DNA of 64,000 nucleotides, from contig NZ_RHNY01000003.1 of the NCBI RefSeq assembly GCF_003946345.1, positions 1 through 64,000 on the forward strand, written 5' to 3'. Positions 1-64,000 of this stretch are shown here, piece after piece. A program made the translations under genes and the position numbers. The notes under the pieces were generated by a model. That model saw nothing but the letters and a program-made list of their open reading frames with translations, had not been told where the DNA came from and did not search any database. This DNA comes from Levilactobacillus tongjiangensis. GTDB lineage: Bacteria > Bacillota > Bacilli > Lactobacillales > Lactobacillaceae. Every line of letters begins with the position of its first letter. Position 1 is the stretch's first letter.

Positions 1-170
1 TTTTTCCAGGCTTCAAACCGAGCCGAAGGACCGCTTTTCAGGCCGCAGGCGTTCCCCACAGCAGGCGGAATCTCTGAGCACCGCAGGTGGCTGAGTGAGA
101 CTAATTTTAAGTCTATAACGTCTGATTATTCTTGGTTCGATAATGGCTTTCGAACTTTCAACCTTTAATT
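1..170 (-). repeat. Intergenic repeat family A, copy A1 (runs off the window edge)
   Basis: Read on the minus strand, positions 1-78 match copy A7 near the end of the window over about 70 bases, including the motif CCTGCTGTGGGGA and the stem strand starting TCAGAGAT. Positions 79-170 carry an upstream extension shared with copies A2 and A7, with a small hairpin AGACT/AGTCT. The distal half lies outside the window. No protein-coding signal is seen. Confidence 0.8.
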
Positions 171-228
171 CACTACAAAACGCACGGACACCAGCTAATC
201 TTAGCGGTGTCCGTGCGTTTTTGTAGTG
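171..228. terminator. Bidirectional hairpin terminator beside repeat A1
   Basis: A long inverted repeat has arms built around GCACGGACACC and GGTGTCCGTGC, flanked by A-rich and T-rich ends. It lies downstream of the minus-strand yhgE-like gene and abuts repeat A1. Copy A2 is also followed by a strong hairpin at the same relative place. Confidence 0.7.
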
Positions 229-253
229 AAAATCGATTACTGTTTTCTCAAAA

Positions 254-297
254 AGGGGGTGACAAATTCCAACTGAGTTTCGTTAGTAAGAGTAAGG
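254..297 (+). repeat. Short repeat C, copy C1
   Basis: The segment shares GTGACAAAT and TTTCGTTAGTAAGAGTA, in the same order and spacing, with 29399-29442. This copy ends right beside the stop codon of the yhgE-like gene. Function is unknown. Confidence 0.5.
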
Positions 298-298
298 A

Positions 299-3055
299 CT
301 AAATTTCCGAGATATCCATGGCGTTGATCCGACCGTGGCGGCGCGCGTAGAACAAGATGGCCATACCTGAGAATACCAAAGCAATCAGCAGGAGCACGCC
401 TATTTCTGTTAGGGCGGAGTCTCCGATCATCAGCGTTTCACGCAACCCCGCGACTGAATAACTCATTGGCAACCAGGGATGAATGGCCTTGAAGAAACCG
501 TTGGTCAACTGGAGGGGGTAGGTGCCAGCCGACCCGCCTAACTGGAGGACCAGGAGGACCATGCTAAAGAAGGCCCCTGGTTTACCAAAGACAAGATTCA
601 GCCAGTAGACGATACTCATGAACGCGGCTCCGGTGATGACTAGCATCAGGAACGTTGCCCACGGGTGGATGGGGGCTAGACCATCAATGGCTGCCATGAG
701 TCCTGTCATGAAGAGGGCTTCACCTAGAACAAAGGCACTCATGATGGACGCTTTGCCTAGCCACCAACGCCAACCGCTCCGGGGGTATTTACGTGGGGTG
801 TACATGTCAAACATCAGGTTGAAGGCTAATGCGCCTACAAAGAGGGAGACTGACATCATATACGGGGCCATCCCCGTTCCGTTGTCTGGGGCGTCGTCGT
901 GGTCACTGTGCTGGGTGGTGGTTGGCTTAGCAAATTGACGGTAGGTCAACCGGGACGGGTGCACGGCTGCCTTACGCCCCGCAGTGTTGAGTGATTTGGC
1001 CAGCTTCGCATTGCCCGCAGTGACCTTGGTAGCTCCGGTCGTGGCTTGACCCGCACCAGTTGCCAGTTTTTGCGCCCCCGCGGAGACTTGACCACTACCG
1101 TTAGCGACCGTTTGCAGGGCCACCGTCAATTGGGGCCCGCCGGTAGCCAACTTGGTGAGACCGCTGTTTAGCGTGGTCGCCCCGTCTGCCAATTGGGTGA
1201 CGCCAGCGGTTAGGCGAGGGGTCTGGCCATTGAGTGTGGTGAGACCGGACGCGACTGAAGTAGCACCGTTGGTGAGGGTGGCATTTTGCGCGGTTAATTT
1301 TTGACTACCGTCTGTGAGTTGGGTGGCACCAGCCGCTAATTTAGCCGTACCAGTCGTCAGTTTCGAACCACTGCGATTCAGCTTCGCCGTCCCCGTGGCC
1401 AGGCTAGTTGCGCCGGTGGCAAGGTTAGCCGTGCCAGTGGCTAGGACGGGGGTTTGCTGGTGTAAGGTTTGGAGGCCATTATCCAGGCTGGTGAGGGCAG
1501 TGTTGGCCTTCTGCAAGCCAGTCGTCAGCGACTGGGCGTTGGTGGTCAGGGTGGTGATACCGGTAGTTAGTGCATCCTGCGCGCTAGTGGCCGTGGCCAG
1601 TGACTTTTGCAGCTGGACTGCGGCAGTATCGGTGTCCAGGTCGGTCAAATCACTGCTGAGTTGTTGGGCGGCCTTTTGTGCAGCACCAACAGAACTGCTA
1701 GTGCTGTCGTCAGCCGCTTTTAGCATGGCGGCCTTCTGCGAGGCGGTTAACCCTTGCGCATTAGCGGTGCTGGCTAATTTGGATTGGAGAGCACCGCTGT
1801 CCGTGTCTGCCAGAGTGGTTAGCGCGGCTTCAAGGGCGGTGGCGTCGGTTTTGACCGTTGCGGAGCTTTGGGAACTAGTGGCCAATTTTTCGGTAGCTTG
1901 CTTGAGGGCGGCCTGTTGTTCTTGCGACGTTTTCAATCCGGCTTGGACCTTCTGTAGACCGCTAGTGAGGGCGGCGGATCCGGTGGTGAGCTGGTCAAAA
2001 TTGGTTGCCAGTTGCTGACTACCATCTGCTAATTGCCCCACACTGGTATCGAGCGTCTGGGTGCTGCCCGCTAGTTTTGTTAGATTACCCTTAAGCTGTT
2101 GGGCACCAGTGTTGGCAGTGTGTACACCAGCGACGTAGGTTTGCGTGCCGTTCTGCACGGTATGACTGCCCCGTGTGAGTTGGCCACTGGCAGCGTTGAG
2201 TTTGCTGGCGCCTTGCGTGTAGGCGGCCACTCCGGATGCTAAACGCTCGCTACCAGTCTTGAGTTGGCCGATACCACTTACGAGTTGGTGGGATTGGCTG
2301 AGTAACTGGTCGAGGCCGGTGCTGATTTTTTGACTGCCGGCTTGGGCCTGTTTTACGCCTGTGACGTAGGCGTCTAATTTGGTCGTGATGGTCGTTTCAC
2401 CGTTGGTCAATTTGACGTTGCTGGTAGCTAAATTGTTGAGGCCCTGGGTAATTTTGCGGTCGGCACTGGTGAGCTGCTGGCTCCCGGTGGCCAGTTTGTG
2501 ACTGCCAGTTCCGGCGGTCGAGAGCCCCGTGCTGAGGTGCTTAATGCTGGTAAAGAGGGTCTTGGCGTAGCTTTGGGTGACCACATCGCCGACGGACTGA
2601 GCGGCAGTTTTGGCAGCCGTGGTGGTCATTTTAGCGGCGGTGAAATTGTGGCCGGCACTGGTTTCATAGTGCAGGACCATCTTGTGTGGTGCCCGTTGCA
2701 TCAAGGTGGTGGCGTTGTGCGAGAAGTTTTTAGGGACAGTAATGACCATGTAGTATTTCCCGTGTTGCAGACCGTGCTTGGCGGTGGCTTCACTGGCAAC
2801 TGGGGTGAATTTCATGGCATCGGAGTCCGCTAAATTGTGAACCAGGCTTTGACCGGCAGCGAGGTGTTGCCCCTGATAGGTGACGGGGTGGTCCTGATTG
2901 ACGACGGCAACGGGAAGGTCAGCAAGCTTGCCGTAGGGGTCCCACATGGATTTTAAAAAGGTGACTGCGTAGATTGATGGGATCAACATGATCACAATCA
3001 ATACAATTAATAACAGTTTATGTTTAATTAAATAACGCCATTCGGCTCGAATCAT
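299..3055 (-). CDS. YhgE/Pip family membrane protein
   Basis: A 918-residue membrane protein of the YhgE/Pip (phage infection protein) family. One N-terminal membrane helix (about residues 12-32) is followed by a very long extracytoplasmic region rich in Gly, Thr, Ala, Leu and Gln with regular G-x-x-x-L-x-x-G spacing (about 180-700), typical of the coiled central part of this family, and then five or so C-terminal helices (about 740-905). The start chosen is the ATG reading MIRAEW, preceded by GGGGGGAG; an upstream in-frame start would add 18 residues without a ribosome site. A TetR-type regulator is divergently encoded, a common pairing for YhgE genes, so TetR control is inferred. Family members are phage-receptor or export-like proteins; the substrate here is unknown. 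Confidence 0.85.
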   Translation of the reverse strand: MIRAEWRYLIKHKLLLIVLIVIMLIPSIYAVTFLKSMWDPYGKLADLPVAVVNQDHPVTYQGQHLAAGQSLVHNLADSDAMKFTPVASEATAKHGLQHGKYYMVITVPKNFSHNATTLMQRAPHKMVLHYETSAGHNFTAAKMTTTAAKTAAQSVGDVVTQSYAKTLFTSIKHLSTGLSTAGTGSHKLATGSQQLTSADRKITQGLNNLATSNVKLTNGETTITTKLDAYVTGVKQAQAGSQKISTGLDQLLSQSHQLVSGIGQLKTGSERLASGVAAYTQGASKLNAASGQLTRGSHTVQNGTQTYVAGVHTANTGAQQLKGNLTKLAGSTQTLDTSVGQLADGSQQLATNFDQLTTGSAALTSGLQKVQAGLKTSQEQQAALKQATEKLATSSQSSATVKTDATALEAALTTLADTDSGALQSKLASTANAQGLTASQKAAMLKAADDSTSSSVGAAQKAAQQLSSDLTDLDTDTAAVQLQKSLATATSAQDALTTGITTLTTNAQSLTTGLQKANTALTSLDNGLQTLHQQTPVLATGTANLATGATSLATGTAKLNRSGSKLTTGTAKLAAGATQLTDGSQKLTAQNATLTNGATSVASGLTTLNGQTPRLTAGVTQLADGATTLNSGLTKLATGGPQLTVALQTVANGSGQVSAGAQKLATGAGQATTGATKVTAGNAKLAKSLNTAGRKAAVHPSRLTYRQFAKPTTTQHSDHDDAPDNGTGMAPYMMSVSLFVGALAFNLMFDMYTPRKYPRSGWRWWLGKASIMSAFVLGEALFMTGLMAAIDGLAPIHPWATFLMLVITGAAFMSIVYWLNLVFGKPGAFFSMVLLVLQLGGSAGTYPLQLTNGFFKAIHPWLPMSYSVAGLRETLMIGDSALTEIGVLLLIALVFSGMAILFYARRHGRINAMDISEI

Positions 3056-3218
3056 CGGTAACTCCCCCCTGAACTGTGGTATGCTGTGAGCAAATATTTT
3101 ATGCCTCACGTGTGGTTAAAGGATAAGGACTTGGGAACCAGCCGTCCACAACAAAAAGGGGCAACCTGAGGAGTAAACCACACTTCTGCCACATCTGGGG
3201 TCTAACTGGAGGGATACC

Positions 3219-3797
3219 ATGACTGATCGACGCGTTATCAGAACTAACCAAGCACTGCGAGCGGCGTTTAGAAAGTTGGCGCAGCAGTATCGTTTTCGTG
3301 AGCTGACGGTGCAGCAGTTGACGGATGAGGCCAATATTAACCGCAAGACGTTTTACCTGCACTATGACTCGATCGATGACTTGGCGGATAGTTTTACGGC
3401 GGAGATTGCGGACCAATTGTTAGAGTTGCTACTGCGAGAACCGGCTAATCATGATCCGTTGCACCATCCAGGGGTCTGGTTTGACCGGCTGGACGCCTTC
3501 TTTGAGGAGGCCCCGACCTTCTACACGTTCATTCTAAATTCGGATGAGTATAGTTTTCTTTCGCGGCGGGTCAAATACCGAGTAGCAGCGGGGTTAGCGG
3601 CTAGTTTTGAAACGGACTACGGTCTGAATACGACGGATGCCAAACTCGCTGTGACCTTTTTGATCGACAATAGCCTCACCTTATTTCGGTTGTACATCAC
3701 TGGTCAGTTAGACTTGTCAGTAGCGGCATTTCGCGAGCGCATCGTGACGCTTAATCTTCGGGGGATGCAGGGGTTCTTGGCGGAAGTTAAGGGCTAA
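3219..3797 (+). CDS. TetR/AcrR family transcriptional regulator
   Basis: A 192-residue protein with an N-terminal helix-turn-helix (about residues 10-55, including LTVQQLTDEANINRKTFYLH) and a C-terminal ligand domain of the type seen in Firmicutes TetR proteins next to YhgE genes. The ATG follows GGAGGG at suitable spacing. It is divergent from the YhgE/Pip gene across about 160 bp, so it probably represses that gene and itself. The inducer is unknown. Confidence 0.88.
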   Translation: MTDRRVIRTNQALRAAFRKLAQQYRFRELTVQQLTDEANINRKTFYLHYDSIDDLADSFTAEIADQLLELLLREPANHDPLHHPGVWFDRLDAFFEEAPTFYTFILNSDEYSFLSRRVKYRVAAGLAASFETDYGLNTTDAKLAVTFLIDNSLTLFRLYITGQLDLSVAAFRERIVTLNLRGMQGFLAEVKG

Positions 3798-3809
3798 AAG
3801 AAAAAGGTA

Positions 3810-3836
3810 TGAAAACGATTACACAGATGGTATACT
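3810..3836 (+). promoter_or_regulatory. cre-like site with -10 box upstream of the 3.9-kb gene
   Basis: TGAAAACGATTACA (3810-3823) matches the CcpA cre consensus TGWAARCGYTWNCW except at one position. TATACT at 3831-3836 is a good -10 box, but no good -35 is seen. Overlap of the two would fit CcpA repression. Confidence 0.45.
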
Positions 3837-3868
3837 ATCCCTAAATTAGTAAGTACGGGAAAACTATT

Positions 3869-4876
3869 ATGGGGGTAATGATTATGCGTGGAAATTGGTG
3901 GCGTTTTATAATGATTGTTGTTGGAGTGTCGTTATTTAGTTTGATGGCAACGAACGAAATGCATGATGATGTTACAGCTAAGGCGGCTGACGTGACGGTT
4001 AGCTTTGATATTTATACGCAAGAAATGAATGATCCGGAAGACAAAGTGGCTGGTGGCTCAACTAGCGTAACCCTCCCGGAGGAAGATGTAGCCAGCTTGA
4101 CTTACGGTGACGCATTTAAGCTAGCTAAAGATCAGGTAGGGTACGATTTTAGTGGGATGTTTGAGACCCTTTTTGGGGCTGTGAATAATGTTTTAACACC
4201 AGAAGAAGCTCTCGGACAGTTGACTCTTCAGTCAGGAATGACGGATTTGAGTCAAAGTCAGGTTGACGATGTAATTACGAAATATCAAGAAGCGTTTAAA
4301 AATTCATCAATAAGTTGGGAGACTTATCAGAAACGGTTGGCTCAGAATATCACCCCGCAACGCATAGGGGATAGTAATGATTATGAAGGGGAAGCCTTTT
4401 ATGTGCCACTAGTTGAGAATGACGTTACCAACACCATCAATTACGTTCTTCCAGATGGTAAGACAGCAGCCAAGAGCCGACAAGTAACGGGCTACGCCGG
4501 CATGGCGGCTGTCACGATTAAAAGTCCGTCCGTTCCGGGATACGTTCCTAGTCAGTCGCAGGTGGCATTGAAGTTTACCAAGGCGGGAACTTACACGACA
4601 ACGGTCAACTATGCTAAACCCAGTGTGGCTGACCAGGCGACGTTGACTGCAGACCCAACCGCAACGGTTACTGCGGGTGAAAGCGTGACGGCCGATACGT
4701 TTAACGCGCAGGCCACGAATGCGGATGGCGCAAGGATTCCGGTCAGCTTAGATTTGTCTCAAGCAAAGTTGAAAACACCGGGGACCTATTCTGTAGTCTT
4801 GACGGCGGCCAATGCCAAAAAACTGACGGTCACCCTGAAGGTTGTGGCGGCGCCCCAGGCAGTCGTGGCTAAGTAG
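3869..4876 (+). CDS. Secreted protein of unknown function, ended by an in-frame TAG
   Basis: A 335-residue product with an N-terminal signal or membrane segment (about residues 11-28, after RGNWWRF) and likely processing near AKAAD. Residues about 175-250 resemble MucBP-like beta modules (a NYVLPDGK stretch), followed by a bacterial Ig-like segment. It stops at TAG (4874-4876), but the same frame continues straight into a basic DUF5776-like module to 5335. CAG to TAG would explain the stop. In-frame ATGs at 3869, 3878 and 3884 leave the start uncertain. It may be a truncated wall-associated protein, or the truncated form may still be secreted. Confidence 0.65.
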   Translation: MGVMIMRGNWWRFIMIVVGVSLFSLMATNEMHDDVTAKAADVTVSFDIYTQEMNDPEDKVAGGSTSVTLPEEDVASLTYGDAFKLAKDQVGYDFSGMFETLFGAVNNVLTPEEALGQLTLQSGMTDLSQSQVDDVITKYQEAFKNSSISWETYQKRLAQNITPQRIGDSNDYEGEAFYVPLVENDVTNTINYVLPDGKTAAKSRQVTGYAGMAAVTIKSPSVPGYVPSQSQVALKFTKAGTYTTTVNYAKPSVADQATLTADPTATVTAGESVTADTFNAQATNADGARIPVSLDLSQAKLKTPGTYSVVLTAANAKKLTVTLKVVAAPQAVVAK

Positions 4877-4900
4877 CAGGCCGTTTATGGTAGCAAGACG

Positions 4901-5335
4901 TTGTACCTTTACCGCAAGCCAACGTTTACGGTGAAAAATCGGGTCGCCAAGTACGTAAAAACTAAACGCATCGACCGGCCCATGTTTGTCGTGACTGGTT
5001 ACGGTCGGTCTCAAGCGGGGCGTCTGCGTTATCAGGTCCGCGATGTCAATCAACGTAGTCGAACGGCGGGGAAGACTGGCTACATCACGGCTAAGACCGG
5101 CTACGTTACGAAAGTTTATTATCAGAGGAAAGTTCAACGACTGACAGTCATTGGCAAATCTGGACTGAATGCTTATCAGACAGTGAGTCTGACGGGGAAG
5201 GTTCGTCACTATGCGCAGGGAACCAAGCTTAAGGTGGTGGGTATCAGCCATCACAATTTGACGACGCGATTCGTCCTGGAAAATGGTCATTATGTGACAG
5301 CGAATAAGAAGTTAGTTATGGCAGTTGCAAAATAA
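4901..5335 (+). pseudogene. DUF5776-like C-terminal module cut off by the upstream stop
   Basis: This reading frame continues in the same phase as the gene at 3869-4876 after a single TAG codon. The encoded stretch is very basic and has two repeats of the kind found at the C-termini of lactobacillary surface proteins: Y-x-K near the start, a K-x-x-x-Y-V-T-A-N-K ending. It resembles the C-terminus of the amidase at 9.7-11.6 kb. No ribosome site or signal peptide is present, so it is probably not made independently. Confidence 0.7.
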
Positions 5336-5374
5336 AAAAGACGAATCTGGGAAAAATCTCAGATTCGTCTTTTT
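5336..5374. terminator. Bidirectional intrinsic terminator
   Basis: AAAAGACGAATCTG pairs with CAGATTCGTCTTTTT across a short loop. It separates the converging secreted-protein locus and yaaA. Confidence 0.85.
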
Positions 5375-5409
5375 ATATTTGAAAGAGTGCGTACCAGAAG
5401 CCTGCTAGT

Positions 5410-6159
5410 TTATTTCTGATAGATAAAGACCAACTGATCATTAGTTGACCGCTGGGCATCAAACGCCCAAGCGGGATGATCAAACGTGGTGACATCCTGG
5501 ATAGCGGTCGCGTGGTGTTCCGCCAAGAACCGAACCATTTCGCCCCGCGCCATCTTAGCTAGTGTGGCCTTGGTCTTCACGTGACCGTCGACCAGACTGC
5601 CGAAAACGACCGTAACGAGTCGCTGCCCTGGCTGGAGGTAGGGTCGAATAGTCTTGGCGTATTCCTGTGAGGCTAAGTTAAGGATGGGCTCCGTGGGCGG
5701 TGTTGCAAGCGCCTGATAAAGGCGGTCGCCCCAGAACGTGTAGAGGGTCTTAGCACCCGCCACCTGAAGTCGTGACTGCATTTCTAAGCGGTAGGGCACG
5801 ATGCCGTCGAACGGCCGGAGAATCCCGTAAAAGCCGGATAGGATGCGTAGGTTGTGGCGGATATAATCCAAGGCTGGTGCTGTAAATAAGTCCGGAGCCA
5901 TGTACTGGTACTGAATGCCGGAGAACGCTAGGATGGCTGGGGTGAGCTGGTGGCTCAAGTCGAGCTTTTGTAGCCAATCATAGTTGGGTTGCGCGAGCTT
6001 ATCGCTGCAATGCCAGAGAGCCTTGGCTTCCGCGTAGGATAATTGCCGGAGCGCTGACAGAATCTGTTGGGTTTGGGCTAGGTATTGGGGGGAGCCGTCA
6101 CAACCAAACGTGTCCGTGTCGACCACCGTTTTTTTGGCGGGAGCAATGATTATTTTCAT
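5410..6159 (-). CDS. yaaA: YaaA/UPF0246 peroxide stress protein
   Basis: A 249-residue protein beginning MKIIIAPAKKT, the hallmark start of the YaaA (DUF328/UPF0246) family. In E. coli YaaA limits intracellular free iron under hydrogen peroxide stress; a DNA-binding helix-hairpin-helix-like fold has been reported for the family. Conserved segments seen include FSGIQY, LRILSGFYGILRPFD, YTFWGD and NLASQEY. It is monocistronic with a terminator beyond its stop. The family assignment is firm; the physiological role in this host is inferred. Confidence 0.93.
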   Translation of the reverse strand: MKIIIAPAKKTVVDTDTFGCDGSPQYLAQTQQILSALRQLSYAEAKALWHCSDKLAQPNYDWLQKLDLSHQLTPAILAFSGIQYQYMAPDLFTAPALDYIRHNLRILSGFYGILRPFDGIVPYRLEMQSRLQVAGAKTLYTFWGDRLYQALATPPTEPILNLASQEYAKTIRPYLQPGQRLVTVVFGSLVDGHVKTKATLAKMARGEMVRFLAEHHATAIQDVTTFDHPAWAFDAQRSTNDQLVFIYQK

Positions 6160-6218
6160 GGTGCCGGGACCTTCTTTCTCAAGCTGCTTGTCCCATTAGT
6201 ATACCAATAATTGGCCGA

Positions 6219-6263
6219 AAAACGCCCCAGCACGGTAGGAATTTCCTAACTGTACTGGGGCGA
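6219..6263 (-). terminator. Terminator of the MFS gene
   Basis: On the minus strand CGCCCCAGTACAGTTAGGA pairs with TCCTACCGTGCTGGGGCG and is followed by TTTTT. Confidence 0.85.
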
Positions 6264-6280
6264 CCGTTTAAGTTTAAAGT

Positions 6281-7513
6281 TTAGGCTTCGTTGACTTGGC
6301 CGAGTTTACGGAAACTGGGAATCGTCAGCATGACCGTGAAACTGATCAGGTAGAGCACGGAGAGGAAGCCCATGACCACGACCAGACTGTAGTGGTCCAT
6401 TAGAAAGCCGATGGCGACGGAGGAGAAGCCCCCGATGGCTCGACCAACGTTGACGATGACGTTGTTGGCCGTGGAACGAATTTCCGTTGGGTAGAGGCGA
6501 CTGATGACGGCGCCGTACCCCCCGAACATACCGTTAGAGAAGAATCCGATAACGGCGCCAGCAAGAACCAATGTGAACTGGTTAAAGGCGAGCGTGATGC
6601 TGAAGACGGCGATGGCGCTGGCAATCAGGAAGATACCAAATGCCCGCCGGGGACCGAAGTAGTCGAGGATACTCCCAAACGTTAGCATTCCAATGCTCAT
6701 GCCGACAATCGTGGCAATCATCCAAACGGACGAGCCAGCCACCGTCAAACCAAGTTTTTGCTGCATGATGGCAGGTAACCAGTTCATCAGGCCAAAGTAA
6801 CCGGCAATCTGAACGATCACCATGACCATCAGCGCCAAGGTTTGGTACGCCAGTTGTGGTGTCTTGAACAGTGAACGAATCTGAACTGGTTGACGGTCGG
6901 CCTTGGGGGCACGTTTGGCGGCTAAGAATTCATCGCTTTCGTGCAGGTGTCGCCGAATGAAGTAGGTCAGGGCGACTGGAATCAGCCCAAAGACGAAGAG
7001 GGCTTGCCAACCCAGCGTGGGGATGATGAAGGCTGCGGCAACGGCGGCGAGAATTGCGCCTACCTGACCACCAATGGCAGCGAGGGAGGTCATCTTACCA
7101 ATCTTGTTGTGCGCAAAGTTTTCGGCAATCAGCGCAATCCCAACGCCGTACTCACCACCGGCACCGATGCCGGCGATGAAGCGGAACAGGTAAATCAGGT
7201 GAATATTGCTAGCGAAGGCCATGGCTGCGGTAGCGAAGGCGAAAATGAAGATGGTGTGCGAGAAGATTTTGACGCGGCCAAAGCGGTCGGCCAAAATACC
7301 AAATAAAATACCACCCACTAGCATACCCAGGTTCGTGATCGATGAAATCAAGCCAGCTTGGGCACCGCTGATATGTAAATCGGCGATGATCGATGAAAGT
7401 GCGAAGGATAGAAACATAACGTCCATGTTTTCCAAGGCAAATCCTGCTGAAGTTGAAGCGATGGTCCACTTCTGGTGGGTGCTAAGCGCGCGGTCGTGCA
7501 TAGTGTTCTCCAT
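6281..7513 (-). CDS. MFS transporter (AAHS/sugar-acid type)
   Basis: A 410-residue major facilitator with 12 predicted helices. The loop 2-3 signature GILADRFGRVKIF and the helix 4-5 region FRFIAGIGAGGEYGVG are typical of the metabolite:H+ symporter group (aromatic acid and niacin carriers). The start is set at the ATG after GGAGGAAATTGAAT; an upstream TTG lies too close to that ribosome site. It is single, with its own terminator and a palindrome GAATGT-N6-ACATTC just upstream of the ribosome site. The substrate cannot be told from sequence. Confidence 0.85.
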   Translation of the reverse strand: MENTMHDRALSTHQKWTIASTSAGFALENMDVMFLSFALSSIIADLHISGAQAGLISSITNLGMLVGGILFGILADRFGRVKIFSHTIFIFAFATAAMAFASNIHLIYLFRFIAGIGAGGEYGVGIALIAENFAHNKIGKMTSLAAIGGQVGAILAAVAAAFIIPTLGWQALFVFGLIPVALTYFIRRHLHESDEFLAAKRAPKADRQPVQIRSLFKTPQLAYQTLALMVMVIVQIAGYFGLMNWLPAIMQQKLGLTVAGSSVWMIATIVGMSIGMLTFGSILDYFGPRRAFGIFLIASAIAVFSITLAFNQFTLVLAGAVIGFFSNGMFGGYGAVISRLYPTEIRSTANNVIVNVGRAIGGFSSVAIGFLMDHYSLVVVMGFLSVLYLISFTVMLTIPSFRKLGQVNEA

Positions 7514-7532
7514 ATTCAATTTCCTCCAAAAT

Positions 7533-7550
7533 GAATGTTCTCTGACATTC
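7533..7550. promoter_or_regulatory. Perfect inverted repeat upstream of the MFS gene
   Basis: GAATGT-TCTCTG-ACATTC has 6-bp perfect arms in the untranslated leader of the minus-strand transporter. It is a candidate operator; no adjacent regulator gene is present. Confidence 0.4.
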
Positions 7551-7697
7551 GTTATTTTTGCCGGTTTCCCGGGGTGTTGTTAGTATTGTGCCATGATACT
7601 TGCGAAAAAGCAACCGTTCGGGCGTTTATTAATTTAATTATACGGCTTGACGTTTTTACCAGTCTAAGGTAAACTCAATCAAAATCAACTTTAACTT

Positions 7698-7797
7698 AGC
7701 CCTGTGAGACTAAAAAGGTGAACGGATGACCGCCCTCAGTGGAGATACTGGGGATGGTTAAAACCGGGTAGCCCGCTGCAGGCTACCCGGTTTTTTT
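7698..7797 (+). promoter_or_regulatory. Probable PyrR attenuator of pyrFE
   Basis: CCTGTGAGACTAAAAAGG (about 7701-7718) resembles the PyrR-binding anti-antiterminator loop of Firmicutes pyr operons. It is followed by a strong terminator, AACCGGGTAGCC pairing with GGCTACCCGGTTTTTTT (7761-7797), immediately before pyrF. When UMP is high, PyrR binding would favour the terminator. The assignment rests on motif likeness and position. Confidence 0.7.
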
Positions 7798-7815
7798 GAG
7801 AGAAAGGTGGATTCG

Positions 7816-8529
7816 ATGCGACCCGTTATTATTGCGTTAGATTTTCAAAATCAGTCCCAAGTTTTCCAGTTTCTCGATCAATTTCCACACCAGGACCAGC
7901 TAATGGTCAAGGTGGGCATGGAAATTTTCTACGACGCTGGTCCCCAGATTTTACGGGAGTTGCAAGCCCGCCAATTGCGCGTGTTCCTAGACCTCAAGCT
8001 CTACGACATTCCCCACACGGTCGAGCAGGCAATGGTTCAGCTTGGACGACAGGGCGTGGCCATGGTCACGGTTCATGCAGCCGGTGGGGCGACCATGATT
8101 GCTGCAGCTAAACGGGGCCTCCTTCGTGGGAGTGAACTAGCGGGCGTCCAGCCAGCCAGTTTATTGGCCATCACGCAGCTGACCTCCACCTCTGAAACCC
8201 AGATGCAAACGGAGCAGTTGGTCACAGTGGATCTGACCACTGCGGTCACCCATTTAGCTCAATTAGCGCACGCCAACGGGGCAGATGGTGTTATTTCTTC
8301 TGCTCTTGAAGACGCGCAAATCCACGCGGCCACGAGTCCCGACTTTCTTTGTATCAATCCCGGGATTCGACTCGCAACGGATGACCCCAACGACCAGCAA
8401 CGGGTGGTGACCCCGGCCCAAGCGGCTGCGCTTGGTAGTGATGGGATCGTCGTAGGTCGGTCCATCACTCAGGCCAGTGATCCAGTCGCAGCGTACCAAC
8501 AGATTTTACAAGAATGGGAGCGGAAATAA
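7816..8529 (+). CDS. pyrF: Orotidine 5'-phosphate decarboxylase
   Basis: A 237-residue OMP decarboxylase catalysing the last step of UMP synthesis. The start MRPVIIALDF, the catalytic motif LDLKLYDIPHTV (Asp/Lys/Asp tetrad) and the phosphate-binding end GSDGIVVGRSIT are all visible. The ATG follows AAAGGTGG; a GTG nine bases upstream overlaps that ribosome site and is less likely. It is translationally coupled to pyrE through TAATG. The pair lies alone behind an attenuator, so the rest of the pathway is encoded elsewhere. Confidence 0.96.
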   Translation: MRPVIIALDFQNQSQVFQFLDQFPHQDQLMVKVGMEIFYDAGPQILRELQARQLRVFLDLKLYDIPHTVEQAMVQLGRQGVAMVTVHAAGGATMIAAAKRGLLRGSELAGVQPASLLAITQLTSTSETQMQTEQLVTVDLTTAVTHLAQLAHANGADGVISSALEDAQIHAATSPDFLCINPGIRLATDDPNDQQRVVTPAQAAALGSDGIVVGRSITQASDPVAAYQQILQEWERK

Positions 8530-9167
8530 TGATAATTGACCAGCAAATTGCAACGGACCTCTTAGACATTCAGGCGGTCACCTTGGCCCCTAACCACCCA
8601 TTTCTGTGGGCTAGCGGCATGCAGGCTCCCATTTACACAGATAATCGTAAGACGATTGCGTACCCACAAGTGCGCGCAGAGATTGCGGATGGGTTAGCAG
8701 CATTGATCAGGGAGCAATATCCGGAAGCGACGGTGATCGGTGGAGTCGCGACGGCTGGGATCCCCCATGCGGCGCTAGTTGCGGACCGGTTAAACTTACC
8801 GATGAACTACGTGCGCGCTAAGCCTAAGGACCATGGTAAGGGCAAGCAAATTGAGGGGCAGACTTCCGCGGAAGAACGGGTCGTCTTGATCGATGATTTG
8901 ATTTCAACCGGAGGCAGTGTCTTAGCGGCTGCCAAGGCCGTGCAAGCAGCGGGCGCCAAGGTGTTGGGGGTTGTCGCCATTTTCTCGTACGAGCTGCCAG
9001 ATAGTGTGGTCAACTTTCAACAGGCTGGCCTAACGTTGACGCCATTGACCACGTATAGCGCCTTGATTGCCGTCGCGCGCCAACAGGGTGATATGACACC
9101 AGCCGAGTTTGCGTCACTGCAACAGTGGCGGGAAGATCCTTGGGCTTGGCCGAAGTCAGCTCAGTAA
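8529..9167 (+). CDS. pyrE: Orotate phosphoribosyltransferase
   Basis: A 212-residue enzyme that joins orotate to PRPP to give OMP, the substrate of the neighbouring PyrF. The PRPP-binding motif VVLIDDLISTGGS (about residues 118-130) and the flexible-loop lysines (RAKPKDHGKGK) are present. Its ATG overlaps the pyrF stop by one base, and GGGAGCGG within the pyrF end serves as ribosome site; the ATG 15 bases upstream lacks one. A strong terminator closes the operon. Confidence 0.96.
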   Translation: MIIDQQIATDLLDIQAVTLAPNHPFLWASGMQAPIYTDNRKTIAYPQVRAEIADGLAALIREQYPEATVIGGVATAGIPHAALVADRLNLPMNYVRAKPKDHGKGKQIEGQTSAEERVVLIDDLISTGGSVLAAAKAVQAAGAKVLGVVAIFSYELPDSVVNFQQAGLTLTPLTTYSALIAVARQQGDMTPAEFASLQQWREDPWAWPKSAQ

Positions 9168-9180
9168 TGTGTATACCAAG

Positions 9181-9217
9181 CTAAGGGGCACGTCTTCACG
9201 AGGACGTGCCCCTTTTA
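9181..9217 (+). terminator. pyrFE terminator
   Basis: AAGGGGCACGTC pairs with GACGTGCCCCTTTT, followed by an A/T-rich tract. Confidence 0.9.
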
Positions 9218-9514
9218 AAAAAATATTTTAAAAAAAACAGCTAATTCTGTGACGAAATGGGTTCTAATATTTAGCATTTGCTAATGAGATTGATTAGTGA
9301 TTAACGTATAGGGAGGAAATAGGATTGGTGACGGTAATTTGGTAGGAATTGCTCACTTTTTCTGACATAGATGGGATATTAGCACTTATGAATAATTGTT
9401 ATATCATCGTAACTATAATCACATGCTTATCATTATGCTAAATTAAGCGTTTTCAAACAAGTTCAAGTCTTGTAGTATTGGAGGGGAAGTTTGTACATAG
9501 TAGGAGGAGTTTTC
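9218..9514. other. AT-rich intergenic stretch before the secreted amidase
   Basis: The region is clearly more AT-rich than its neighbours. It holds only short open stretches and a GGAGG at about 9312 followed by a six-codon frame. No convincing gene or RNA motif is seen. It probably holds the amidase promoter. Confidence 0.4.
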
Positions 9515-9712
9515 ATGAAGCAACTAACCTTTCAACACGTTAAACAGCGACTTATTCTAGTAACGGCAATTGTGGCTCTGGTTCTCGGAGGAACCGGTGT
9601 CACTTTACCAGCTTTTGCCAGTGATACTGCGACGCCGACCGTTTCAACGGCTACGCCAACTGGGAGTCAGACGCTGACCCAGGCTCAGTACCAGCACGCC
9701 ACGGCCACATAA
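9515..9712 (+). pseudogene. Signal-peptide portion of the secreted amidase, ended by in-frame TAA
   Basis: The ATG follows TAGGAGGAG and starts MKQLTFQHVKQR, then a hydrophobic segment and a likely cleavage site near PAFAS. The frame stops at TAA (9710-9712) and continues in the same phase into the amidase. CAA to TAA would account for the break, so this is read as the 5' piece of one gene. Confidence 0.75.
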
Positions 9713-9721
9713 CTGGCCGAA

Positions 9722-11629
9722 ATGGTACGTTCTGGCAAAGTGACTAGCCAACAATTGATTCAGTTAGCTTTAGCCAAAGTTAAACAGGACAATCCGCAAC
9801 TCAACGCGGTCCTGACCATGCGGGAGGACGCGGCGTATAGTGAAGCCGCAGCCTTAAAGGATACCGGCCAGCCATTCTACGGTGTACCAGTCTTGATCAA
9901 GGGTCTGGCGCAGGAATTGAAAGGTGAACCCGCCACGCAAGGGTTACCTTATTCTAGTAATCGGGTGGCGAGCTACACGAAGCCATTTGTCACCAAACTA
10001 CAGAGCTTAGGCTTCATTGTGATCGGGCAGACGAACTATCCTGAATTGGGATTGACCAATATTACGGACTCGAAGCTGTACGGTGCCTCTAAGAATCCTT
10101 GGAACACGAGTGATAATCCTGGCGGTTCGTCTGGTGGGGCAGCAGCTAGTGTTGCCGATGATATGGTGCCACTGGCAACCGGGAACGATGCTGGTGGGTC
10201 ACTGCGGATTCCTGCCTCCTGGTCGGGAGTCATTGGGTTGAAGCCGACTGCGGGGATGATTCAAGGTGATGGTGCAAGCAGCAGTATGGCCAGTTTTGCG
10301 GAAACTAAGAGCATGCAGGACACCCAGACGCTCTTTGACAACATGCTCAGCGGGAATGTGACCGCTGAGGCTGCACCGCAGGATTTGAAATCAGTAAAGA
10401 TTGCTTACTCAACGAAGTCACCCGTGGGCACGCCGGTGAGCCAGGATGCTGTGAACGCGGTGATGCGCAGCGTTTCGTTCCTGAAGGCTCAAGGATTCAA
10501 CGTGGAACAGGCAGACAGCCCAGTGGACGGTAAAGCGTTGATGCAGGCTTACTACAAGGGAGCCACGTCCAGTGGATTTGCGGCGAATTCGTTTGCCCGA
10601 TCCGCCTTCAAACGGGACCTAGAGCCAGATGACGGTAGTATTATGACTTACGCGTTGTTCGAGGCTAGTAAGAAGCTGGCCGCGGATAGTCAGAATCAGG
10701 CAAGCTATCAGGCGGAAATTGCCACGGCCAAGCAGCAGATGGCCGACTTCCATCAAAAATATCCGTTGTACCTAACGCCAACCACGGCGACTACCGCGCC
10801 TAGCAACACCGATCCGGCCTACTTACCGGAATACGTTGAGAAGATGCGTAACATTTCTTCGTTAGACAGTCAGGATCAGATGCAATTAATTTACGATGCC
10901 TGGTTGCATGGCTTGAGCAAGTCGCCATTTACGCAATTGGCTAACATGACTGGGGAACCGGCCATCAGCTTGCCAACCTACGTTAGTGGGAATCAGATGC
11001 CATTGGGGATTCAGTTTGAAGCAGCTACGAGTCAGGACCGCTTGCTCTTGGCGATGGGCGATCTCTTTGAAAAGCAGGGTCAACTGAAGTTTCTGGACGA
11101 TCAAAAGCAACCGGCCACGACTACGCCAACGCAACCCTCGACGCCAGCAAAGAAGCCAGCCGTCACAACAACAACGAGTCCCGATAAGTCCGCTACCGTA
11201 CGCTTTCCAACTCAGATATATGCTAAAACAGCGGTTAACCTCTATAAGGACGCCAATTTGACGAAACGTGTTCGGCATTATCGCGCTAAGCCACGGACTA
11301 AGAGTACAACGTTCAAAGTGTTAGGCGTCGCTTACTCTAAGCATGGGACGTTGCGCTACCGGGTCAAGGGTGGTTACGTGACTGCCAATTCGAAGCTAGT
11401 AGCGGCACTTTACTACCAGAAGAACCCCGGGAAAGTTCGGGTCATCAGCCGAGGTGGTCTTTACGAGTATCAACACCTGGCGTTTAAGCAGAGTCAACGG
11501 GTTAAACACGTTAAGCAGGGGCACGTGTTAAAAATCAAGTCAATTAAGGTTCATGGTCAACGGACCCGGTTAGTGCTGACAAATGGTCACGTCATTACAG
11601 GAAACAAGCAATTTTTAATTATGAAGTAG
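9722..11629 (+). CDS. Amidase-signature hydrolase with DUF5776-like C-terminus (severed from its signal peptide)
   Basis: A 635-residue amidase-signature protein. The Ser-cisSer-Lys triad is visible: Lys in VPVLIKG, the glycine-serine motif GGSSGGAAASV and the nucleophile region GNDAGGSLRIP. After the catalytic part (about residues 1-465) comes a Pro/Thr-rich linker (about 470-500) and a basic C-terminal module with two repeats like those at 4.9-5.3 kb, probably for cell-wall attachment. The natural signal peptide lies in frame upstream but is separated by a TAA. The internal ATG at 9722 has no good ribosome site, so expression is doubtful unless the stop is read through. The substrate is unknown; the family includes peptide amidases. 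Confidence 0.75.
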   Translation: MVRSGKVTSQQLIQLALAKVKQDNPQLNAVLTMREDAAYSEAAALKDTGQPFYGVPVLIKGLAQELKGEPATQGLPYSSNRVASYTKPFVTKLQSLGFIVIGQTNYPELGLTNITDSKLYGASKNPWNTSDNPGGSSGGAAASVADDMVPLATGNDAGGSLRIPASWSGVIGLKPTAGMIQGDGASSSMASFAETKSMQDTQTLFDNMLSGNVTAEAAPQDLKSVKIAYSTKSPVGTPVSQDAVNAVMRSVSFLKAQGFNVEQADSPVDGKALMQAYYKGATSSGFAANSFARSAFKRDLEPDDGSIMTYALFEASKKLAADSQNQASYQAEIATAKQQMADFHQKYPLYLTPTTATTAPSNTDPAYLPEYVEKMRNISSLDSQDQMQLIYDAWLHGLSKSPFTQLANMTGEPAISLPTYVSGNQMPLGIQFEAATSQDRLLLAMGDLFEKQGQLKFLDDQKQPATTTPTQPSTPAKKPAVTTTTSPDKSATVRFPTQIYAKTAVNLYKDANLTKRVRHYRAKPRTKSTTFKVLGVAYSKHGTLRYRVKGGYVTANSKLVAALYYQKNPGKVRVISRGGLYEYQHLAFKQSQRVKHVKQGHVLKIKSIKVHGQRTRLVLTNGHVITGNKQFLIMK

Positions 11630-11633
11630 TGAA

Positions 11634-11672
11634 ATAACGTCGATACCATTGGTGTGTCGGCGTTTTTTACGG
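11634..11672 (+). terminator. Terminator after the amidase
   Basis: AACGTCGATAC pairs, with G-U pairs, to GTGTCGGCGTT and is followed by TTTTTT. Confidence 0.75.
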
Positions 11673-11685
11673 TCTGAAAATAGAC

Positions 11686-11790
11686 AAAAAAACAGCCCTA
11701 CGCAAAGCGTAGAGCTGTCAGTGGTGAGGTGCGGCGACCTTCGGAATGCTTGCGCACCGATCGCGTACCCCCACCTTGGTTTGGCACCAG
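11686..11790 (-). ncRNA. Candidate small RNA of about 105 nt
   Basis: On the minus strand a strong promoter (TTGACT, 17 bp, GATACT) is followed about 80 bases later by a perfect terminator, ACAGCTCTACGC paired with GCGTAGGGCTGT plus T7. Nothing between has a credible coding frame with a ribosome site. The interior is GC-rich and self-complementary (GGTGCG with CGCACC; GGTGGGG with CCTCACC). It lacks the SRP RNA signature and is too short for tmRNA. The RNA identity is unknown to me. Confidence 0.55.
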
Positions 11791-11795
11791 GAGCT

Positions 11796-11824
11796 AGTAT
11801 CGCACGTGGCAAGAATGAAGTCAA
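11796..11824 (-). promoter_or_regulatory. Strong sigma-A promoter of the candidate small RNA
   Basis: On the minus strand the -35 is TTGACT (11824-11819), the spacer is exactly 17 bp, and the -10 is GATACT (11801-11796). Confidence 0.7.
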
Positions 11825-11838
11825 GGATATTTAAGGAT

Positions 11839-11854
11839 TGTTTCATGTGAAACA
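11839..11854. promoter_or_regulatory. parS-like palindrome
   Basis: TGTTTCATGTGAAACA differs at one base from the parS consensus TGTTTCACGTGAAACA bound by ParB/Spo0J. It is intergenic. Its exact reverse complement recurs at 43452-43467. Confidence 0.45.
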
Positions 11855-11929
11855 TCCTGGCATGATATCTCCCCAAAGCACTGGCCGTGTGCGATAATTG
11901 GAGAAAATAGTGCGGGGAGATGGTGTCAA

Positions 11930-12670
11930 ATGGAGTTAACCACAACGGTGTGGACGGCGGCAACTTATCAGGAATTCTTACAAGACTTACGGGATTTGGG
12001 GGATGACCACTTCCGGGATCGGAGCGCAAAGATTGTAGCGACCGAGCGACCATTGTTGAGAATCCCAATGAAGACGCTGCGGTCACTTGGGGTGGCGATT
12101 AGTCAGGGGATGCCGCGTGATTTTTTAGCAGTAGCTGGGACAGAATATTATGAAGCGGTTATCGTTCAAGGGTATGTGCTGAGCCGACTGCCGCTGGATG
12201 TTGCTTACTTTACGAAGCCATGCGACGCTTACATTTCCAACGCGGACAACTGGTCGGTGTGTGATATGGTGATTCATTTTAAACAGGTCAAAGCGTTTCG
12301 AGCGGAGTTTTTGACCGTGATTCAACGTTACCTACAGTCTGACAATCCATGGTTTCAGCGGACCGGATTGGTGTTTCTCCTGAAATTCTATCTAACACCC
12401 GAATTCACTGAGGTTGCCCTACAATTAGCGGTGAGCGTAGACAGCGCCAACTATTACGTGCAGATGGGCCAGGCCTGGTTACTGGCTGCGGCCTTTCCTA
12501 ATCAACAAGCCACAATCTACCAGCTGTTGCGGACGAAATTTTCTCTGCCAGTTGTGCAACGGACCGTTCAGAAGATTAAGTCGTTGCGACACACAACGGC
12601 GAACGAGAAGGCTACGTTAACGGCTTTGTTGGCTGAGAAACGGACTGAGGCGAAACGAAGGGGCGGTTAA
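11930..12670 (+). CDS. DNA alkylation repair protein (AlkD/HEAT-like)
   Basis: A 246-residue all-helical protein of the AlkD superfamily, which removes alkylated bases by wrapping DNA with HEAT-like repeats. Family marks are the N-terminal YxxFLQDLRDLGD with IPMKTLRSL and the conserved centre DNWSVCDMV in the position of the usual NWDxxD/WAxCD motif, then LxSDNPWFQRTGLV. The ATG lies ten bases after GGGGAG. A small membrane protein starts three bases beyond its stop, so the two are likely co-transcribed. Catalytic activity is not certain, as many family members lack it. Confidence 0.85.
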   Translation: MELTTTVWTAATYQEFLQDLRDLGDDHFRDRSAKIVATERPLLRIPMKTLRSLGVAISQGMPRDFLAVAGTEYYEAVIVQGYVLSRLPLDVAYFTKPCDAYISNADNWSVCDMVIHFKQVKAFRAEFLTVIQRYLQSDNPWFQRTGLVFLLKFYLTPEFTEVALQLAVSVDSANYYVQMGQAWLLAAAFPNQQATIYQLLRTKFSLPVVQRTVQKIKSLRHTTANEKATLTALLAEKRTEAKRRGG

Positions 12671-12672
12671 GC

Positions 12673-13242
12673 TTGAAGACGTTACAAACGAAGTTAACTG
12701 AATTGTTTCAGGTGCCGCTGCTGGTGGTTCAGCTGTTGGCGGCGTGGTGTGTTGCCATTTTGGTGATCTGCCTGTGGCTACTTGCGACGCATTTTTTCAG
12801 CGTGAACGTGATTACGGCGTTTGGCCTGACCTGGCCGTCGGTGCTTCATGCGACGTGGAGCGGCTGTAAATTACTATTTTGGTATGGGGCCTTTTCACTG
12901 ATTCCATGGCAGTGGTCGTTGGTAATACCAGTCATGTGGAATTTAGCATCGCTGACTGGTGCTGGTTTACAATTAGTTTTGGCCCTATTACAGGGGAATT
13001 TAGCGGTAGCCATCCTGCGCTTAGCCTTTATCTTGGGGCTGGGCGTTGCCACGTTTTATCTAGCGTTGGTGGCTCGTAAAACGCAGCTGGCAGCACCGTT
13101 AAGTGCCAACGCGGTCGGTTACTTGCGTCGTTGGTGGCAGGCACTGGCGACTAACCTCAGCTTAAATTGGCGGTGGTTAGCCGGTGGCTGGGCACTATAC
13201 GTGTTGAGTTTAGCGATTTTTAATCCGGGCCATCTATTCTAA
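12673..13242 (+). CDS. Integral membrane protein of unknown function
   Basis: A 189-residue hydrophobic protein with about four or five predicted helices (around residues 18-40, 60-80, 82-105, 107-130 and 165-185). The TTG start follows AGGGGCGG at suitable distance and lies right behind the alkylation-repair gene, suggesting an operon. I do not recognise a family. Its many Trp, Leu and Ala residues and lack of charged loop motifs argue against a transporter of a common class. Confidence 0.65.
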   Translation: MKTLQTKLTELFQVPLLVVQLLAAWCVAILVICLWLLATHFFSVNVITAFGLTWPSVLHATWSGCKLLFWYGAFSLIPWQWSLVIPVMWNLASLTGAGLQLVLALLQGNLAVAILRLAFILGLGVATFYLALVARKTQLAAPLSANAVGYLRRWWQALATNLSLNWRWLAGGWALYVLSLAIFNPGHLF

Positions 13243-13392
13243 GACTTTCTAGGATGTCAGTTCTAACACCTCTTTTGTTTTCTAGCATTCAATTTGTTAT
13301 TAATAATAAATTCTGATTAATAATAAAGTGCTGTAGTCTTTAGGCGACGGGGTTCTCTTACGCCCCTCAGAATTGATCTAATTGATAACCCG

Positions 13393-13421
13393 TTGAAAGG
13401 TTAGCGGGGTTAGTTTAGAAT
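13393..13421 (+). promoter_or_regulatory. Promoter of the secreted-protein pair
   Basis: TTGAAA (13393-13398), a 17-bp spacer and TAGAAT (13416-13421), about 55 bases upstream of the ATG at 13476. Confidence 0.6.
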
Positions 13422-13475
13422 GAGAGTGGTTAGGGGACAGAACCTTTTTATCACTTGAAATCGGAGGAGCGACAG

Positions 13476-14006
13476 ATGAACATGAAACGGATGGTCACCT
13501 TGCTATTAGCCACGGTGACGGTGTCAACGGCGGCAGTTACACTAGGGACGCAGCAGGTAGAAGCAGCGACGACCCGCTACACAATCAGGACTTTTCCCAA
13601 ACGAATGCGGGGAACGTGGTATACCTATTCAGGGGGCAGGTATTACCGCGTTAAAATTACGGCCAAGAAAATCAGTGGTGCAGCGGGTACTTGGCATTTG
13701 CACCCTAAGAAGGTCACAACGACCACTAATTTTCGCAGTCGGCGGCATCTTAATTGGATCTATGGGACGACGTTTAAAATTGCAGGCGAAAAGTGGACGT
13801 GGACGTACGGTTGGACCCAGGGAGCTGGCGCAGGGGACTACTATCGTGGCGTTGCCCATCGACTCGATGGTAAGACGTATCACACGCTGCAATTGGCAAG
13901 TGGTGCCGAGGCTTGGACCGATGCGTACGCCTATCACAGCAAGCGAGCCGCGAAGAAGTATGCTAACCGTTTCTTTGGGAATGAGCGGCTTCGCGATGAT
14001 TTTTAA
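13476..14006 (+). CDS. Small secreted protein with PKRMRGTW motif
   Basis: A 176-residue protein with a clear signal peptide (MKRMVTLLLATVTV, cleavage likely after VEAA). The mature part opens with FPKRMRGTWYTY and continues as a basic, aromatic-rich beta-like domain. The same P-[KR]-x-[LMY]-[RH]-G-x-W start occurs in four other secreted proteins in this window. The ATG reading MNMKRM follows GGAGG and is preferred to an upstream TTG. It is followed closely by another family member. Function is unknown; a lipocalin-like fold is only a guess. Confidence 0.75.
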   Translation: MNMKRMVTLLLATVTVSTAAVTLGTQQVEAATTRYTIRTFPKRMRGTWYTYSGGRYYRVKITAKKISGAAGTWHLHPKKVTTTTNFRSRRHLNWIYGTTFKIAGEKWTWTYGWTQGAGAGDYYRGVAHRLDGKTYHTLQLASGAEAWTDAYAYHSKRAAKKYANRFFGNERLRDDF

Positions 14007-14028
14007 ATAATTTAGGAGACGATATATA

Positions 14029-14472
14029 GTGAAGTTGAAAAAAGTATTCATGTTAGTGGCATTATTAGCGGGGGTTGGAATTGGACTGGGAATGCTACAG
14101 TCACCAGTGTCAGCTAGTGCTAGTCGGGCGATTCCACGGGCCTACCGGGGACACTGGTATGGCAATCATACGACGTTTATCGTGAAAAAACATTCGGTGT
14201 ATTCGAATTACAATGGTGCTAAAAATACCCTTAAGGGGAAGCGACTTTACGTCTCTATTGGGAAAAATGTTTGCACTTGGGGAGTTAGCGGTACCGATGC
14301 GGTGTTGTCGAACAAACGCGTCAAGCGGACGATCCATGGCAAACGTCAGTCCGTGTTGATGAACTTTGCGGACGATTACAAGCCCGCTGCACCCTACTCA
14401 GTCCGATACTTTACGCGGCACAAGTCGGACCGCAATAAGAAACTGATGGGTCACGTGAATTACAGATTTTAA
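14029..14472 (+). CDS. Small secreted protein with PRAYRGHW motif
   Basis: A 147-residue secreted protein starting at GTG behind TAGGAG. The signal peptide covers about residues 1-27 (cleavage near VSASAS) and the mature protein begins IPRAYRGHWYG. The rest is basic with short beta-like stretches (FIVKKHSVY, LYVSIGKN). It sits 22 bp after the related gene at 13.5 kb, so the two form a likely operon from gene duplication. It is followed by repeat B1. Function is unknown. Confidence 0.72.
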   Translation: MKLKKVFMLVALLAGVGIGLGMLQSPVSASASRAIPRAYRGHWYGNHTTFIVKKHSVYSNYNGAKNTLKGKRLYVSIGKNVCTWGVSGTDAVLSNKRVKRTIHGKRQSVLMNFADDYKPAAPYSVRYFTRHKSDRNKKLMGHVNYRF

Positions 14473-14483
14473 CTGAGGAGAGA

Positions 14484-14656
14484 GTGTGGTAAAAGACGGT
14501 TAGTCAATAAGCATTAACGTCGATAGACGAATAATCCTGGTCTTGGATTGTTTGTCTATTGGGGGTAAGCGGAGTTGACTGTCTTTTGTCGCACGTTTCA
14601 ACTATATATGTTTGAAGCGTAGAAAGGGGGTGAGACAAAAGTCTCAACCCCTTTCT
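14484..14656 (+). repeat. Hairpin repeat family B, copy B1, with terminator
   Basis: A 111-nt unit (14484-14594) has terminal arms GTGTGGTAAAAGAC and GTCTTTTGTCGCAC and an inner hairpin GATAGAC/GTCTATT. It is followed by a second hairpin at 14621-14656 (AAAGGGGGTGAGAC with GTCTCAACCCCTTT). It matches B2 and B3 in length and order, with paired base changes. Confidence 0.85.
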
Positions 14657-14737
14657 ACTTACCGGTTTTCGAGCATTCATAAGTTGTATAATGAGAACGG
14701 TAGGTTTATTAGGAATACATATCCTTGGAGTGATTTT

Positions 14738-15628
14738 TTGAAAAAAATAGCACCAATTTTTGTAGCACTGGGCGCCGTTAGTTTTGGAATTCCGGCGTCA
14801 TTGTTCAAAATTGCGCGGCGAGAGGGCGTCGTCAACGGACCGCTATTGTTCTGGTCCTTTCTCAGCGCAGTCATTATTCTAGGAATCATCCACGTTGCGC
14901 GGCGGCACTGGTTACGATATCAACACACTAATTGGAAACAAATCTTGTTGGTGATTGCGGCAGGCACGGCCTCTGGCTTTACCAATACATTCTACATACA
15001 GGCGTTAAAATTAGTGTCAGTAGCTGCAGCAGCAGTCATGTTGATGCAGGCAGTCTGGTTGTCAGTTTTGCTGGGCTCAATTATTCATCATCGGTGGCCA
15101 TCGCGCTTACAGGTTTTAAGTATCGTGTTGGTTTTAATCGGCACGGTTTTGGCGGCTGGGCTCTTCCCGATTGAGGGGGCCTTATCACCGTTGGGATTGT
15201 TCTTTAGTTTCTTAGCGGCCTGTGCTTACGCTTGTACGATGCAGTTTACGGCCAGTCTGGGCAATAACTTAGATCCTTTAAGTAAGACTTGGCTACTGTG
15301 TGTGGGTGCTTTTCTCTTGATCTCCGTTGTTTGGGGCCCACAGATTGCAACGGCACCAGTTACTGGAGATACGATTAAATGGGGAATTTTGATTGCCCTC
15401 TTCTCGATGGTCTTTCCGTTGGTGGCCTATTCGATTTTTATGCAATATTTGGAATTGGGAATCGGTCCAATCCTGTCATCATTGGAACTACCATCGTCCA
15501 TTGCGGTGGCCTTTATCTTATTAGGAGAAACGGTCAGCGGTTTACAGATGGTTGGCGTCGTGATTATTATCTCAGCGGTTATTCTGCCCAATGTTTGGGG
15601 AATGCGTCGCCGAGAAAAGTTGAATTAA
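14738..15628 (+). CDS. EamA/DMT family transporter
   Basis: A 296-residue protein with ten predicted helices in two EamA halves (about residues 5-140 and 155-290); FTNTFYIQALKLVSVAAA and GPILSSLELPSSIAVAF are typical second-half and first-half ends. The start is the TTG reading LKKIAPIF after TTGGAG; the longer frame upstream runs through repeat B1 and is not used. The family exports metabolites or amino acids; the substrate is unknown. Confidence 0.82.
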   Translation: MKKIAPIFVALGAVSFGIPASLFKIARREGVVNGPLLFWSFLSAVIILGIIHVARRHWLRYQHTNWKQILLVIAAGTASGFTNTFYIQALKLVSVAAAAVMLMQAVWLSVLLGSIIHHRWPSRLQVLSIVLVLIGTVLAAGLFPIEGALSPLGLFFSFLAACAYACTMQFTASLGNNLDPLSKTWLLCVGAFLLISVVWGPQIATAPVTGDTIKWGILIALFSMVFPLVAYSIFMQYLELGIGPILSSLELPSSIAVAFILLGETVSGLQMVGVVIIISAVILPNVWGMRRREKLN

Positions 15629-15644
15629 ATACTGCTTGAATAGA

Positions 15645-15690
15645 GATAAAGGGACTTCAGTGACAAACATGTCGCTGAGGCCCTTTATGT
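15645..15690. terminator. Bidirectional terminator
   Basis: TAAAGGGACTTCAGTGACA pairs with TGTCGCTGAGGCCCTTTA. It ends the EamA gene and could end the small minus-strand peptide gene. Confidence 0.75.
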
Positions 15691-15696
15691 GACGTG

Positions 15697-15768
15697 CTAA
15701 TTTCGTCCGAAAGACATGATACAAACCGTTGTAAATAGAGCAGCAAAGCACGAAATGAATTTAGCCAA
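15697..15768 (-). CDS. Candidate 23-residue peptide gene
   Basis: A TTG start lies after GGAGGAGGAG at good spacing and opens 23 codons beginning MAKFISCFAALF and ending SFGRN. The product is a short hydrophobic segment with charged ends. An extended -10 (TGCTATGAT) lies about 40 bases upstream on the same strand and a hairpin follows the stop. Size and shape recall short signalling peptides or type I toxin peptides, but no partner gene is seen. It could be chance. Confidence 0.35.
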   Translation of the reverse strand: MAKFISCFAALFTTVCIMSFGRN

Positions 15769-16003
15769 CTGCAATCTCCTCCTCCAAAAGGTGACCGGTT
15801 ATTGAGGCCATCATAGCATGAATCAAAGGGAAGCGGGCAAGAATCGTTTTACCCGTTAAGTTGATTGGTGGGTAGGATGAGGTGCCACTGGTCAATCGAG
15901 GTGCGAGGCCATTTAGGCCTACGATTATTTCCGGGATAGAATCATCGTGAAAAGTAAAGGCACGTGGTATTCTGGAACTAGAAAAATTGCTGGAGGGATT
16001 TGT

Positions 16004-16384
16004 ATGCAAGCACCCATTACATATTTAGCTTTTAAAACGCAGACAAGAGAGGCATTAGCCTTCTACACGACCGTGTTTCCCGATACGAAAGTCTTATCCG
16101 TAACGCCGTACCCGGATCGACCGGAGTTAGTCTTAAATAGTCAACTGGAGATGCATGGCATTACACTGGGCTTGTTTGATATGGGAGCCGATGAACAAGC
16201 TCCCATTGACTGGGGCACTTCACTTTACATTGAGTGTGATTCGGTTGAGGAATTTTGGCAGCTTTTTGATCAATTGGAGGAGGGTGGCAAGGTCTTAATG
16301 GGTCCCATGGCCATGGCAGGTTTTGAACAAGTCACTTGGGTGACCGACAAGTTTGGGGTGACCTGGCAGTTAGTTGCGCATTAA
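16004..16384 (+). CDS. VOC family (PhnB-like) protein
   Basis: A 126-residue glyoxalase/bleomycin-fold protein of the PhnB/3-demethylubiquinone type. It opens ITYLAFKTQTREALAFYTTVFPDTKV, the usual beta-alpha start, and closes with FEQVTWVTDKFGVTWQL. The ATG follows TGGAGGG. The family binds metals and small molecules, but many members have no known reaction. Alone in its transcription unit. Confidence 0.85.
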   Translation: MQAPITYLAFKTQTREALAFYTTVFPDTKVLSVTPYPDRPELVLNSQLEMHGITLGLFDMGADEQAPIDWGTSLYIECDSVEEFWQLFDQLEEGGKVLMGPMAMAGFEQVTWVTDKFGVTWQLVAH

Positions 16385-16414
16385 AAAAAGCGTCTGATTG
16401 AAGTCAATCAGACG
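16384..16414 (-). terminator. Terminator of the 40-residue peptide gene
   Basis: On the minus strand GCGTCTGATTG pairs with CAATCAGACGC and is followed by seven T. The T-run lies only on this side, so it serves the minus-strand gene. Confidence 0.85.
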
Positions 16415-16426
16415 CCCGCTCGGTCA

Positions 16427-16549
16427 TTATTTAGTATGGACAACCGTCGTTGTTGCGCGGCTTTCTGCCGTTGCAGTTTTGGTTAAAGCCACACCGGCCA
16501 CTGCGCCCATTAACAGGATCGCCAGGATGAATTTAAAAAGTTGTTTCAT
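16427..16549 (-). CDS. 40-residue secreted peptide precursor
   Basis: The ATG follows AAGGAGG with eight-base spacing. The 40 codons encode a classic signal peptide (MKQLFKFILAILLMGAVAG, then TKTATA) and a short polar tail ESRATTTVVHTK. Cleavage after TATA would release about 12 residues. The gene has its own intrinsic terminator. The ribosome site is partly inside a small hairpin (CCTTAG-N6-CTAAGG), so translation may be modulated. A peptide pheromone or a tiny membrane protein are both possible; no receptor or peptidase gene is adjacent. Confidence 0.6.
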   Translation of the reverse strand: MKQLFKFILAILLMGAVAGVALTKTATAESRATTTVVHTK

Positions 16550-16683
16550 TACTTGCGCCTCCTTAGGATTTTCTAAGGTTTAGTTTACCACGACGAATCT
16601 ACAATGGCGGTTATCCAGCTTAATCATCAGGACAAGCAAACCCGTCGTAGCCAGGTTAGGTTGCGGCGGGTTTATGCTAAGCA

Positions 16684-17586
16684 TTAATCGCTCACACCAT
16701 CATAGCCAATGAAGGTGTAGTATTTGGTGCCGCCAATGGTATACAGGCTATCAAAGGTGCCGGCAATTCCCTTGGTGGGGTTGCCAGTAGTATGTTGGGG
16801 TGTGTGTAGATTCTTTAGCGTCAGACAGTATTGATAAACTCCAGACTGACTGACCCGTTTAGTGTTAACGCCCCTTAAATTGTGGCTAAAGTATAGTTTG
16901 CGATAAGGATCGTTAAAGTTGGTTTTGGTGATTTTTGCAATGCTGTATGGTTTTTGGGCAAAACCCAAGCCAGAATTGGCTTTATTATCGTATTTGAGGA
17001 CTTCAACGTAGCCGTCTGGCGTGATACGAAGACTGGTTGTATGTGGTTCAATCGGGCTCAACGCCGCCTTGGCGCCACCAATATATAAATCACCATGACT
17101 ATAACCTGGCATGTAGATGGGAGCTTTAACCCGCTTGAAGCCGGCTAATTTATCCGTGGCCGTAATTGTGGCTTGCGGGTCGTAAGCGCCAGCACCAGGA
17201 TCCATGGTGTAGCCGGCTTTGGCACTATTTAGGAGGGCAGGGTAACTGAGGCGGGCTAAGTATAGCTGAAGGCTAGGCACCAAATAGCTGCCTTTTTTCG
17301 TTGTCGTTAGATTACCCGCTACCGTGATTCCGGCGGGCAACGTTAGTTTTTGCATGATAGCTTGACCGGTCTTGTAAGTTGGCAGGTAGGCAACCTTTAC
17401 TGTGATCGGTTTAGTTGTCTTGTAGTAGGCACTGAGGTTTAAGAAGTCGGTGCTGGCGGTGTAGTCTCCGACCTTAACCAGAGCACTGGGCTTTTCAGTT
17501 TGGGCTTTAGCCAAGAGGCCACCGCCTAATGCAACGGCACTAATTGCTAGCAGGCTAAGGCCAGTTTTAAGAACTTTTCTGAGGAT
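16684..17586 (-). CDS. Secreted protein of unknown function, apparent ATC start
   Basis: The frame encodes about 300 residues with a signal peptide that reads LRKVLKTGLSLLAISAVALG and continues GGGLLAKAQTEK. A good ribosome site (AAAGGAG) lies eight bases before an ATC codon at 17586-17584, with no ATG, GTG or TTG nearby. Internal TTG at 17514 would remove most of the signal peptide. So either ATC is used as a rare start or the start codon has mutated. The mature part is beta-rich with no domain I recognise; it shares no PxxxRGxW motif. Confidence 0.6.
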   Translation of the reverse strand: MLRKVLKTGLSLLAISAVALGGGLLAKAQTEKPSALVKVGDYTASTDFLNLSAYYKTTKPITVKVAYLPTYKTGQAIMQKLTLPAGITVAGNLTTTKKGSYLVPSLQLYLARLSYPALLNSAKAGYTMDPGAGAYDPQATITATDKLAGFKRVKAPIYMPGYSHGDLYIGGAKAALSPIEPHTTSLRITPDGYVEVLKYDNKANSGLGFAQKPYSIAKITKTNFNDPYRKLYFSHNLRGVNTKRVSQSGVYQYCLTLKNLHTPQHTTGNPTKGIAGTFDSLYTIGGTKYYTFIGYDGVSD

Positions 17587-18096
17587 GAAGACCGCTCCTT
17601 TCTGAGATAAACTGTTACCTCAATTATACCTTAGAATATGTGAAGAAAAATGGAAGAACTGGGATTTGTTTCATGTGGAACAGAAAGATAACCCGGGTTA
17701 TACATGTTGACTATCAAGTGTCTAACCCAAGCAGTTAACCTGGGAAATGTTTTTCAAAATGTGTGTGAATGAAGCTACTATTCAGCTTATGAAAGACAGC
17801 GTTTTATATAGCTGAGTCCTGTCGGGTCATTTAGAATCCACCTAAATCAAGCATTACCAGGACTGATTGTGAGACAGTGCTAAAGGGTGTGGTTCTCGCA
17901 AGCGTCCGTTTTTTAACGGGCGTGGTTTACAAAGGCCTGGTCCTGCAAATATGAGTATCTCGGCTGGTACCAACAATCCTAATATGAAACGGTTTAGTCG
18001 GTATGGACATTTGAGCTAACTGAATAGTACTTAGCTTTAACGGGTTGGTTATTGATGGTAAGCAGCATAAATGGGGTCATTAAAGAGCTTCATCGC
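17587..18096. other. Intergenic stretch without a recognised gene
   Basis: It contains a parS-like site (17667-17682) and a perfect palindrome ATAACCCGGGTTAT (17688-17701). A 48-codon open stretch on the plus strand at about 17870-18015 is rich in Arg, Gly, Pro and Asn but has no start or ribosome site and may be a gene remnant. A hairpin CGTCCGTTTTTTAACGGGCG lies at about 17905. I cannot assign it. Confidence 0.35.
17667..17682. promoter_or_regulatory. parS-like site
   Basis: TGTTTCATGTGGAACA, read in reverse TGTTCCACATGAAACA, differs at one base from the known B. subtilis parS variant TGTTCCACGTGAAACA. Confidence 0.4.
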
Positions 18097-18130
18097 GAAA
18101 AAAGAGATTGGGATATTTTCCCAATCTCTT
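18097..18130 (-). terminator. Terminator of the secreted protein gene at 18.2 kb
   Basis: On the minus strand AAGAGATTGGGA pairs with TCCCAATCTCTT, followed by TTTTC. Confidence 0.85.
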
Positions 18131-18151
18131 CATGCTTTTAAGGGTCCTCAG

Positions 18152-18622
18152 CTATTTCTTGTAGAAGGTGCCGAAGCTCTTAAAATGTGTCATCTTAGTA
18201 TTTGTCGGGTAACGTAGAATCATTTTCCGTTTTCTAGATAAAGAGGCTACTTGGTAGGTGACGGATTCACCGTTGCTGTAGCCGCCAAGAAGGTACGTGT
18301 TAGTGGCAACTTTCGTGTGAATGAGGCTGAAAACAATGCCGTAACCAGCGGAGTTGGTCTTCAGTTTTTTCTTCTTTGAGTAAATGAGATTGATCAAGTG
18401 AGACTGGCCCTTGAACCGGGTCGTGTATTGGATACGATAATAATAATGGTTAGTGGTAGGATGCTTGAACTTGTGGTATTTAGTGTACCAGGTACCATGC
18501 ATCTGCTTGGGTGTGCCGGCGTACCAGGTCGCAGCATTAGCGGTCTGTGGTGCACTGTACGTGAAAAAGATGAGACTAAAGCCTATGACAAGTAGGCTGA
18601 AGGTGAATTTGTGACGGGTCAT
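18152..18622 (-). CDS. Small secreted protein with PKQMHGTW motif
   Basis: A 156-residue secreted protein. The ATG reading MTRHKFTFSLL follows AGAGGAGG at 11 bases; a longer frame upstream is not supported. After the signal peptide (cleavage near ANAA) the mature protein begins WYAGTPKQMHGTWYTK. That start, including WxAGTPK, closely matches the protein at 61.7-62.2 kb. The rest is basic and Tyr-rich. Member of the five-protein family described in the findings; function is unknown. Confidence 0.75.
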   Translation of the reverse strand: MTRHKFTFSLLVIGFSLIFFTYSAPQTANAATWYAGTPKQMHGTWYTKYHKFKHPTTNHYYYRIQYTTRFKGQSHLINLIYSKKKKLKTNSAGYGIVFSLIHTKVATNTYLLGGYSNGESVTYQVASLSRKRKMILRYPTNTKMTHFKSFGTFYKK

Positions 18623-18773
18623 AAGTCGTGATACCTCCTCTATATAGCCTAGTATAGGACTCCTGAGGGTGGGAACAAGGGACGGAAATAGGGACGTGGA
18701 CAAGCGCTAACACATATAGCCAGTGTGCGGATTACAATTTACTTCCGCCCGTTTCATTCCGTGGAATCTGTTG

Positions 18774-18798
18774 TATAATAACGATGTAAGCGTTTTAA
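18774..18798 (+). promoter_or_regulatory. lacLM promoter -10 and cre site
   Basis: TATAAT at 18774-18779 is a consensus -10. TGTAAGCGTTTTAA (18785-18798) fits the cre consensus except for one base and lies just after it, where CcpA would block transcription when glucose is present. Confidence 0.65.
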
Positions 18799-18813
18799 AA
18801 AGGAGGAAAACTT

Positions 18814-20700
18814 TTGAAAGCAGAAATTTCTTGGCTGGATGATCCACAGACCTTTCGGGTCAACCAGTTGCCAGCACATAGCGATCACCGTGGTTACGCC
18901 ACAGCCGCTGAAGCTGCTGAAGCAAAGAGTAGTCTGGTTCAGAGCCTCGATGGTAGTTGGGGTTTTGCCTTCTCCAAGGATCCCCAACATCGGCCAGTGG
19001 GCTTCTATGAACCCGACTACGATCGGTCAGATTTCGATCGGTTAGCCGTTCCGGGCCACATTGAGCTCGCCGGTTACGGTCAAATTCAATACATTAACAC
19101 AGCCTACCCTTGGGAAGGGAAGCACTACCGGCGTCCCGCCTACAGCATGGGCGCTGATCATCCTGAAAAGGGTATGTTTAGCACCGATCCTGAAAATACG
19201 GTTGGGTCTTACGTGAAGCACTTTACGCTCAATCCTGAACTCCGGCATCAACGGGTCAGCATCGAGTTTGATGGTGTGGAACAGGCCATGTACTTGTGGC
19301 TGAACGGTCACTTTATCGGGTACGCTGAGGATAGTTTCAGCCGCGCTGAATTTGATTTGACGCCTTACCTCCAAGATGGTGAGAATCTCTTGGCTGTTGA
19401 AGTCTTTAAGCACAGTACGGCCGCTTTCTTAGAAGACCAAGATATGTTTCGTTTTTCCGGTATCTTTCGTAGCGTGCGGTTAGTGGCTAAGCCCGCCCTG
19501 CATCTGGAAGATATGACGATTCGTGCTGGGGTAGACGATGCTTTCGTAACGGGAAACCTCAACGTGAAATTGGCGTTGTCCGCTGCCGACAAGCTGGCGG
19601 GTGCCGTTAAGGTCAGCCTGTTTGATGCCACTGGTAACGTTGTGTGGACGGATGATGCCGAAGCTGCTGATGAACTCACGGTACAAACGACCGTTAACCA
19701 CGTACACCTGTGGAATCACCATGATCCGTACCTCTATCGGTTGGAAGTTACCCTATTGGATGCTGATAGTCAGGTTGTTGAAGTCGTGCCTTACCCGGTT
19801 GGTTTCCGCCGGATCGAAATGAAAGACAAGATTATGCAGCTGAACGGCGAACGTTTAATTCTAAACGGTGTTAACCGTCACGAATGGGACGCCCATCGGG
19901 GTCGCGCCGTGACCGCTGCCGATATGGCTCACGATATGCAGGTGTTCCACGACAATCACATCAACGCCGTGCGGACCTGTCACTATCCTGACCAAGATGA
20001 TTGGTACTACTTATGTGACCAGAATGGAATCTACATGATGGCCGAAAATAACTTGGAAACCCACGGAACTTGGCAGAAGATGGGTGTCGTTGAACCATCT
20101 TACAACGTGCCTGGTAGCCTGCCACAATGGCAATTAGCTGTCCTGGACCGCGCCAAGAGCAACTATGAAATGTTTAAGAACCACGCGGCCGTTTTATTCT
20201 GGTCACTTGGAAATGAATCGTACGCGGGCGACGACATTGCGGCCATGGATAAGTTCTACCATGACGCTGACCCAACGCGTTTGACCCATTACGAGGGTGT
20301 TTGTCGGAACCGGGTCTACGAGGACCGGATTTCCGACATGGAAAGTATGATGTACGATCCGCCTCGTGAGATTGAAAAGTACCTGCAAAATGATCCCGAC
20401 AAGCCATTTGTTAACTGTGAATATATGCATGATATGGGTAATTCCATTGGGGGCATGAACAGTTACATTGATTTGATCGATAAGTATCCAATGTATCAGG
20501 GGGGCTTTATCTGGGATTACATTGACCAGGCGCTCTGGACCAAGGATGAAGTGACCGGCCAACCCGTTCTCCGCTATGGTGGGGACTTTGATGACCGGCA
20601 CGCTGATTACGAATTTTCCGGTGACGGCCTGCTCTTTGCGGACCGGACACCGAAGCCAGCACTGCAGGAGGTGGACTACTACTATGGCCAACACGACTAA
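18814..20700 (+). CDS. lacL: Beta-galactosidase large subunit
   Basis: A 628-residue GH2 enzyme subunit that hydrolyses lactose as a heterodimer with LacM. The acid/base Glu is about residue 468 (FWSLGNES) and the nucleophile Glu about 536 ([11 protein letters not shown]). The sugar-binding, immunoglobulin-like and barrel domains are all present, while the C-terminal part of one-piece LacZ is encoded by the next gene. Start is TTG after AAAGGAGG. Transcription appears repressible through the cre site upstream. There is no adjacent lactose permease. Confidence 0.96.
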
Positions 20701-21649
20701 ACTAAACGTTATTTATGGCGACGTGACGCTGGGACTGAGCGGTCCTGGTTTCCACTATATCTTTGCCTACGACCGGGGCGGCCTGGAGTCGCTCGTTCGT
20801 TACGGCAAGGAATGGTTGTACCGGACACCGAAGCCAGCCTTCTGGCGGGCGACAACTGATAATGACCGTGGGAACGGGTTTTCCACGAGTTCCGCTGCTT
20901 GGTTAGGTGCCGATATGTTTAGCGCCTGCACTAAGATTGAGGTCGCCGTTAATGGTCAGTCGATTCCGCTGCCCATTGCGCCGGAAAACAACAAATATTC
21001 CGACCACGAAACGGCTGAGACTGTGGCCATCAAATTTACGTACACCACGACGACGGTGCCAGCCACCACAGTCACCGTTGAATACGTCGTTGATGGGACT
21101 GGTAAAATGACCATCAACACCCACTACCATGGGGCTGCCGGTTTACCAGAGCTGCCCGTTTTGGGATTACGCTTCGTGATGCCAACGGCGGCTACTGGTT
21201 TTGACTACCAAGGCCTTTCGGGTGAAACGTATCCCGACCGGTTGGCCGGTGGTCGGCCAGGGACTTACCACGTTGATGGGTTGCCAGTTACGCCATACAT
21301 GGTGCCACAGGAATGTGGCATGCACATGGCCAATGACTGGGTGAAGGTTACTCGGGCCACGACGCAAAATAACGCCGACCCGGATCACCAACCTTTTAGT
21401 CTGACGGTCAGTCAAAACGGTCATCCGTTTGCCTTCAGCTGTCTGCCATACACGCCTGAGGAACTTGAAAATGCGACCCACATGGAAGAGTTACCAGTTG
21501 CTCGTCGTACAGTATTGACGGTGTACGGCGCTACCCGTGGTGTCGGTGGTATCGACAGTTGGGGAGCCGATGTTGAACCGCAATATCACGTTGCCGGGGA
21601 TATCGACCATGATTTCAGTTTTGAAATCAACGGTACTATGGAAGCTTAA
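20684..21649 (+). CDS. lacM: Beta-galactosidase small subunit
   Basis: A 321-residue subunit corresponding to domain 5 of LacZ (Bgal_small_N), completing the active site with the motif [13 protein letters not shown]. The ATG reading [14 protein letters not shown] follows CAGGAGG inside lacL and overlaps it by 17 bases in another frame, as in other lactobacilli. A longer frame starting at 20576 is an overlap artefact. A strong terminator follows. Confidence 0.96.
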
Positions 21650-21671
21650 AATATTAACGAAAATGTATGTA

Positions 21672-21712
21672 AAGGGTAGCCAGAGATGTGTCGTCTCCGG
21701 CTACCCTTTTTG
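21672..21712 (+). terminator. lacLM terminator
   Basis: AAGGGTAGCCAGAGA pairs with TCTCCGGCTACCCTTTTT. Confidence 0.9.
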
Positions 21713-21873
21713 CTTGGCCGAGATTAGCGGTTAAATACCTTGATGACGCGGCTTTAAGTCGCGGGCAGTGGTCGACCGATTAGGTAATAACATATGCTAT
21801 AATGACCAGCAGATAAGTTAATGGTGTAAAAGGGTCGTTCTCAATAATTAAGTTGTTCAATGGAGGGAATCGG

Positions 21874-22005
21874 ATGGTTTTAGCAGCGGAGCCGTCACCT
21901 AAAGACAAACTGGTGACGCAACTGACGACGACCGGCCGACTTGCGTTACTCAAGCCAGATATTTTCGTCAAGGGCCGCCCGTTACTGGGAGGTCTGGTCG
22001 GGTAA
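21874..22005 (+). CDS. Candidate 43-residue protein ahead of the antiporter gene
   Basis: The ATG follows GGAGGG at good spacing and opens 43 codons beginning MVLAAEPSPKDKLVTQL. The stop lies 21 bases before the antiporter ATG, so it could be a leader or small partner. It has no membrane segment and no recognised motif, so the call rests only on the ribosome site and position. Confidence 0.4.
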   Translation: MVLAAEPSPKDKLVTQLTTTGRLALLKPDIFVKGRPLLGGLVG

Positions 22006-22026
22006 AGTCAGTTCGGAGGTTCTGTT

Positions 22027-24018
22027 ATGGATATTGTCTTTTTAGTTTTATTGCTTTTGATTGCTGTGGTGGGTGGCAACGTTTTAGGGAAACATTTTCC
22101 CCGGGTGCCGCAGCCTTTTTTCCTGATAGTTTTGGGTTTGTTATTCGCCTTTTTCCCGTTATATCGGGGATTTCAATTCAGTCCAGATGTGTTCACCTTT
22201 GCTATTATTGCGCCACTTATGTACGATGAGTCCAAAAATGTTTCACGGTACTGGGTGGGTCGCGGAATCGTAAACATCTTCTCCCTGGCCATTGTATTGG
22301 TTCTCCTAACGGTGCTGGTGGTTGGGACGGCGTTGCACTGGTTGTTCCCACTCTTTCCATTGAGTCTAGCGTTTGCACTGTGTGCTGTGGTCACGCCAAC
22401 CGATGCGTCAGCGGTCAGCGCCATTGCGCCTGAGAGCAAGGAGTATCGAGTCCCTCAAACCATCCTGCAAAATGAATCGTTGTTTAACGATGCTTCCGGC
22501 ATTGTGGCTTTCGATGTTGCGTTGACCGCGTATATTTCCGGCCAATTTGCGTTCAGTACAGCCATGCTGGATTTTGGCAAAGAGTTCTTGGGTGGACTGC
22601 TCTTCGGGGCAATCTTAGGATTGATCACTGCGGCGATTCGGCAACAGCTGATTCGGTGGGGTGACAATTCACCGTTGGTGTTGGTGACAATCGAATTGAT
22701 TACGCCGTTTGTCCTCTACTACTTGGCAGACCAGATTGGTGTATCAGGCATTTTAGCCGTGGTAGCCGCCGGATTGATTCAGGGAGGCGAACGAGAACAG
22801 CTTCGGTTGACGTCGAGTCGGATGCAGATGTTAAGCGCGAACGTTTGGGAGATTATTAATGGCATGCTGTCCAGCCTAGTTTTCGTTCTGCTGGGAATCT
22901 CGTTGCCCAGGGTGCTCACTGCAATTTGGCACAATCAGCAGATTCCGTGGTGGGAATTAGTTCTGGCCGGTGTCTTGGTTTACGTTCTGAAATTTAGCTT
23001 GCGGCTATTGTGGTCGCGTTACTTTGTGTGGACCCATAAACCAAGCAAGCATCGTTGGTCGGACAGTTGGTTGATGGCCTTAAGTGGTGCCAACGGAACC
23101 ATTACGTTAGCCCTGGCCTTTTCGCTACCAATGGTCGTCAATGGTCAGCCATTTGCTTTACGTGGGGCGCTGATTTTTACAGCCACAGTCGTGATTCTGC
23201 TAAGTCTGTTGGTACCCACGTTTGCGTTGCCAATTTTACTTAAGGCCGGGCCTACGCAAGGTGAATCCGCTCTGAAATGGAGCCGGCACATGCGGTTGAC
23301 GGCGATTCATCAGTTAGAAGCCGAAACGGATCATCCTAGTGAGGCCCAAATTGTCTTGGATGCGCTACGTCAGCAATTTCAATGGCGCCAGGTACCGCAC
23401 CGTCGGCAGCAACGGCAGTTATTCAAGCAGGCGGATATGGCCGAAGAGGCGCAGATTGCGGAACTATTGGCAGACCAAAAGATTAGTCAACGGGAGCAGG
23501 ACTATTACCGGCGCTTCCTGCGTTACAGTCGGTTCACGGTTGACCAACGGTGGTGGAAAAATCTGGTCTTACGTATTTGGTTCAGCATGCACATGGGCCA
23601 TGCTTATCATGATGTACAGACCGCCCAGGATACGTTTATGACTTCGCCGATAGTGATGGAACAAGTATATTGGCAAGATAAATTCGCTCAGCTGGGGAAG
23701 GATATTCGGGTCTTGGAAAATGAAGGTTATCAGGCAGCGATGGCCAAATTAACCATGGTGCAAACGGCGGCAAACCGGACGGCTAATGATGTGGTTAAAC
23801 GCTATTATCATGAACGCCACCGCCGATTAGCGGCAGAGAAGCCAGATCCTACGATTATCTACCAACTATTTCTCGCGGCGTTTCACGCGGAGTACGAGTT
23901 GGTTCAAGCGGAATTGGCGGCGGGCCGGATGACGACCGACGTTGCGAATACCCTTCAGGAACAAATTATTTTTGATGAGATGAGTTATATTCAGAATCAA
24001 TCGGCATTTTTAGCTTAA
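22027..24018 (+). CDS. Na+/H+ antiporter, CPA1 (NhaP/NHE) family
   Basis: A 663-residue cation/proton antiporter with about 12 helices in residues 1-410. The CPA1 core is visible: VTPTDASAVSAIAPE (around 125-140), LFNDASGIVAFDVAL with the essential ND pair (around 155-170), and SGANGTITLALAFSLP near helix 11. A cytoplasmic tail of about 240 residues, His- and Arg-rich, follows and is typical of long YvgP-like members. The ATG follows TCGGAGG. Role inferred: sodium or potassium extrusion and pH control. Confidence 0.9.
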   Translation: MDIVFLVLLLLIAVVGGNVLGKHFPRVPQPFFLIVLGLLFAFFPLYRGFQFSPDVFTFAIIAPLMYDESKNVSRYWVGRGIVNIFSLAIVLVLLTVLVVGTALHWLFPLFPLSLAFALCAVVTPTDASAVSAIAPESKEYRVPQTILQNESLFNDASGIVAFDVALTAYISGQFAFSTAMLDFGKEFLGGLLFGAILGLITAAIRQQLIRWGDNSPLVLVTIELITPFVLYYLADQIGVSGILAVVAAGLIQGGEREQLRLTSSRMQMLSANVWEIINGMLSSLVFVLLGISLPRVLTAIWHNQQIPWWELVLAGVLVYVLKFSLRLLWSRYFVWTHKPSKHRWSDSWLMALSGANGTITLALAFSLPMVVNGQPFALRGALIFTATVVILLSLLVPTFALPILLKAGPTQGESALKWSRHMRLTAIHQLEAETDHPSEAQIVLDALRQQFQWRQVPHRRQQRQLFKQADMAEEAQIAELLADQKISQREQDYYRRFLRYSRFTVDQRWWKNLVLRIWFSMHMGHAYHDVQTAQDTFMTSPIVMEQVYWQDKFAQLGKDIRVLENEGYQAAMAKLTMVQTAANRTANDVVKRYYHERHRRLAAEKPDPTIIYQLFLAAFHAEYELVQAELAAGRMTTDVANTLQEQIIFDEMSYIQNQSAFLA

Positions 24019-24042
24019 GCGCAATCGTTATAGAAACAGTAA

Positions 24043-24080
24043 ATACCACCTGAGGCAGTTCGCTCGGGTGGTATTTTTAG
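24043..24080 (+). terminator. Antiporter terminator
   Basis: AATACCACCTGAG pairs with CTCGGGTGGTATTTTT. Confidence 0.9.
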
Positions 24081-24251
24081 GTTGATTCAACGGTGACCAT
24101 GGCGATAGGTGTTTGCCGGGAGCTAACAACGAGTCCAAAAGCGTTGGTAGCAACCTTTTTAAGTAGGTCAACTTGATAATTTAGACAAATAATATAATAT
24201 ATCATCTAAATCGTTAAATTATGATATTCTATATTTACAGGAGCTGATAAC

Positions 24252-24896
24252 ATGATTGACCAAAAATCCCTGACCATTAAGTTGAATCACGTCATTTTGA
24301 TTGAAGGGTTTCAAAAATTATCAATGAGTAAACTGGCGGCGGCCGTTAACGTTAGTCGGGCAAGTCTCTATTTATACTTTAAAAATAAAGACGATATTGT
24401 GCAGGCAGTCGTGGCCCGTCACTTGAAATTCATTGCCGAACATCCAGTACCCAAGCATTTTACGGTCACGTCGTTTTTGCCGATCTGGTTGGATTCATTA
24501 CTCTTAATGGGGTCGACGACCACGACGTTTACAACTGACTTGCAGAAGGCCTATCCAGCGTTATACCAAGAATTTATGGGGGCCTATCGGGCCTACTTTG
24601 AGGGCTTAAAAGCCTACGTTGCGGCTGGGCAGCAGGCAGATTTTATTCTGGACGTTTTCTCGGCAGATTACGTGCTGTTCCAAGCGCAAGCGTTGGTTAG
24701 AACGGTTCTGGACCAGGTTCGAGCGGGCCAACTTTCGTTGAATCAGGCTGAAGATTACGTAGCCGCCACGCTTCATTTACAGTTGGCGGGTTTGCTGACG
24801 CCAAATAGTCAAGCCAAACTGGATGTGCAGCAGGTGGTCGGCTTTGAGCAGACCGTGTTGAAAGAATTTCGAGAAACTTATGCGTTGATTTCTTAA
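24252..24896 (+). CDS. TetR/AcrR family regulator
   Basis: A 214-residue TetR-type repressor. The N-terminal helix-turn-helix includes FQKLSMSKLAAAVNVSRASLYLYFKNKDDIV (about residues 18-48). The C-terminal domain has no family I can name. It is preceded by an AT-rich leader with TTTAGA/TCTAAA inverted arms that may be an autoregulatory operator. No obvious target gene adjoins it: the antiporter upstream has its own terminator and the gene downstream is separate. Confidence 0.85.
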   Translation: MIDQKSLTIKLNHVILIEGFQKLSMSKLAAAVNVSRASLYLYFKNKDDIVQAVVARHLKFIAEHPVPKHFTVTSFLPIWLDSLLLMGSTTTTFTTDLQKAYPALYQEFMGAYRAYFEGLKAYVAAGQQADFILDVFSADYVLFQAQALVRTVLDQVRAGQLSLNQAEDYVAATLHLQLAGLLTPNSQAKLDVQQVVGFEQTVLKEFRETYALIS

Positions 24897-25185
24897 ATAA
24901 AAGACTGATGATGACGGCTGCTAGCCCATTAGTGATCTACTATTATTAGATTATATTAATAAATATTATCGTGTCGACTATGTTTAATTGAAATGACTGG
25001 TTTATTCTATTGGCTGAAATATTTTATATATAGAACTATAATGGTTTGAAAACGAAAGTCTGTCTGTCAATAAAAAAGGGTTATTGTTTATCTTCCTGGT
25101 TAGGTATAATGGTTGTGTACAACTCATATTTGGATTATCTAAAATTCAAGTGGTTGTGCGAATACTTAATTTTAGGGGGATTTTC

Positions 25186-25875
25186 TTGAAAAAAATATTT
25201 CTTTTGGTACTGTTTGTATCAACAGGGGTCGGAATAGTTGGGGGCACAATTGATGGTCAATCTTCAAAAAAAAGTTATTCGGTCCCAAAGGTTCTACATG
25301 GACGTTGGGAAAACCGATGGAAATTTGTAAAAATTCCAGGACAATATATTTATTTTGACAAAGGAAGTATTCGTGCTGGAATGCGAAAGTATAAAGTGAC
25401 ATACGTTACTGGTAATCAGAACAAGGGTTTTAAGATACATCTTAAGGATAAATTTGCGGGGGTTAAGGTATTAAAAATTAAATATAAATTAAGGGAAATT
25501 GCTAGTCATGGAAATGTTAAATCGATTAGTCTCAGTACTCTGAAATATGAAACAGCTGATGCAATATACTATAAAGGTAATTTAAGAGATTATTCAGCCA
25601 GCAACTTTGTTAACTTGACTAAACCAAGGGGGTTTGATACGTCATTAACAGGATATACTAAACCGTATTCTCAAGTCTCCATAGGAGGAGACGAAAACTT
25701 TAGTACAGTATCTGAGAAGAATGGCTATTTTAAAATAAACTTTGCTGGTAGTTTGGATAATTATCTAGACGGTGACAAATTGGTAATATGGTCAAAGGGA
25801 CCAAATTCTAGTAAGTCGTTTAAAAAAACGCTTACTATTAACTTTGATGATCCTCATGAGTCTATATATGGATAA
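25186..25875 (+). CDS. AT-rich secreted protein with PKVLHGRW motif
   Basis: A 229-residue secreted protein. The TTG reading LKKIFLLVLFVSTGVG follows AGGGGGA; the frame further upstream lacks a ribosome site. After the signal peptide the mature protein begins SYSVPKVLHGRWENRWK, the family motif. The C-terminal third (about 150-229) adds a beta-sandwich-like region with TGYTKPYSQVSI and DKLVIWSKGP, like Ig-like modules of surface proteins. Codon use is markedly more AT-rich than the neighbours, suggesting transfer. It borders the IS30 remnant. Confidence 0.7.
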   Translation: MKKIFLLVLFVSTGVGIVGGTIDGQSSKKSYSVPKVLHGRWENRWKFVKIPGQYIYFDKGSIRAGMRKYKVTYVTGNQNKGFKIHLKDKFAGVKVLKIKYKLREIASHGNVKSISLSTLKYETADAIYYKGNLRDYSASNFVNLTKPRGFDTSLTGYTKPYSQVSIGGDENFSTVSEKNGYFKINFAGSLDNYLDGDKLVIWSKGPNSSKSFKKTLTINFDDPHESIYG

Positions 25876-26033
25876 TGAAAATTAAATGCTAATGGAATTA
25901 GATTATAGTAGGTTTGTATTTGTGAAATGTATGTTTGCTTGCGTCTAGGTAAAAAATGTTAGTGATTGTGAAAAAATTATGTTACAGCTAAAGCTGCAAG
26001 TCCGCTGGTAAAGGGGCTTGTGGTTTTATTAGT

Positions 26034-27063
26034 ATGACGAATTGTCAAATCAAGTGTAACGTTTGCCCAAAGAAGACTTCTGCTGGAGACTTCCAGCAGA
26101 AGTCCTCGAATGGTCGATTGTCCAAGTTCGTGTTCTTTGGAAAGTATTCACGGATTAAACCATTAGTGTTTTCGTTTGTTCCTCGTTGCTGTGGCGAATG
26201 AGGATCTGGAAAGCAAACTGGAAGATCAATTTCATTTATCAATTCATGATGTTTCGCAAACTCAGTTCCTCAATCAGGTGTAAGGGTCTTGACTCGCTTC
26301 AGAGCTACTTCTGCTAAAAGGTTGAGGATAGCTTGATAAACAAATTGTGAATTGATCTTGGGAACACGTTGAGACGGAAGAAAACTAGATTTACGATCTA
26401 CTATGGTTAATAACGCGAAACGCCCTGTTTTTCCACGAACAGTATCTCCTTCCCAATGTCCAAAACGACTGCGATTCTCAACTGATAATGGTCGGTCGTG
26501 GATTGAAGTGGCGTCGTTAAAAAGTCCACGATGTTTGTTGACCGTCCCTTTAACCTTACGTATTTTCCTATGATGCCGTAGCTTACGCGCAATCCCACGA
26601 TAAATCGTGTTGTAGCTAATAATACAGCTACTATTCTCGTGAGATAATCGGCCTGAAATCTGTTCAGGCAATCAATGATACTTGATAATGCATTTTATAA
26701 CGAATTATCGAACTCCTGAGTCACTTAAAATTTTTGGACGGCGACTCTTGATTCGCTGCTGTTGGCAGGCCTTCTGTGCTTGTACCACCGAATACTTTTC
26801 ATGCCCGTCATTGCGCTGGATTTCTCTTGAAATAGTAGCTTTAGAACACCCAATTTCGGCTGATATTTCTTGGTATGATCGTTTTAATCTCAGTCCAACA
26901 AGTATGATTTCACGGTCTTTTAAGTTAAGATGTCTATATAGGCTCATAGTCTGAGTTCTACTTGTAAGTGGTGTTGTGGTGATCCCATTTTACAAGGATT
27001 CAGACTATGAGTCTTCTTTTATGTCTTCTGACTACCGTTGCACTTCAATTGTAAATTCGTCAT
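26034..27063 (-). mobile_element. IS30-family insertion sequence, inactivated
   Basis: The element is about 1030 bp with imperfect 28-bp terminal inverted repeats: 26034-26061 begins ATGACGAATTGTCAAAT and 27036-27063 ends GTAAATTCGTCAT, matching at about 23 of 28 positions. It encloses one minus-strand transposase frame with three internal stop codons. No matching short target duplication was seen. A loose copy of one end lies at 34226-34246. Confidence 0.85.
26045..26947 (-). pseudogene. IS30 transposase, broken by three in-frame stops
   Basis: All pieces lie in one reading frame of 301 codons: an N-terminal HTH (LNLKDREIILVGLRLKRSYQ, then EISAEIGCSKATISREI), a DDE catalytic core (GHWEGDTVRGK, LLTIVDRKSSF, TPD-GTEF) and the NENTNGLIREYFPK end typical of IS30. 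Stops lie at 26705-26707, 26672-26674 and 26270-26272. Each can be explained by a single transition, for example TGG to TGA and CGA to TGA. The protein length is otherwise complete, so decay is recent or slow. Confidence 0.88.
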
Positions 27064-27175
27064 TCAAAAAGACAACAAAATTTGAATTCGAAATGATTAT
27101 TTTAAGATAAAAGTGCGTGTGATGAAGAGCTTATGTCTATTTCAATATAGAAAAAATATGTAAGCAACTTTCCAC

Positions 27176-27206
27176 TTGCCTTGAAGTACACATGAAGGTT
27201 TAACCT
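27176..27206 (+). promoter_or_regulatory. MerR-type promoter/operator 1
   Basis: TTGCCT (27176-27181), a 19-bp spacer with dyad CCTTGAAGT and ATGAAGG, and -10 TAACCT (27201-27206). The long spacer is the hallmark of MerR-activated promoters. It drives the NAD(P)-binding protein and merR genes. Confidence 0.7.
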
Positions 27207-27293
27207 AAGGTCATTCAAGTTTAAGCGTTGTTTTGAAAAACAGACCATCAGCGTGTCTAAACGTTGGTGGAATCAGATAAAGGAGTCTTTATA

Positions 27294-27947
27294 ATGCGTA
27301 AAAATGTCATGATTTTAGCAGCTAACGGCCAGATTGCTCGGTTAGTTGAAAGCCGAGTTCTAGCGAAAAAGGAATTTGCTGATGTTGATTTAACCCTATT
27401 CTTGCGGGATGCAAGTCGCTTACAAAGTTTGCAGGATAATCCCCGCGTGACCTTGGTTGAGGGGGACATTATCGATGAAACAGCCGTTAGTGCTGCCATG
27501 GCTGGACAAGACCTGGTCTTCGTAGCCGTCGTTGATTATGATCAACAAAATCGGTTGACCAAAAACGTGGTGGCGGCCATGCAAACGAACCACGTTTCCC
27601 GGGTGCTCTTCACTAACGTATTGGGCATCTACAATGAAGTTGGCGGTGAATTTGGCCGTTGGAATCTCGAGATGATTGGGGCTGGCATGGCACCTGCACG
27701 GCGGTCCGATGCTCTGTTGGCTGACTCAGGCTTAGACTACACGACGTTGCGGTTGCCGTGGTTGAATGACCGGGGCATTGCTTACACGGTAACGACCAAG
27801 GAGCAACCTTACAATGGGGTTTCGGGTTCTCGAGCCAGTGTGGCTGACGTGGTCTTGAAAATGATTGCCGATTCCACTCGCTACAGTCGTGATAGTATTG
27901 GCATGGCTGATCCCACAACCGAGGGTCAGAATCGTCCGGTTTATTAA
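27294..27947 (+). CDS. NAD(P)-binding oxidoreductase (NmrA/YwnB-like)
   Basis: A 217-residue Rossmann-fold protein of the atypical SDR group. It opens VMILAANGQIARLVESRVL with a degenerate glycine motif, followed by ARDASRLQSL-type and VEGDIID segments and YTTLRLPWLNDR. The ATG follows AAAGGAG; the frame starting at 27264 lacks a ribosome site. It sits just before merR and behind a MerR-type promoter, so it is probably induced with that regulon under redox or aldehyde stress (inference). Confidence 0.82.
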   Translation: MRKNVMILAANGQIARLVESRVLAKKEFADVDLTLFLRDASRLQSLQDNPRVTLVEGDIIDETAVSAAMAGQDLVFVAVVDYDQQNRLTKNVVAAMQTNHVSRVLFTNVLGIYNEVGGEFGRWNLEMIGAGMAPARRSDALLADSGLDYTTLRLPWLNDRGIAYTVTTKEQPYNGVSGSRASVADVVLKMIADSTRYSRDSIGMADPTTEGQNRPVY

Positions 27948-27972
27948 ACGGGTTTTAAGGAGTTGAATCAGG

Positions 27973-28413
27973 ATGAATATTAAAGAAGCTAGTGAAAAGA
28001 CGGGGGTCTCCTCTGCAGCAATTCGTTACTATGAAAAGGAGTCACTGATTCCGGCCATTGACCGAACCCCCGTGGGCAATCGGGACATTGATGACCGCAT
28101 TATTCGCCGAATTCGGTTCGTGACTCAGATGCGGAGTGCGGGGATGAGTGTTGAGAATCTGCGACGTTACATCCAATTGTTTGACGCGCAGGAGGACAAC
28201 GCTAAGGAACAAAAGGCGTTATTACAGGAACAATTGGCCGTTATGGAAGAAAAACGGGACGACCTGCAGGCGGCCATTGATCATCTGAATTACAAGCTCA
28301 ATCACTTCTATGACCACATGGAAGCCACCGAAGAGGAGCTCCGAACCTTGGAACGAGAGCATGCCGATAAGGTTACTAAACAGACGGATGATGATGACCG
28401 GAAACGATATTAG
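27973..28413 (+). CDS. MerR family transcriptional regulator
   Basis: A 146-residue MerR activator. The N-terminal winged helix reads IKEASEKTGVSSAAIRYYEKESLIP with the usual NRDIDDRIIRRIRFV continuation, then a long coiled coil (about residues 80-130) ending in an Asp/Lys-rich tail. It lacks the Cys ligands of metal-sensing members. It is co-transcribed with the oxidoreductase 25 bp upstream and is the only MerR gene in the window. Five promoters with its expected 19-bp spacer geometry lie within 8 kb, so it probably controls them. Confidence 0.9.
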   Translation: MNIKEASEKTGVSSAAIRYYEKESLIPAIDRTPVGNRDIDDRIIRRIRFVTQMRSAGMSVENLRRYIQLFDAQEDNAKEQKALLQEQLAVMEEKRDDLQAAIDHLNYKLNHFYDHMEATEEELRTLEREHADKVTKQTDDDDRKRY

Positions 28414-28600
28414 CCATGATTCACCAAGGTGTGCATCCGACCTATGGCGTAGCATAGTTCAAGCTGTTAATTGTTCTTAAATAAGCTTGAGATTTTGTTT
28501 CAGATTTGTTCGAAGATGGAAGAAATTAATAAGCCGTTATTCTTGTGATTCAGCTAGTAGATGTATATACTGAGATATACGAAATGAGGTGCGGTTAAAA

Positions 28601-28879
28601 ATGATGAAGTCATCTGTAAATGAACATATAATTGGTGAATTTGAAACCAGAAAAATTGGGAATTCTTTAGTCTTAACCGTTCCTAAAAAGGCCGGTATTG
28701 GCGAAAGAGAGAAGTATTTGTTGGTTAAAAAAGTCGATGGCTCCTTAGAGTATCGACCAGTGGAAAAAAACCCATGGTTAGCTGGTGAGTATGCGGATAT
28801 TGACTTTGAGGCCTTGAACAAAGATTTAAGTGGGTTTGCTAATGATTCATCAACCGGGCAGGAGAACGTCGAATGGTAA
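28601..28879 (+). CDS. MazE/PemI-like antitoxin
   Basis: A 92-residue protein with an AbrB-type swapped-hairpin DNA-binding start (EFETRKIGNSLVLTVPKKAGI) and an acidic C-terminal tail (DIDFEALNKDLSGF) that would wrap the toxin. The ATG pair at 28601 follows GAGGTGCGG; a GTG 12 bases earlier is less likely. It overlaps the toxin gene by seven bases, fitting a type II toxin-antitoxin operon that represses itself. Confidence 0.85.
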   Translation: MMKSSVNEHIIGEFETRKIGNSLVLTVPKKAGIGEREKYLLVKKVDGSLEYRPVEKNPWLAGEYADIDFEALNKDLSGFANDSSTGQENVEW

Positions 28880-29229
28880 CTTTGAAGCAAGGTGATATCA
28901 TTTTTATTGATGCAGAACCACACGCTGGTCATGAAGAAGGCAGCCACAATCCGCAAGATGGAAATATTCGACGGCCACTGGTCGTTATTTCAAACGATGC
29001 TTATAATGCCCAAACTAAGATGATTGTTGGTATGCCAGTTACTTCTAAGCTACTTACTGATCGACGGATTTTTTTGCCAATTGCTGACCCAACTAGTGGG
29101 GTTAAAGGGTCAATTATCACTTACATGATTCCTAATTATGACTATATAGCTAGGCACGCTGAGGTTGTTGGAAAAGTTACGTCAAGTGTGTTGGCGGACT
29201 TATTACAGCGCGCACATAGTATTTTTTAG
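28873..29229 (+). CDS. MazF/PemK-like mRNA interferase toxin
   Basis: A 118-residue PemK/MazF-fold endoribonuclease. The start LKQGDIIFIDAEPHAGHEEG, the RRPLVVISND strand and the MPVTSK strand are the conserved beta-barrel pieces; the Arg in RRPLVV and the Ser/Thr of PVTS match catalytic positions of the family. Coupled to its antitoxin by overlap. It would cleave mRNA at short motifs; the exact target is unknown. Confidence 0.87.
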   Translation: MVTLKQGDIIFIDAEPHAGHEEGSHNPQDGNIRRPLVVISNDAYNAQTKMIVGMPVTSKLLTDRRIFLPIADPTSGVKGSIITYMIPNYDYIARHAEVVGKVTSSVLADLLQRAHSIF

Positions 29230-29398
29230 ATGTCATTACTATGCCAAATTTAGTTAGTATGAAACGAATTAAGGGTAGTTACCTATCGGGTGGCTACTTT
29301 TTTCGATATGGCGACGCTAAACGATCATACCTGAGCCCAGCGAATTAAGCCCGTGTAATTGGATGGGTGACAATTTATTTTTAAAAATTTTCAAAGTA

Positions 29399-29442
29399 AA
29401 GGGGTGACAAATGACGGTTGGATTTCGTTAGTAAGAGTAGGC
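29399..29442 (+). repeat. Short repeat C, copy C2
   Basis: It shares GGGGTGACAAAT and TTTCGTTAGTAAGAGTA with 254-297. It lies upstream of the flavodoxin promoter. The surrounding 29230-29530 interval has no gene. Confidence 0.5.
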
Positions 29443-29466
29443 GGTCCAATTAATTCCGAAAATCCC

Positions 29467-29497
29467 TTGCCTTCAGCCTACTCGAAGCTTGTATGCT
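29467..29497 (+). promoter_or_regulatory. MerR-type promoter/operator 2
   Basis: TTGCCT, a 19-bp spacer and TATGCT, upstream of the flavodoxin. The dyad is weaker than in the other copies (CCTTCAG with CTCGAAGC). Confidence 0.5.
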
Positions 29498-29530
29498 AGA
29501 GGTAACACGTTAGATAAAGGAGATCTTTAT

Positions 29531-30004
29531 ATGGCAGCAGTGTTAATTGTCGATTATTCGTGGTCTGGAACTACCGCTAAAATGGCGGCGGCTTTACAGC
29601 AGGTAACGGGCGCCCAACTGGTTAATTTGACGGTGGCGCCAACCACTTTTGGGTCGGATATGTACGCGACGGCCGACATTGCCAATCAACAATTGGCGAG
29701 CGGACAGCTGCCCCAGTTGACTAATTCATTGCCTGATTTGAGTCAGTTTGACACTATTTTAGTTGGTGGGCCAGTTTGGTCAGCGAAGGTCTCGACACCG
29801 GTCCGGACTTTCCTTGGTAAGTTGAAAAATTATAAGGGAACCGTTGCGCCGTTTTATACGGATGCTGGTACTCCTGGTGGGTACGAGGCGGATTTTACCA
29901 AGCTATTGCCACATGCGACGGTTAAGCCGGGCATCGGCATGACCATCCAGGATCTTCAGCAGGCGGACGCGCAATTGACTACTTGGTGGGAACGGACGCT
30001 TTAA
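29531..30004 (+). CDS. Flavodoxin family protein
   Basis: A 157-residue flavodoxin-fold protein. The FMN phosphate loop reads YSWSGTTAKMA and the isoalloxazine loops include GGPVWSAKVSTPVR and TDAGTPGG. The ATG follows AAAGGAGATC; the frame 14 codons upstream overlaps the promoter. Role inferred: FMN electron carrier or quinone reductase in the MerR-controlled set. Confidence 0.88.
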   Translation: MAAVLIVDYSWSGTTAKMAAALQQVTGAQLVNLTVAPTTFGSDMYATADIANQQLASGQLPQLTNSLPDLSQFDTILVGGPVWSAKVSTPVRTFLGKLKNYKGTVAPFYTDAGTPGGYEADFTKLLPHATVKPGIGMTIQDLQQADAQLTTWWERTL

Positions 30005-30044
30005 ACAAGTGCTCCAGAAAATGTTAGCCAATGTGTAAAAGTGT

Positions 30045-30075
30045 TTGCCTTGAAGTGAACTTTAAGGTTTAAGCT
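30045..30075 (+). promoter_or_regulatory. MerR-type promoter/operator 3
   Basis: TTGCCT (30045-30050), 19-bp spacer with near-perfect dyad CCTTGAAGT-GA-ACTTTAAGG, and TAAGCT (30070-30075). Confidence 0.75.
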
Positions 30076-30108
30076 AGGTTTATCAGTTAAAAATTGGAGG
30101 ATGAATTT

Positions 30109-31152
30109 ATGAAAACAGCCGTGTTCGTTGAACCGGGTAAAGTTGAAGCCCAAGAGTTGCTTAAGCCAGAGGTGAAAAAACCGACCGACGCCGTGTTGAA
30201 AATTGTGCGCGCGTGTGTCTGTGGGTCCGATTTGTGGTGGTACCGGGGCATCAATGATCGTCAAAAGAATACGCCGGTGGGTCACGAAGCTATCGGTATC
30301 GTTGAAAGCGTGGGAGCTGACGTCACCAATGTCCAACCCGGTGATTTTGTGATTGCGCCATTCACCCATGGATGTGGTCACTGTGCGGCTTGTTTGGCGG
30401 GCTTCGACGGTAACTGTGAGAACGCGCGGACCGATGATGAAATCGTTGGTTACCAAGGAGAATACTTACGTTTCAAGAACGCTGACTGGGCCTTGGTCAA
30501 GGTTCCTGGCCAACCAAGTGACTACTCCGACGCACAATTGAATGACTTGTTGACGTTGGCTGACGTGATGGCCACGGGGTACCACGCTGCTGCCACCGCT
30601 GAAGTTAAAGCTGGCGATACGGTCGTGGTGATGGGCGACGGTGCCGTGGGCCTGTGCGGCGTGATTGCTGCCAAATTGCGCGGAGCTAAGCGCATTATTG
30701 CCATGAGTCGCCACGCTGACCGTCAGGCGCTGGCACAAGAATTTGGCGCTACCGACATCGTCGCTGAACGAGGTGACGAGGCCGTTCAACGAGTCATGGC
30801 GTTGACCGATGGCGCCGGTGCGGATGCTGTCCTGGAATGTGTTGGGACGGCACAATCTGTTGACACGGCCGTGAAGGTTGGCCGGGCTGGGGCCATAGTT
30901 GGTCGTGTTGGGGTACCGCAGAAGGCAGAAATGAATACCAATAATCTGTTCTGGAAGAACATTGGTCTGCGCGGGGGGATTGCTTCCGTGACGACGTATG
31001 ACCGGGCCGTGCTGTTGGATGCCGTCTTAAAGGGCGAAATTCATCCAGGCAAGGTCTTCACGAAGCGCTTTGACCTCGACCACGTGGCCGAAGCTTACGC
31101 TGCAATGGATAAGCGTGAGGCCATCAAGTCATTATTGGTGATTAGTGACTAA
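30109..31152 (+). CDS. Zinc-dependent alcohol dehydrogenase family protein
   Basis: A 347-residue MDR-superfamily enzyme. The catalytic zinc site is seen in CVCGSDLW and GHEAIG, structural-zinc cysteines in HGCGHCAACLAGFDGNC, and the Rossmann motif VVMGDGAVGLCG. The ATG follows TTGGAGG. A strong MerR-type promoter lies directly upstream. By analogy with AdhR-controlled enzymes of Firmicutes it may reduce toxic aldehydes; the substrate is unproven. Confidence 0.9.
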   Translation: MKTAVFVEPGKVEAQELLKPEVKKPTDAVLKIVRACVCGSDLWWYRGINDRQKNTPVGHEAIGIVESVGADVTNVQPGDFVIAPFTHGCGHCAACLAGFDGNCENARTDDEIVGYQGEYLRFKNADWALVKVPGQPSDYSDAQLNDLLTLADVMATGYHAAATAEVKAGDTVVVMGDGAVGLCGVIAAKLRGAKRIIAMSRHADRQALAQEFGATDIVAERGDEAVQRVMALTDGAGADAVLECVGTAQSVDTAVKVGRAGAIVGRVGVPQKAEMNTNNLFWKNIGLRGGIASVTTYDRAVLLDAVLKGEIHPGKVFTKRFDLDHVAEAYAAMDKREAIKSLLVISD

Positions 31153-31194
31153 TAAGCTGACGGGGCGGCAAAAAATGTTGCAATAATAGTGCGG

Positions 31195-31255
31195 AAAACT
31201 CACGATGACAGCTGGAGGAAAGGACTTCATTTAATTGTCATTGTGAGTTTTTGAA
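31195..31255 (+). terminator. Terminator after the alcohol dehydrogenase
   Basis: AAAACTCACGATGACA pairs with TGTCATTGTGAGTTTTT across a large loop. Confidence 0.7.
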
Positions 31256-31352
31256 GTTGATAGTTGTTTTCAAATAGAAAAGCAAAGCTTAAACAAGAAA
31301 ATCTATAATTCGTAGAAAGCTCTATTTCAGAAATATATGATATAATTGTGAT

Positions 31353-31712
31353 ATGGAGAAGATAGTGTTTCAATCTTATAAGCGTCCCAATGGGCACGAT
31401 GAGTTTATAGAGTGGCTGAGAAAACTACCTAAAAAAGACAGAGCAAAATTATTACAAACAATTGCCAAGATTGAAGAAAACGGTTTGCTCCCAGCTCAGC
31501 GTTTGCAATGGGTTAAAAAAGTAGATTTTAATTTATACGAAATAAGAAGCAAAATTGGTTCTAATATTCAGCGAGCGTTGTATTTTCATATTGTGCAAGG
31601 TAAGTATGTAATTACGCATGGTTTTACAAAGAAAACGCAAAAAACACCAGAGCACGAATTACAACATGCTAAAGACTTGCGGAAGGAGTGGCTTGAAAAT
31701 CATGAAAATTGA
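31353..31712 (+). CDS. RelE/HigB-like toxin
   Basis: A 119-residue basic protein of the phage Gp49-like/HigB toxin group: FIEWLRKLPKKDRAKLLQTIAKIEENG, then LYEIRSKIGSNIQRALYFHI and ITHGFTKKTQKTPEHELQHA. The conserved Arg in IQRALYF and the KKTQKTP loop are family marks. It overlaps the antitoxin gene by 11 bases, in toxin-first order typical of HigBA. It would cut mRNA on the ribosome. Confidence 0.88.
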   Translation: MEKIVFQSYKRPNGHDEFIEWLRKLPKKDRAKLLQTIAKIEENGLLPAQRLQWVKKVDFNLYEIRSKIGSNIQRALYFHIVQGKYVITHGFTKKTQKTPEHELQHAKDLRKEWLENHEN

Positions 31713-31968
31713 TGACTTGATTCAAGAGGAGTTAAAAGATCCTGAATTTGCAGCGGCATATCGTGATGAGGGTGAACTCTTAGATACGGCCATGGCACTT
31801 TATCATGCTAGGGAATCTGCAGGATTAACGCAAGCCGAACTTGCTGAACGTGCTGCAACTACACAAGCCACTATTGCTCGAATTGAGCGTGGCGATAATG
31901 TTTCGTTTACTAAGTATGCGCAAATTGCGCATGCCCTGGGGAAAAAACTGAAAGTTAGTTTTGAATAA
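31702..31968 (+). CDS. XRE-family antitoxin (HigA-like)
   Basis: An 88-residue antitoxin. The helix-turn-helix reads AGLTQAELAERAATTQATIARIE in the C-terminal half, with an acidic N-terminal segment (IQEELKDPEFAAAYRDEGE) that likely covers the toxin. The ATG reading MKIDDL follows GGAAGGAG; longer frames start inside the toxin gene. A terminator follows. Confidence 0.88.
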   Translation: MKIDDLIQEELKDPEFAAAYRDEGELLDTAMALYHARESAGLTQAELAERAATTQATIARIERGDNVSFTKYAQIAHALGKKLKVSFE

Positions 31969-32026
31969 ACTGATAATTCATGATTTAGTCAGGACTCAAT
32001 TAGTAATTAAAATACTGGCTTATTAG

Positions 32027-32057
32027 TAAAAAGCACGCTGATTGGCGTGTTTTTTTA
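32027..32057 (+). terminator. Terminator after the HigBA-like operon
   Basis: AAAAAGCACGC pairs with GCGTGTTTTTTT. Confidence 0.85.
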
Positions 32058-32108
32058 CTGATTTTAATTATTAGGTTATTAGTTAGTAAATAGTAGTTGT
32101 TAATAACC

Positions 32109-32699
32109 CTAGAGTGTAAACGTCCGCAAAACCTGTTGTCGTTGAGCCAACGACTTTTTCTCAACTTGAGCGAAGTTGTGCCACTTAAAGTGCCAGAGCC
32201 GCGTTTTCAGGAAGGTCCCCCGGAACAGGAGCTTGGCAAGTGGTGCCCCAAATAGCAGGCGGTAAGCCCAATTGGGGGTGCTCATGGTCGTGATAATGTC
32301 GACCTTAGGTTGCTTGGTCAGTTTGGTCTGCATATTATCGGCCTGATAGAGCTGGCCCTTGGCATAGACCTTGTCGAGAAAGCCCTTAGTCATGGCTGGC
32401 ATGACTTCCCACCAGACTGGGAACATGAAGATGATGCGGTCCGCGGCGAGCAAGCGTTGTTGGTAATCGGCAACTTGGGGGTCGATTGGCTGGCCCCGCC
32501 GCCAGTTACTCAGGTCGTCCGCGGACATCACGGGATTAAAACCGTCCGCGTGTAGGTCGATGAGATCGACATCGTTATTTTCCTGATGAAGTTGGGCAGT
32601 AACTTGTTTGAGGAGGGCTGCTAAAAAGGAACGGTGGTGTGGCACGTTGTCGCCAGCGGTGGCGGTGTATGGGTGATCAAAGATAATGACAGTTTTCAT
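32109..32699 (-). CDS. NAD(P)H-dependent oxidoreductase (flavodoxin-like fold)
   Basis: A 196-residue FMN reductase of the MdaB/KefF-like group. It opens MKTVIIFDHPYTATAGDN and has FMFPVWWEVMPAMTKGFLDKVYAKG, the conserved flavin-binding loop. The ATG follows GAGGT; the longer upstream frame lacks a ribosome site. It is divergent from a Crp-type regulator over about 100 bp and probably controlled by it. Likely quinone or nitro reduction. Confidence 0.88.
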   Translation of the reverse strand: MKTVIIFDHPYTATAGDNVPHHRSFLAALLKQVTAQLHQENNDVDLIDLHADGFNPVMSADDLSNWRRGQPIDPQVADYQQRLLAADRIIFMFPVWWEVMPAMTKGFLDKVYAKGQLYQADNMQTKLTKQPKVDIITTMSTPNWAYRLLFGAPLAKLLFRGTFLKTRLWHFKWHNFAQVEKKSLAQRQQVLRTFTL

Positions 32700-32799
32700 A
32701 GTTAAGACCTCGTTTTTAGTGAATAAAGAGAGTATAAGTGAGGGGGAGCCCCGCGGCATTAACATTTGTTAATTGCGCAGATTGAAGGAGGAGACCGTG

Positions 32800-33369
32800 A
32801 TGGAAATACCCGCATATTTAGCCCAAAAGTTACCAGAAATTGGTGAGCACTGGTCGGAACTTCACGACCTGTTCATCTCTAAGTCAATCCCGGCAGACAC
32901 GACTTTGGTGGCGGAGGGGGACGTTGCCACCGAACTCTTTATTGTGACGAACGGGGCCCTGCGTCTCTGGCATAATAGCGATGGGCGGGATATCACCTTG
33001 CAATTTTTCTTTGAAAATCAGGTCGTCTCGTCCTTTGAAAGCTTTTATCTAAATCAACCCAGTGGTTTTTCCATTGAGAGTTTTGAAGATACGCAGGTGT
33101 TAATTCTGCCAAAGGCGGCGTTTGATCAGATTCGGCAGCGTTATCCTACGATTGAACCAGCCATTACGCGTTTTATTTGCGAGCGGTTCATCGCCTATCG
33201 CAACATCTTTTTTGACCAAATACAGTACTCACCAGCGAAACGCTATCAGCAACTAGTTAACGATGAGCCGGAGATTCTGGAGCGCGTCCCGCTGCGGTTG
33301 GTGGCGTCGTACCTGGGGATGACGCCGGTATCGCTGAGTCGGATTCGTACGCGGCTAAAGGAAAAGTGA
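32800..33369 (+). CDS. Crp/Fnr family transcriptional regulator
   Basis: A 189-residue regulator with an N-terminal cyclic-nucleotide-binding-like barrel (about residues 25-115; ADTTLVAEGDVATELFIVTNG) and a C-terminal winged helix (VPLRLVASYLGMTPVSLSRIRTRL). It lacks the Cys cluster of oxygen-sensing Fnr. The ATG follows AAGGAGGAG. Its divergent partner is a flavin reductase, the usual target for this type. Confidence 0.87.
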   Translation: MEIPAYLAQKLPEIGEHWSELHDLFISKSIPADTTLVAEGDVATELFIVTNGALRLWHNSDGRDITLQFFFENQVVSSFESFYLNQPSGFSIESFEDTQVLILPKAAFDQIRQRYPTIEPAITRFICERFIAYRNIFFDQIQYSPAKRYQQLVNDEPEILERVPLRLVASYLGMTPVSLSRIRTRLKEK

Positions 33370-33405
33370 TGTAATGAGTTCATCTTGGGTACCTCTTAGG
33401 AATAA

Positions 33406-33565
33406 TCAAACCGAGCCGAAGGACCGCTTTTCAGGCCGTAGGCGTTCTCCACAGCAGGCGGAATCTCTGACAACCGCGGGTGGCCGGGTGAGACCAATTG
33501 TAAGTCTATGACGTCTGTCTATTCTTGACTTGATAACGATTTTCGAACTTTCAACTTTTAGTGAT
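33406..33565 (-). repeat. Intergenic repeat family A, copy A2 (truncated)
   Basis: On the minus strand it holds the shared upstream extension (33472-33565) and the first half of the core, including CCTGCTGTGGAGA and GCGGTCCTTCGGCTCGG. It breaks off near the stop of the Crp-type gene, so the second half and closing stem are missing. Confidence 0.8.
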
Positions 33566-33572
33566 TAACTAA

Positions 33573-33633
33573 AAACAACAACCAACCCACGGATTCAGTA
33601 TGCAGAATCTGTGGGTTGGTTGTTGTTTTAATA
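33573..33633. terminator. Long bidirectional terminator hairpin
   Basis: AACAACCAACCCACGGATTC pairs with GAATCTGTGGGTTGGTTGTT around an eight-base loop. It ends the YoeB gene on the minus strand and could end the Crp-type gene. Confidence 0.88.
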
Positions 33634-33885
33634 ATGGTCTCGGACTGAGAAGATATAGAGGGTATCCTCTGAGACTTGATAAATTAAGTGATGCTCACTG
33701 GTAATTCGGCGAGACCATTTACCAGTCAACTCGAATTTTAGAGGTTCAGGTTTTCCAATTCCCGAAAAAGGATGACAATCAACGTCTTTGATTACACGGT
33801 TAATCCGTTTTATCATCGCCTTATTTCCCGTATCATGCCAATACATATAATCTGCCCAGGCATCATCGGACCAAGTTTTATTCAT
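33628..33885 (-). CDS. YoeB-like toxin
   Basis: An 85-residue Txe/YoeB-family mRNA interferase. The conserved start TWSDDAWADYMYWHD, the centre INRVIKDVDCHPFSGIGKPEPLK and the catalytic end WSRRITSEHHLIYQV with a C-terminal SVRDHY are all present. It overlaps the antitoxin gene by eight bases. It cleaves mRNA in the ribosomal A site in known members. Confidence 0.93.
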   Translation of the reverse strand: MNKTWSDDAWADYMYWHDTGNKAMIKRINRVIKDVDCHPFSGIGKPEPLKFELTGKWSRRITSEHHLIYQVSEDTLYIFSVRDHY

Positions 33886-34147
33886 GATCGGTTTCCTCGA
33901 TTAAAGGATGGTTTTCAAACTTTCCGGCTGAGAGCTGCTGGTTGCCGCGCTTGATTTTATCCATAAGATAAGAATTAGCAGTTATTTTTGCGGTTTCAAT
34001 GAGCGAATCGTATTCTTCGACGGATAAGACAACAACATCATCTTTAGAATCCTTGGTAGTCACGATTAAAGGCTCTGAATCGTCGTTAACACTTTTTAGA
34101 TGGGACTTTAAATTTTGACGAAAATTCGAGTAATTAACAGCTTGCAA
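33878..34147 (-). CDS. YefM-like antitoxin
   Basis: An 89-residue Phd/YefM-family antitoxin opening with AVNYSNFRQNLKSHLKSVNDD and DVVVLSVEEYDSL. The start is the TTG after AGAGGAGGG; a longer frame reads through the ribosome site and is rejected. The acidic C-terminus would neutralise YoeB. The pair probably represses its own promoter. Confidence 0.9.
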   Translation of the reverse strand: MQAVNYSNFRQNLKSHLKSVNDDSEPLIVTTKDSKDDVVVLSVEEYDSLIETAKITANSYLMDKIKRGNQQLSAGKFENHPLIEETDHE

Positions 34148-34225
34148 GTTTATCCCTCCTCTTATGTACAACAAACTGTACAACTGACTCGTTCGAAAAA
34201 CAATTGTTATGCCTCACTATCCTAT

Positions 34226-34246
34226 GTTGCACTTGATTTGACAATT
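34226..34246. repeat. Solo end of the IS30 element
   Basis: GTTGCACTTGATTTGACAAT is nearly identical to the reverse complement of the left terminal repeat at 26034-26061. No transposase sequence adjoins it, so it is a leftover of a past insertion or deletion. Confidence 0.65.
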
Positions 34247-34272
34247 GAGGGAAAATATTTTCCAAATATCCC

Positions 34273-34303
34273 TTGCCTTGAAGTCCACATGAAGGTCTAA
34301 ACT
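34273..34303 (+). promoter_or_regulatory. MerR-type promoter/operator 4
   Basis: TTGCCT, 19-bp spacer with CCTTGAAGT and ATGAAGG, and TAAACT. It drives the broken MFS gene. Confidence 0.7.
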
Positions 34304-34340
34304 CCTAATCATTCACTTAAAGACGAGGAGTAAAAATAAT

Positions 34341-34726
34341 ATGGCAAAACAAAAACGATTTGACTGGATTCTGCTAGACAATTTGATCATCTTCACGGGG
34401 ACGGTCAAAATTGCTCAGAATTTGGACTTAAATCAAGCTACCCTTTCTTGGGTCAGTAGCGCCTATTCCCTGACCTTTGGTGGGTTTTTGCTTTTGGGTG
34501 GCCGTGCCGGCGATTTATTTGGTCGGCGGCGTGTCTTCCAGATGGGACTCCTGATTTTCGGGTTGGGTTATTTGTTGGTCGGCAATTATTACGGCGCGGG
34601 CCTTTCAAGGCATCGGTTCCGCTATCCTGGCGCCCCGTTGGCTATTCTGACGGATACCTATGAAGGCGCTGAACGGACTAAGGCCATCGCCTATTATGGG
34701 GCTATGGCCGGCATCGGAACTAGCTG
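34341..34726 (+). pseudogene. Truncated DHA2-type MFS drug transporter
   Basis: The frame encodes an MFS start (LNQATLSWVSSAYSLTFGGF and GRAGDLFGRRRVFQ) and then an out-of-frame stretch: a second frame reads RAFQGIGSAILAP, the expected helix 4 sequence, before the first frame resumes with ILTDTYEGAERTKAIAYYG. Part of helix 1 is also missing. At about 34724 the gene joins the tail of repeat family B, so the remaining ten or so helices are lost. It has a MerR-type promoter. Confidence 0.82.
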
Positions 34727-34802
34727 CCTCTGTCGCACGTTTCAGCTATATAACTTTAGAAATAGAAAACGGACCTAGAAATTTATTCCAGGTTCGTTTT
34801 TT
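34724..34802 (+). repeat. Repeat family B, fragment B4
   Basis: It begins CTGCCTCTGTCGCACGTTTC, matching the right end of B1-B3, and includes a terminator-like hairpin (AACGGACCT with AGGTTCGTT, then T6). The left part of the element is missing. It forms the break point of the MFS gene. Confidence 0.7.
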
Positions 34803-34815
34803 GGGGAAAAAGGTC

Positions 34816-34846
34816 TTGCCTTGAAGTTACTGCAAGGGACTAGAGT
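34816..34846 (+). promoter_or_regulatory. MerR-type promoter/operator 5
   Basis: TTGCCT, 19-bp spacer with dyad CCTTGAAGT and CTGCAAGG, and TAGAGT. It drives the broken gene at 34.9 kb. Confidence 0.6.
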
Positions 34847-34880
34847 AGGGACAATCAGTTATTTCAAAGGAGCGTTCACA

Positions 34881-35155
34881 ATGAATGAAGAAATTTTAGC
34901 TCTTTATCGGGCGTACAGCCACGAGCTGAATGGCTCAAGGAATTACGGCAAGGAACCATGAAATACTTTGCTTCTATTGAGGAGCACGTTGACGCTCAGC
35001 CAACGGCTACGGGCTGGCACTTGGTGGGACAAAATCGGGTGACGGCTAGCATTCATGGTGGTGGCAAATATGCCTGGCCACTGAATACCGAGATGGTGAT
35101 TGAACGGGTTGCCGGTAAATGGCAGATTATGAGTGCTGTTGTTACAACTTATTAG
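34881..35155 (+). pseudogene. NTF2/SnoaL-like protein, internal deletion
   Basis: The start (NEEILALYRAYS) fits an NTF2-like protein and the end (KYFASIEEHVDAQPTATGWH) continues that fold. Between them the frame shifts: another frame reads RAEWLKELRQGTMKYF across the join, so about 30 central residues are gone and the phase is broken. It lies behind a MerR-type promoter. Confidence 0.7.
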
Positions 35156-35166
35156 TTAAAAAGAGA

Positions 35167-35337
35167 GTGCGATAAAAGGCGGTTAGTCAATGAGCATTAG
35201 CGTCGATAGCCGAATAATCCCGGTCTTGGATTGTTTGGCTATCGGGGTTAAGCGGAATTGACTGCCTTTTGTCGCACGTTTCGACCATTTACGTTCGGAG
35301 CACAAAAAAGGGCTTGAGACTGTTGTCCCAAACCCTT
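35167..35337 (+). repeat. Hairpin repeat family B, copy B2
   Basis: 111 nt (35167-35277) with terminal arms GTGCGATAAAAGGC and GCCTTTTGTCGCAC and inner hairpin GATAGCC/GGCTATC, followed by a hairpin AAGGGCTTGAGAC/GTCCCAAACCCTT at 35308-35337. The outer and inner stems differ from B1 by paired changes. Confidence 0.85.
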
Positions 35338-35346
35338 AGTAGCTAA

Positions 35347-36318
35347 CTAGATAAATTGAATCAGTGACATCAGGACGGGAACCACGATAATGAATAACAC
35401 GGTACTCGTCGTGACGATGTTGGTGGCGTATTCCACGTCACCGTGGGCCTCGTTAGCAAGGATTGGCAGTACCGCTAACATTGGCGTAGCGGATTGAACA
35501 ATCAACGTTTGCGTGGCCAGGGTTGGGAAGTTGGCCCCCAGGTGACCAGCAGCCAGCAAGACGGCTACCATCAAAATAGGGGATAGAACGAACCGGCCCA
35601 GCAGGGCAACGATGGTGTCACGGTCAAAGTGAATACTCTTCAAACCGGCGTCGGCCAAGACAATCCCGATGTAGACCAGGGATAGCGGCGTTACCAGGTT
35701 CCCCACGTAGGTCAGTGTCGAGTTGATGAAGCTGACCTTTAGGACGGGGATGTTGAGCAGTAGGAAGACCAACGCTACCAGGAAACCAACCAGTGGCATG
35801 GGAATAACTTTCTTCCAGTCGATGTGGTTGTGGTGCTTTTCCTTGGGCTTGGTTGGGTCGTCATTTGAAATCAGGAAGACTCCGAATGCCCAGGTCGAGA
35901 CGGTGTTCACGATATAGTAGACCAGGAAGTAGGTCATACTCTTATCACCAAACAGCGCGATGTTCAGCGGCAACCCAATGAAGATGGTGTTGGCGTTAAC
36001 GATGGCGTTGATGAAGATTCCTTTACGACCGGGTTTAACGTGCATGATCCGGACCAGACCGAACGCAATCAGGTAGCCGATGATGACGGCGATAAACGCG
36101 TAACCCAGGTAACCGGAGAAGGAGACCAATTGGCCCCGCGTCAGGCGACTCAGCACCGAAACGAAGATGGATGCTGGCAGTGCGATATTCTTAATAAACT
36201 TTGAAATAGTCCCGCCGAACTTATCGTCGAACCAGCCTTGGCGGCGTAACACGAAACCAAGAATCATGATTAAGACAACGACGAGGACGCTTTGAATCGA
36301 ATTCCATAAAACAGCCAC
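35347..36318 (-). CDS. mleP: AEC-family malate permease
   Basis: A 323-residue auxin-efflux-carrier-family transporter with ten predicted helices in two halves. KNIALPASIFVSVLSRL near the first half and TPLSLVYIGIVLADAG near the second match the family. It lies downstream of, and on the same strand as, the malolactic enzyme gene, the usual mleS-mleP order, so malate uptake and lactate export is inferred. The initiator ATG is preceded by AGAAGGAC. A 426-bp structured gap separates it from mleS. Confidence 0.85.
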   Translation of the reverse strand: MAVLWNSIQSVLVVVLIMILGFVLRRQGWFDDKFGGTISKFIKNIALPASIFVSVLSRLTRGQLVSFSGYLGYAFIAVIIGYLIAFGLVRIMHVKPGRKGIFINAIVNANTIFIGLPLNIALFGDKSMTYFLVYYIVNTVSTWAFGVFLISNDDPTKPKEKHHNHIDWKKVIPMPLVGFLVALVFLLLNIPVLKVSFINSTLTYVGNLVTPLSLVYIGIVLADAGLKSIHFDRDTIVALLGRFVLSPILMVAVLLAAGHLGANFPTLATQTLIVQSATPMLAVLPILANEAHGDVEYATNIVTTSTVLFIIVVPVLMSLIQFI

Positions 36319-36367
36319 GAGAGACGTCCTTCTTTCAAATAATGTTTTTATGTTGTGACGGTGGGTC

Positions 36368-36416
36368 GCTTACAGCCAACAGGGGCAACACAGTATTGCC
36401 CCTGTTGGCTGTAAGC
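36368..36416. promoter_or_regulatory. Perfect 21-bp hairpin between mleS and mleP
   Basis: The arms (36368-36388 and 36396-36416) are perfectly complementary, built on CAGCCAACAGGGGCAA and TTGCCCCTGTTGGCTG, with a seven-base loop. There is no T-tract on either side, so it may be an RNA-processing or stabilising hairpin rather than a simple terminator. A second dyad TAAGTCACC/GGTGACTTA follows at 36417-36460. Confidence 0.65.
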
Positions 36417-36558
36417 TAAGTCACCAATTAGTGTTGGCTATGACAGGTGACGGTGACTTAGTGGGTGGTTGATAATTGATTGTGGATGGTAACCATTTGA
36501 ACAGAGCGGGTACTGTTCTGACTTTAGCGATATTAACCGCCAGTATGAGCCGGAGGAT

Positions 36559-36716
36559 GCCAGGAACCGCGCAGTGTCGATGTCCTTAGCCGGTGATTAT
36601 CCGGCTTAGGACATGGGCCGAGCTTGGAAACTCACGGGTTAGGTGAGGTTTCAAGTCGCCCTGGAGACTCGTGATTTGTCGAGGCTTCAGGGTTGCCCCA
36701 CAGCGCGGTCCCTGGC
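36559..36716 (-). repeat. Intergenic repeat family A, copy A3
   Basis: On the minus strand the core is bounded by GCCAGGGACCGCGC and GCGCGGTTCCTGGC. It includes CGACTTGAAACC, GTTTCCAAGCTCG and an inner hairpin AGCCGG/CCGGCT. It shares these in order with A4 and A5 but is more diverged. Confidence 0.75.
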
Positions 36717-36744
36717 AGCCGCAGGCGGGCAACCACCACTCCAA

Positions 36745-38379
36745 CTAGATGTTCTTGTATTCAGGAACCCACTTCATGTCAGCAACAGCTTGCTTGGCAT
36801 CAGCAATTGGTTCCTTGTTGAGCTTCTGGTCAAGCACGCTTTGTGCCACGATTTCAGCCAATTTTTGTGAGAAACTGGTCAGCTGTGAAACGGGAGGTAA
36901 GACGGCAGCACCTGGTTGTGACGTGTCGACGATGCCACCTAAGGCGTGGCAAGCAGCGGACAGCGTTTCGCCGTTCAGGACCTTAGCCGTGGCAGCAATC
37001 AGACCGAAGCCTAATCCAGGGTACATCAAGGCGTTGTTGCCTTGGCCGATATGGTAAGTGGTTCCCTTGTAGTCAACGTCCTTAGCGGGAATTCCCGTGG
37101 CGATGAGGGCCCGACCATCCGTCCATTTAACCAAGTCTTCGGCAGTTGCTTCGGCCAGCTTGGTGGGGTTGGACAGTGGGAAGATGATTGGGCGGTCGGT
37201 GTGGGCAGCCATGTCCTTCACGATTTCTTCAGTGAAAGTACCAGGTTGTGTCGAAGTCCCAATCATGACCGTTGGGTGGACCGTCTTAACGACAGCAGCC
37301 AGGCTAGTCAGCTCGTCGGCATTATCAAATTCAGAACGATCACGCGTGAAATCGCGTTGGGCAGCGGTCAGGTCAGGGGTGTCGTTGAACAACAACCCTT
37401 GCTTGTCGACGGCGTAGAAGTGCTTCCGGGCTTCGTCTTCTGACAGGCCAGCGCGCTTTAACTCGTCTAAAATTTGGTTGGCGATTCCCATCCCAGCGGT
37501 ACCGGCACCAAACGTTAAGAACTTTTGGTCCTTGATGTCTTCTTTGGAAATGTTCAGGGCGCCGAGAATTCCGGCCAGGACGACCATCCCAGTACCTTGG
37601 ATGTCATCGTTAAAGGTGGCAAATTTATCTTTGTACTTGTCGAGAATGACTTGGGCGTTGGAGCGACCAAAATCTTCCCAGTGTAAGAGTGATTCAGGGA
37701 ATAGCTTCTGTTCTGCGGTGACGAATTGATCGATGACGTCGTAGTATTGATCGCCATAGACCCGTTTGTGGTGGTTCCCTAAGTACAGGGGATCATCCAG
37801 TAAAGTTTGGTTGTTGGTGCCGGCATCAATGCTGACGGGGAGCACTTGGGCGGGGTCGATTCCAGCAGCGGCGGTGTAAACCATCAGCTTACCAACGGCG
37901 ATATCTACACCGTTAACGCCCCAGTCACCCATCCCCAGGATCCCTTCGGCGTCGGTAACCACGACCAAGCGAATGTCCCGGTCGCCCGCAGCGTTCTTCA
38001 GTGAAGCTTCAATGTCAGCTGGATCATCAATTGAAATGAACGCCGCGTTTTGCGGGTCGGTGAAGAGGTGGCTGTATTGTTCAATGGAGTCGGCCACCGT
38101 TGGATCGTAGACGATGGGCATGAATTCAACGACGTGTTCGTCCATCAAACGGAAGAACAACGTCCGGTTTTCATTGAATAAGTTCATCAGGAACAACCGC
38201 TTTTCCAGGTTGTTTGGTTTGCTTTGGAATTGAGCGTAGGCTTGCGTAGCCTGTTCGTCCAGCGTTTGAACGTGACTTGGTAGGGTACCGACGAGTCCTA
38301 AGGCGTGGCGTTCTTCCTTAGTAAAGGCCGTACCTTTGTTTAAAAATGGGTTATTTAAGATTTCATCTGCAGTTTTCAT
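36745..38379 (-). CDS. mleS: Malolactic enzyme
   Basis: A 544-residue malolactic enzyme that decarboxylates L-malate to L-lactate using bound NAD+ and Mn2+. The sequence follows known lactobacillary MleS proteins: [20 protein letters not shown] at the start, [18 protein letters not shown], the metal-binding [12 protein letters not shown] and NAD motif [14 protein letters not shown]. The ATG follows GGAGG; a longer frame adds seven residues without support. Malic enzymes share the fold, but the neighbouring permease and LysR regulator support the malolactic role. Confidence 0.95.
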
Positions 38380-38430
38380 TGATAGATTCCTCCAGTTCAT
38401 AATTAACTTTACGAGACATACTATAAATGG

Positions 38431-38486
38431 TGACTAATTCTATAGTCAAATGTAGCACCTATTATAAATTTATTTTATAATAGGTG
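38431..38486. promoter_or_regulatory. Two dyads in the mleR-mleS interval
   Basis: TGACTA-N6-TAGTCA (38431-38448) and the 12-bp perfect arms CACCTATTATAA/TTATAATAGGTG (38456-38467, 38475-38486) lie between the divergent mleS and mleR. They are candidate LysR-type operators. Confidence 0.6.
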
Positions 38487-38515
38487 GATAAACGGTGATT
38501 TGAAGGTGATTCTAA

Positions 38516-39400
38516 ATGAATATGAAGGACCTAGCCTATTTTAATCGGCTAATTCAAGAAAAAAACTTTTCAAAGGTGGCACTGGACTTTGGCGTGACCC
38601 AACCAACAGTCACGATGGCTATTAAGCGGTTAGAGACGGCATTCAAAACGAAACTCGTTGTGCGGGACCGCGTACACAATAAATTAGACGTGACCGCCAG
38701 CGGGCAACAACTAGCAGTTCACGCAGCCGCAATTTTGGGGGAACTAGACATTGCCCACCAAGAATTGGCCCACTTGGCGCAAGAACAGACGGTGCTGGGA
38801 TTACCACCCATCATTGAAAACTATTACTTTCCGAAGGTGGCGGCTCAGTTACAGGCACAGGGGATGCTCGAAAATATTCGGACACTGGAGGGCGGCTCAG
38901 TTTGGTTGCGCAACGCGTTAAAGGATGGTCAGGCAGACCTAGCCTTGCTGGGTTCTGCAGAACCGTTAGCCTACCAAACACTCGTGGCTGAAGAGTTTGA
39001 CCGGCAACCGTTTAACATTTTTGTGTCGGCGCACCACCCATTGGCCAATCGTAAACGCATCTACTTTAGTGAGTTGAAACGAGAAAAATTTGTGTTATTT
39101 ACCAGTAGTTTTGTTCACAACACGGCGTTTAATAAGTTGACGCGCCGCAATCATTTTCGACCGGATGTGGTGTTCCGTGCCAGCGATACGCACGTTATTA
39201 TGAATCTGGTGGCAGAAAATGTCGGTGTCACCTTTCTAACCGATATCGTGGACCAACACCGTGATGACGTGGTCCGGCTAGAGTTGTTGGACGACGAACA
39301 GCCCGAGTTTATCACCAGTATTGTCTCGCGGACCTCCCACGTGTTAACGCCAGCCCAGGAAACGGTGCTGCGGATTATGCGGGAGACTTTGGAGGATTAG
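38516..39400 (+). CDS. mleR: LysR family regulator of the malolactic locus
   Basis: A 294-residue LysR-type regulator: an N-terminal winged helix (YFNRLIQEKNFSKVALDFGV, then TQPTVTMAIKRLE) and a substrate-binding domain (about residues 90-290). It is divergent from mleS across 136 bp holding two dyads, as MleR is in other lactic acid bacteria where it activates mleS with malate. The ATG follows GAAGGTG. A terminator follows. Confidence 0.9.
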   Translation: MNMKDLAYFNRLIQEKNFSKVALDFGVTQPTVTMAIKRLETAFKTKLVVRDRVHNKLDVTASGQQLAVHAAAILGELDIAHQELAHLAQEQTVLGLPPIIENYYFPKVAAQLQAQGMLENIRTLEGGSVWLRNALKDGQADLALLGSAEPLAYQTLVAEEFDRQPFNIFVSAHHPLANRKRIYFSELKREKFVLFTSSFVHNTAFNKLTRRNHFRPDVVFRASDTHVIMNLVAENVGVTFLTDIVDQHRDDVVRLELLDDEQPEFITSIVSRTSHVLTPAQETVLRIMRETLED

Positions 39401-39449
39401 GCCGGGTGTCGTTTTTGAGTGGAATTAGCTGTTCTACACTCAGTAATTA

Positions 39450-39488
39450 GCAAAGCCCCTGAGAATTATCTTCTCGGGGGCTTTTACG
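39450..39488 (+). terminator. mleR terminator
   Basis: AAAGCCCCTGAGAA pairs with TTCTCGGGGGCTTTT. Confidence 0.88.
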
Positions 39489-39498
39489 ATGGTATTTA

Positions 39499-40041
39499 TT
39501 AAATTCCTGGTGCAATCAAACACCACAGTCGTTCAAACCGGTCGGTATAATCGTCATCAAACCAGACTTCTTTGAAATTGGGTAAGGCAAAGACGGCAAA
39601 AGCTGACAGAATGGCATTGGCTTGTTCGTGATGGGGGTCTTGGTAACCCATGATGGTGTCAATCTGGCTAGCAGCTTCCTGTAGAACCTGTTTGAGCGCC
39701 CGGGGGTCGTTGTCAATATAGGTTGTGTTGAGGGCAAACATGCTGGGGTTTTGCCGGTAGGCGTTTCGCTTGGCGTTGGCGAAGCCCCACAGCCAGTCAT
39801 GGAGCTGTTGTTGCCGACTGACGGTCTGAGAGACTGAGATTTTCGCAATGATATTTCGATGAAACCAGTCCTGGGCGACAGCCTGCCAGAGGCCCTGCTT
39901 ATCGTCAAAGTAGCGGTAAATGGTGGCATGAGTGATGCCTAAACTGTCTGCCACTTGCGTGAGAGAGACGGTCGCTGAATGCGTCTGGGTAATTAGCTGG
40001 CCAGCCGCGTCAATAATGGCTTCGCGGGTTGTTTTCGTCAT
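39499..40041 (-). CDS. TetR/AcrR family regulator
   Basis: A 180-residue TetR-type repressor with helix-turn-helix VSLTQVADSLGITHATIYRYF (about residues 24-44) followed by DDKQGLWQAVAQDWFH. The C-terminal domain fits the TetR_C group paired with oxidoreductases. It is divergent from a quinone oxidoreductase-like gene across 141 bp with AAAGTAAC/GTTACTTT arms, so it most likely represses that gene. Confidence 0.88.
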   Translation of the reverse strand: MTKTTREAIIDAAGQLITQTHSATVSLTQVADSLGITHATIYRYFDDKQGLWQAVAQDWFHRNIIAKISVSQTVSRQQQLHDWLWGFANAKRNAYRQNPSMFALNTTYIDNDPRALKQVLQEAASQIDTIMGYQDPHHEQANAILSAFAVFALPNFKEVWFDDDYTDRFERLWCLIAPGI

Positions 40042-40103
40042 GGGTTAGGCCTCCTTATCTGTTTTTCTGTAGTGTAACATGAAATGACCAAAAGTAACAA
40101 TAA

Positions 40104-40131
40104 TTGAATTTTGTAATTTATCTGGTATACT
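40104..40131 (+). promoter_or_regulatory. Promoter of the oxidoreductase gene
   Basis: TTGAAT, 16-bp spacer and extended -10 TGGTATACT. Flanking arms AAAGTAAC (about 40091) and GTTACTTT (about 40160) may be TetR sites. Confidence 0.55.
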
Positions 40132-40182
40132 GGCCTTAATAAATGACAGAACAAAAAACGTTACTTTGAAGGAGACTGACCA

Positions 40183-41187
40183 ATGAAAGCTGCCCAATTA
40201 ACCACCTATGCGAAAGATTTTCAGTTAACCGTCACCACGTTACCCGTTCCAGAAATTGCTGCCGATGAGGTGTTAGTCAAAGTGAAGGCTGCCGCCGTTA
40301 ACCCCTTAGATCAGCTGATTGGTTCCGGGAGCTTACGGGTGTTGTACGGGTATGCCCGTCCCGTAACGATGGGCAACGAGATTGCTGGAACTGTTGAGCG
40401 GTTGGGTTCAGCCGTGACCGACTTTCAGGTTGGAGATGCGGTCTACGCTCGGTTAATTATTGCTAAGCTAGGTGGCTTCGCGGAGTACGTGGCGGTCCCT
40501 GCGCGTGCATTGGCAGCGATGCCCAGTGGTTTGAGTTTTGATCAGGCCGTGGCGGTGCCACTGACTGGATTGACGGCGTATCAGGCATTGCACGAAAAGT
40601 TGAAATTACCTGCTGGTGCGACCGTCTTTATCCCTGGCGGTTCGGGGTCCTTTGGTCAATTGGCGATTCCATTAGCTAAGGCGGCGGGGCTAAAAGTTAT
40701 CGTGAGTGGTAATGCCCGTTCCAAACAGGCCTGCCTAGACTTAGGTGCAGACCGTTACTTGGATTATCGTGAGGAAGATTACTGGGAAGTCTTACACGAC
40801 GTGGATGCGGTGATTGATACGTTGGGGGCACAAGAAATCCCCCACGAATTGGCCATCCTGAAGCGTGGCGGGCAATTGCTTTCGTTGAAGGCGGGTCCTA
40901 ACCGGTTGTTTGGCCAAACGGGTGGTTTCCGTTGGTGGCAACGGGTGCTCGTCTCATTGGCCGGCTTGAAGATTGACCGGATGGCCCAGAAACAGGGCGT
41001 TACGTATCAATTTCTCTTTGTACGGCCGGATGGTCAACAGCTAGAGACTGTGACCAAGCTGGTTGAACAACTTCACATCGTCCCAGCCGTGGACATTCAG
41101 GTGTACGGGTTGGACGATGTGAATGCTGCGATTCAGGCAATGAGAACCGGTAAACACCGCGGGAAAGTCATCTTGCGGCTCGATTAG
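40183..41187 (+). CDS. NADPH:quinone oxidoreductase-like MDR protein
   Basis: A 334-residue zinc-free medium-chain dehydrogenase of the quinone oxidoreductase type. Marks are VKVKAAAVNPLDQLIGSG, GNEIAGTVERLGS and the nucleotide motif VFIPGGSGSFGQLAIPLAKAAG. Zinc-binding Cys and His of alcohol dehydrogenases are absent. The ATG follows GAAGGAG. The divergent TetR protein is its likely repressor. Confidence 0.9.
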   Translation: MKAAQLTTYAKDFQLTVTTLPVPEIAADEVLVKVKAAAVNPLDQLIGSGSLRVLYGYARPVTMGNEIAGTVERLGSAVTDFQVGDAVYARLIIAKLGGFAEYVAVPARALAAMPSGLSFDQAVAVPLTGLTAYQALHEKLKLPAGATVFIPGGSGSFGQLAIPLAKAAGLKVIVSGNARSKQACLDLGADRYLDYREEDYWEVLHDVDAVIDTLGAQEIPHELAILKRGGQLLSLKAGPNRLFGQTGGFRWWQRVLVSLAGLKIDRMAQKQGVTYQFLFVRPDGQQLETVTKLVEQLHIVPAVDIQVYGLDDVNAAIQAMRTGKHRGKVILRLD

Positions 41188-41283
41188 GTTTTACGGGGCC
41201 CCATAATTTTGGTATGCTAGCAGAAGTCGTTTCAAAATTTTAGCCTCATCCAGATTACGAGGCTTGAAGGAAAGTGAGCCGCT

Positions 41284-41901
41284 GTGCTAGCCATGTATTT
41301 ACGGGGCTTACTCTTAAGTATTGCCCTGGTGTCGTCTATCGGCATGCAAAATTTATTTCTATTTAACAATGCCATCAATCAAAAATTATCGCGCGCGTGG
41401 CCGGTGACCATCATGATCTGGATTGCCGACACAGCTCTAACGCTGGCGGCTTTCTTCGGGATGGGGGCCATCATTAGCTCCCACGAACTGTTTAAATTAA
41501 TTATCATGTTCTTGGGTGGTTTGTTAGTTATCTGGATTGGGTTTGGTATCTTGCGGTCGGCTGCGAGTTTCAAACTAGAGAGTGCGAATACGCCGTTACC
41601 CATGAAAAAGTCGTTGGTGAACGCTTGGGTCGTGACCTGGGCCAATCCGCAGGCGCTAATCGATACCAGCTTGATGTTTGGGGCCTTGCGGGGTTCACTG
41701 ACTGATAGCCAGGTGACACCATTCATTACGGGAGTTATTTCCGCAACCGCTATCTGGTTCTTTGGAATCACGTTGTTACTGGGACTGCTCAAGGAACGGT
41801 TGCCGCAGAAGTTCTTGTTGTGGGTGAACATTCTGTCTGGAGTCATCGTGATGGGCTACGGTTGTTATCTGCTGTGGCAGGCGGCAATGATGGTTATTTA
41901 A
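41284..41901 (+). CDS. LysE/ArgO family amino acid exporter
   Basis: A 205-residue transporter with six predicted helices. SIGMQNLFLFNNAI at the start and WANPQALIDTSLMFGAL near the middle are the conserved LysE-family motifs. The start is GTG 13 bases after AAGGAAAG; an ATG nine bases later is also possible. Related ArgO/LysE proteins export Arg or Lys; the substrate here is inferred only by family. Confidence 0.87.
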   Translation: MLAMYLRGLLLSIALVSSIGMQNLFLFNNAINQKLSRAWPVTIMIWIADTALTLAAFFGMGAIISSHELFKLIIMFLGGLLVIWIGFGILRSAASFKLESANTPLPMKKSLVNAWVVTWANPQALIDTSLMFGALRGSLTDSQVTPFITGVISATAIWFFGITLLLGLLKERLPQKFLLWVNILSGVIVMGYGCYLLWQAAMMVI

Positions 41902-41983
41902 AAGAAAATTTTGGTGGTATGCAGTCAATTCTCGAGTATTTTTGGGTGATTGCTATCAGGCTAAATGTATCTAAATACAAAAA

Positions 41984-42030
41984 AAGAGTGACGGTCGTGG
42001 ATATTTCCAGGACCGCCACTTCTTTTGGCT
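41984..42030. terminator. Bidirectional terminator
   Basis: AGAGTGACGGTCGTGGA pairs with TCCAGGACCGCCACTTCTTTT between converging genes. Confidence 0.8.
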
Positions 42031-42041
42031 AGTTCGCCAAC

Positions 42042-42539
42042 TTAGTTACTGGCACCACTACTAGCGGCAGCTGCCATTCGCTTGACGTAGTCGATGGCAA
42101 TGACTAGGCCCACGAGCAGAAGTTCCTGTTCGTCGTCGATGATGGTGATCTCATACTTGTCGCCAACACTGAACCACCGTTTGGTCACGCGTCCCACGAC
42201 GGTGCCTTGCTGGGATACTTCAAAATTCATATCCCAAAAGTCACCGGTAACGGTGAGACCGGCTGCTGTCAGCTCATAGCGTGGCTTCAGTAGCGTCAGG
42301 CCTTTTTGAATAGTCGCTACCTGCTGGCCACCAATTTCCAAGAAAAATTTGGGTAGCCAACTAAGTGGTTTCTTGGTGACACTGGCTACGACGCGTTCGT
42401 TACGGTCGAGAATGTCAAAGTGTTTGGGAATTTGAAAGACGCTGCCAACGACTTGGTACACGGGTTGCTCACGTTCGTTGAGGACTGAAAACTTTTCTCG
42501 TAGCGAGAAGACCCGTTGATTTAAGAACAATTTGTGCAT
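42042..42539 (-). CDS. LURP-one-related/tubby-like barrel protein
   Basis: A 165-residue protein of the LURP-one-related family (COG4894-like). It opens LFLNQRVFSLREKFSVLNEREQPVYQV and repeats the pattern of beta strands ending in FVIDDEQE-type turns, with a final helix ALVGLVIAIDYVKRM. The fold is a 12-strand barrel around a hydrophobic helix, as in phospholipid scramblase relatives. Bacterial function is unknown. The initiator ATG follows TGGAGG. Confidence 0.85.
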   Translation of the reverse strand: MHKLFLNQRVFSLREKFSVLNEREQPVYQVVGSVFQIPKHFDILDRNERVVASVTKKPLSWLPKFFLEIGGQQVATIQKGLTLLKPRYELTAAGLTVTGDFWDMNFEVSQQGTVVGRVTKRWFSVGDKYEITIIDDEQELLLVGLVIAIDYVKRMAAAASSGASN

Positions 42540-42607
42540 CGGTATTACCTCCAGGATTTATGGGATTAGGTGGTTATTAGGGTAGATGCTAGCATTAATT
42601 TTACATA

Positions 42608-42652
42608 AATAGGCAGTCCGGCATCGCTGTTGGCGACACATGACTGCCTAAC
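42608..42652. terminator. Hairpin between two minus-strand genes
   Basis: TAGGCAGTC pairs with GACTGCCTA around a loop holding CATCGCTGTTGGCGA. No strong T-tract is seen on the minus strand. Confidence 0.5.
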
Positions 42653-42659
42653 TGAAGTC

Positions 42660-43355
42660 TTATTCTTCACGTGGTCGAAAGGGGATGACGTTATCCTTGC
42701 GTTGCCCCTGCTGCATCTCAGTGAAGACCTCGTTCATAAATCGGTCGAACTCTTCTTGTGAGTCGGGAGCGTCTAGGTCGAGGTCATCGAATGCACTGGT
42801 TTTGTAGATTTGATGGGACTTGGCGTATTGGATGATTTGATCCAATGCCGTCTGATTGGTTTGATAGGCGTAGAGAATGTGGGTGAGCTCAAGGTCATCA
42901 ATGTACTCTTGCAGACTGTCCGCATTCACGTCGTTTTTAACTGATTTGAACTCGTCGTTGGGCACCAGTGAAATGTTGCGGTTGACCAGTGTGAGGTAGG
43001 TGACTTCACCCACGCTCTCAACTTCCCGCAAGTCGGCTAGCTTGATGACGAGGGTGTTGCGCTGGTCGCTCGCAATGTTCTTCACCATTAGCTTGACGGT
43101 GGCTGACGGCTTCAACAGGTGGGGCCCCTGGTCCTCATCACCGTGGGCATCAACGTCGGCTAGTGTCATTTTTAAAAAGGCAGCCCGGTCTGCTCGCGAT
43201 AGGTGCAGCTTCTCCTGCATCGTTTGGATGACTAAGGCCAGGATGGCACTGTAGGCTTCAGGGTCGGCGTAGGTATCGGCTGCCGGCGTGACGTCGAGCC
43301 AGGCCCCGTCGTCGTCATCTAGACCAGCTTGAAACAATAGGCGATCGTTCTTCAT
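42660..43355 (-). CDS. Acidic cytoplasmic protein of unknown function
   Basis: A 231-residue acidic protein without signal peptide or membrane segments. It is mostly helical at the ends with a central beta region (about residues 85-135, ATVKLMVKNIASDQRN and EVTYLTLVNR). The C-terminus NVIPFRPREE is basic. The ATG follows GGGAGGG. I do not recognise the family. It is monocistronic, next to a CadD-like transporter on the same strand about 110 bp upstream. Confidence 0.7.
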   Translation of the reverse strand: MKNDRLLFQAGLDDDDGAWLDVTPAADTYADPEAYSAILALVIQTMQEKLHLSRADRAAFLKMTLADVDAHGDEDQGPHLLKPSATVKLMVKNIASDQRNTLVIKLADLREVESVGEVTYLTLVNRNISLVPNDEFKSVKNDVNADSLQEYIDDLELTHILYAYQTNQTALDQIIQYAKSHQIYKTSAFDDLDLDAPDSQEEFDRFMNEVFTEMQQGQRKDNVIPFRPREE

Positions 43356-43451
43356 GATTTCCCTCCCAAATGAGTACTCGTGGCCTCATTATACCGTTAA
43401 GGGGCGCAAGTTCATAGGTGAAAATGTAATCGCTGTCAGATATTTTCCAAG

Positions 43452-43467
43452 TGTTTCACATGAAACA
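43452..43467. promoter_or_regulatory. parS-like palindrome
   Basis: TGTTTCACATGAAACA is the exact reverse complement of the site at 11839-11854 and one base from the parS consensus. It abuts the stop codon of the cadD-like gene. Confidence 0.45.
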
Positions 43468-44040
43468 TTAAAGGAGAATTGCCAAACCGACAATGATAAA
43501 TAAAACTGGTGAGAGCCTGGCGCCGAAGCGAGCAAAGAAATAGCTAGCTGGGGCCGATTTGGCTAGGTAATAGCTGATGGTCAACCAACCACCAATCATG
43601 ACTAGAAAGATTAAACTGACCGCTCCAAACGCTGGCAAGGTGAGCTTACTAAAGTAGGGGATGTAAATACTGAGATTGTCCCCACCGTTGCCGACGGTCA
43701 ATGACCAGACGACTGGTAGACTGACGGCACGGGTCAACAGGGATTTTAGCCCGCCGGTGTCACGGTGTCGTAACCAATTGCGGAGGCCCATGGTTCCCAG
43801 CAACAGGGGAATCACCCCCAGCCAGCGCGTCCAGTGGACCACATTAAAATGCACGACACCGCGACTGATGATCCACGCTGCCAGCATGAGGGTGATGATT
43901 CCTAGATACTGGCCAATAATTACGGAGCGGCGTTGTTGGGGCGTCTTGGCTGCTAGCCAAAGTAATAGGAGTACGATTAAGTCATCGGTATCCGTGACGA
44001 AGAAAATCCCGATGGCGGTGAAGATAAACGATAGTGACAT
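43468..44040 (-). CDS. cadD: CadD-family cadmium resistance transporter
   Basis: A 190-residue membrane protein with five or six helices. The helix 1 motif TDTDDLIVLLLLW and the later SLTVGNGGDNLSIYIPYF are the CadD family signatures, both carrying Asp/Asn likely for metal binding. The start is the ATG after AAGGATGG; the upstream ATG is too close to that site. CadD-type proteins export cadmium or act as small cation pumps. No CadC-type regulator is adjacent. Confidence 0.85.
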   Translation of the reverse strand: MSLSFIFTAIGIFFVTDTDDLIVLLLLWLAAKTPQQRRSVIIGQYLGIITLMLAAWIISRGVVHFNVVHWTRWLGVIPLLLGTMGLRNWLRHRDTGGLKSLLTRAVSLPVVWSLTVGNGGDNLSIYIPYFSKLTLPAFGAVSLIFLVMIGGWLTISYYLAKSAPASYFFARFGARLSPVLFIIVGLAILL

Positions 44041-44122
44041 GCGCCAATCCATCCTTCTCTAGAGGGTATGTTCTATCATACACTAATTGGGGGAAGTAGT
44101 ACTATACTGGCCGCTTCCGGCC

Positions 44123-44287
44123 GCCAGGGAGGGTGCCTGCTGTGGGGACTGCTTCCGGCCTGAGGAGCGGTCCTCCAGCGCGACTTGAAATCACGCCAAG
44201 CCCGCGTGTTTCCAAGCTCGTCCCGTGGCCTAGACTCGGTCAGCCCGCCGAGTTAACGCCACCGACACAGCCGCCACCCTCCCTGGC
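44123..44287 (+). repeat. Intergenic repeat family A, copy A4
   Basis: A 165-nt core closed by a perfect 13-bp stem, GCCAGGGAGGGTG with CACCCTCCCTGGC. Inside are CCTGCTGTGGGGA, the hairpin GAG-CGGTC-CTC and the inner hairpin ACTCGG/CCGAGT. It lies in an 800-bp gene-free interval. Confidence 0.88.
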
Positions 44288-44407
44288 GACCTCCGTTTAC
44301 GGTAGTGAGTGAGGCTTCTGGCGGTGAGATGTGTATGATGGAAAAGAGAGCGTATTTTGTCTGGTAGAAGATAATTCAGACGGATAATTTGTTGGCCGCC
44401 TCTGATG

Positions 44408-44572
44408 GCCAGGGAGGGTGCCTGCTGTGGGGACTGCTTCCGGCCTGAGGAGCGGTCCTCCAGCGCGACTTGAAACCACGCTAAGTCCGCGTGTTTCCAA
44501 GGTCGTCCCGTGGCCTAGACTCGGTCAGCCCACCGAGTTAACGCCACCGACACAGCTGCCCCCCTCCCTGGC
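44408..44572 (+). repeat. Intergenic repeat family A, copy A5
   Basis: The same 165-nt core as A4, 285 bp downstream in direct orientation. The stem is GCCAGGGAGGGTG with CCCCCTCCCTGGC and the inner hairpin ACTCGG/CCGAGT. Differences from A4 are few and scattered. Confidence 0.88.
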
Positions 44573-44707
44573 GACCTCCGGCTACGGTGGTGGGGCGAGT
44601 TTTTGTTGGTGGCTTGTGTACGAGTGATAGACTGAAACTTTGATATGAAATTGTCGTCCAGATGTTTTAGAGATAAGTCGGAGATTGATGAAATTTGAGA
44701 TTTCTCA

Positions 44708-44785
44708 CGAAGGCTGAGAAGCCCGTTTCTCAGGCTGAAGCGTCCCCACAGCAGGCCCCACTCCCGTCCGCCGGAGTGCGATGCC
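44708..44785 (-). repeat. Intergenic repeat family A, fragment A6
   Basis: On the minus strand it holds CCTGCTGTGGGGACGC and CAGCCTGAGAAACGGGC, matching the first half of the core in inverted orientation to A4 and A5. The second half and closing stem are absent. Confidence 0.65.
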
Positions 44786-44799
44786 AACTGCTTCGACCA

Positions 44800-44836
44800 C
44801 AAAAAAACACGCATCCCAGTGAACAGGGGATGCGTG
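44800..44836 (-). terminator. Terminator of the gtrA-like gene
   Basis: On the minus strand CGCATCCCCTGT pairs with CTGGGATGCG and is followed by TGTTTTTTT. Confidence 0.85.
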
Positions 44837-44855
44837 CGAATTTAGTTGGTTAACT

Positions 44856-45359
44856 TTAATCGGCAGGGGCAGGTTGGTTCTTGAAGACCAACTTCTTGGA
44901 GACGAAGAAGTTCAGAACTAACGCGATGATGTGGCCGATGACCTTCGTGATGGTCTTGTTGGCGCCAATTACGGAAATTCCTAACCATAACAGTAGCGTT
45001 TCAATCAAGAAGGTAATGACACGGGTCATGTAGAACGTTCCCATTTCCTTCATTGGCTTGTTTGACTTGTGCTTGAACACAAATTGACGATCCAACCAGA
45101 AGGAAACTTGAACACTGATCAGCCAGTCAATGAAGTTGGCCAATTGATATTCGATACCCATTGTGTGGTAGAACAGGTAAAACAAAGTGATGTTGATAAC
45201 CACTGAGACGGCACCGAATAAGAGGTAACGGGAAATTTGACCTTGAACTTTGTCTTCGACCTTTTTGAGTTCGGCGGCGTGTTCGTTTTCCGTTTCGGTT
45301 AACTCAGCTTCGTATTCCGACTCGGTAGTCGGATATTCATGATGACGTAATGGGGCCAT
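44856..45359 (-). CDS. GtrA-like flippase/translocase protein
   Basis: A 167-residue GtrA-family membrane protein with an unusual acidic, Glu-rich N-terminal extension (about residues 1-40) before the four-helix domain. RYLLFGAVSVVINITLFYLFY, SVQVSFWLDRQFVFKHK and LVLNFFVSKKLVFK are the family marks. GtrA proteins help transfer lipid-linked sugars or teichoic acid decorations. The ATG at 45359 is chosen; a TTG two codons upstream is possible. It stands alone without a glycosyltransferase. Confidence 0.87.
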   Translation of the reverse strand: MAPLRHHEYPTTESEYEAELTETENEHAAELKKVEDKVQGQISRYLLFGAVSVVINITLFYLFYHTMGIEYQLANFIDWLISVQVSFWLDRQFVFKHKSNKPMKEMGTFYMTRVITFLIETLLLWLGISVIGANKTITKVIGHIIALVLNFFVSKKLVFKNQPAPAD

Positions 45360-45521
45360 AATCAATAAGAACCTTTCCGTAACGTTTTTTTAGCTGGGTC
45401 AACCGGCCGAGAAGCTTTCATCGGTTCACCTGAGTCATGAAAACGTGTAATTAAGATGCTATCTTAATTATAACGTTTCTCACTCTCAGTGCAATGGAAC
45501 TTGTCCGTCAATTCGACTGAA

Positions 45522-47162
45522 TTAATCGCCAACGTAGGCGTGCGTATAGTCTGCGCTACCGTTAAATTTATTGTAGACGACACCCTTTATCTTGGGGCTG
45601 ACCAGAGTTCCGGTTCGACCCTCGTAGAGTGGGGTGACGGCTTGATCCTTGGCAGCTGTTTGGGCAGCCTTGACTAAATCAGTGTAACGGGCAGTGGACT
45701 TCAATGCATCACGACCTTCGGAGGCGTTCAGTGCTTGGTCGTAGGTCTTACTGTCGTAGTCGCCCATGTTGGAGTTGTTGGTCGATTCCAGAATCTGTAA
45801 GGATTGGATGGGATCGGCGTAGTCCATGCTCCAGCTGGTCAGGTTAAGCTGGAAGTTTCCCTTGGAAACGTTGCTGAGCATGGAGGTAAATGGCATGGCT
45901 TGTACGTGGACCTTCAAACCGAGCTTGCTACTCAGGGCACTTTGGATAAATTCAGCCATGTTTTGACTGGCATCATCGTCTCCGCAGGTGATCGTCACGC
46001 TGGCGGATTTTTTGCCCAATTGCTTCAGTGCTTGTTGGTACAGCTTCTTCGCGAGAGTAGGGTTGTAATCGACCGTGTTCTTCACCTTAGCATCGGCCGT
46101 AAAGTCGTTGCCAGTCTTAGGATTCTTCAACATGTTCTTGATGGCAAAGGTTTTGGCAGGCTGGGATCCGTTCTTCAAGACCTTGGTGGTCAACTGTTGG
46201 CGGTTGATGGCCAGTGAAATGGCGGTTCGTAAATCGCGGTTAGCGGCAACCTTGTCTTTTTGGTTGTACTGAATGAAGCCAATCCGACCTTGTGAAATGG
46301 ACTTTAAGTCCGGATTGTTTTTGTTTTGGGTGGTTTGTTCACCATCGAGGGTGACGGCGTCCAACTTCTTGGATTGGTAAAGGTTGTAGGACGTGGTGCT
46401 CGACTTGATGACCTTGTAAGAAATCCGCTTCAGCTTGACTGATTTGGCAGCAGCATACGTGGCGTTCTTCTTTAAAGTCCACGTATCGCTCGTTCCGTTC
46501 CAGTTGGTTAGAACGAACGGCCCGTTGTAAACAGTGGTGGCAGCAGACGAACCGTACTTCTTACCATACTTGTCGACGGCCTTTTGGTTCAGTGGGTAGT
46601 AGGTCGTGCTGGCTAACATCTTCTTGAAGTAGGCGGCCGGCTGACTTAACGTGATCTTAAGTTGGTACTTACCGACTGCCTTGACTCCCAACGTTGCGGG
46701 TGCTTTCTTGCCGGCTGCGATGGCGTTCGCATTTTTAATGTTAGCGAATTGGTAGGTGAACTCCGACTTAGATTTCGGGTTCAGCGTCCGCTCCCAGGAA
46801 TAAACGAAGTCCTGTGCCGTTACCGGTTGACCGTTGCTCCATTTGCCATCATGCCGTAGGTTAATGGTGTACTGGTGGCCGTTATCACTAACGGTCGTCT
46901 TGGTAGCCAGCGCATTCTCAGCTTCGCTATTGGCATTGAGCCGGTAAAGCCCTTCGCCAACTTGGCTGAGGGCGTTGCTGGAAACGCTATCGGTAATCTT
47001 GGCAACGTCGAGACTGGTAATGGGCGCCGTCTGATATAGGTTCAGGTCCTGGGAAACGGCGGTCTTCGTTGATTTCGAGTGAGCGGTGATGGCGAAGATG
47101 CCACCAACTAAGATAATTCCGCTACAAAGTAATAAGGCTTTCTTGTGGTTGCGTAAACTCAT
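45522..47162 (-). CDS. oppA: Oligopeptide ABC transporter substrate-binding protein (OppA-like)
   Basis: A 546-residue peptide-binding protein of SBP family 5. Typical segments are NLYQTAPITSLDVAKITDSV near the start, VTAQDFVYSWERTLNPK and LNLTSWSMDYADPIQSLQIL. The N-terminus (KKALLLCSGIILVGGIFAIT) has a hydrophobic anchor with a Cys, but not a consensus lipobox. No permease or ATPase genes adjoin it, so it would supply a transporter encoded elsewhere. It is preceded by a T-box leader, linking it to uncharged tRNA. The ATG follows TGGAGGAATAC. Confidence 0.93.
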   Translation of the reverse strand: MSLRNHKKALLLCSGIILVGGIFAITAHSKSTKTAVSQDLNLYQTAPITSLDVAKITDSVSSNALSQVGEGLYRLNANSEAENALATKTTVSDNGHQYTINLRHDGKWSNGQPVTAQDFVYSWERTLNPKSKSEFTYQFANIKNANAIAAGKKAPATLGVKAVGKYQLKITLSQPAAYFKKMLASTTYYPLNQKAVDKYGKKYGSSAATTVYNGPFVLTNWNGTSDTWTLKKNATYAAAKSVKLKRISYKVIKSSTTSYNLYQSKKLDAVTLDGEQTTQNKNNPDLKSISQGRIGFIQYNQKDKVAANRDLRTAISLAINRQQLTTKVLKNGSQPAKTFAIKNMLKNPKTGNDFTADAKVKNTVDYNPTLAKKLYQQALKQLGKKSASVTITCGDDDASQNMAEFIQSALSSKLGLKVHVQAMPFTSMLSNVSKGNFQLNLTSWSMDYADPIQSLQILESTNNSNMGDYDSKTYDQALNASEGRDALKSTARYTDLVKAAQTAAKDQAVTPLYEGRTGTLVSPKIKGVVYNKFNGSADYTHAYVGD

Positions 47163-47261
47163 GATGTATTCCTCCAGATTTTTTAGTCGTGGTTGTTAGA
47201 AATAACACTGAGTTTTGCCATCGTTTGAACATAGGTGAAGCCCCCTTGGTTAAATGTATAC

Positions 47262-47530
47262 AAAAAACCGTCCTCAACAGCCAATGTGTTAAGGACGGTT
47301 TTAACCGCGGTGCCACCTTAATTAGACGGGTCCCGAAAAAGAGACCGCGCCCCTCTCCACAGGAAACTAACATTTCCCTGACAACTGACGTATGTCGCAC
47401 GTCTTCCCGTACTACGAAATGATTCGGGGAAGCCCTCGGTGGTCCATTTAACTACCTGCGTTCGGTCGTACTCTCAGCAACGACGACTCTCTTTACGTGC
47501 ACGATAATCTTGATCTCCACTTCAATGGTT
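47262..47530 (-). promoter_or_regulatory. T-box leader controlling oppA
   Basis: On the minus strand the T-box core AAGGTGGCACCGCGGT (47319-47304) is followed by the terminator AACCGTCCTTAAC/GTTGAGGACGGTT plus T6 (47300-47262). A stem I region with AGAGAGTCGTCGTTG lies upstream, its base formed by GCACGT/ACGTGC. The specifier codon was not fixed by eye, so the amino acid sensed is open. Confidence 0.9.
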
Positions 47531-47630
47531 TGTTTCGGACGATTTATTGAATTGAGGCTAGTTTACCGCTGGGAAAATGATGTGTCAACTAGGAAATTCA
47601 AAAAGATTGCGTTTGATTAATTATTAATAA

Positions 47631-47990
47631 TTATTTATTAGTAACAAGCTCATAACTACCATCGAGTAGTTGGAAGAGACTGTGAGCGTCGGTAGCTTGA
47701 TTCAAAATGATGCTGATCCAATGTTCCTTATTCATGTGGTAGCCAGCTAAGTAGCCTGGTTTGTCACGCAGGATGCTGGCTAGTTCGGGGTCAACTTTAA
47801 CGTCGAGAATATCAAGCTCGTCGGTTCCCGGGAGCCCCAACTTACTCTGAGAGACGTTCATGATGAGACCGAACCACTTACCCTGCCGATTTTTGAGAAC
47901 AGCATATTTCGGAAAACTTTTGAACGGATAGACCGGGGTGATTCCAAAATTATCTTCGGTGTAAGTGAAAATATCTTGTCGTGTGACCAT
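47631..47990 (-). CDS. MmcQ/YjbR family protein
   Basis: A 119-residue protein of the MmcQ/YjbR group (CyaY-like fold, sometimes called DNA-binding). It opens VTRQDIFTYTEDNFGITPVYPF and has YAVLKNRQGKWFGLIMNV and GYHMNKEHWISIIL, the conserved strand and lysine-rich turns. The start ATG follows AGGAGG. Biological role is not established in the family. Confidence 0.88.
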   Translation of the reverse strand: MVTRQDIFTYTEDNFGITPVYPFKSFPKYAVLKNRQGKWFGLIMNVSQSKLGLPGTDELDILDVKVDPELASILRDKPGYLAGYHMNKEHWISIILNQATDAHSLFQLLDGSYELVTNK

Positions 47991-48208
47991 GTACGGATCC
48001 TCCTATGGCGTGCTGTAACTACCTTTAGTGTACGGCTAATCATAGGGGGATACAATGAGACTGGTGACGACTGATGCGGTGAACTGGTTGTGCTAGCTAT
48101 TGCCAGACATTTCGGGCATACTGGGTGAACCGATTGACGATTTCTAGTTTCCGGAAACCAGGTGGCCTGACGTAGGTCTCGGTAGCAACTACTAGTCGCC
48201 AACTGCTC

Positions 48209-48253
48209 AAAAAAGCGTGCAAAGTTTCCCATCACAGGTAACGGTGCACGCTA
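48209..48253 (-). terminator. Terminator of the SPFH/RHH operon
   Basis: On the minus strand AGCGTGCA pairs with TGCACGCT around a large loop, followed by TTTTTG. Confidence 0.75.
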
Positions 48254-48263
48254 GCTCGCTAAT

Positions 48264-49106
48264 TTATTTTTTCGAAGGCTTCGGCGTCTTATCCACGAGG
48301 CCACTCTTCAAAGCCGCACCAATGGCGGGAATTTGACCCAAGTCGGCGATGTGATCATTGGGAACAACGACCACGTTGGCAGGGGATTTGGCCAGGTCAC
48401 TGAAGGCGGAAATTGATTGGTTTTCGAAAAATTCTTTCGTGGCGGACTCCAGACTGGAATTGACCGTATCAATCCGGTATTTTTCAGCATCGGCACGGGT
48501 TCTAGTGGCGGTCGCTTCCGCGGTGGCCGTGGCCATGAGGGCGTCGTTCTTAGCCTTAGTGGTCAGTTCGATGGACTTGGCTTCCCCTTCAGCCTTGGCA
48601 ATGGCGGCCACCCGTTCACGGTCGGCCGTTAATTGCTTGTCCATGGCGGACTGGATGGCCTTAGAAGGCGTTAATTCGTCAATGTTGGTCCGATCGACGT
48701 TGATACCGTATGTGTCGGTTAAATCACCAATGGCGGTGGCCAATTCTTGGTTGATTTTGGCAGTTGAGCCTAAGGCTTCGTTCAATTCCATGCGGCCAAT
48801 AATGTCTCGTAAGTGGCCACGAACCAGTTGGGCCATGGATTCAACGGAGTCGGTGTTTTCATATTGGTATTTCACGGAATTAGTGACGTGATAGTTCAAC
48901 GTCAGGCTAGCGGAGACATCCGCGTTATCCTTGGTGATGACGGAGTAGTTGGGTAGAGCCAATGGCGTCATGGCCAGGTTGACCGTCCGAATCTTCTGGA
49001 TACCAGGAATGTAGAAATGAATTCCTGAAGTGACGCTGTGCTTGTATTTCCCCAACGTTTCAACTAAACCTTCGTTATTTTGACGAACAATCCGAATCCC
49101 AAGCAT
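48264..49106 (-). CDS. SPFH/Band 7 domain protein
   Basis: A 280-residue stomatin-like protein. The SPFH domain (about residues 5-180) shows EGLVETLGKYKHSVTSGIHFYIPG and RDIIGRMELNEAL; a coiled segment rich in Ala, Glu and Lys follows (about 150-215, AKAEGEAKSIELTTKAKN). Unlike stomatins it has no N-terminal membrane helix, so it may be peripheral. It is co-transcribed with a ribbon-helix-helix protein 11 bp upstream. Members organise membrane microdomains or proteases. Confidence 0.9.
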   Translation of the reverse strand: MLGIRIVRQNNEGLVETLGKYKHSVTSGIHFYIPGIQKIRTVNLAMTPLALPNYSVITKDNADVSASLTLNYHVTNSVKYQYENTDSVESMAQLVRGHLRDIIGRMELNEALGSTAKINQELATAIGDLTDTYGINVDRTNIDELTPSKAIQSAMDKQLTADRERVAAIAKAEGEAKSIELTTKAKNDALMATATAEATATRTRADAEKYRIDTVNSSLESATKEFFENQSISAFSDLAKSPANVVVVPNDHIADLGQIPAIGAALKSGLVDKTPKPSKK

Positions 49107-49117
49107 ACTAATTCCCC

Positions 49118-49447
49118 CTAGATTTTTTTGAGCGTTAAGATGTTACCGTTACTTTCGGTAATGGTATAGCTAGCCGTTCGGTCCGGCTTTTCTGGCGCCT
49201 CGAGCAGGTAGCGATAGTAAATTCCCGCCACTAAGACTAAGCCAGATTTGGCATCTAATTCCTTGCCGGATAACGAGCGACCAATGAGCTGGCGTTGCTC
49301 CCAAGTCCCGTGTGGTGCCGCCCGGGAGAGCAATTGAACAATGTAGGCGTTGATGCTCCGACTATCGGCGTCCGCTGCCAATGATAAACGTTGAAAGAGA
49401 TCCTCATCCATGCGTAATAGAAACCGTTTTTGTTTTTCCTTAGCCAT
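49118..49447 (-). CDS. Arc-type ribbon-helix-helix DNA-binding protein
   Basis: A 109-residue protein with an N-terminal ribbon-helix-helix (KRFLLRMDEDLFQRLSLAADADSRSINAYIVQLL, residues 8-41) and a C-terminal domain of unknown fold. The upstream interval carries repeated TGATAT elements and the palindrome TAACAATTGTTA, likely its own operator. The ATG follows GGGAGGG. It probably autoregulates the operon with the SPFH gene. Confidence 0.82.
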   Translation of the reverse strand: MAKEKQKRFLLRMDEDLFQRLSLAADADSRSINAYIVQLLSRAAPHGTWEQRQLIGRSLSGKELDAKSGLVLVAGIYYRYLLEAPEKPDRTASYTITESNGNILTLKKI

Positions 49448-49474
49448 AATAATGCCCTCCCTTGTGATAGCTTA

Positions 49475-49509
49475 ATGATATCACTTTGATATTGCAATAA
49501 CAATTGTTA
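49475..49509. promoter_or_regulatory. Probable RHH operator
   Basis: Two direct TGATAT boxes ten bases apart are followed by the perfect palindrome TAACAATTGTTA (49498-49509), upstream of the RHH/SPFH operon. Confidence 0.55.
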
Positions 49510-49539
49510 AGTTGTTACGGAGAAGGTTAGGTCGCGGAC

Positions 49540-49586
49540 AGAAAAAACCGGTGGATCCGTCTCTCGTACGGATTCACCGGTTCGAT
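49540..49586 (-). terminator. Terminator of the alcohol dehydrogenase gene
   Basis: On the minus strand AACCGGTGAATCCGT pairs with ACGGATCCACCGGTT, followed by T5. Confidence 0.88.
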
Positions 49587-49598
49587 TAAACCAACGCT

Positions 49599-50723
49599 TT
49601 ATTTGCCAGGAACGTAGCTATCATCAATGACCAGAACAGGCTTGATGGTCTTCCCAGAAACGGAGTCAGCGTTGGCTTCGTTGATTTGACTGAACTTGTA
49701 GAACTTTTCGGTCTTATCGAAGTCAAATTGCCCCAACTTGTAGAATTCAATCAGACGAGGAATATCAACTTGAGGAATTGAGTCACCCATGTTGACCCCA
49801 ACAACCTTCTTATCGTTGACACAGAGGTCGTTCCAGGTATCCAGGTCGATGTGGTGGTTCGTCACAGCGATTGCGGCGGAAGTCCCACCTTGTGCCAGAG
49901 CGCTGATGGAGTTACTGATAACAGCGGCAACCCCAGTGGTATCAACGGCGTAGTTGACGCCATAGCCACCAGTCAAGTCTTGAACGGCTTTGACAACGTC
50001 GTCAACCTTGCTGCTGTTGATCACGTCAGTTGCACCGAGTTCTTTAGCTAATTCCAAACGGGAGTCCACGATGTCAATGGCAATGACTTTGGTGCAACCA
50101 GAGATCCGGCCAGCCATCATGGCAGCCAACCCAACGGCACCAGTCCCAAAGACGGCAATCGTGTCACCAGGCTTTGGCTTCAAAGTGTTCAGAACAGTTC
50201 CTGAACCAGTAACGTAGCCACAGCCCAGAGGTCCGAGCTTCCGCAGGTCTAAATCTTTGTCGACCTTAACGGCGTTCCGTTCACGAACAACCGTGGTTGA
50301 GGTAAAGGAGCTTTGGTCGAACATGTCGGCAACGTTATGGCCGGCTTCGGTGAAGTGGGCGCTCCCATCTGGACGAACACCGGATAGGTTATTTGCCGCG
50401 TAATTTTCACATTGGGTTGGGATACCCTTCAGGCAACTCTTACAGTTACCACAACCATAGAAACTCAGGACAACGTGGTCGCCTGGCTTGAATTGGGTAA
50501 CTTCTGGGCCAACTTTTTCAACGATACCGGAACCTTCGTGACCTAACACGATAGGGTAGTCGATGACGGCAACCCCAGTCCGTAGAGCCTCATCGGAGTG
50601 GCAGATCCCACTGGCAACCATGTGAACCTGAATGTCGTCGGGACCCATATCGGCCAGTTCAACGTCATCACGAATATCAAAATCAGCATTTTGCTTATCA
50701 ACAACTGCAGCTTGAATCTTCAT
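49599..50723 (-). CDS. Zinc-dependent NAD(P) alcohol dehydrogenase
   Basis: A 374-residue class III-like zinc alcohol dehydrogenase. Catalytic-zinc residues lie in SGICHSDEA and GHEGSG, structural zinc in YGCGNCKSCLKGIPTQC and the Rossmann motif VFGTGAVGLAAM. The layout fits aryl-alcohol or benzyl-alcohol dehydrogenases. The ATG follows CGAGGT; the upstream in-frame codons add three residues. A perfect cre site lies upstream. An aldehyde dehydrogenase gene adjoins on the same strand, so the two may work on one alcohol-aldehyde pathway. Confidence 0.92.
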   Translation of the reverse strand: MKIQAAVVDKQNADFDIRDDVELADMGPDDIQVHMVASGICHSDEALRTGVAVIDYPIVLGHEGSGIVEKVGPEVTQFKPGDHVVLSFYGCGNCKSCLKGIPTQCENYAANNLSGVRPDGSAHFTEAGHNVADMFDQSSFTSTTVVRERNAVKVDKDLDLRKLGPLGCGYVTGSGTVLNTLKPKPGDTIAVFGTGAVGLAAMMAGRISGCTKVIAIDIVDSRLELAKELGATDVINSSKVDDVVKAVQDLTGGYGVNYAVDTTGVAAVISNSISALAQGGTSAAIAVTNHHIDLDTWNDLCVNDKKVVGVNMGDSIPQVDIPRLIEFYKLGQFDFDKTEKFYKFSQINEANADSVSGKTIKPVLVIDDSYVPGK

Positions 50724-50793
50724 AATTGGCACCTCGTTTTATTAGATATGTGTTTGTTTTTACAATGTTCATTATCACACAATGAGATTAAAA

Positions 50794-50807
50794 AGCAAAC
50801 GCTTTCA
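50794..50807 (-). promoter_or_regulatory. cre site upstream of the alcohol dehydrogenase
   Basis: TGAAAGCGTTTGCT on the minus strand matches TGWAARCGYTWNCW at every position, so CcpA control is likely. Confidence 0.8.
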
Positions 50808-50920
50808 TTAATCGTTTCATGCCAAATATCCGTGTGTAAACTTGGCATGACTAACGTTCTTGATAATTAAAATTGTATTAGAAAACTTTAAAATAATTGT
50901 TTAATCAGTCACGTTCATAG

Positions 50921-50954
50921 AAAAACGATAACCCGAAAGTGGCTTATCGTTTTT
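50921..50954 (-). terminator. Terminator of the aldehyde dehydrogenase gene
   Basis: On the minus strand AAAAACGATAAGCC pairs with GGGTTATCGTTTTT. Confidence 0.88.
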
Positions 50955-50963
50955 CAACGGGTA

Positions 50964-52439
50964 TTAACCTTGGGCTTTCTCTGGGTGGCCTTGCAGGTAG
51001 ATTACATGGGTGTTCAGGAACTCTTCGATCCCGTGCTTCCCGTCATCACCGCCAATGCCAGATTCCTTCCAGCCGGAGTGGGAGCCGTTCATGGCTTCAA
51101 AGTTGAACCGGTTGATGTAGGTTTCGCCATCTTCTAGCTCACGAGAAGCGCGCATAACATTGTCGATGTTCTCAGTGAAGATGGAAGAGGTCAGACCAAA
51201 GTCACTGTCGTTGGCCATTTCAATGGCGTCATCCAACGTCTTAAAGGTCAAGACTGGCAGAACGGGGCCAAAAATTTCATCTTGGACGATTTCAGAGTCT
51301 TGCTTAACACCACTGATAACCGTTGGTTCAAAGTAGAAGCCCTTGGCAATCTTGACGACGTGGCCACCGGTTTCCAGTTTGCCACCGGCCGCAACGGCCC
51401 GGTCAACCATGCCAGATACTTTGTCCAGTGCGGCTTGGTTAATCAGCGGGCCCATGCCAATGTCTTCGTGAGCCATTGGATCGCCAACGGTGACTGCGGC
51501 CATCTTCTGTGCCAGTTCTTTCGTGAATTTGTCAGCAATGCTTTCCTGAACGTAGACTCGTTCACAGTTGTTGCAAAGCTGTCCGTTGTTATCGACCCGA
51601 GAATCGATGATCGATTGTACGGCCAAATCGATGTCGGCGTCCTTGCAAACAATCGCTGGCGCCTTGCCACCAAGTTCCAGGGAAACTTTGGCCATGTGGG
51701 TCGCTGCCGCTGCCATGACCCGCTTCCCGGAGTTGACGGAACCAGTCAAACTAATGATGCCGATCTTCTTGTTCTTGGAAAGTTCATCACCAATGACGGC
51801 CCCAGGACCGGTAACGATGTTAACAACACCCTTAGGAATGCCAACCTTTTCACAGATTTTACCAAATTCCAGTCCTAGGTTTGGTGTATCGGAACTAGGC
51901 TTCATGACAATGGTGTTCCCAGTTACCAAAGCTGGTCCCATCTTCCGCGCAATCAGGAAGAATGGGAAGTTCCAAGGCAAGATGCCAGCAGCGACGCCAA
52001 TGGGTTGCTTGTCGATCATGATACTTTCGTTGGCGTTGTCGGATTGTAGAATTTCACCTTCGTAAGTTCGTGAAGCACTAGCCATGTAATCAAAGTAGTC
52101 AGCTGAGAAGAGAATTTCGGTGGTAGCTAAAGACTTGATTTTACCTTGTTCTTCCTGGAGCATTTCAATCAGGTGATCGGCTTCCTGCCGGATTTCTGCA
52201 GCAACGTCGTGCAGATATTGCCCACGGGTTGCGGCGGGAACTTTCTTCCAGGACTTCTGAGCTTCATAAGCGGCATCGATAGCCGCACGCGTTTCCTCTA
52301 ATGTTGCACTAGGAACCGTAGAAATTGGTGCGCCAGTAGCGGGGTTGATCACGGTAATGAGATTGCCAGATGAAGAATCCTTGAATTCGCCATTGATGTA
52401 CATTTGATAATGCTTTAAAGCAACAGAATTTTGAGCCAT
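50964..52439 (-). CDS. NAD-dependent aldehyde dehydrogenase (AldA-like)
   Basis: A 491-residue aldehyde dehydrogenase related to lactaldehyde/glycolaldehyde dehydrogenase AldA. Key parts are PWNFPFFLIARKMGPAL, the glutamate motif LELGGKAPAIV and the active-site region NNGQLCNNCERVYV with its catalytic Cys. The ATG follows GGAAAGGA; a frame extending 16 residues further lacks a ribosome site. It has its own terminator, so it is separately transcribed from the alcohol dehydrogenase downstream. Confidence 0.92.
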   Translation of the reverse strand: MAQNSVALKHYQMYINGEFKDSSSGNLITVINPATGAPISTVPSATLEETRAAIDAAYEAQKSWKKVPAATRGQYLHDVAAEIRQEADHLIEMLQEEQGKIKSLATTEILFSADYFDYMASASRTYEGEILQSDNANESIMIDKQPIGVAAGILPWNFPFFLIARKMGPALVTGNTIVMKPSSDTPNLGLEFGKICEKVGIPKGVVNIVTGPGAVIGDELSKNKKIGIISLTGSVNSGKRVMAAAATHMAKVSLELGGKAPAIVCKDADIDLAVQSIIDSRVDNNGQLCNNCERVYVQESIADKFTKELAQKMAAVTVGDPMAHEDIGMGPLINQAALDKVSGMVDRAVAAGGKLETGGHVVKIAKGFYFEPTVISGVKQDSEIVQDEIFGPVLPVLTFKTLDDAIEMANDSDFGLTSSIFTENIDNVMRASRELEDGETYINRFNFEAMNGSHSGWKESGIGGDDGKHGIEEFLNTHVIYLQGHPEKAQG

Positions 52440-52956
52440 AGTAGGTCGTCCTTTCCCCAAATCAATAGACAGACTAACTTGATCCACAACACGTCATTGA
52501 ATGACATTTATAAATGGCATGGTTAACACCAATCAATCATTTATAGGTGTTGAAATCAATACAATGTTAACGATTGAGCAATCGAGGATACTAATATATT
52601 ACTGATATATCCGATTACTCGCCTACGTTATAACGCATTTATAGGAAGAATGCAAAATTATTCACAAGACAAGGCGACCACAAAATCTGGTGAGCTCTGC
52701 CGATCTTACTGCGCGTAGCGGTCGAAAATTTGATAATAGACTTGTTAAACTCAATGAAGAATTCAGTGGTCAAGGGTCTGCTTAGGACCGTTAATCGTTG
52801 ATTTTTAAGAGTTAGAGGCATTAAAAAAGACTGAATCAACGAGAATTCAGTCTCATAAGAATCATTTTTGTAAAAAGTTGGGATGATTTTGTAGAAAACC
52901 TGCAGCACCGGCCCCAAGATTACCTCAGTTTCTGTCATGCGGTGTTCCTCCTCAGG
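52440..52956. other. Gene-free interval with a terminator
   Basis: A 99-codon frame opens on the minus strand at 52938 behind GAGGAGG, but a terminator (GACTGAAT with ATTCAGTC plus T6, 52822-52854) lies inside it and the product matches nothing I know, so it is not called. The frame start may be a remnant of a second SMR-partner gene. The AT-rich rest probably holds the aldehyde dehydrogenase promoter. Confidence 0.5.
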
Positions 52957-53280
52957 TTAATTTCCTGGACCGTACAAATTGAGGATGACCACACCGGCAA
53001 CAACCAGTACAATTCCTAAAACGCTTGCCTGATTAATTGGTTCATGCCAATAAGTCATGGAGATAAACGTAGTGATGACGATGCCAATTCCAGCCCAGAT
53101 GGCGTAGGCAACGTTTAGATCGATGTTCTTCATCGCTAATGATAAGAAATAGAAGCATAGTGCATAGGCCCCTAATGCACCCAGGGCAGGAACGAAGCGG
53201 GTAAAGCCGGCTGCTGCCTTGAGTAAGTTTGTTCCAACAAGTTCTCCCATAATTGCAATGCCTAAGTACATGTACGGCAT
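52957..53280 (-). CDS. SMR-family multidrug efflux protein
   Basis: A 107-residue four-helix transporter. The essential Glu of helix 1 is in IMGELVGTNLLKAA, and NIDLNVAYAIWAGIGIVITTFI is the family helix 3. The ATG follows GAGGAGGTG. It lies alone, without a recognisable partner of the EbrAB type, and would extrude cationic compounds in exchange for protons. A cre-like and a parS-like site lie upstream. Confidence 0.92.
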   Translation of the reverse strand: MPYMYLGIAIMGELVGTNLLKAAAGFTRFVPALGALGAYALCFYFLSLAMKNIDLNVAYAIWAGIGIVITTFISMTYWHEPINQASVLGIVLVVAGVVILNLYGPGN

Positions 53281-53297
53281 GGTGAACACCTCCTCAT

Positions 53298-53313
53298 GTT
53301 TCGTGTGAAACCC
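53298..53313. promoter_or_regulatory. parS-like site (weak)
   Basis: TGTTTCGTGTGAAACC is two bases from the parS consensus. Confidence 0.3.
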
Positions 53314-53356
53314 AACTGTAAGATTTACCCTAACAGTTCACTAACGTTGGGGCAAT

Positions 53357-53370
53357 TAAAAGCGCTTACA
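53357..53370 (-). promoter_or_regulatory. cre-like site upstream of the SMR gene
   Basis: TGTAAGCGCTTTTA on the minus strand, one mismatch to the cre consensus. Confidence 0.45.
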
Positions 53371-53400
53371 AATTCAAAAGCTGGTTAACTAACTAAGAAA

Positions 53401-53448
53401 AGACGACAGCGGGGGACCGGGGCAAAAGTCCCGGCCCCCTGCTAAAGA
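53401..53448 (-). terminator. Terminator of the amidase gene
   Basis: AGCGGGGGACCGGG pairs with CCCGGCCCCCTGCT around AGT-like loop sequence. Confidence 0.75.
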
Positions 53449-53453
53449 TGGTC

Positions 53454-54131
53454 CTACTTGATTTTTTCGTTCGTGATGGCTTCGATGTCCGCTTTGGCAA
53501 TCTTGGCCATGTGTTTCTTCAAATGTTTGACGTCGGTTTTATTTGTAATAAAACCAGACTCAACTAGACTGTAATCAATGCCCCGCTTACGCAGAACGTT
53601 ACAGTTCCGAAGGTTCGTTCGGAAACTATAGCCATTGTAAGCGCGGTTTAAGCCAACGTATTTTTTGATGACTTTAGCCAGACGCTTATCACGAGCCGTT
53701 GGGTGCTTCTTGTGAATGATCACGTGACCCCCATGACCGGCTGGTGCATCTAAGTGGAACATGATAACGGTCGTTTTCTTATTAATCTTGTAGGAACCCT
53801 TGTGGTGATACAAGGTATCACTCACCAAGTTTTTCTTGGGATTATAGAAAGTGATTTCACTGTTTTTAACTTCCTTGGCATACTTTCGTAATTGTGGCAG
53901 CATGTGCTTCCGCAGGAAAGCTGCTTCGGTGGTGCCATTACCGCGAGCACCGGGATCGCCGGCACCGTGGCCCATGACAATCAGGTAATGTTTCTTGGCC
54001 TTAGTCTTGGGCTTAGTTTTAGTCGTGGTTGTTTTGGTAGCCGCGCTGGCGGTGGTTGTGGTCGTCGTTGCTAGCGTTAGTGGTAACAGTAACATGAGCC
54101 CCGCAACGAGACCGAAAGTCCATTTTTTCAT
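53454..54131 (-). CDS. Secreted N-acetylmuramoyl-L-alanine amidase (Amidase_3)
   Basis: A 225-residue secreted peptidoglycan amidase. After the signal peptide (about residues 1-30, cleavage near TASA) and a Lys/Thr-rich linker the zinc motif appears: VMGHGAGDPGARGNGTTEAAF, then MFHLDAPAGHGGH, and the catalytic Glu in YSLVESGFITN. It would cut the bond between muramic acid and the peptide. There is no wall-binding domain, so its length is near minimal. Confidence 0.9.
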   Translation of the reverse strand: MKKWTFGLVAGLMLLLPLTLATTTTTTASAATKTTTTKTKPKTKAKKHYLIVMGHGAGDPGARGNGTTEAAFLRKHMLPQLRKYAKEVKNSEITFYNPKKNLVSDTLYHHKGSYKINKKTTVIMFHLDAPAGHGGHVIIHKKHPTARDKRLAKVIKKYVGLNRAYNGYSFRTNLRNCNVLRKRGIDYSLVESGFITNKTDVKHLKKHMAKIAKADIEAITNEKIK

Positions 54132-54370
54132 ATGTAGATTCGCTCCCTTAAAAGTGTTAAGGATGATGAGTCTTTAACTGCATTAAGCATACGCTAAATC
54201 CGCGAAAACGGGTAGACCTTTTTCCAAATTCGGCGAGAATATTTGATTGCTGCACCATTCAATCATCCAATTAATTGTTGATTGCGGTTTTCATTAGAGA
54301 ATCAGGGTGCGATGCGCGTTCATCGCCTGGTATAATTAACATAATATTGTTTGGAGAGGGATGGACGCGT

Positions 54371-54928
54371 GTGGATGAGCAACGGGTCGTACAGATTATT
54401 CAACAGGTACCGGAATTGATGACCATTTTAAAAGTGATTGATCGTTGTCATCTGCGGCAGGGGGCCCTGGCAGCGGGCAGCATTCGTAACACGGTCTGGC
54501 AAGTGCTAAGTCACCAGCCCGTTCAGCTGATGAGTGACGTGGATGTTGTCTTTTTTGATCCGGACCGACCAGCTAGTGATGATTTGAAAATCTATGACCA
54601 CTTAGTTCAGGTGGCTCCCCAGTTTAACTGGCAGGTTAAAAATGAAGTGTACATGGCGCATTACAATTTTGCGGATACGCCGGAGTTTACGTCAGTAGCG
54701 GACGCCATCGGCCACTTTGTTGAAGCCCCCACTTGTGTCGGGGCATATTTGGCAGATGGTGAGGTGAAGCTGATTGCACCACACGGGGTGACGGATCTCC
54801 TAGCGTTGCGGTGTCGGCCGATTCCCTTCTATCAACAGGATCAGCAGCATTTGGCCATTTTTCGTGAGCGCATGGCGAAAAAGCAATGGCAGCAGCGTTG
54901 GCCGCAATTACAGATTAGCGAAAAATAG
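54371..54928 (+). CDS. Nucleotidyltransferase family protein
   Basis: A 185-residue protein of the NTP_transf_6 (DUF925) group. GALAAGSIRNTVWQ carries the conserved Gly-Ser and DVDVVFFD the paired Asp metal ligands; it continues with APHGVTDLLALRCRP. The start is GTG after GGAGAGGG; a longer frame to 54275 has no ribosome site. Substrate unknown; members transfer nucleotides to small molecules or proteins. A terminator follows. Confidence 0.85.
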   Translation: MDEQRVVQIIQQVPELMTILKVIDRCHLRQGALAAGSIRNTVWQVLSHQPVQLMSDVDVVFFDPDRPASDDLKIYDHLVQVAPQFNWQVKNEVYMAHYNFADTPEFTSVADAIGHFVEAPTCVGAYLADGEVKLIAPHGVTDLLALRCRPIPFYQQDQQHLAIFRERMAKKQWQQRWPQLQISEK

Positions 54929-54932
54929 AAAT

Positions 54933-54972
54933 TAAAAACGACCATCAGATAATTCTGGTGGTCGTTTTTAAT
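54933..54972 (+). terminator. Terminator after the nucleotidyltransferase gene
   Basis: AAAAACGACCATCAGA pairs with TCTGGTGGTCGTTTTT. Confidence 0.9.
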
Positions 54973-55002
54973 CTGCCTGGCGTGGGTCCATTAGCATAGA
55001 AA

Positions 55003-55042
55003 AACGCCGCAGCTATATCTAAATGATAGCGGCGACGTTTAG
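55003..55042 (-). terminator. Terminator of the DUF2798 gene
   Basis: CGCCGCAGCTAT pairs with ATAGCGGCG, followed on the minus strand by GTTTTTC. Confidence 0.7.
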
Positions 55043-55050
55043 TTTAGAAA

Positions 55051-55557
55051 TTAGTTTTCGATGGATTCTGGTTCAGCTGACGCTTCGGCTGGGGCGGTTT
55101 GCTTTTGAACGGCACCCAGGATGGCGCGGGCGATAGGCCCAACGATTAAAAGCTGTAAAGGTAAAGCCATGAAGAGGTTAAAGATCCAGGTGTGCAAGTA
55201 GGTCAGGAAGAAGTTACCACCAAAGTTTTGGGTAACGACCATCCCGAAGAGGGACATCAGGGTAACCATCCCGGCCACCATCATTACAGAAATGGTGAGG
55301 GCGATACGAATCTGCTTCTTTTTCATGTAATCGTTAATGATAAAGTGGAAAAAGATGTATTTAACACCGGGGCCAATGATTCCCAAGTCGCAGATTGCGG
55401 CGACAATCAGGGCCAGTGGATAGCCAGTCAGGACTTCACGAATGAAGTGATGTGAAAATCCATCGGCTAGGGCGATGTTGTAGCCAGCCATGACTAAGAC
55501 CATGAGGCCTGCCATGACGGCAGTGAAAAGTAGTTCTTCTTTAAAATTTTTAGGCAT
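55051..55557 (-). CDS. DUF2798 membrane protein
   Basis: A 168-residue protein with four helices in two DUF2798 repeats (FTAVMAGLMVLVMAGYNIAL and ALTISVMMVAGMVTLMSLFG). The C-terminal tail is Glu/Ala-rich. The start ATG follows CGAGGAG. Function unknown in the family; the pair with the next gene upstream recalls regulators of small-molecule transport. Confidence 0.85.
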   Translation of the reverse strand: MPKNFKEELLFTAVMAGLMVLVMAGYNIALADGFSHHFIREVLTGYPLALIVAAICDLGIIGPGVKYIFFHFIINDYMKKKQIRIALTISVMMVAGMVTLMSLFGMVVTQNFGGNFFLTYLHTWIFNLFMALPLQLLIVGPIARAILGAVQKQTAPAEASAEPESIEN

Positions 55558-55728
55558 TGTGTTGCTCCTCGTTTGAATTTCCCACGAGGTGCTAGCATAC
55601 CACGTTTAATTTCACGGCGTAAGGATTATTTTTGAAATGGGACAATGTTTTCGAGAAAAACGCCAGCGTAGGTGTTACACGATTATAAATATCATTTATT
55701 GTGACTGAGTAATCGAAAATGGAAGAGA

Positions 55729-56273
55729 CTAGTCTTCTTCAGCTGAATCCGTGGTGGTTTCTGCGGACTTATCCTTTGTTGGTAGCAGTCGTTCCATAAT
55801 CTGATTAAAGTAATCAGATGCATAACCAATTAAGAAAATCCCCAGCAACATGGAACCGTAGAGTTGTCCTACGAACAGGGCCCAGTGATGGACGGGAACG
55901 TTGGTAATAATCAACATGGTCGTTCCCCAAGCAATCAGCCAAGCGGGCACAATCGTAAATTTCATAATCGTCCCTTGTAGGAATAACACGATGAACGTCA
56001 GGAGGCCAAACATGATGGCGCTCGGCCACAGCTGACCCATGCCTGGCACCTGGAGCAGGCGAAAGGCGATTAAGCCCCAAGCAATCCCCAAGGCAAGCTC
56101 ACTAAGATATTCCAAATCTTATCTTTAGGGAAACCAGCGCCAAAAAAGTAGGAAACTGCAACGAAAGCGGCGGAGCCCATCCAGAGGGAAAAGCTGCCCA
56201 TGACGACGCTATAAACAAGGGTGAACAATCCCACCCCAATTGAATCCAACCAGACTTTTTTACTAATTTTCAT
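55729..56273 (-). pseudogene. DUF1097 membrane protein, frameshifted
   Basis: The first frame (56273-56070) starts MKISKKVWLDSIGVGLF and holds the first two helices, then meets a stop. The second frame (from about 56115) continues FRLLQVPGMGQLWPSAI and the rest of the DUF1097 domain with an acidic tail. A one-base change near 56085-56100, in a run of G, breaks the gene. The ATG has AGGGGATTCC before it. A cre-like site lies upstream. Confidence 0.75.
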
Positions 56274-56291
56274 ACGGAATCCCCTTTACTA

Positions 56292-56305
56292 ATTAAACGC
56301 TTACA
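56292..56305 (-). promoter_or_regulatory. cre-like site upstream of the DUF1097 gene
   Basis: TGTAAGCGTTTAAT on the minus strand, one mismatch to the cre consensus. Confidence 0.45.
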
Positions 56306-56636
56306 CAGCTATTGTAATCAACAGTTTAAAGGATTCAGTTGATGGGCGCAAGGACTTTAGGTAAAACGTTATAACAAATATTTAAAATACCCAGAAATTG
56401 ATAAAAATTTGGAAATGTACGCTAGTTGCTGTCAATTTTTTCTAAAAGATTAGCTACTTTGGATTTAGAGTCAAGCTAGTGACAACCGTTTCTGTCGGCG
56501 GTTGCATAAAGATTATCGTAATGGTCTTTACCAATCGTGTACAGAACGTTTGCAAATACAACACAATCCCTTGCTAATATCAATTCTTGTGATAAGCGCT
56601 GAACACTAATAATAACTATAAGCAGGGAGAAATAAC
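56306..56636. other. AT-rich interval before the phosphatase gene
   Basis: No gene or RNA motif is recognised. TTGTGA (56587-56592), a 17-bp spacer and TAATAA (56610-56615) could be a promoter for the next gene. Confidence 0.35.
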
Positions 56637-58049
56637 ATGCAAAGCTCAATTGTCAAGACTCTTAGCCTAGCCGGGGTCACACTATCATTAATGGGAGCGG
56701 GCGTTCCCAGTGTTGTTGCCGCAGCTGATGCCAATACTGCTGGCCAACCAACGGAACAAACGACACCTAAGCCTGGTGACAAAGACAAACCAGCTACGGG
56801 AACTGATACTGGTAAGCCGGTGACGCCACCGGTTACTACGCCAGCTAAGCCTAAGCCACAACCAATCAACCCCATTCCAACTGAATCATTGGGGAAATAC
56901 TTGTTATCCGATCAATCTAAGGAAGCTGACCTTAAGCAACACCTAATTGCCTTCCATAAGACTAAAAACACGCGTGACATTGGTGGCTATCAGACGGCCG
57001 ATGGTAAGTGGCAAATTAAGCCAAACAGTTTGTTACGTTCAGATGCGTTGAACAACTTGGACGCAGACGATATTAAGTTGTTTACGGACAAGTACCGGGT
57101 CAAGCAAGTTGTTGATTTCAGAACGCCTGGTCAAGCTTCAGGCAAGGGGACGGATAAGGTTATTCCTGGTGCCCCCAACACCAATTTATCAGTGCTGGGC
57201 GCGCACGCCTACGCTGATGGCCAAGGCGACGGTGCCTTCTACGTCCAACGTTTAGAATTTGGCTACCCAGCGGTTATGGGTTATCGTCAATTCTTGAACA
57301 TGGTATTGAAGAATGAAGGCGGCGCATTCCTATACCACTGTACTTCAGGGAAAGACCGAACTGGGATTGCGACCGTTCTGCTGATGTCGATCTTTGGGAT
57401 GGACAAGCAAACAATGGTCAATGACTTCATGCTCTCACAATACACGGGACGGACTGTGAAGATCGAATGGATCTCAGAATACTTCCGTGAAATTGAACAA
57501 AACTACGGCTCTCTTCAAAAATACATCAACGACGTTCTGGGCTTCACACCAGCCCAACAGGAACAACTGAAGGCGAAGTATCTGATCTCAACTGATGGCA
57601 AGAATACGCCATACGTGGATAAGACGGCGGTTAAGCCAACTCCGGCTCCAACTCCAACTCCAGCGCCAACAGCGCCAGTCACGCCAGCTAAGCCAGATAA
57701 GAAGCCAGAAACGGCAACGCCAGTTAAGCCAACGCCAGCCAAGCCTATTCATGGTGGCGCAGCTGACAAGCCTGTAAAGGGCAAGAAGGTCAAAATTCTT
57801 TCAACCAAGAAGTTGCATACGAAATTTACGTACAAGTTGAAGGCAAACAAAAAATGGTTTAAGGATGCCCTGTTAGCCAAGGTCTTTGGTAAGGGTCACA
57901 CCCCTAAGCACTCTGCTAAGAAATGGCAGCTAACTAAGATTGAACATGTAAAAATCTCAGGTAAGAAGTACGCTTACTACCAAGTGAAAGATCACCAAGG
58001 TCATACAGCTTGGATTCTGAAGGCGCACGTGGTTAAAGTGCATAAATAG
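56637..58049 (+). CDS. Secreted tyrosine-protein phosphatase with C-terminal basic module
   Basis: A 470-residue protein: signal peptide (about 1-30, cleavage near VAAAD), a Pro/Thr linker, then a Y_phosphatase3 domain (about 90-310) opening TKNTRDIGGYQTADG and carrying the CX5R signature HCTSGKDRTG (about residue 237). A Pro/Thr/Lys-rich stretch (about 325-380) leads to a basic C-terminal SH3-like module (about 380-470) that probably binds the wall. Secreted phosphatases of this sort dephosphorylate phosphotyrosine or phosphoinositides; the target is unknown. A terminator follows. Confidence 0.88.
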   Translation: MQSSIVKTLSLAGVTLSLMGAGVPSVVAAADANTAGQPTEQTTPKPGDKDKPATGTDTGKPVTPPVTTPAKPKPQPINPIPTESLGKYLLSDQSKEADLKQHLIAFHKTKNTRDIGGYQTADGKWQIKPNSLLRSDALNNLDADDIKLFTDKYRVKQVVDFRTPGQASGKGTDKVIPGAPNTNLSVLGAHAYADGQGDGAFYVQRLEFGYPAVMGYRQFLNMVLKNEGGAFLYHCTSGKDRTGIATVLLMSIFGMDKQTMVNDFMLSQYTGRTVKIEWISEYFREIEQNYGSLQKYINDVLGFTPAQQEQLKAKYLISTDGKNTPYVDKTAVKPTPAPTPTPAPTAPVTPAKPDKKPETATPVKPTPAKPIHGGAADKPVKGKKVKILSTKKLHTKFTYKLKANKKWFKDALLAKVFGKGHTPKHSAKKWQLTKIEHVKISGKKYAYYQVKDHQGHTAWILKAHVVKVHK

Positions 58050-58063
58050 GTTAATAGATAAAG

Positions 58064-58097
58064 CAAAGGACCGGGCAAGTGCCCGGTCCTTTATGCG
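58064..58097 (+). terminator. Phosphatase gene terminator
   Basis: AAAGGACCGGGCA pairs with TGCCCGGTCCTTT. Confidence 0.88.
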
Positions 58098-58126
58098 TTG
58101 AAACACTGAATTCTAACGTTTAAAAA

Positions 58127-58266
58127 TCATTGCGCCGTAACTTTCATTTCCGGTGTAGTTGCCATGTAGAATAAGGAAATGTTTCCACGTTCTTTCAAAG
58201 TTAGGTGATGACCTTGGGACGATTCATGGTAAGCTGTTCTTGCATCAAGACGAAGACCTCTTTCAT
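58127..58266 (-). pseudogene. Possible N-terminal remnant of an IS30-type transposase
   Basis: On the minus strand one frame reads KEVFVLMQEQLTMNRPK and another continues HHLTLKERGNISLFYM before a stop. HHLTLKER is like the start of IS30 transposases. The two parts are out of phase and nothing else of an IS remains. Tentative. Confidence 0.4.
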
Positions 58267-58377
58267 TGTTTGTGTGAGAACTCCAATGATACCTGAGATT
58301 TACGTCTTGGTGTATTTATTTTGTCCTAAATTCTAAGTGGCTAACTTGATTATAAAATTCGCCTAAAATTTAATAAT

Positions 58378-59388
58378 CTACTTACTCAGCTTAAACAATT
58401 TTGTCTGATATTTAACATCCGCATGATTACTTAACCCACTAACTTTAACCGTATAAGCGTGGTTGACTTTCACCTTGCTCAGTGCTGGCTGGTAGGAAAT
58501 ACTGGTCTTAAACCAGCCATAGCCGGTCGCATCATTGTAGTTGGTCACATGGGTCACCTTAATCTTCTTATGCGTCGTATTATCAGTGACCTTGACGACT
58601 GGCTTGCTGGCCTTTTCTCCCGTCCCAATGCTGTATGAAAGCGACCAGACACCGCCCTCAACGGCATTGATTGGGAAAACACCGGCCTTAGGATAAGCAA
58701 CTTCCTTAGCTAATCCAGCTTTAGGATCAAAGGCCCGGCATTTGGCGCCGCCCTCAAATACCTTGAGATCATTGTAAATACCGGCTTGACCGACACCAAT
58801 TTCAATCGTGTTGCCTAGCAACCATTCGCGGTGACCGGGAACGTAGTCAGACTGTCCTGAATCTACCAGATAATTCAAAACGTTGTCATAGGGCTTAACC
58901 ACGCCCTCACCAATATTGCTATAACCCGTGGCATCGACGCCCCGATTCCAAGCCGTCTTTGAAACGTATCCGGGCCGCTTGATACCCGTCAATTCATGTG
59001 CCAGCCCTTCATCCGCAGCGGCCATCGTGGCAGCACCATACTGCGCATCCTCATTCCACTGGGGATTAGCTTCAATTGTATTCAGGCCATACATTTGCCG
59101 GTAAAAGTTAACGGATTTGACCGTAGCGTTGATGTACTTTTGGCTCAGCTTGCCCGGTTTAAATGACTTCTTCAATGATGGCTTTTGCGCGTACATCCCC
59201 TTGGTGCTGTTAGAGATGCCTTTCAGCTGTTGCCGATAACCTTTGATGGTTGCCCGTTCCTGGGTGGTAAAGGCCTTCTTTTCGGTCGGTTCCTTAGCCT
59301 TGGTTTTCGCCGCCGCCGGTTGGAAACCTAATGCGCCACCAAACGTGACGGCCAAGAGGCCAAGCATAAGGGTGGTTGTTTTTTTCAT
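58378..59388 (-). CDS. Secreted CAP (SCP/PR-1) domain protein
   Basis: A 336-residue secreted protein. A signal peptide (about 1-27, cleavage near AAAK) is followed by a helical linker and a CAP domain (about 90-235): VNFYRQMYGLNTIEANPQWNEDAQYGA, the conserved AHELTG region and GYSNIGEGVV. The C-terminal third is Ig-like. CAP proteins in bacteria are wall-associated and of unsettled function. The ATG follows AAAGGGAG. Confidence 0.9.
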   Translation of the reverse strand: MKKTTTLMLGLLAVTFGGALGFQPAAAKTKAKEPTEKKAFTTQERATIKGYRQQLKGISNSTKGMYAQKPSLKKSFKPGKLSQKYINATVKSVNFYRQMYGLNTIEANPQWNEDAQYGAATMAAADEGLAHELTGIKRPGYVSKTAWNRGVDATGYSNIGEGVVKPYDNVLNYLVDSGQSDYVPGHREWLLGNTIEIGVGQAGIYNDLKVFEGGAKCRAFDPKAGLAKEVAYPKAGVFPINAVEGGVWSLSYSIGTGEKASKPVVKVTDNTTHKKIKVTHVTNYNDATGYGWFKTSISYQPALSKVKVNHAYTVKVSGLSNHADVKYQTKLFKLSK

Positions 59389-59436
59389 GATGTGACTCCC
59401 TTTCTGTATGTATAACCTTAATCATACACGAGGGGC

Positions 59437-59949
59437 ATGACACAATATGTCATTGAGCAACTTGTTCGTAAAATTTTCCGTGTGACTTATCGGCTAGCTA
59501 AGACACTCGTTGCGGCGTATGGTTCACATACACTTTTTGTTTTGGAAGATTTAACTAACGTGACGTTCAACACCGAGGACCTGCCTAAGTCCCTACGAAA
59601 CAGCCATCGTTCCTGGTCTTTTTTCCAACTAGAGTCTTTCTTAACATATAAGGCTCAGGCCATTCAGAGTATCGTGGTGAAGGTCAATCCGGCCTTCACC
59701 TCACAACGCTGTCCCAAGTGTGGATTGGTTGAGAAGGCCAACCGGCATCACGATACTCATGAATATTGGTGTGCCCAATGCCAATATCGTTGTAACGATG
59801 ACCGATTAGGAGCCATGAATATTGCAATGCTCGGCCAAGATTGGTTGAACTGTATCAAACATCCAAAGATTAAGAAGCTAACAACTATTGGGTGGATCCT
59901 GATAGTTAAACGGGTGACCGTCAATTACCCGGTGATGTTGCCACTATGA
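59437..59949 (+). pseudogene. TnpB (IS200/IS605 OrfB) C-terminal fragment
   Basis: A 170-codon frame matches the C-terminal half of TnpB: RuvC Glu in LFVLEDLTNVTF, the zinc ribbon CPKCGLVEKANRHH and CAQCQYRC, and the final RuvC region NDDRLGAMNIA. The first 200 or so residues, including the first catalytic Asp, are missing, so it cannot be an active nuclease alone. It follows the CAP gene directly. Confidence 0.88.
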
Positions 59950-60035
59950 GTAGGAGTGCCTAACGGTTATGTTGGACTACTGTGTTGCAAGACACGTGAG
60001 CGACAAGCCTCTGAATTCATTCAGGGGTAATTGAC
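59950..60035 (+). mobile_element. IS605-type right end next to tnpB
   Basis: The interval after the tnpB stop carries an imperfect hairpin CCTCTGAAT/ATTCAGGGG (60008-60027) typical of IS200/IS605 right ends. In known systems this region is the omega-RNA scaffold that guides TnpB. No left end was seen. Confidence 0.6.
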
Positions 60036-60063
60036 CTCGTAATTATTCAAAAAACAGGATATT

Positions 60064-60870
60064 TTAACGCATCAATAAGACGTACTGCAATTTGAGCGTC
60101 CCAGCTTGTGCGCTACCAGTCAGATTGGTATTAATGGCATATTCTGAGGCGTTAGCGGCACGCAGCTGCTTTTCTAGGGTCCGGACCAGGCTGACCCCTA
60201 GTTGCCCCTTACCGGTCGTTTCGATAGCTAATTTGCCATGCTGTGGGTCGGCCAGCCGATTGAGATGGTGAACAGTCGGCTGATTGATCAGTGTTAAGTC
60301 GCGAGCGTTCAAGTTTTTCAGTTTGAGCGTTTTGATGACATCTTTGATGGTGTAATCAGCGAGGCGGTCATTGCCGGACGAGTAGTAATTGAGAATCATG
60401 GACAGCTGATTATTCAGCGGGTAACCGTCATGTTGGAGCCGTTGGTAGATAAAGCGGTCAAATTGGCCGCGGTCGTTAAAACTTACGGGTGAAGCCAACT
60501 TCAAGCCGTCATTTTTAACGGTTTCGCGGTAATAGCTGCCATCTTGTAAGTAGCCCCGCCAGACCCAACCAGCCGCACGACGATTGCCGCTAACGACGTA
60601 ATAGTAGTGGGCGGTCGTGTTACCGTGGCTGAACCAGGCTTCGCGATTGACGTGCCAGGATGTATGTGGATAGTTACGTAGATTATGTAATTTACGGGTG
60701 TGCGTGTTGTTCCAGAGATAGTGCGTGGCGGCATTACGGTTGTGAAAGACCTGTGTGTAAGGCAAGTTATGACTTCTGTTTAACTGATAGCTACTTGCCT
60801 TAGCCGTTGTGACACCACTTAAGCAGATGCTGAGAATTCCCAACGTCAGGGTCAAACCGAACTTTTTCAT
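60064..60870 (-). CDS. Secreted protein of unknown function
   Basis: A 268-residue secreted protein with signal peptide MKKFGLTLTLGILSICLSG and cleavage near AKAS. The mature part is His-, Asn- and Tyr-rich in its first 90 residues (NNTHTRKLHNLRNYPHTSWH, then a GW-like YLQDGSYYR strand) and mostly helical later. The ATG follows GGGAGGGG; a longer frame is not supported. No domain is recognised. Confidence 0.72.
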   Translation of the reverse strand: MKKFGLTLTLGILSICLSGVTTAKASSYQLNRSHNLPYTQVFHNRNAATHYLWNNTHTRKLHNLRNYPHTSWHVNREAWFSHGNTTAHYYYVVSGNRRAAGWVWRGYLQDGSYYRETVKNDGLKLASPVSFNDRGQFDRFIYQRLQHDGYPLNNQLSMILNYYSSGNDRLADYTIKDVIKTLKLKNLNARDLTLINQPTVHHLNRLADPQHGKLAIETTGKGQLGVSLVRTLEKQLRAANASEYAINTNLTGSAQAGTLKLQYVLLMR

Positions 60871-60985
60871 AAAATCCCCTCCCAAGTCAGTATACCAGTT
60901 TGGCTAACCAATTTAAGGGCGAATTGGTACAGATCATTATGAGTTGCTTCGGCCAGCCAGACCCGGTATAGTTGGGCTTAACTTA

Positions 60986-61072
60986 AGATGACACTAGGGG
61001 TGCCAAGTGGCTGAGATGGTGAATGCCAATCCCTTTGAACCTGTTGAGTTAGTGCTCGCGAAGGAAAGTGTG
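60986..61072 (+). promoter_or_regulatory. TPP riboswitch (THI element)
   Basis: The THI-box core is plain: ACTAGGGGTGCC, CTGAGATGG, AATCCCTTTGAACCTG and TGCTCGCGAAGGAAAGTG. It lies 88 bases before thiW and controls it by thiamine pyrophosphate. Confidence 0.96.
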
Positions 61073-61087
61073 CGGTTGGTTGGGGAA

Positions 61088-61135
61088 AGCCCTGGGCCCT
61101 CGTTTTGCGGTGAGTAAAACGGGGGTCCTTTTGGG
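61088..61135 (+). terminator. Terminator of the TPP riboswitch
   Basis: GGGCCCTCGTTTT pairs, with one G-U and one mismatch, with AAAACGGGGGTCC, followed by TTTT. It would form when TPP is bound. Confidence 0.8.
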
Positions 61136-61159
61136 TAAAAAAACTGGGGAGTGAGTTAG

Positions 61160-61669
61160 ATGTCTAAGAAAGTTTATCCTATGACGTTAACGGCCATGTT
61201 AGTGGCATTAGGCGTGATTGGCGGCAGTTTGTTTTCATTTTCAATCGGGGTTGCCAAGGTGGCACCCGTGCAACATTTGATCAATTTAGTATCGGGCGTG
61301 TTATTGGGCCCGTGGTGGGCGGTCGCTCAAGCTTTTCTCACCTCGTTGATTCGTAATCTCATGGGTACGGGAACGGTTCTGGCCTTTCCAGGAAGTATGA
61401 TTGGGGCCTTTCTCAGCGGCTGGTTATTTCGGCTGACCGGCAAGCTGGTGGCGGGATTATTGGGTGAGATGGTGGGTTCCGGAATCTTGGGCGCCTTAGT
61501 GGCTTACCCAGTGGCCGCGTGGTTAATGGGAACGACCGGAGCCGTCTGGTTGTTTTTACCGAGCTTCTTCATGAGCGCGATGGTGGGGGCGTTAGTGGGT
61601 TACGTCCTCTTGAAGAGTATGTGGTCAACCGTGATTGCGCCGCAGTTGACGAAACTGCGGGGTAAATAA
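61160..61669 (+). CDS. thiW: Thiamine-precursor ECF transporter S component ThiW
   Basis: A 169-residue membrane protein of five or six helices, the substrate-binding S component of an energy-coupling-factor transporter for thiamine precursor (the hydroxyethylthiazole is proposed for ThiW). GVAKVAPVQHLINLVSGVLLGP and LMGTGTVLAFPGSMIGAFLSG are conserved ThiW parts. It is directly controlled by a TPP riboswitch. The ATG follows TGGGGAGTG. The shared energising module lies elsewhere. Confidence 0.93.
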   Translation: MSKKVYPMTLTAMLVALGVIGGSLFSFSIGVAKVAPVQHLINLVSGVLLGPWWAVAQAFLTSLIRNLMGTGTVLAFPGSMIGAFLSGWLFRLTGKLVAGLLGEMVGSGILGALVAYPVAAWLMGTTGAVWLFLPSFFMSAMVGALVGYVLLKSMWSTVIAPQLTKLRGK

Positions 61670-61697
61670 AAAGACGCTCAAAAAACGGCGTCTAAGT
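61667..61697. terminator. Terminator after thiW
   Basis: AGACGCTC pairs with GGCGTCT across a short A-rich loop, with flanking A and T runs. Confidence 0.65.
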
Positions 61698-61709
61698 GAT
61701 TTCTATATC

Positions 61710-62174
61710 TTATTTTAATAACGCATGGCTGGCACGAGCATCGTATTTTAGGTGGGTAGCTTTGCTGGTGACGTGCTTGAAATGCTGGCCTGACTTACGT
61801 TTCCCGTATTTCTGTAAGGTGAGTTTCTTTCCGTCACGGCTAACTTTGGTGTAAGACCAGGATTTTTCTAGCGTGTCATACGCGCGTAGCCGATAAACGC
61901 CGTGGCTCTGGCGATAGACTAGGTGATTTCCCCCGTAATCGTGCCCACCAAAGTCAGTCATCACGAATAGCCACTTCTTGGTTAAGATCATGGCATTGGT
62001 TGAAACCTCGGTGTCGTGACCGCTGTGGTGGGATCGGTGCTGTGTCCAAGATCCCCTGAGCGCTTTAGGCGTCCCAGCCGTCCACTTTGACTTAGCTTGC
62101 GCAGTCGTGGTTCCCCAACCAAGACAGCCAAACAGACCCGCCGAGACAGCGATACTTGTTACAAATTTATTCAT
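61710..62174 (-). CDS. Small secreted protein with PKALRGSW motif
   Basis: A 154-residue secreted protein. The ATG reading MNKFVTSIAVSAGLFG follows GGAGGGG; an 11-residue extension is rejected. Cleavage is likely near AQAK, and the mature part begins KWTAGTPKALRGSW, the family motif with the WxAGTPK variant shared with the protein at 18.2 kb. The rest is His- and Lys-rich. Function unknown. Confidence 0.75.
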   Translation of the reverse strand: MNKFVTSIAVSAGLFGCLGWGTTTAQAKSKWTAGTPKALRGSWTQHRSHHSGHDTEVSTNAMILTKKWLFVMTDFGGHDYGGNHLVYRQSHGVYRLRAYDTLEKSWSYTKVSRDGKKLTLQKYGKRKSGQHFKHVTSKATHLKYDARASHALLK

Positions 62175-62217
62175 GTAAATCCCCTCCGATGGGAACAAGT
62201 ATAGCAAATATTCGAGA

Positions 62218-62383
62218 GTGAGACAAAAGGCTGTTAGTCAATGAGCATTAACGTCGCTAGACGAATAATCCCGGTCTTGGATGGTTTTCCTAGCGGGGGT
62301 AAGCGGAGTTGATTGTCCTTTATCGCACGTTTTGGCTAGATATATTTGAAGCACAAAAAGTCTTGAGATTTTTGTCCCAGACT
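62218..62383 (+). repeat. Hairpin repeat family B, copy B3
   Basis: A 111-nt unit (62218-62328) with inner hairpin GCTAG/CTAGC instead of GATAG/CTATC, and outer arms beginning GTGAGACAAAAGG and ending CCTTTATCGCAC. A final hairpin AGTCTTGAGA/GTCCCAGACT follows at 62359-62383. Confidence 0.85.
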
Positions 62384-62452
62384 ATTTAATTTGGATTTTC
62401 TGGTTTTCAATCTCTGAAAAAAGCTTTAAACTTTCAGCAGGAGGTTTTTCCT

Positions 62453-63637
62453 GTGAAAGAACAAGCAACCTTGTCACGTAAGACAATCTTACTAATGGCA
62501 GTGGTGACTGGGGTCATCGTAGCCAATCTAAACTTTATTCAACCCATTGAAAACTTGATTGCGGCGGACTTTGATTTATCGAAGGCTGTGGTGGGGATGC
62601 TGGCCATGGTGACTCAATTAGGGTATGCGTTTGGCCTGTTACTCATCGTTCCGTTGGGAGACATTTTCAACCGGTATCACCTGATTCAGTTCATGATGGG
62701 TCTATCGATTCTATCGTTACTCTTAGCATTTTGGTCGCCGAATGCAGGTGTTTTTGCGGTTGCCACCGCTTTGGTGGGAATTACATCGGTTGCCCCGCAG
62801 ATTATCATTCCGTATGCGGGTTACCTGGCACCGTCCCTGCAGCGGGGCAAGGTGTTGGGCATCGTCTTGAGCGGACTTTTGTCGGGGATTCTATTGTCAC
62901 GGTCGTTTAGTGGGCTCCTAGGCAGTGTCATGCCTTGGAAAAATATTTACTTAGTGGCGGCAGCAATCGATTTGGTATTTCTGGCGATTGTTCACTATCA
63001 GCTGCCACACGATGCCCGGGGGCACCAAAATCTGCGGTACTGGCCGGTGATTCGGATGTTGCCGAAGTTATTTACGACCCAAAAAGCATTGCGCGGGGCT
63101 GCCATCAATGGTTTCTGCCTCTTTGGCATGTCCAATGTGCTCTGGTCGACGCTGGCGTTCTACTTAGCAGCTCAGTATCATCTGGGTAGTAACGTGGCTG
63201 GTTTGCTAGGCTTACTTGGAGTCGCGGGAGTGATTGCCGCGCCCATGATCGGAACGCTGGTCGATCAACGTTCGCCTCGGTTGACCGTGGGCCTGGGGAT
63301 GGTTTTTTCCGGCGTTGCTTTTGGTATCTTTTGGCTGGTTGGTCACTGGTTGCTGGGCTTGATCGTCGGCATTGTGTTGCTCGACTTGGGAACGCAGTTT
63401 AGCCAGGTTTCTTGCCAAGCAATTGTGCAGTCCTTGAACCGTCAGGAGAGTAGTCGGAATAATTCAGTCTTCATGTTTAGTTACTTTTTGGGTGGCTCAA
63501 TTGGCACGCTGGCGGCAACTTGGGCCTGGAGTCACGCGGGCTGGAATGGTGTCTGTGGCGTTGCCGTAGTCTTCTTAGTGTTAGCAGTGCTCAGTCATTT
63601 TGTCATTGGCGAACCAGAGAAATTAGCAACGGATTAG
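62453..63637 (+). CDS. MFS transporter
   Basis: A 394-residue major facilitator with 12 predicted helices, of the YgaY/CynX-like or DHA1 group: LNFIQPIENLIAADFDLSK at the start and LIVPLGDIFNRYHLIQFMMG in loop 2-3. The GTG start follows AGGAGG. There is no regulator next to it. Substrate unknown; drugs or sugars are typical. Confidence 0.87.
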   Translation: MKEQATLSRKTILLMAVVTGVIVANLNFIQPIENLIAADFDLSKAVVGMLAMVTQLGYAFGLLLIVPLGDIFNRYHLIQFMMGLSILSLLLAFWSPNAGVFAVATALVGITSVAPQIIIPYAGYLAPSLQRGKVLGIVLSGLLSGILLSRSFSGLLGSVMPWKNIYLVAAAIDLVFLAIVHYQLPHDARGHQNLRYWPVIRMLPKLFTTQKALRGAAINGFCLFGMSNVLWSTLAFYLAAQYHLGSNVAGLLGLLGVAGVIAAPMIGTLVDQRSPRLTVGLGMVFSGVAFGIFWLVGHWLLGLIVGIVLLDLGTQFSQVSCQAIVQSLNRQESSRNNSVFMFSYFLGGSIGTLAATWAWSHAGWNGVCGVAVVFLVLAVLSHFVIGEPEKLATD

Positions 63638-63639
63638 GC

Positions 63640-63925
63640 AAATTTAACTAAAGGTTGAAAGTTCAAGAGCCGTTATCAAGCCAAGAATCGTAAGGAATTG
63701 TAGACTTAAAACTGGTCTTACCCAGCCACCTGCGGCAGTCAGAGATTCCGCCTGCTGTGGGGAACGCCTGCGGCCTGAAAAGCGGTCCTTCGGCTCGGTT
63801 TGAAGCCTGGAAAAACCGCCAGTCTCCAAACGCGTCCCACGCTGTAAGCCGAAAATCGGCTAACACCGTCGACACAGCTGGCTCCATCTCTGACCACCTC
63901 CGGTTAAACGGGTTCTTGGAAACTA
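63640..63925 (+). repeat. Intergenic repeat family A, copy A7
   Basis: Upstream extension (63640-63737) followed by the full core (63738-63894) closed by GTCAGAGAT with ATCTCTGAC, with the inner hairpin AGCCGA/TCGGCT. The first 70 bases of its core equal those of A1. Confidence 0.88.
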
Positions 63926-64000
63926 ATTTAGATTAAACACCTGAATAACAGCACTTACTCAATATTATTGGCGCTGCACTGGGTAGCCGAGAGTGAGTCA
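63926..64000. other. Window end, no feature seen
   Basis: No coding frame or motif is recognised in the last 75 bases. Confidence 0.5.

Follow-up and report, generated by a model that had tools for sequence, protein, structure and literature searches.

Large palindromic intergenic repeats of Levilactobacillus with a branched fold selected in place

Introduction

REP-like repeats of bacteria have roles such as the protection of 3' ends and attenuation. As described in the accessible parts of the source papers, REP, BIME and REPIN elements are high-copy extragenic palindromes that are paired in inverse orientation (PMC3116915, PMC3733652). The repeat family described here resembles them in these features; however, its arms measure 165-200 nt and carry several branches, whereas the units given in the same texts span 20-40 bp (PMC3116915, PMC3733652).

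Repeats of Gram-positive bacteria provide a further comparison. The bcr1-bcr18 repeats of the Bacillus cereus group are intergenic families, like the one described here, some of them MITE-like and some structured and transcribed (PMC3446304). According to the available text of that study, MITE-like family repeats were reported in UTRs, about half or fewer of the bcr copies occur in transcripts, and among three MITE-like families only bcr3 correlates with the rate of mRNA decay (PMC3446304). The likeness to the bcr repeats is drawn from their description, and compensation at orthologous copies is not among the features reported in that text. A systematic search for folded repeats led to a set of stem-loop families which includes Lac-1 of Lactobacillus johnsonii (PMC2267715). 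No Levilactobacillus genome is mentioned in the available text of that work, and Lac-1 is set beside the present family by description only.

The repeats were studied from a window, that is, a whole stretch of 64,000 nucleotides at the start of contig NZ_RHNY01000003.1 of Levilactobacillus tongjiangensis. No description of the family was found in the literature searched, including the available text of PMC2267715, PMC3733652, PMC12306157, PMC3446304, PMC3116915 and PMC7967276, a search that left supplements and most subscription papers outside its scope. We read REP, REPIN, MITE and bcr repeats as the nearest kinds, from which the family is set apart by the size and branching of its arms, its spread over genera and the compensation at orthologous copies.

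Copies of the repeat in the window and the genome

The window contains four full copies of the repeat (A3, A4, A5 and A7) and three partial ones (A1, A2 and A6), with the coordinates given in Table 1. A first-pass annotation of this DNA had proposed seven copies in both orientations, always located between genes. All seven were confirmed in position and orientation, none of them overlaps a gene called in the window, and the helix pairs quoted at that time are present in the sequence.

Table 1. Copies of the folded repeat and the longer MITE-like repeat in the window
Feature	Position	Strand	Description
A1	1..170	-	partial MITE-like repeat truncated at the start of the contig; structured over about 1-105
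A2	33406..33562	-	partial MITE-like copy comprising the left flank and the initial part of the core
A3	36559..36716	-	full core copy flanked by a Mem_trans gene and a malic enzyme gene
A4	44123..44287	+	full core copy (covariance model); homology reaches about 44095-44314; reverse strand folds better
A5	44408..44572	+	full core copy in tandem with A4 (96% identity); homology reaches about 44382-44600
A6	44718..44776	-	59-nt fragment, inverse to A5 (nhmmer)
A7	63738..63894	+	full core copy within the MITE-like repeat
MITE-like repeat	63646..64000, and past the window end up to about 64235 of the contig	+	about 590 bp, TIRs TAAAGGTTGAAAG/CTTTCAACCTTTA

A BLASTN search with A4 found 42 places in the own genome. 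An alignment of 59 own copies, which also defined the plus orientation, was the basis of a covariance model that A3, A4, A5 and A7 match along its full length. All 150 scored candidates of the own genome, from 978 in total, match this model (weakest E-value 8.7e-17), so the genome holds at least 150 copies. In the relative G028 (main contig 2,648,638 bp), 138 of the 150 scored candidates match.

Repeats of other kinds occur in the window as well. One of about 151 nt has three copies (14479-14629, 35162-35312 and 62213-62363), with 81-85% identity to the first. Another, which contains GGTGACAAATT and TTTCGTTAGTAAGAGTA, lies at 243-294 and 29388-29439 and adjoins a folded copy in the own locus L257 and in the G028 locus L168. 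A 39-nt repeat beginning with TTGCCTTGAAGT is found at 27176-27214, 30045-30083 and 34273-34311.

Distribution across genomes and database searches

BLASTN detected the family in 26 of 58 relatives, all of them from the own genus. The search of relatives with a covariance model, a check suggested by the first-pass annotation, found it in 33 of 35 Levilactobacillus genomes (G022 and G031 are without copies) and, in diverged form, in two other genera. Across the order, 4 of 198 genomes match, including the own one, and the other three represent these two further genera of the same family, Lactobacillaceae; weak relatives may be missed at this scale because the filters were stricter and 14 candidates were scored per genome. 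An exact 20-base pattern matched 28 stretches in GTDB genomes, which belong to Levilactobacillus or to one uncultured Lactobacillus assembly, the species being Levilactobacillus yonginensis, mulengensis, lanxiensis, wangkuiensis, parabrevis and fuyuanensis. The own loci share 90-93% DNA identity with the loci of L. yonginensis.

Carriage by plasmids or phages was considered and rejected, as A4 found no BLASTN match in plasmid or phage records (one query each). Furthermore, Rfam 15 gave no match at the gathering score over the family in the whole window. When E-values up to 10 were allowed in the region 44000-44900, weak matches to four RNA families of eukaryotes or archaea appeared, one of them over A4 and all far below the gathering score. 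A match to a known Rfam family had been named at the outset as a finding that would speak against the proposal; none was obtained at the gathering score in the window, and no credible one below it in the A4-A6 region. Elsewhere in the window, a TPP riboswitch lies at 60986-61083 (66.1 bits against a gathering score of 54.3), and a PyrR site at 7684-7797 is barely above its gathering score (54.1 versus 54).

The fold

Each arm consists of a 165-nt core with an outer stem of about 20 nt on each side. The RNAalifold consensus comprises this outer stem, its continuation GCTGTG/CACAGC, a central GGGA/TCCC helix (also given as GGGAC/GTCCC) and three hairpins. The stretch CCTGCTGTGGGGA, earlier taken to be unpaired, turned out to be mostly paired in the consensus fold, CTGTG with CACAG and GGGA with TCCC.

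In the 59 own copies, 91.8% of the cells pair; sliding the 3' partner by 1-3 columns lowers this share to 32.0-42.5%. Changes on both sides occur at 47 of 60 pairs, and the covariation score is 0.406, versus at most 0.086 for the slid pairings. A structure-blind test of all column pairs (G-statistic with average-product correction) placed its 13 best pairs entirely within the fold. Beyond the genus, 35 independent matches (29 from G198 and six from G136 and G129) pair in 92.8% of cells, change on both sides at 58 of 60 pairs and reach a covariation score of 0.641, versus at most 0.107 when slid, in an alignment that was fitted to the covariance model and is hence biased towards its fold. RNAalifold recovers the same architecture from the 29 G198 rows, though their columns come from this model-fitted alignment. 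The suggestion that the two strands of each helix change together is thus borne out in both sets, and the refuting outcome named at the outset, a larger alignment lacking covariation, did not occur. A4 alone has a folding z of -6.2 on the reverse strand (200 shuffles), and 12 copies examined out of the 59 reach a z of about -7 on either strand. Conservation of the fold extends from the genus to other genera.

In the paired columns, A-C mismatches outnumber G-U in the alignment orientation (108 versus 57 in the 59 copies), as they do among single-sided in-place changes (153 versus 92), so the reverse strand folds better; this holds for 55 of 59 own copies and 105 of 118 G028 copies. G198 exhibits no strand preference (13 of 29), with A-C to G-U at 25 to 38. 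In a control with the RNase P RNA of 30 Levilactobacillus genomes, analysed by the same procedure, the ratio of G-U to A-C is 76 on the true strand and 1.8 on the wrong one, while the element reaches 4.5 on its better strand. The options are a requirement for near-strict Watson-Crick pairing, a role for both strands, or DNA as the molecule concerned.

Selection at orthologous copies

For an in-place test, own copies were matched by their flanking sequence to loci of G028, L. yonginensis and a few other Levilactobacillus loci. Non-MITE copies differ at 456 of 9832 paired sites (4.6%) and at 398 of 3609 unpaired sites (11.0%) in 83 comparisons that are not fully independent, since the own genome is common to all and some copies occur in both relatives. 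Four 400-nt target bins of this test were matched by more than one own copy. The adjacent intergenic DNA of the non-MITE copies, 30-150 nt past the 3' side, differs at 1468 of 8233 sites (17.8%). Among 35 Watson-Crick pairs changed on both sides, 32 became another Watson-Crick pair, against a mean expectation of 4.9 and a maximum of 12 in 1000 shuffles in which the new 3' letters were permuted among like pairs within one copy. In the 16 comparisons of MITE-type copies, the differences amount to 3.8% for paired sites, 9.3% for unpaired sites and 11.5% for adjacent DNA; three compensations were observed against a mean of 0.3, a number that the shuffles reach as well. Gap columns make up 1.3% of the core and 6.8% beside it. 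Unpaired columns conserved across the family differ at 5.9% and variable ones at 12.0%, in a set that includes loosely paired MITE-type copies.

This constraint does not depend on the orientation of the neighbouring genes. Paired sites differ by 4.26% where the 5'-side gene is sense (66 comparisons) and by 4.30% where it is antisense (29), and the values for the two orientations of the 3'-side gene are 5.1% (40) and 4.2% (37). Copies without a partner differ by 3.6% (37 comparisons) and copies in pairs by 5.1% (62). Next to stop codons the constraint is no stronger than elsewhere. Concerted evolution is an unlikely cause of the slow change: identity among random own copies is just 64%, against differences at 5-11% of sites between orthologues. 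The slow change of paired sites and the compensation at orthologous copies show that selection acts on the fold in place; with their shape kept in this way, the repeats have the appearance of functional elements and not of junk.

Genomic context and arrangement

Copies lie between genes: 3 of 150 own copies share more than 40 nt with a called gene, with genes called by a simple hexamer score. The 5'-side gene points towards the copy in 67 of 93 non-MITE cases (alignment orientation); the distance from stop codon to core has a median of 56 nt, and in 24 of the 67 sense cases the copy starts 20-35 nt past the stop codon. Divergent contexts are rare, at 7 of 88 copies versus 7 of the 39 gene pairs in the window that are at least 100 bp apart, a comparison with a small background in which pairs are counted twice. 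The neighbouring genes in the window are diverse, with seven proteins that include transporters, malic enzyme, GtrA-like and cNMP-binding ones.

Neighbouring copies within 1 kb are mostly inverted with their 3' sides facing, both in the own genome (24 of 28) and in G028 (30 of 36). In G198, a plus copy is followed by a minus copy in 12 of 14 loci fetched, and the reverse order does not occur among them (by reading). Recent inverted duplication was rejected as the source of these pairs: 22 non-MITE pairs are 0.610 alike, compared with 0.641 (sd 0.068) for random copies. Three same-strand neighbours are 0.88-0.93 alike.

The distribution of the 138 copies along the G028 chromosome (loci L155-L214) is clumped, with a variance-to-mean ratio of 4.6 in 100-kb bins. 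Both chromosome arms are nearly devoid of copies for 110 kb from the origin, a copy-poor stretch lies farther out, and copies appear again near the terminus; origin (1.75 Mb) and terminus (0.43 Mb) were placed by the GC skew of the fetched loci. The copies have no replication-orientation bias (78 versus 60), with the origin guessed in the same way.

Mobile origin

A1, A2 and A7 share about 90 nt of flank because all three belong to one longer repeat. Its layout includes 13-bp terminal inverted repeats, the arm A7, a spacer and a diverged second arm in inverse orientation. The terminal pattern has 82 matches, against 6 for a reversed control. Apparent target duplications of 8-9 bp were seen by eye in several of 12 aligned MITE-like copies and are unclear in others, and the part of the A7 repeat within the window contains no ORF of at least 80 aa. 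The subfamily resembles bacterial MITEs in these respects. The family as a whole differs from them, as the flanks of the 590-bp repeat accompany 53 of 150 aligned own copies and are absent from 97, and its arms are structured and selected in place. An autonomous element with the same terminal repeats was sought by eye in the own genome, where no pair was found 0.7-3 kb apart. Units of about 260-280 bp with the terminal repeats of the MITE-like element and without a listed core match (e.g., own contigs C1:71812-72075 and C23:108058-108339) are perhaps internal deletions.

In the listed non-MITE pairs, neither terminal inverted repeats beyond the arms nor target duplications were seen by eye. 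Only three of the spacers between arms are alike across loci, all from the MITE-like repeat. A two-armed unit of about 545 bp occurs repeatedly in G198, with one or two blocks at about 86-96% identity and with ends near the arm ends; no clear target duplication was seen by eye. Descent from mobile units is supported by the 590-bp MITE-like subfamily and by these two-armed units.

Comparison of the own copies with G028 loci gave 80 filled sites, 16 not aligned and 54 uninformative, with empty sites under-sampled because the loci were fetched for holding copies. Seven differences were inspected, and none is a clean insertion: two are internal deletions that left both stem ends, one is a tandem-copy difference, and the remaining four are partial deletions, arm-to-arm joins or unclear alignments.

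In a further likeness to REP sequences, many copies read on the reverse strand have a GTAG run at one of their ends; MITE-borne copies do not keep it. This run prompted the idea of REP/RAYT mobilisation, which was rejected, as Y1 transposases (PF01797) do not track the family: present in 24 of 40 genomes, they occur in the copy-free G022 but not in the copy-rich G002 and G012, in contrast to what REP and REPIN systems would lead one to expect. Single copies of REP or REPIN repeats are expected to decay and doublets to be conserved, whereas partnerless copies of this family are not decaying.

The first-pass annotation had offered two readings, an RNA under structural selection and a mobile palindromic element whose transcript folds. 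Structural selection holds at orthologous copies, but its attribution to RNA does not follow, given constraint that is independent of gene orientation and a strand signal absent in G198. The mobile ancestry of the second reading is upheld by the MITE-like subfamily and the G198 units. Selection on the fold and mobile ancestry are supported as layers of one history.

Proposed explanation and its rivals

We read the family as an outsized REP/REPIN-like repeat of mobile origin, now kept for its fold, with a hairpin at transcript ends as its most likely function. In the proposed explanation, to which a probability of roughly 0.4 is assigned, large palindromic repeats that came from mobile elements are now sedentary and are kept for a fold that acts on transcripts at gene ends. 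The palindromes usually consist of two arms in inverse orientation, and a transcript crossing a gene end from either direction would fold there into a stable branched hairpin. This hairpin may shield mRNA 3' ends and/or limit read-through into the next or convergent gene, and the sedentary copies would be retained for it. As a palindrome works on both strands, the explanation fits equal constraint in all gene orientations. It is favoured by the in-place rates, the compensation, the few gaps in the core, the location past stop codons, the scarcity of divergent contexts, the folding z on either strand, the inverted neighbours and the example of bcr3 in B. cereus. Against a simple sense 3'-UTR role, the better-folding strand in Levilactobacillus is antisense to most 5'-side genes; against the gene-end hairpin itself, constraint is no stronger beside stop codons and G-U pairs are few in comparison with RNase P RNA. 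The way the flanks evolve does not point to a conserved promoter next to the copies (in a set that includes loosely paired MITE-type copies), and no U run of an intrinsic terminator is seen by eye directly after the hairpin in the alignment.

The main rival assigns the fold a role in DNA, where a folded single strand or cruciform would be bound by a host protein and serve nucleoid organisation, supercoiling, replication or recombination independently of transcription. The few G-U pairs keep a DNA structure in consideration, and the clumping on the G028 chromosome and the constraint independent of gene orientation also suit it; on the other hand, the location near stop codons and the few divergent contexts point to transcripts, and the lack of a replication-orientation bias counts against it, so that this role is judged unlikely. 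Somewhat less probable still, and disfavoured as the whole story, is plain mobile DNA, in which the arms would represent the termini of REPIN- or MITE-like transposons, with a fold that serves transposition only. The MITE-like subfamily, the two-armed unit of G198 and the inversion of neighbours agree with it, but selection and compensation act at copies that stay in place between species, partnerless copies are no less constrained than paired ones, no inspected G028 difference is a clean insertion, and Y1 transposase genes do not follow the family.

Compensatory changes could also arise mutationally, if replication switches templates between the arms of an imperfect palindrome, a mechanism described in the accessible part of PMC8794818 that requires no selection. 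Both the long outer stem and local hairpins indeed contain compensatory pairs. However, arm-to-arm copying alone, by our reasoning, would not reduce the overall rate of change at paired sites, roughly one quarter of the value beside the element, and it leaves unexplained the few gaps and the slow conserved unpaired columns (in the set with loosely paired MITE-type copies); it is considered quite improbable. A discrete trans-acting or ligand-binding RNA, such as an sRNA or a riboswitch-like element in many copies, comes last by a little. Its branched fold with conserved unpaired positions would be appropriate, but it has no Rfam relative, the flanks change fast within about 30 nt, so that no conserved promoter is seen (again in the set including loosely paired MITE-type copies), and the neighbouring genes in the window are diverse. 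Moreover, we know of no riboswitch regulon that reaches 150 copies.

The repeats may form an undescribed class, for which the odds are put a little short of even: sedentary, individually selected branched palindromes of about 200 nt, more than 100 per genome, that would derive from a two-armed mobile unit and mark gene ends in Levilactobacillus, with diverged forms in other Lactobacillaceae, acting on any transcript or strand that crosses them. A long-standing question is whether interspersed palindromic repeats of bacteria persist as selfish passengers or because they serve a function. This family allows a direct test, given the size of its fold and the number of orthologous copies that can reveal selection on structure in place. 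In addition, the family supplies deletion targets and a covariance model for a food-related genus.
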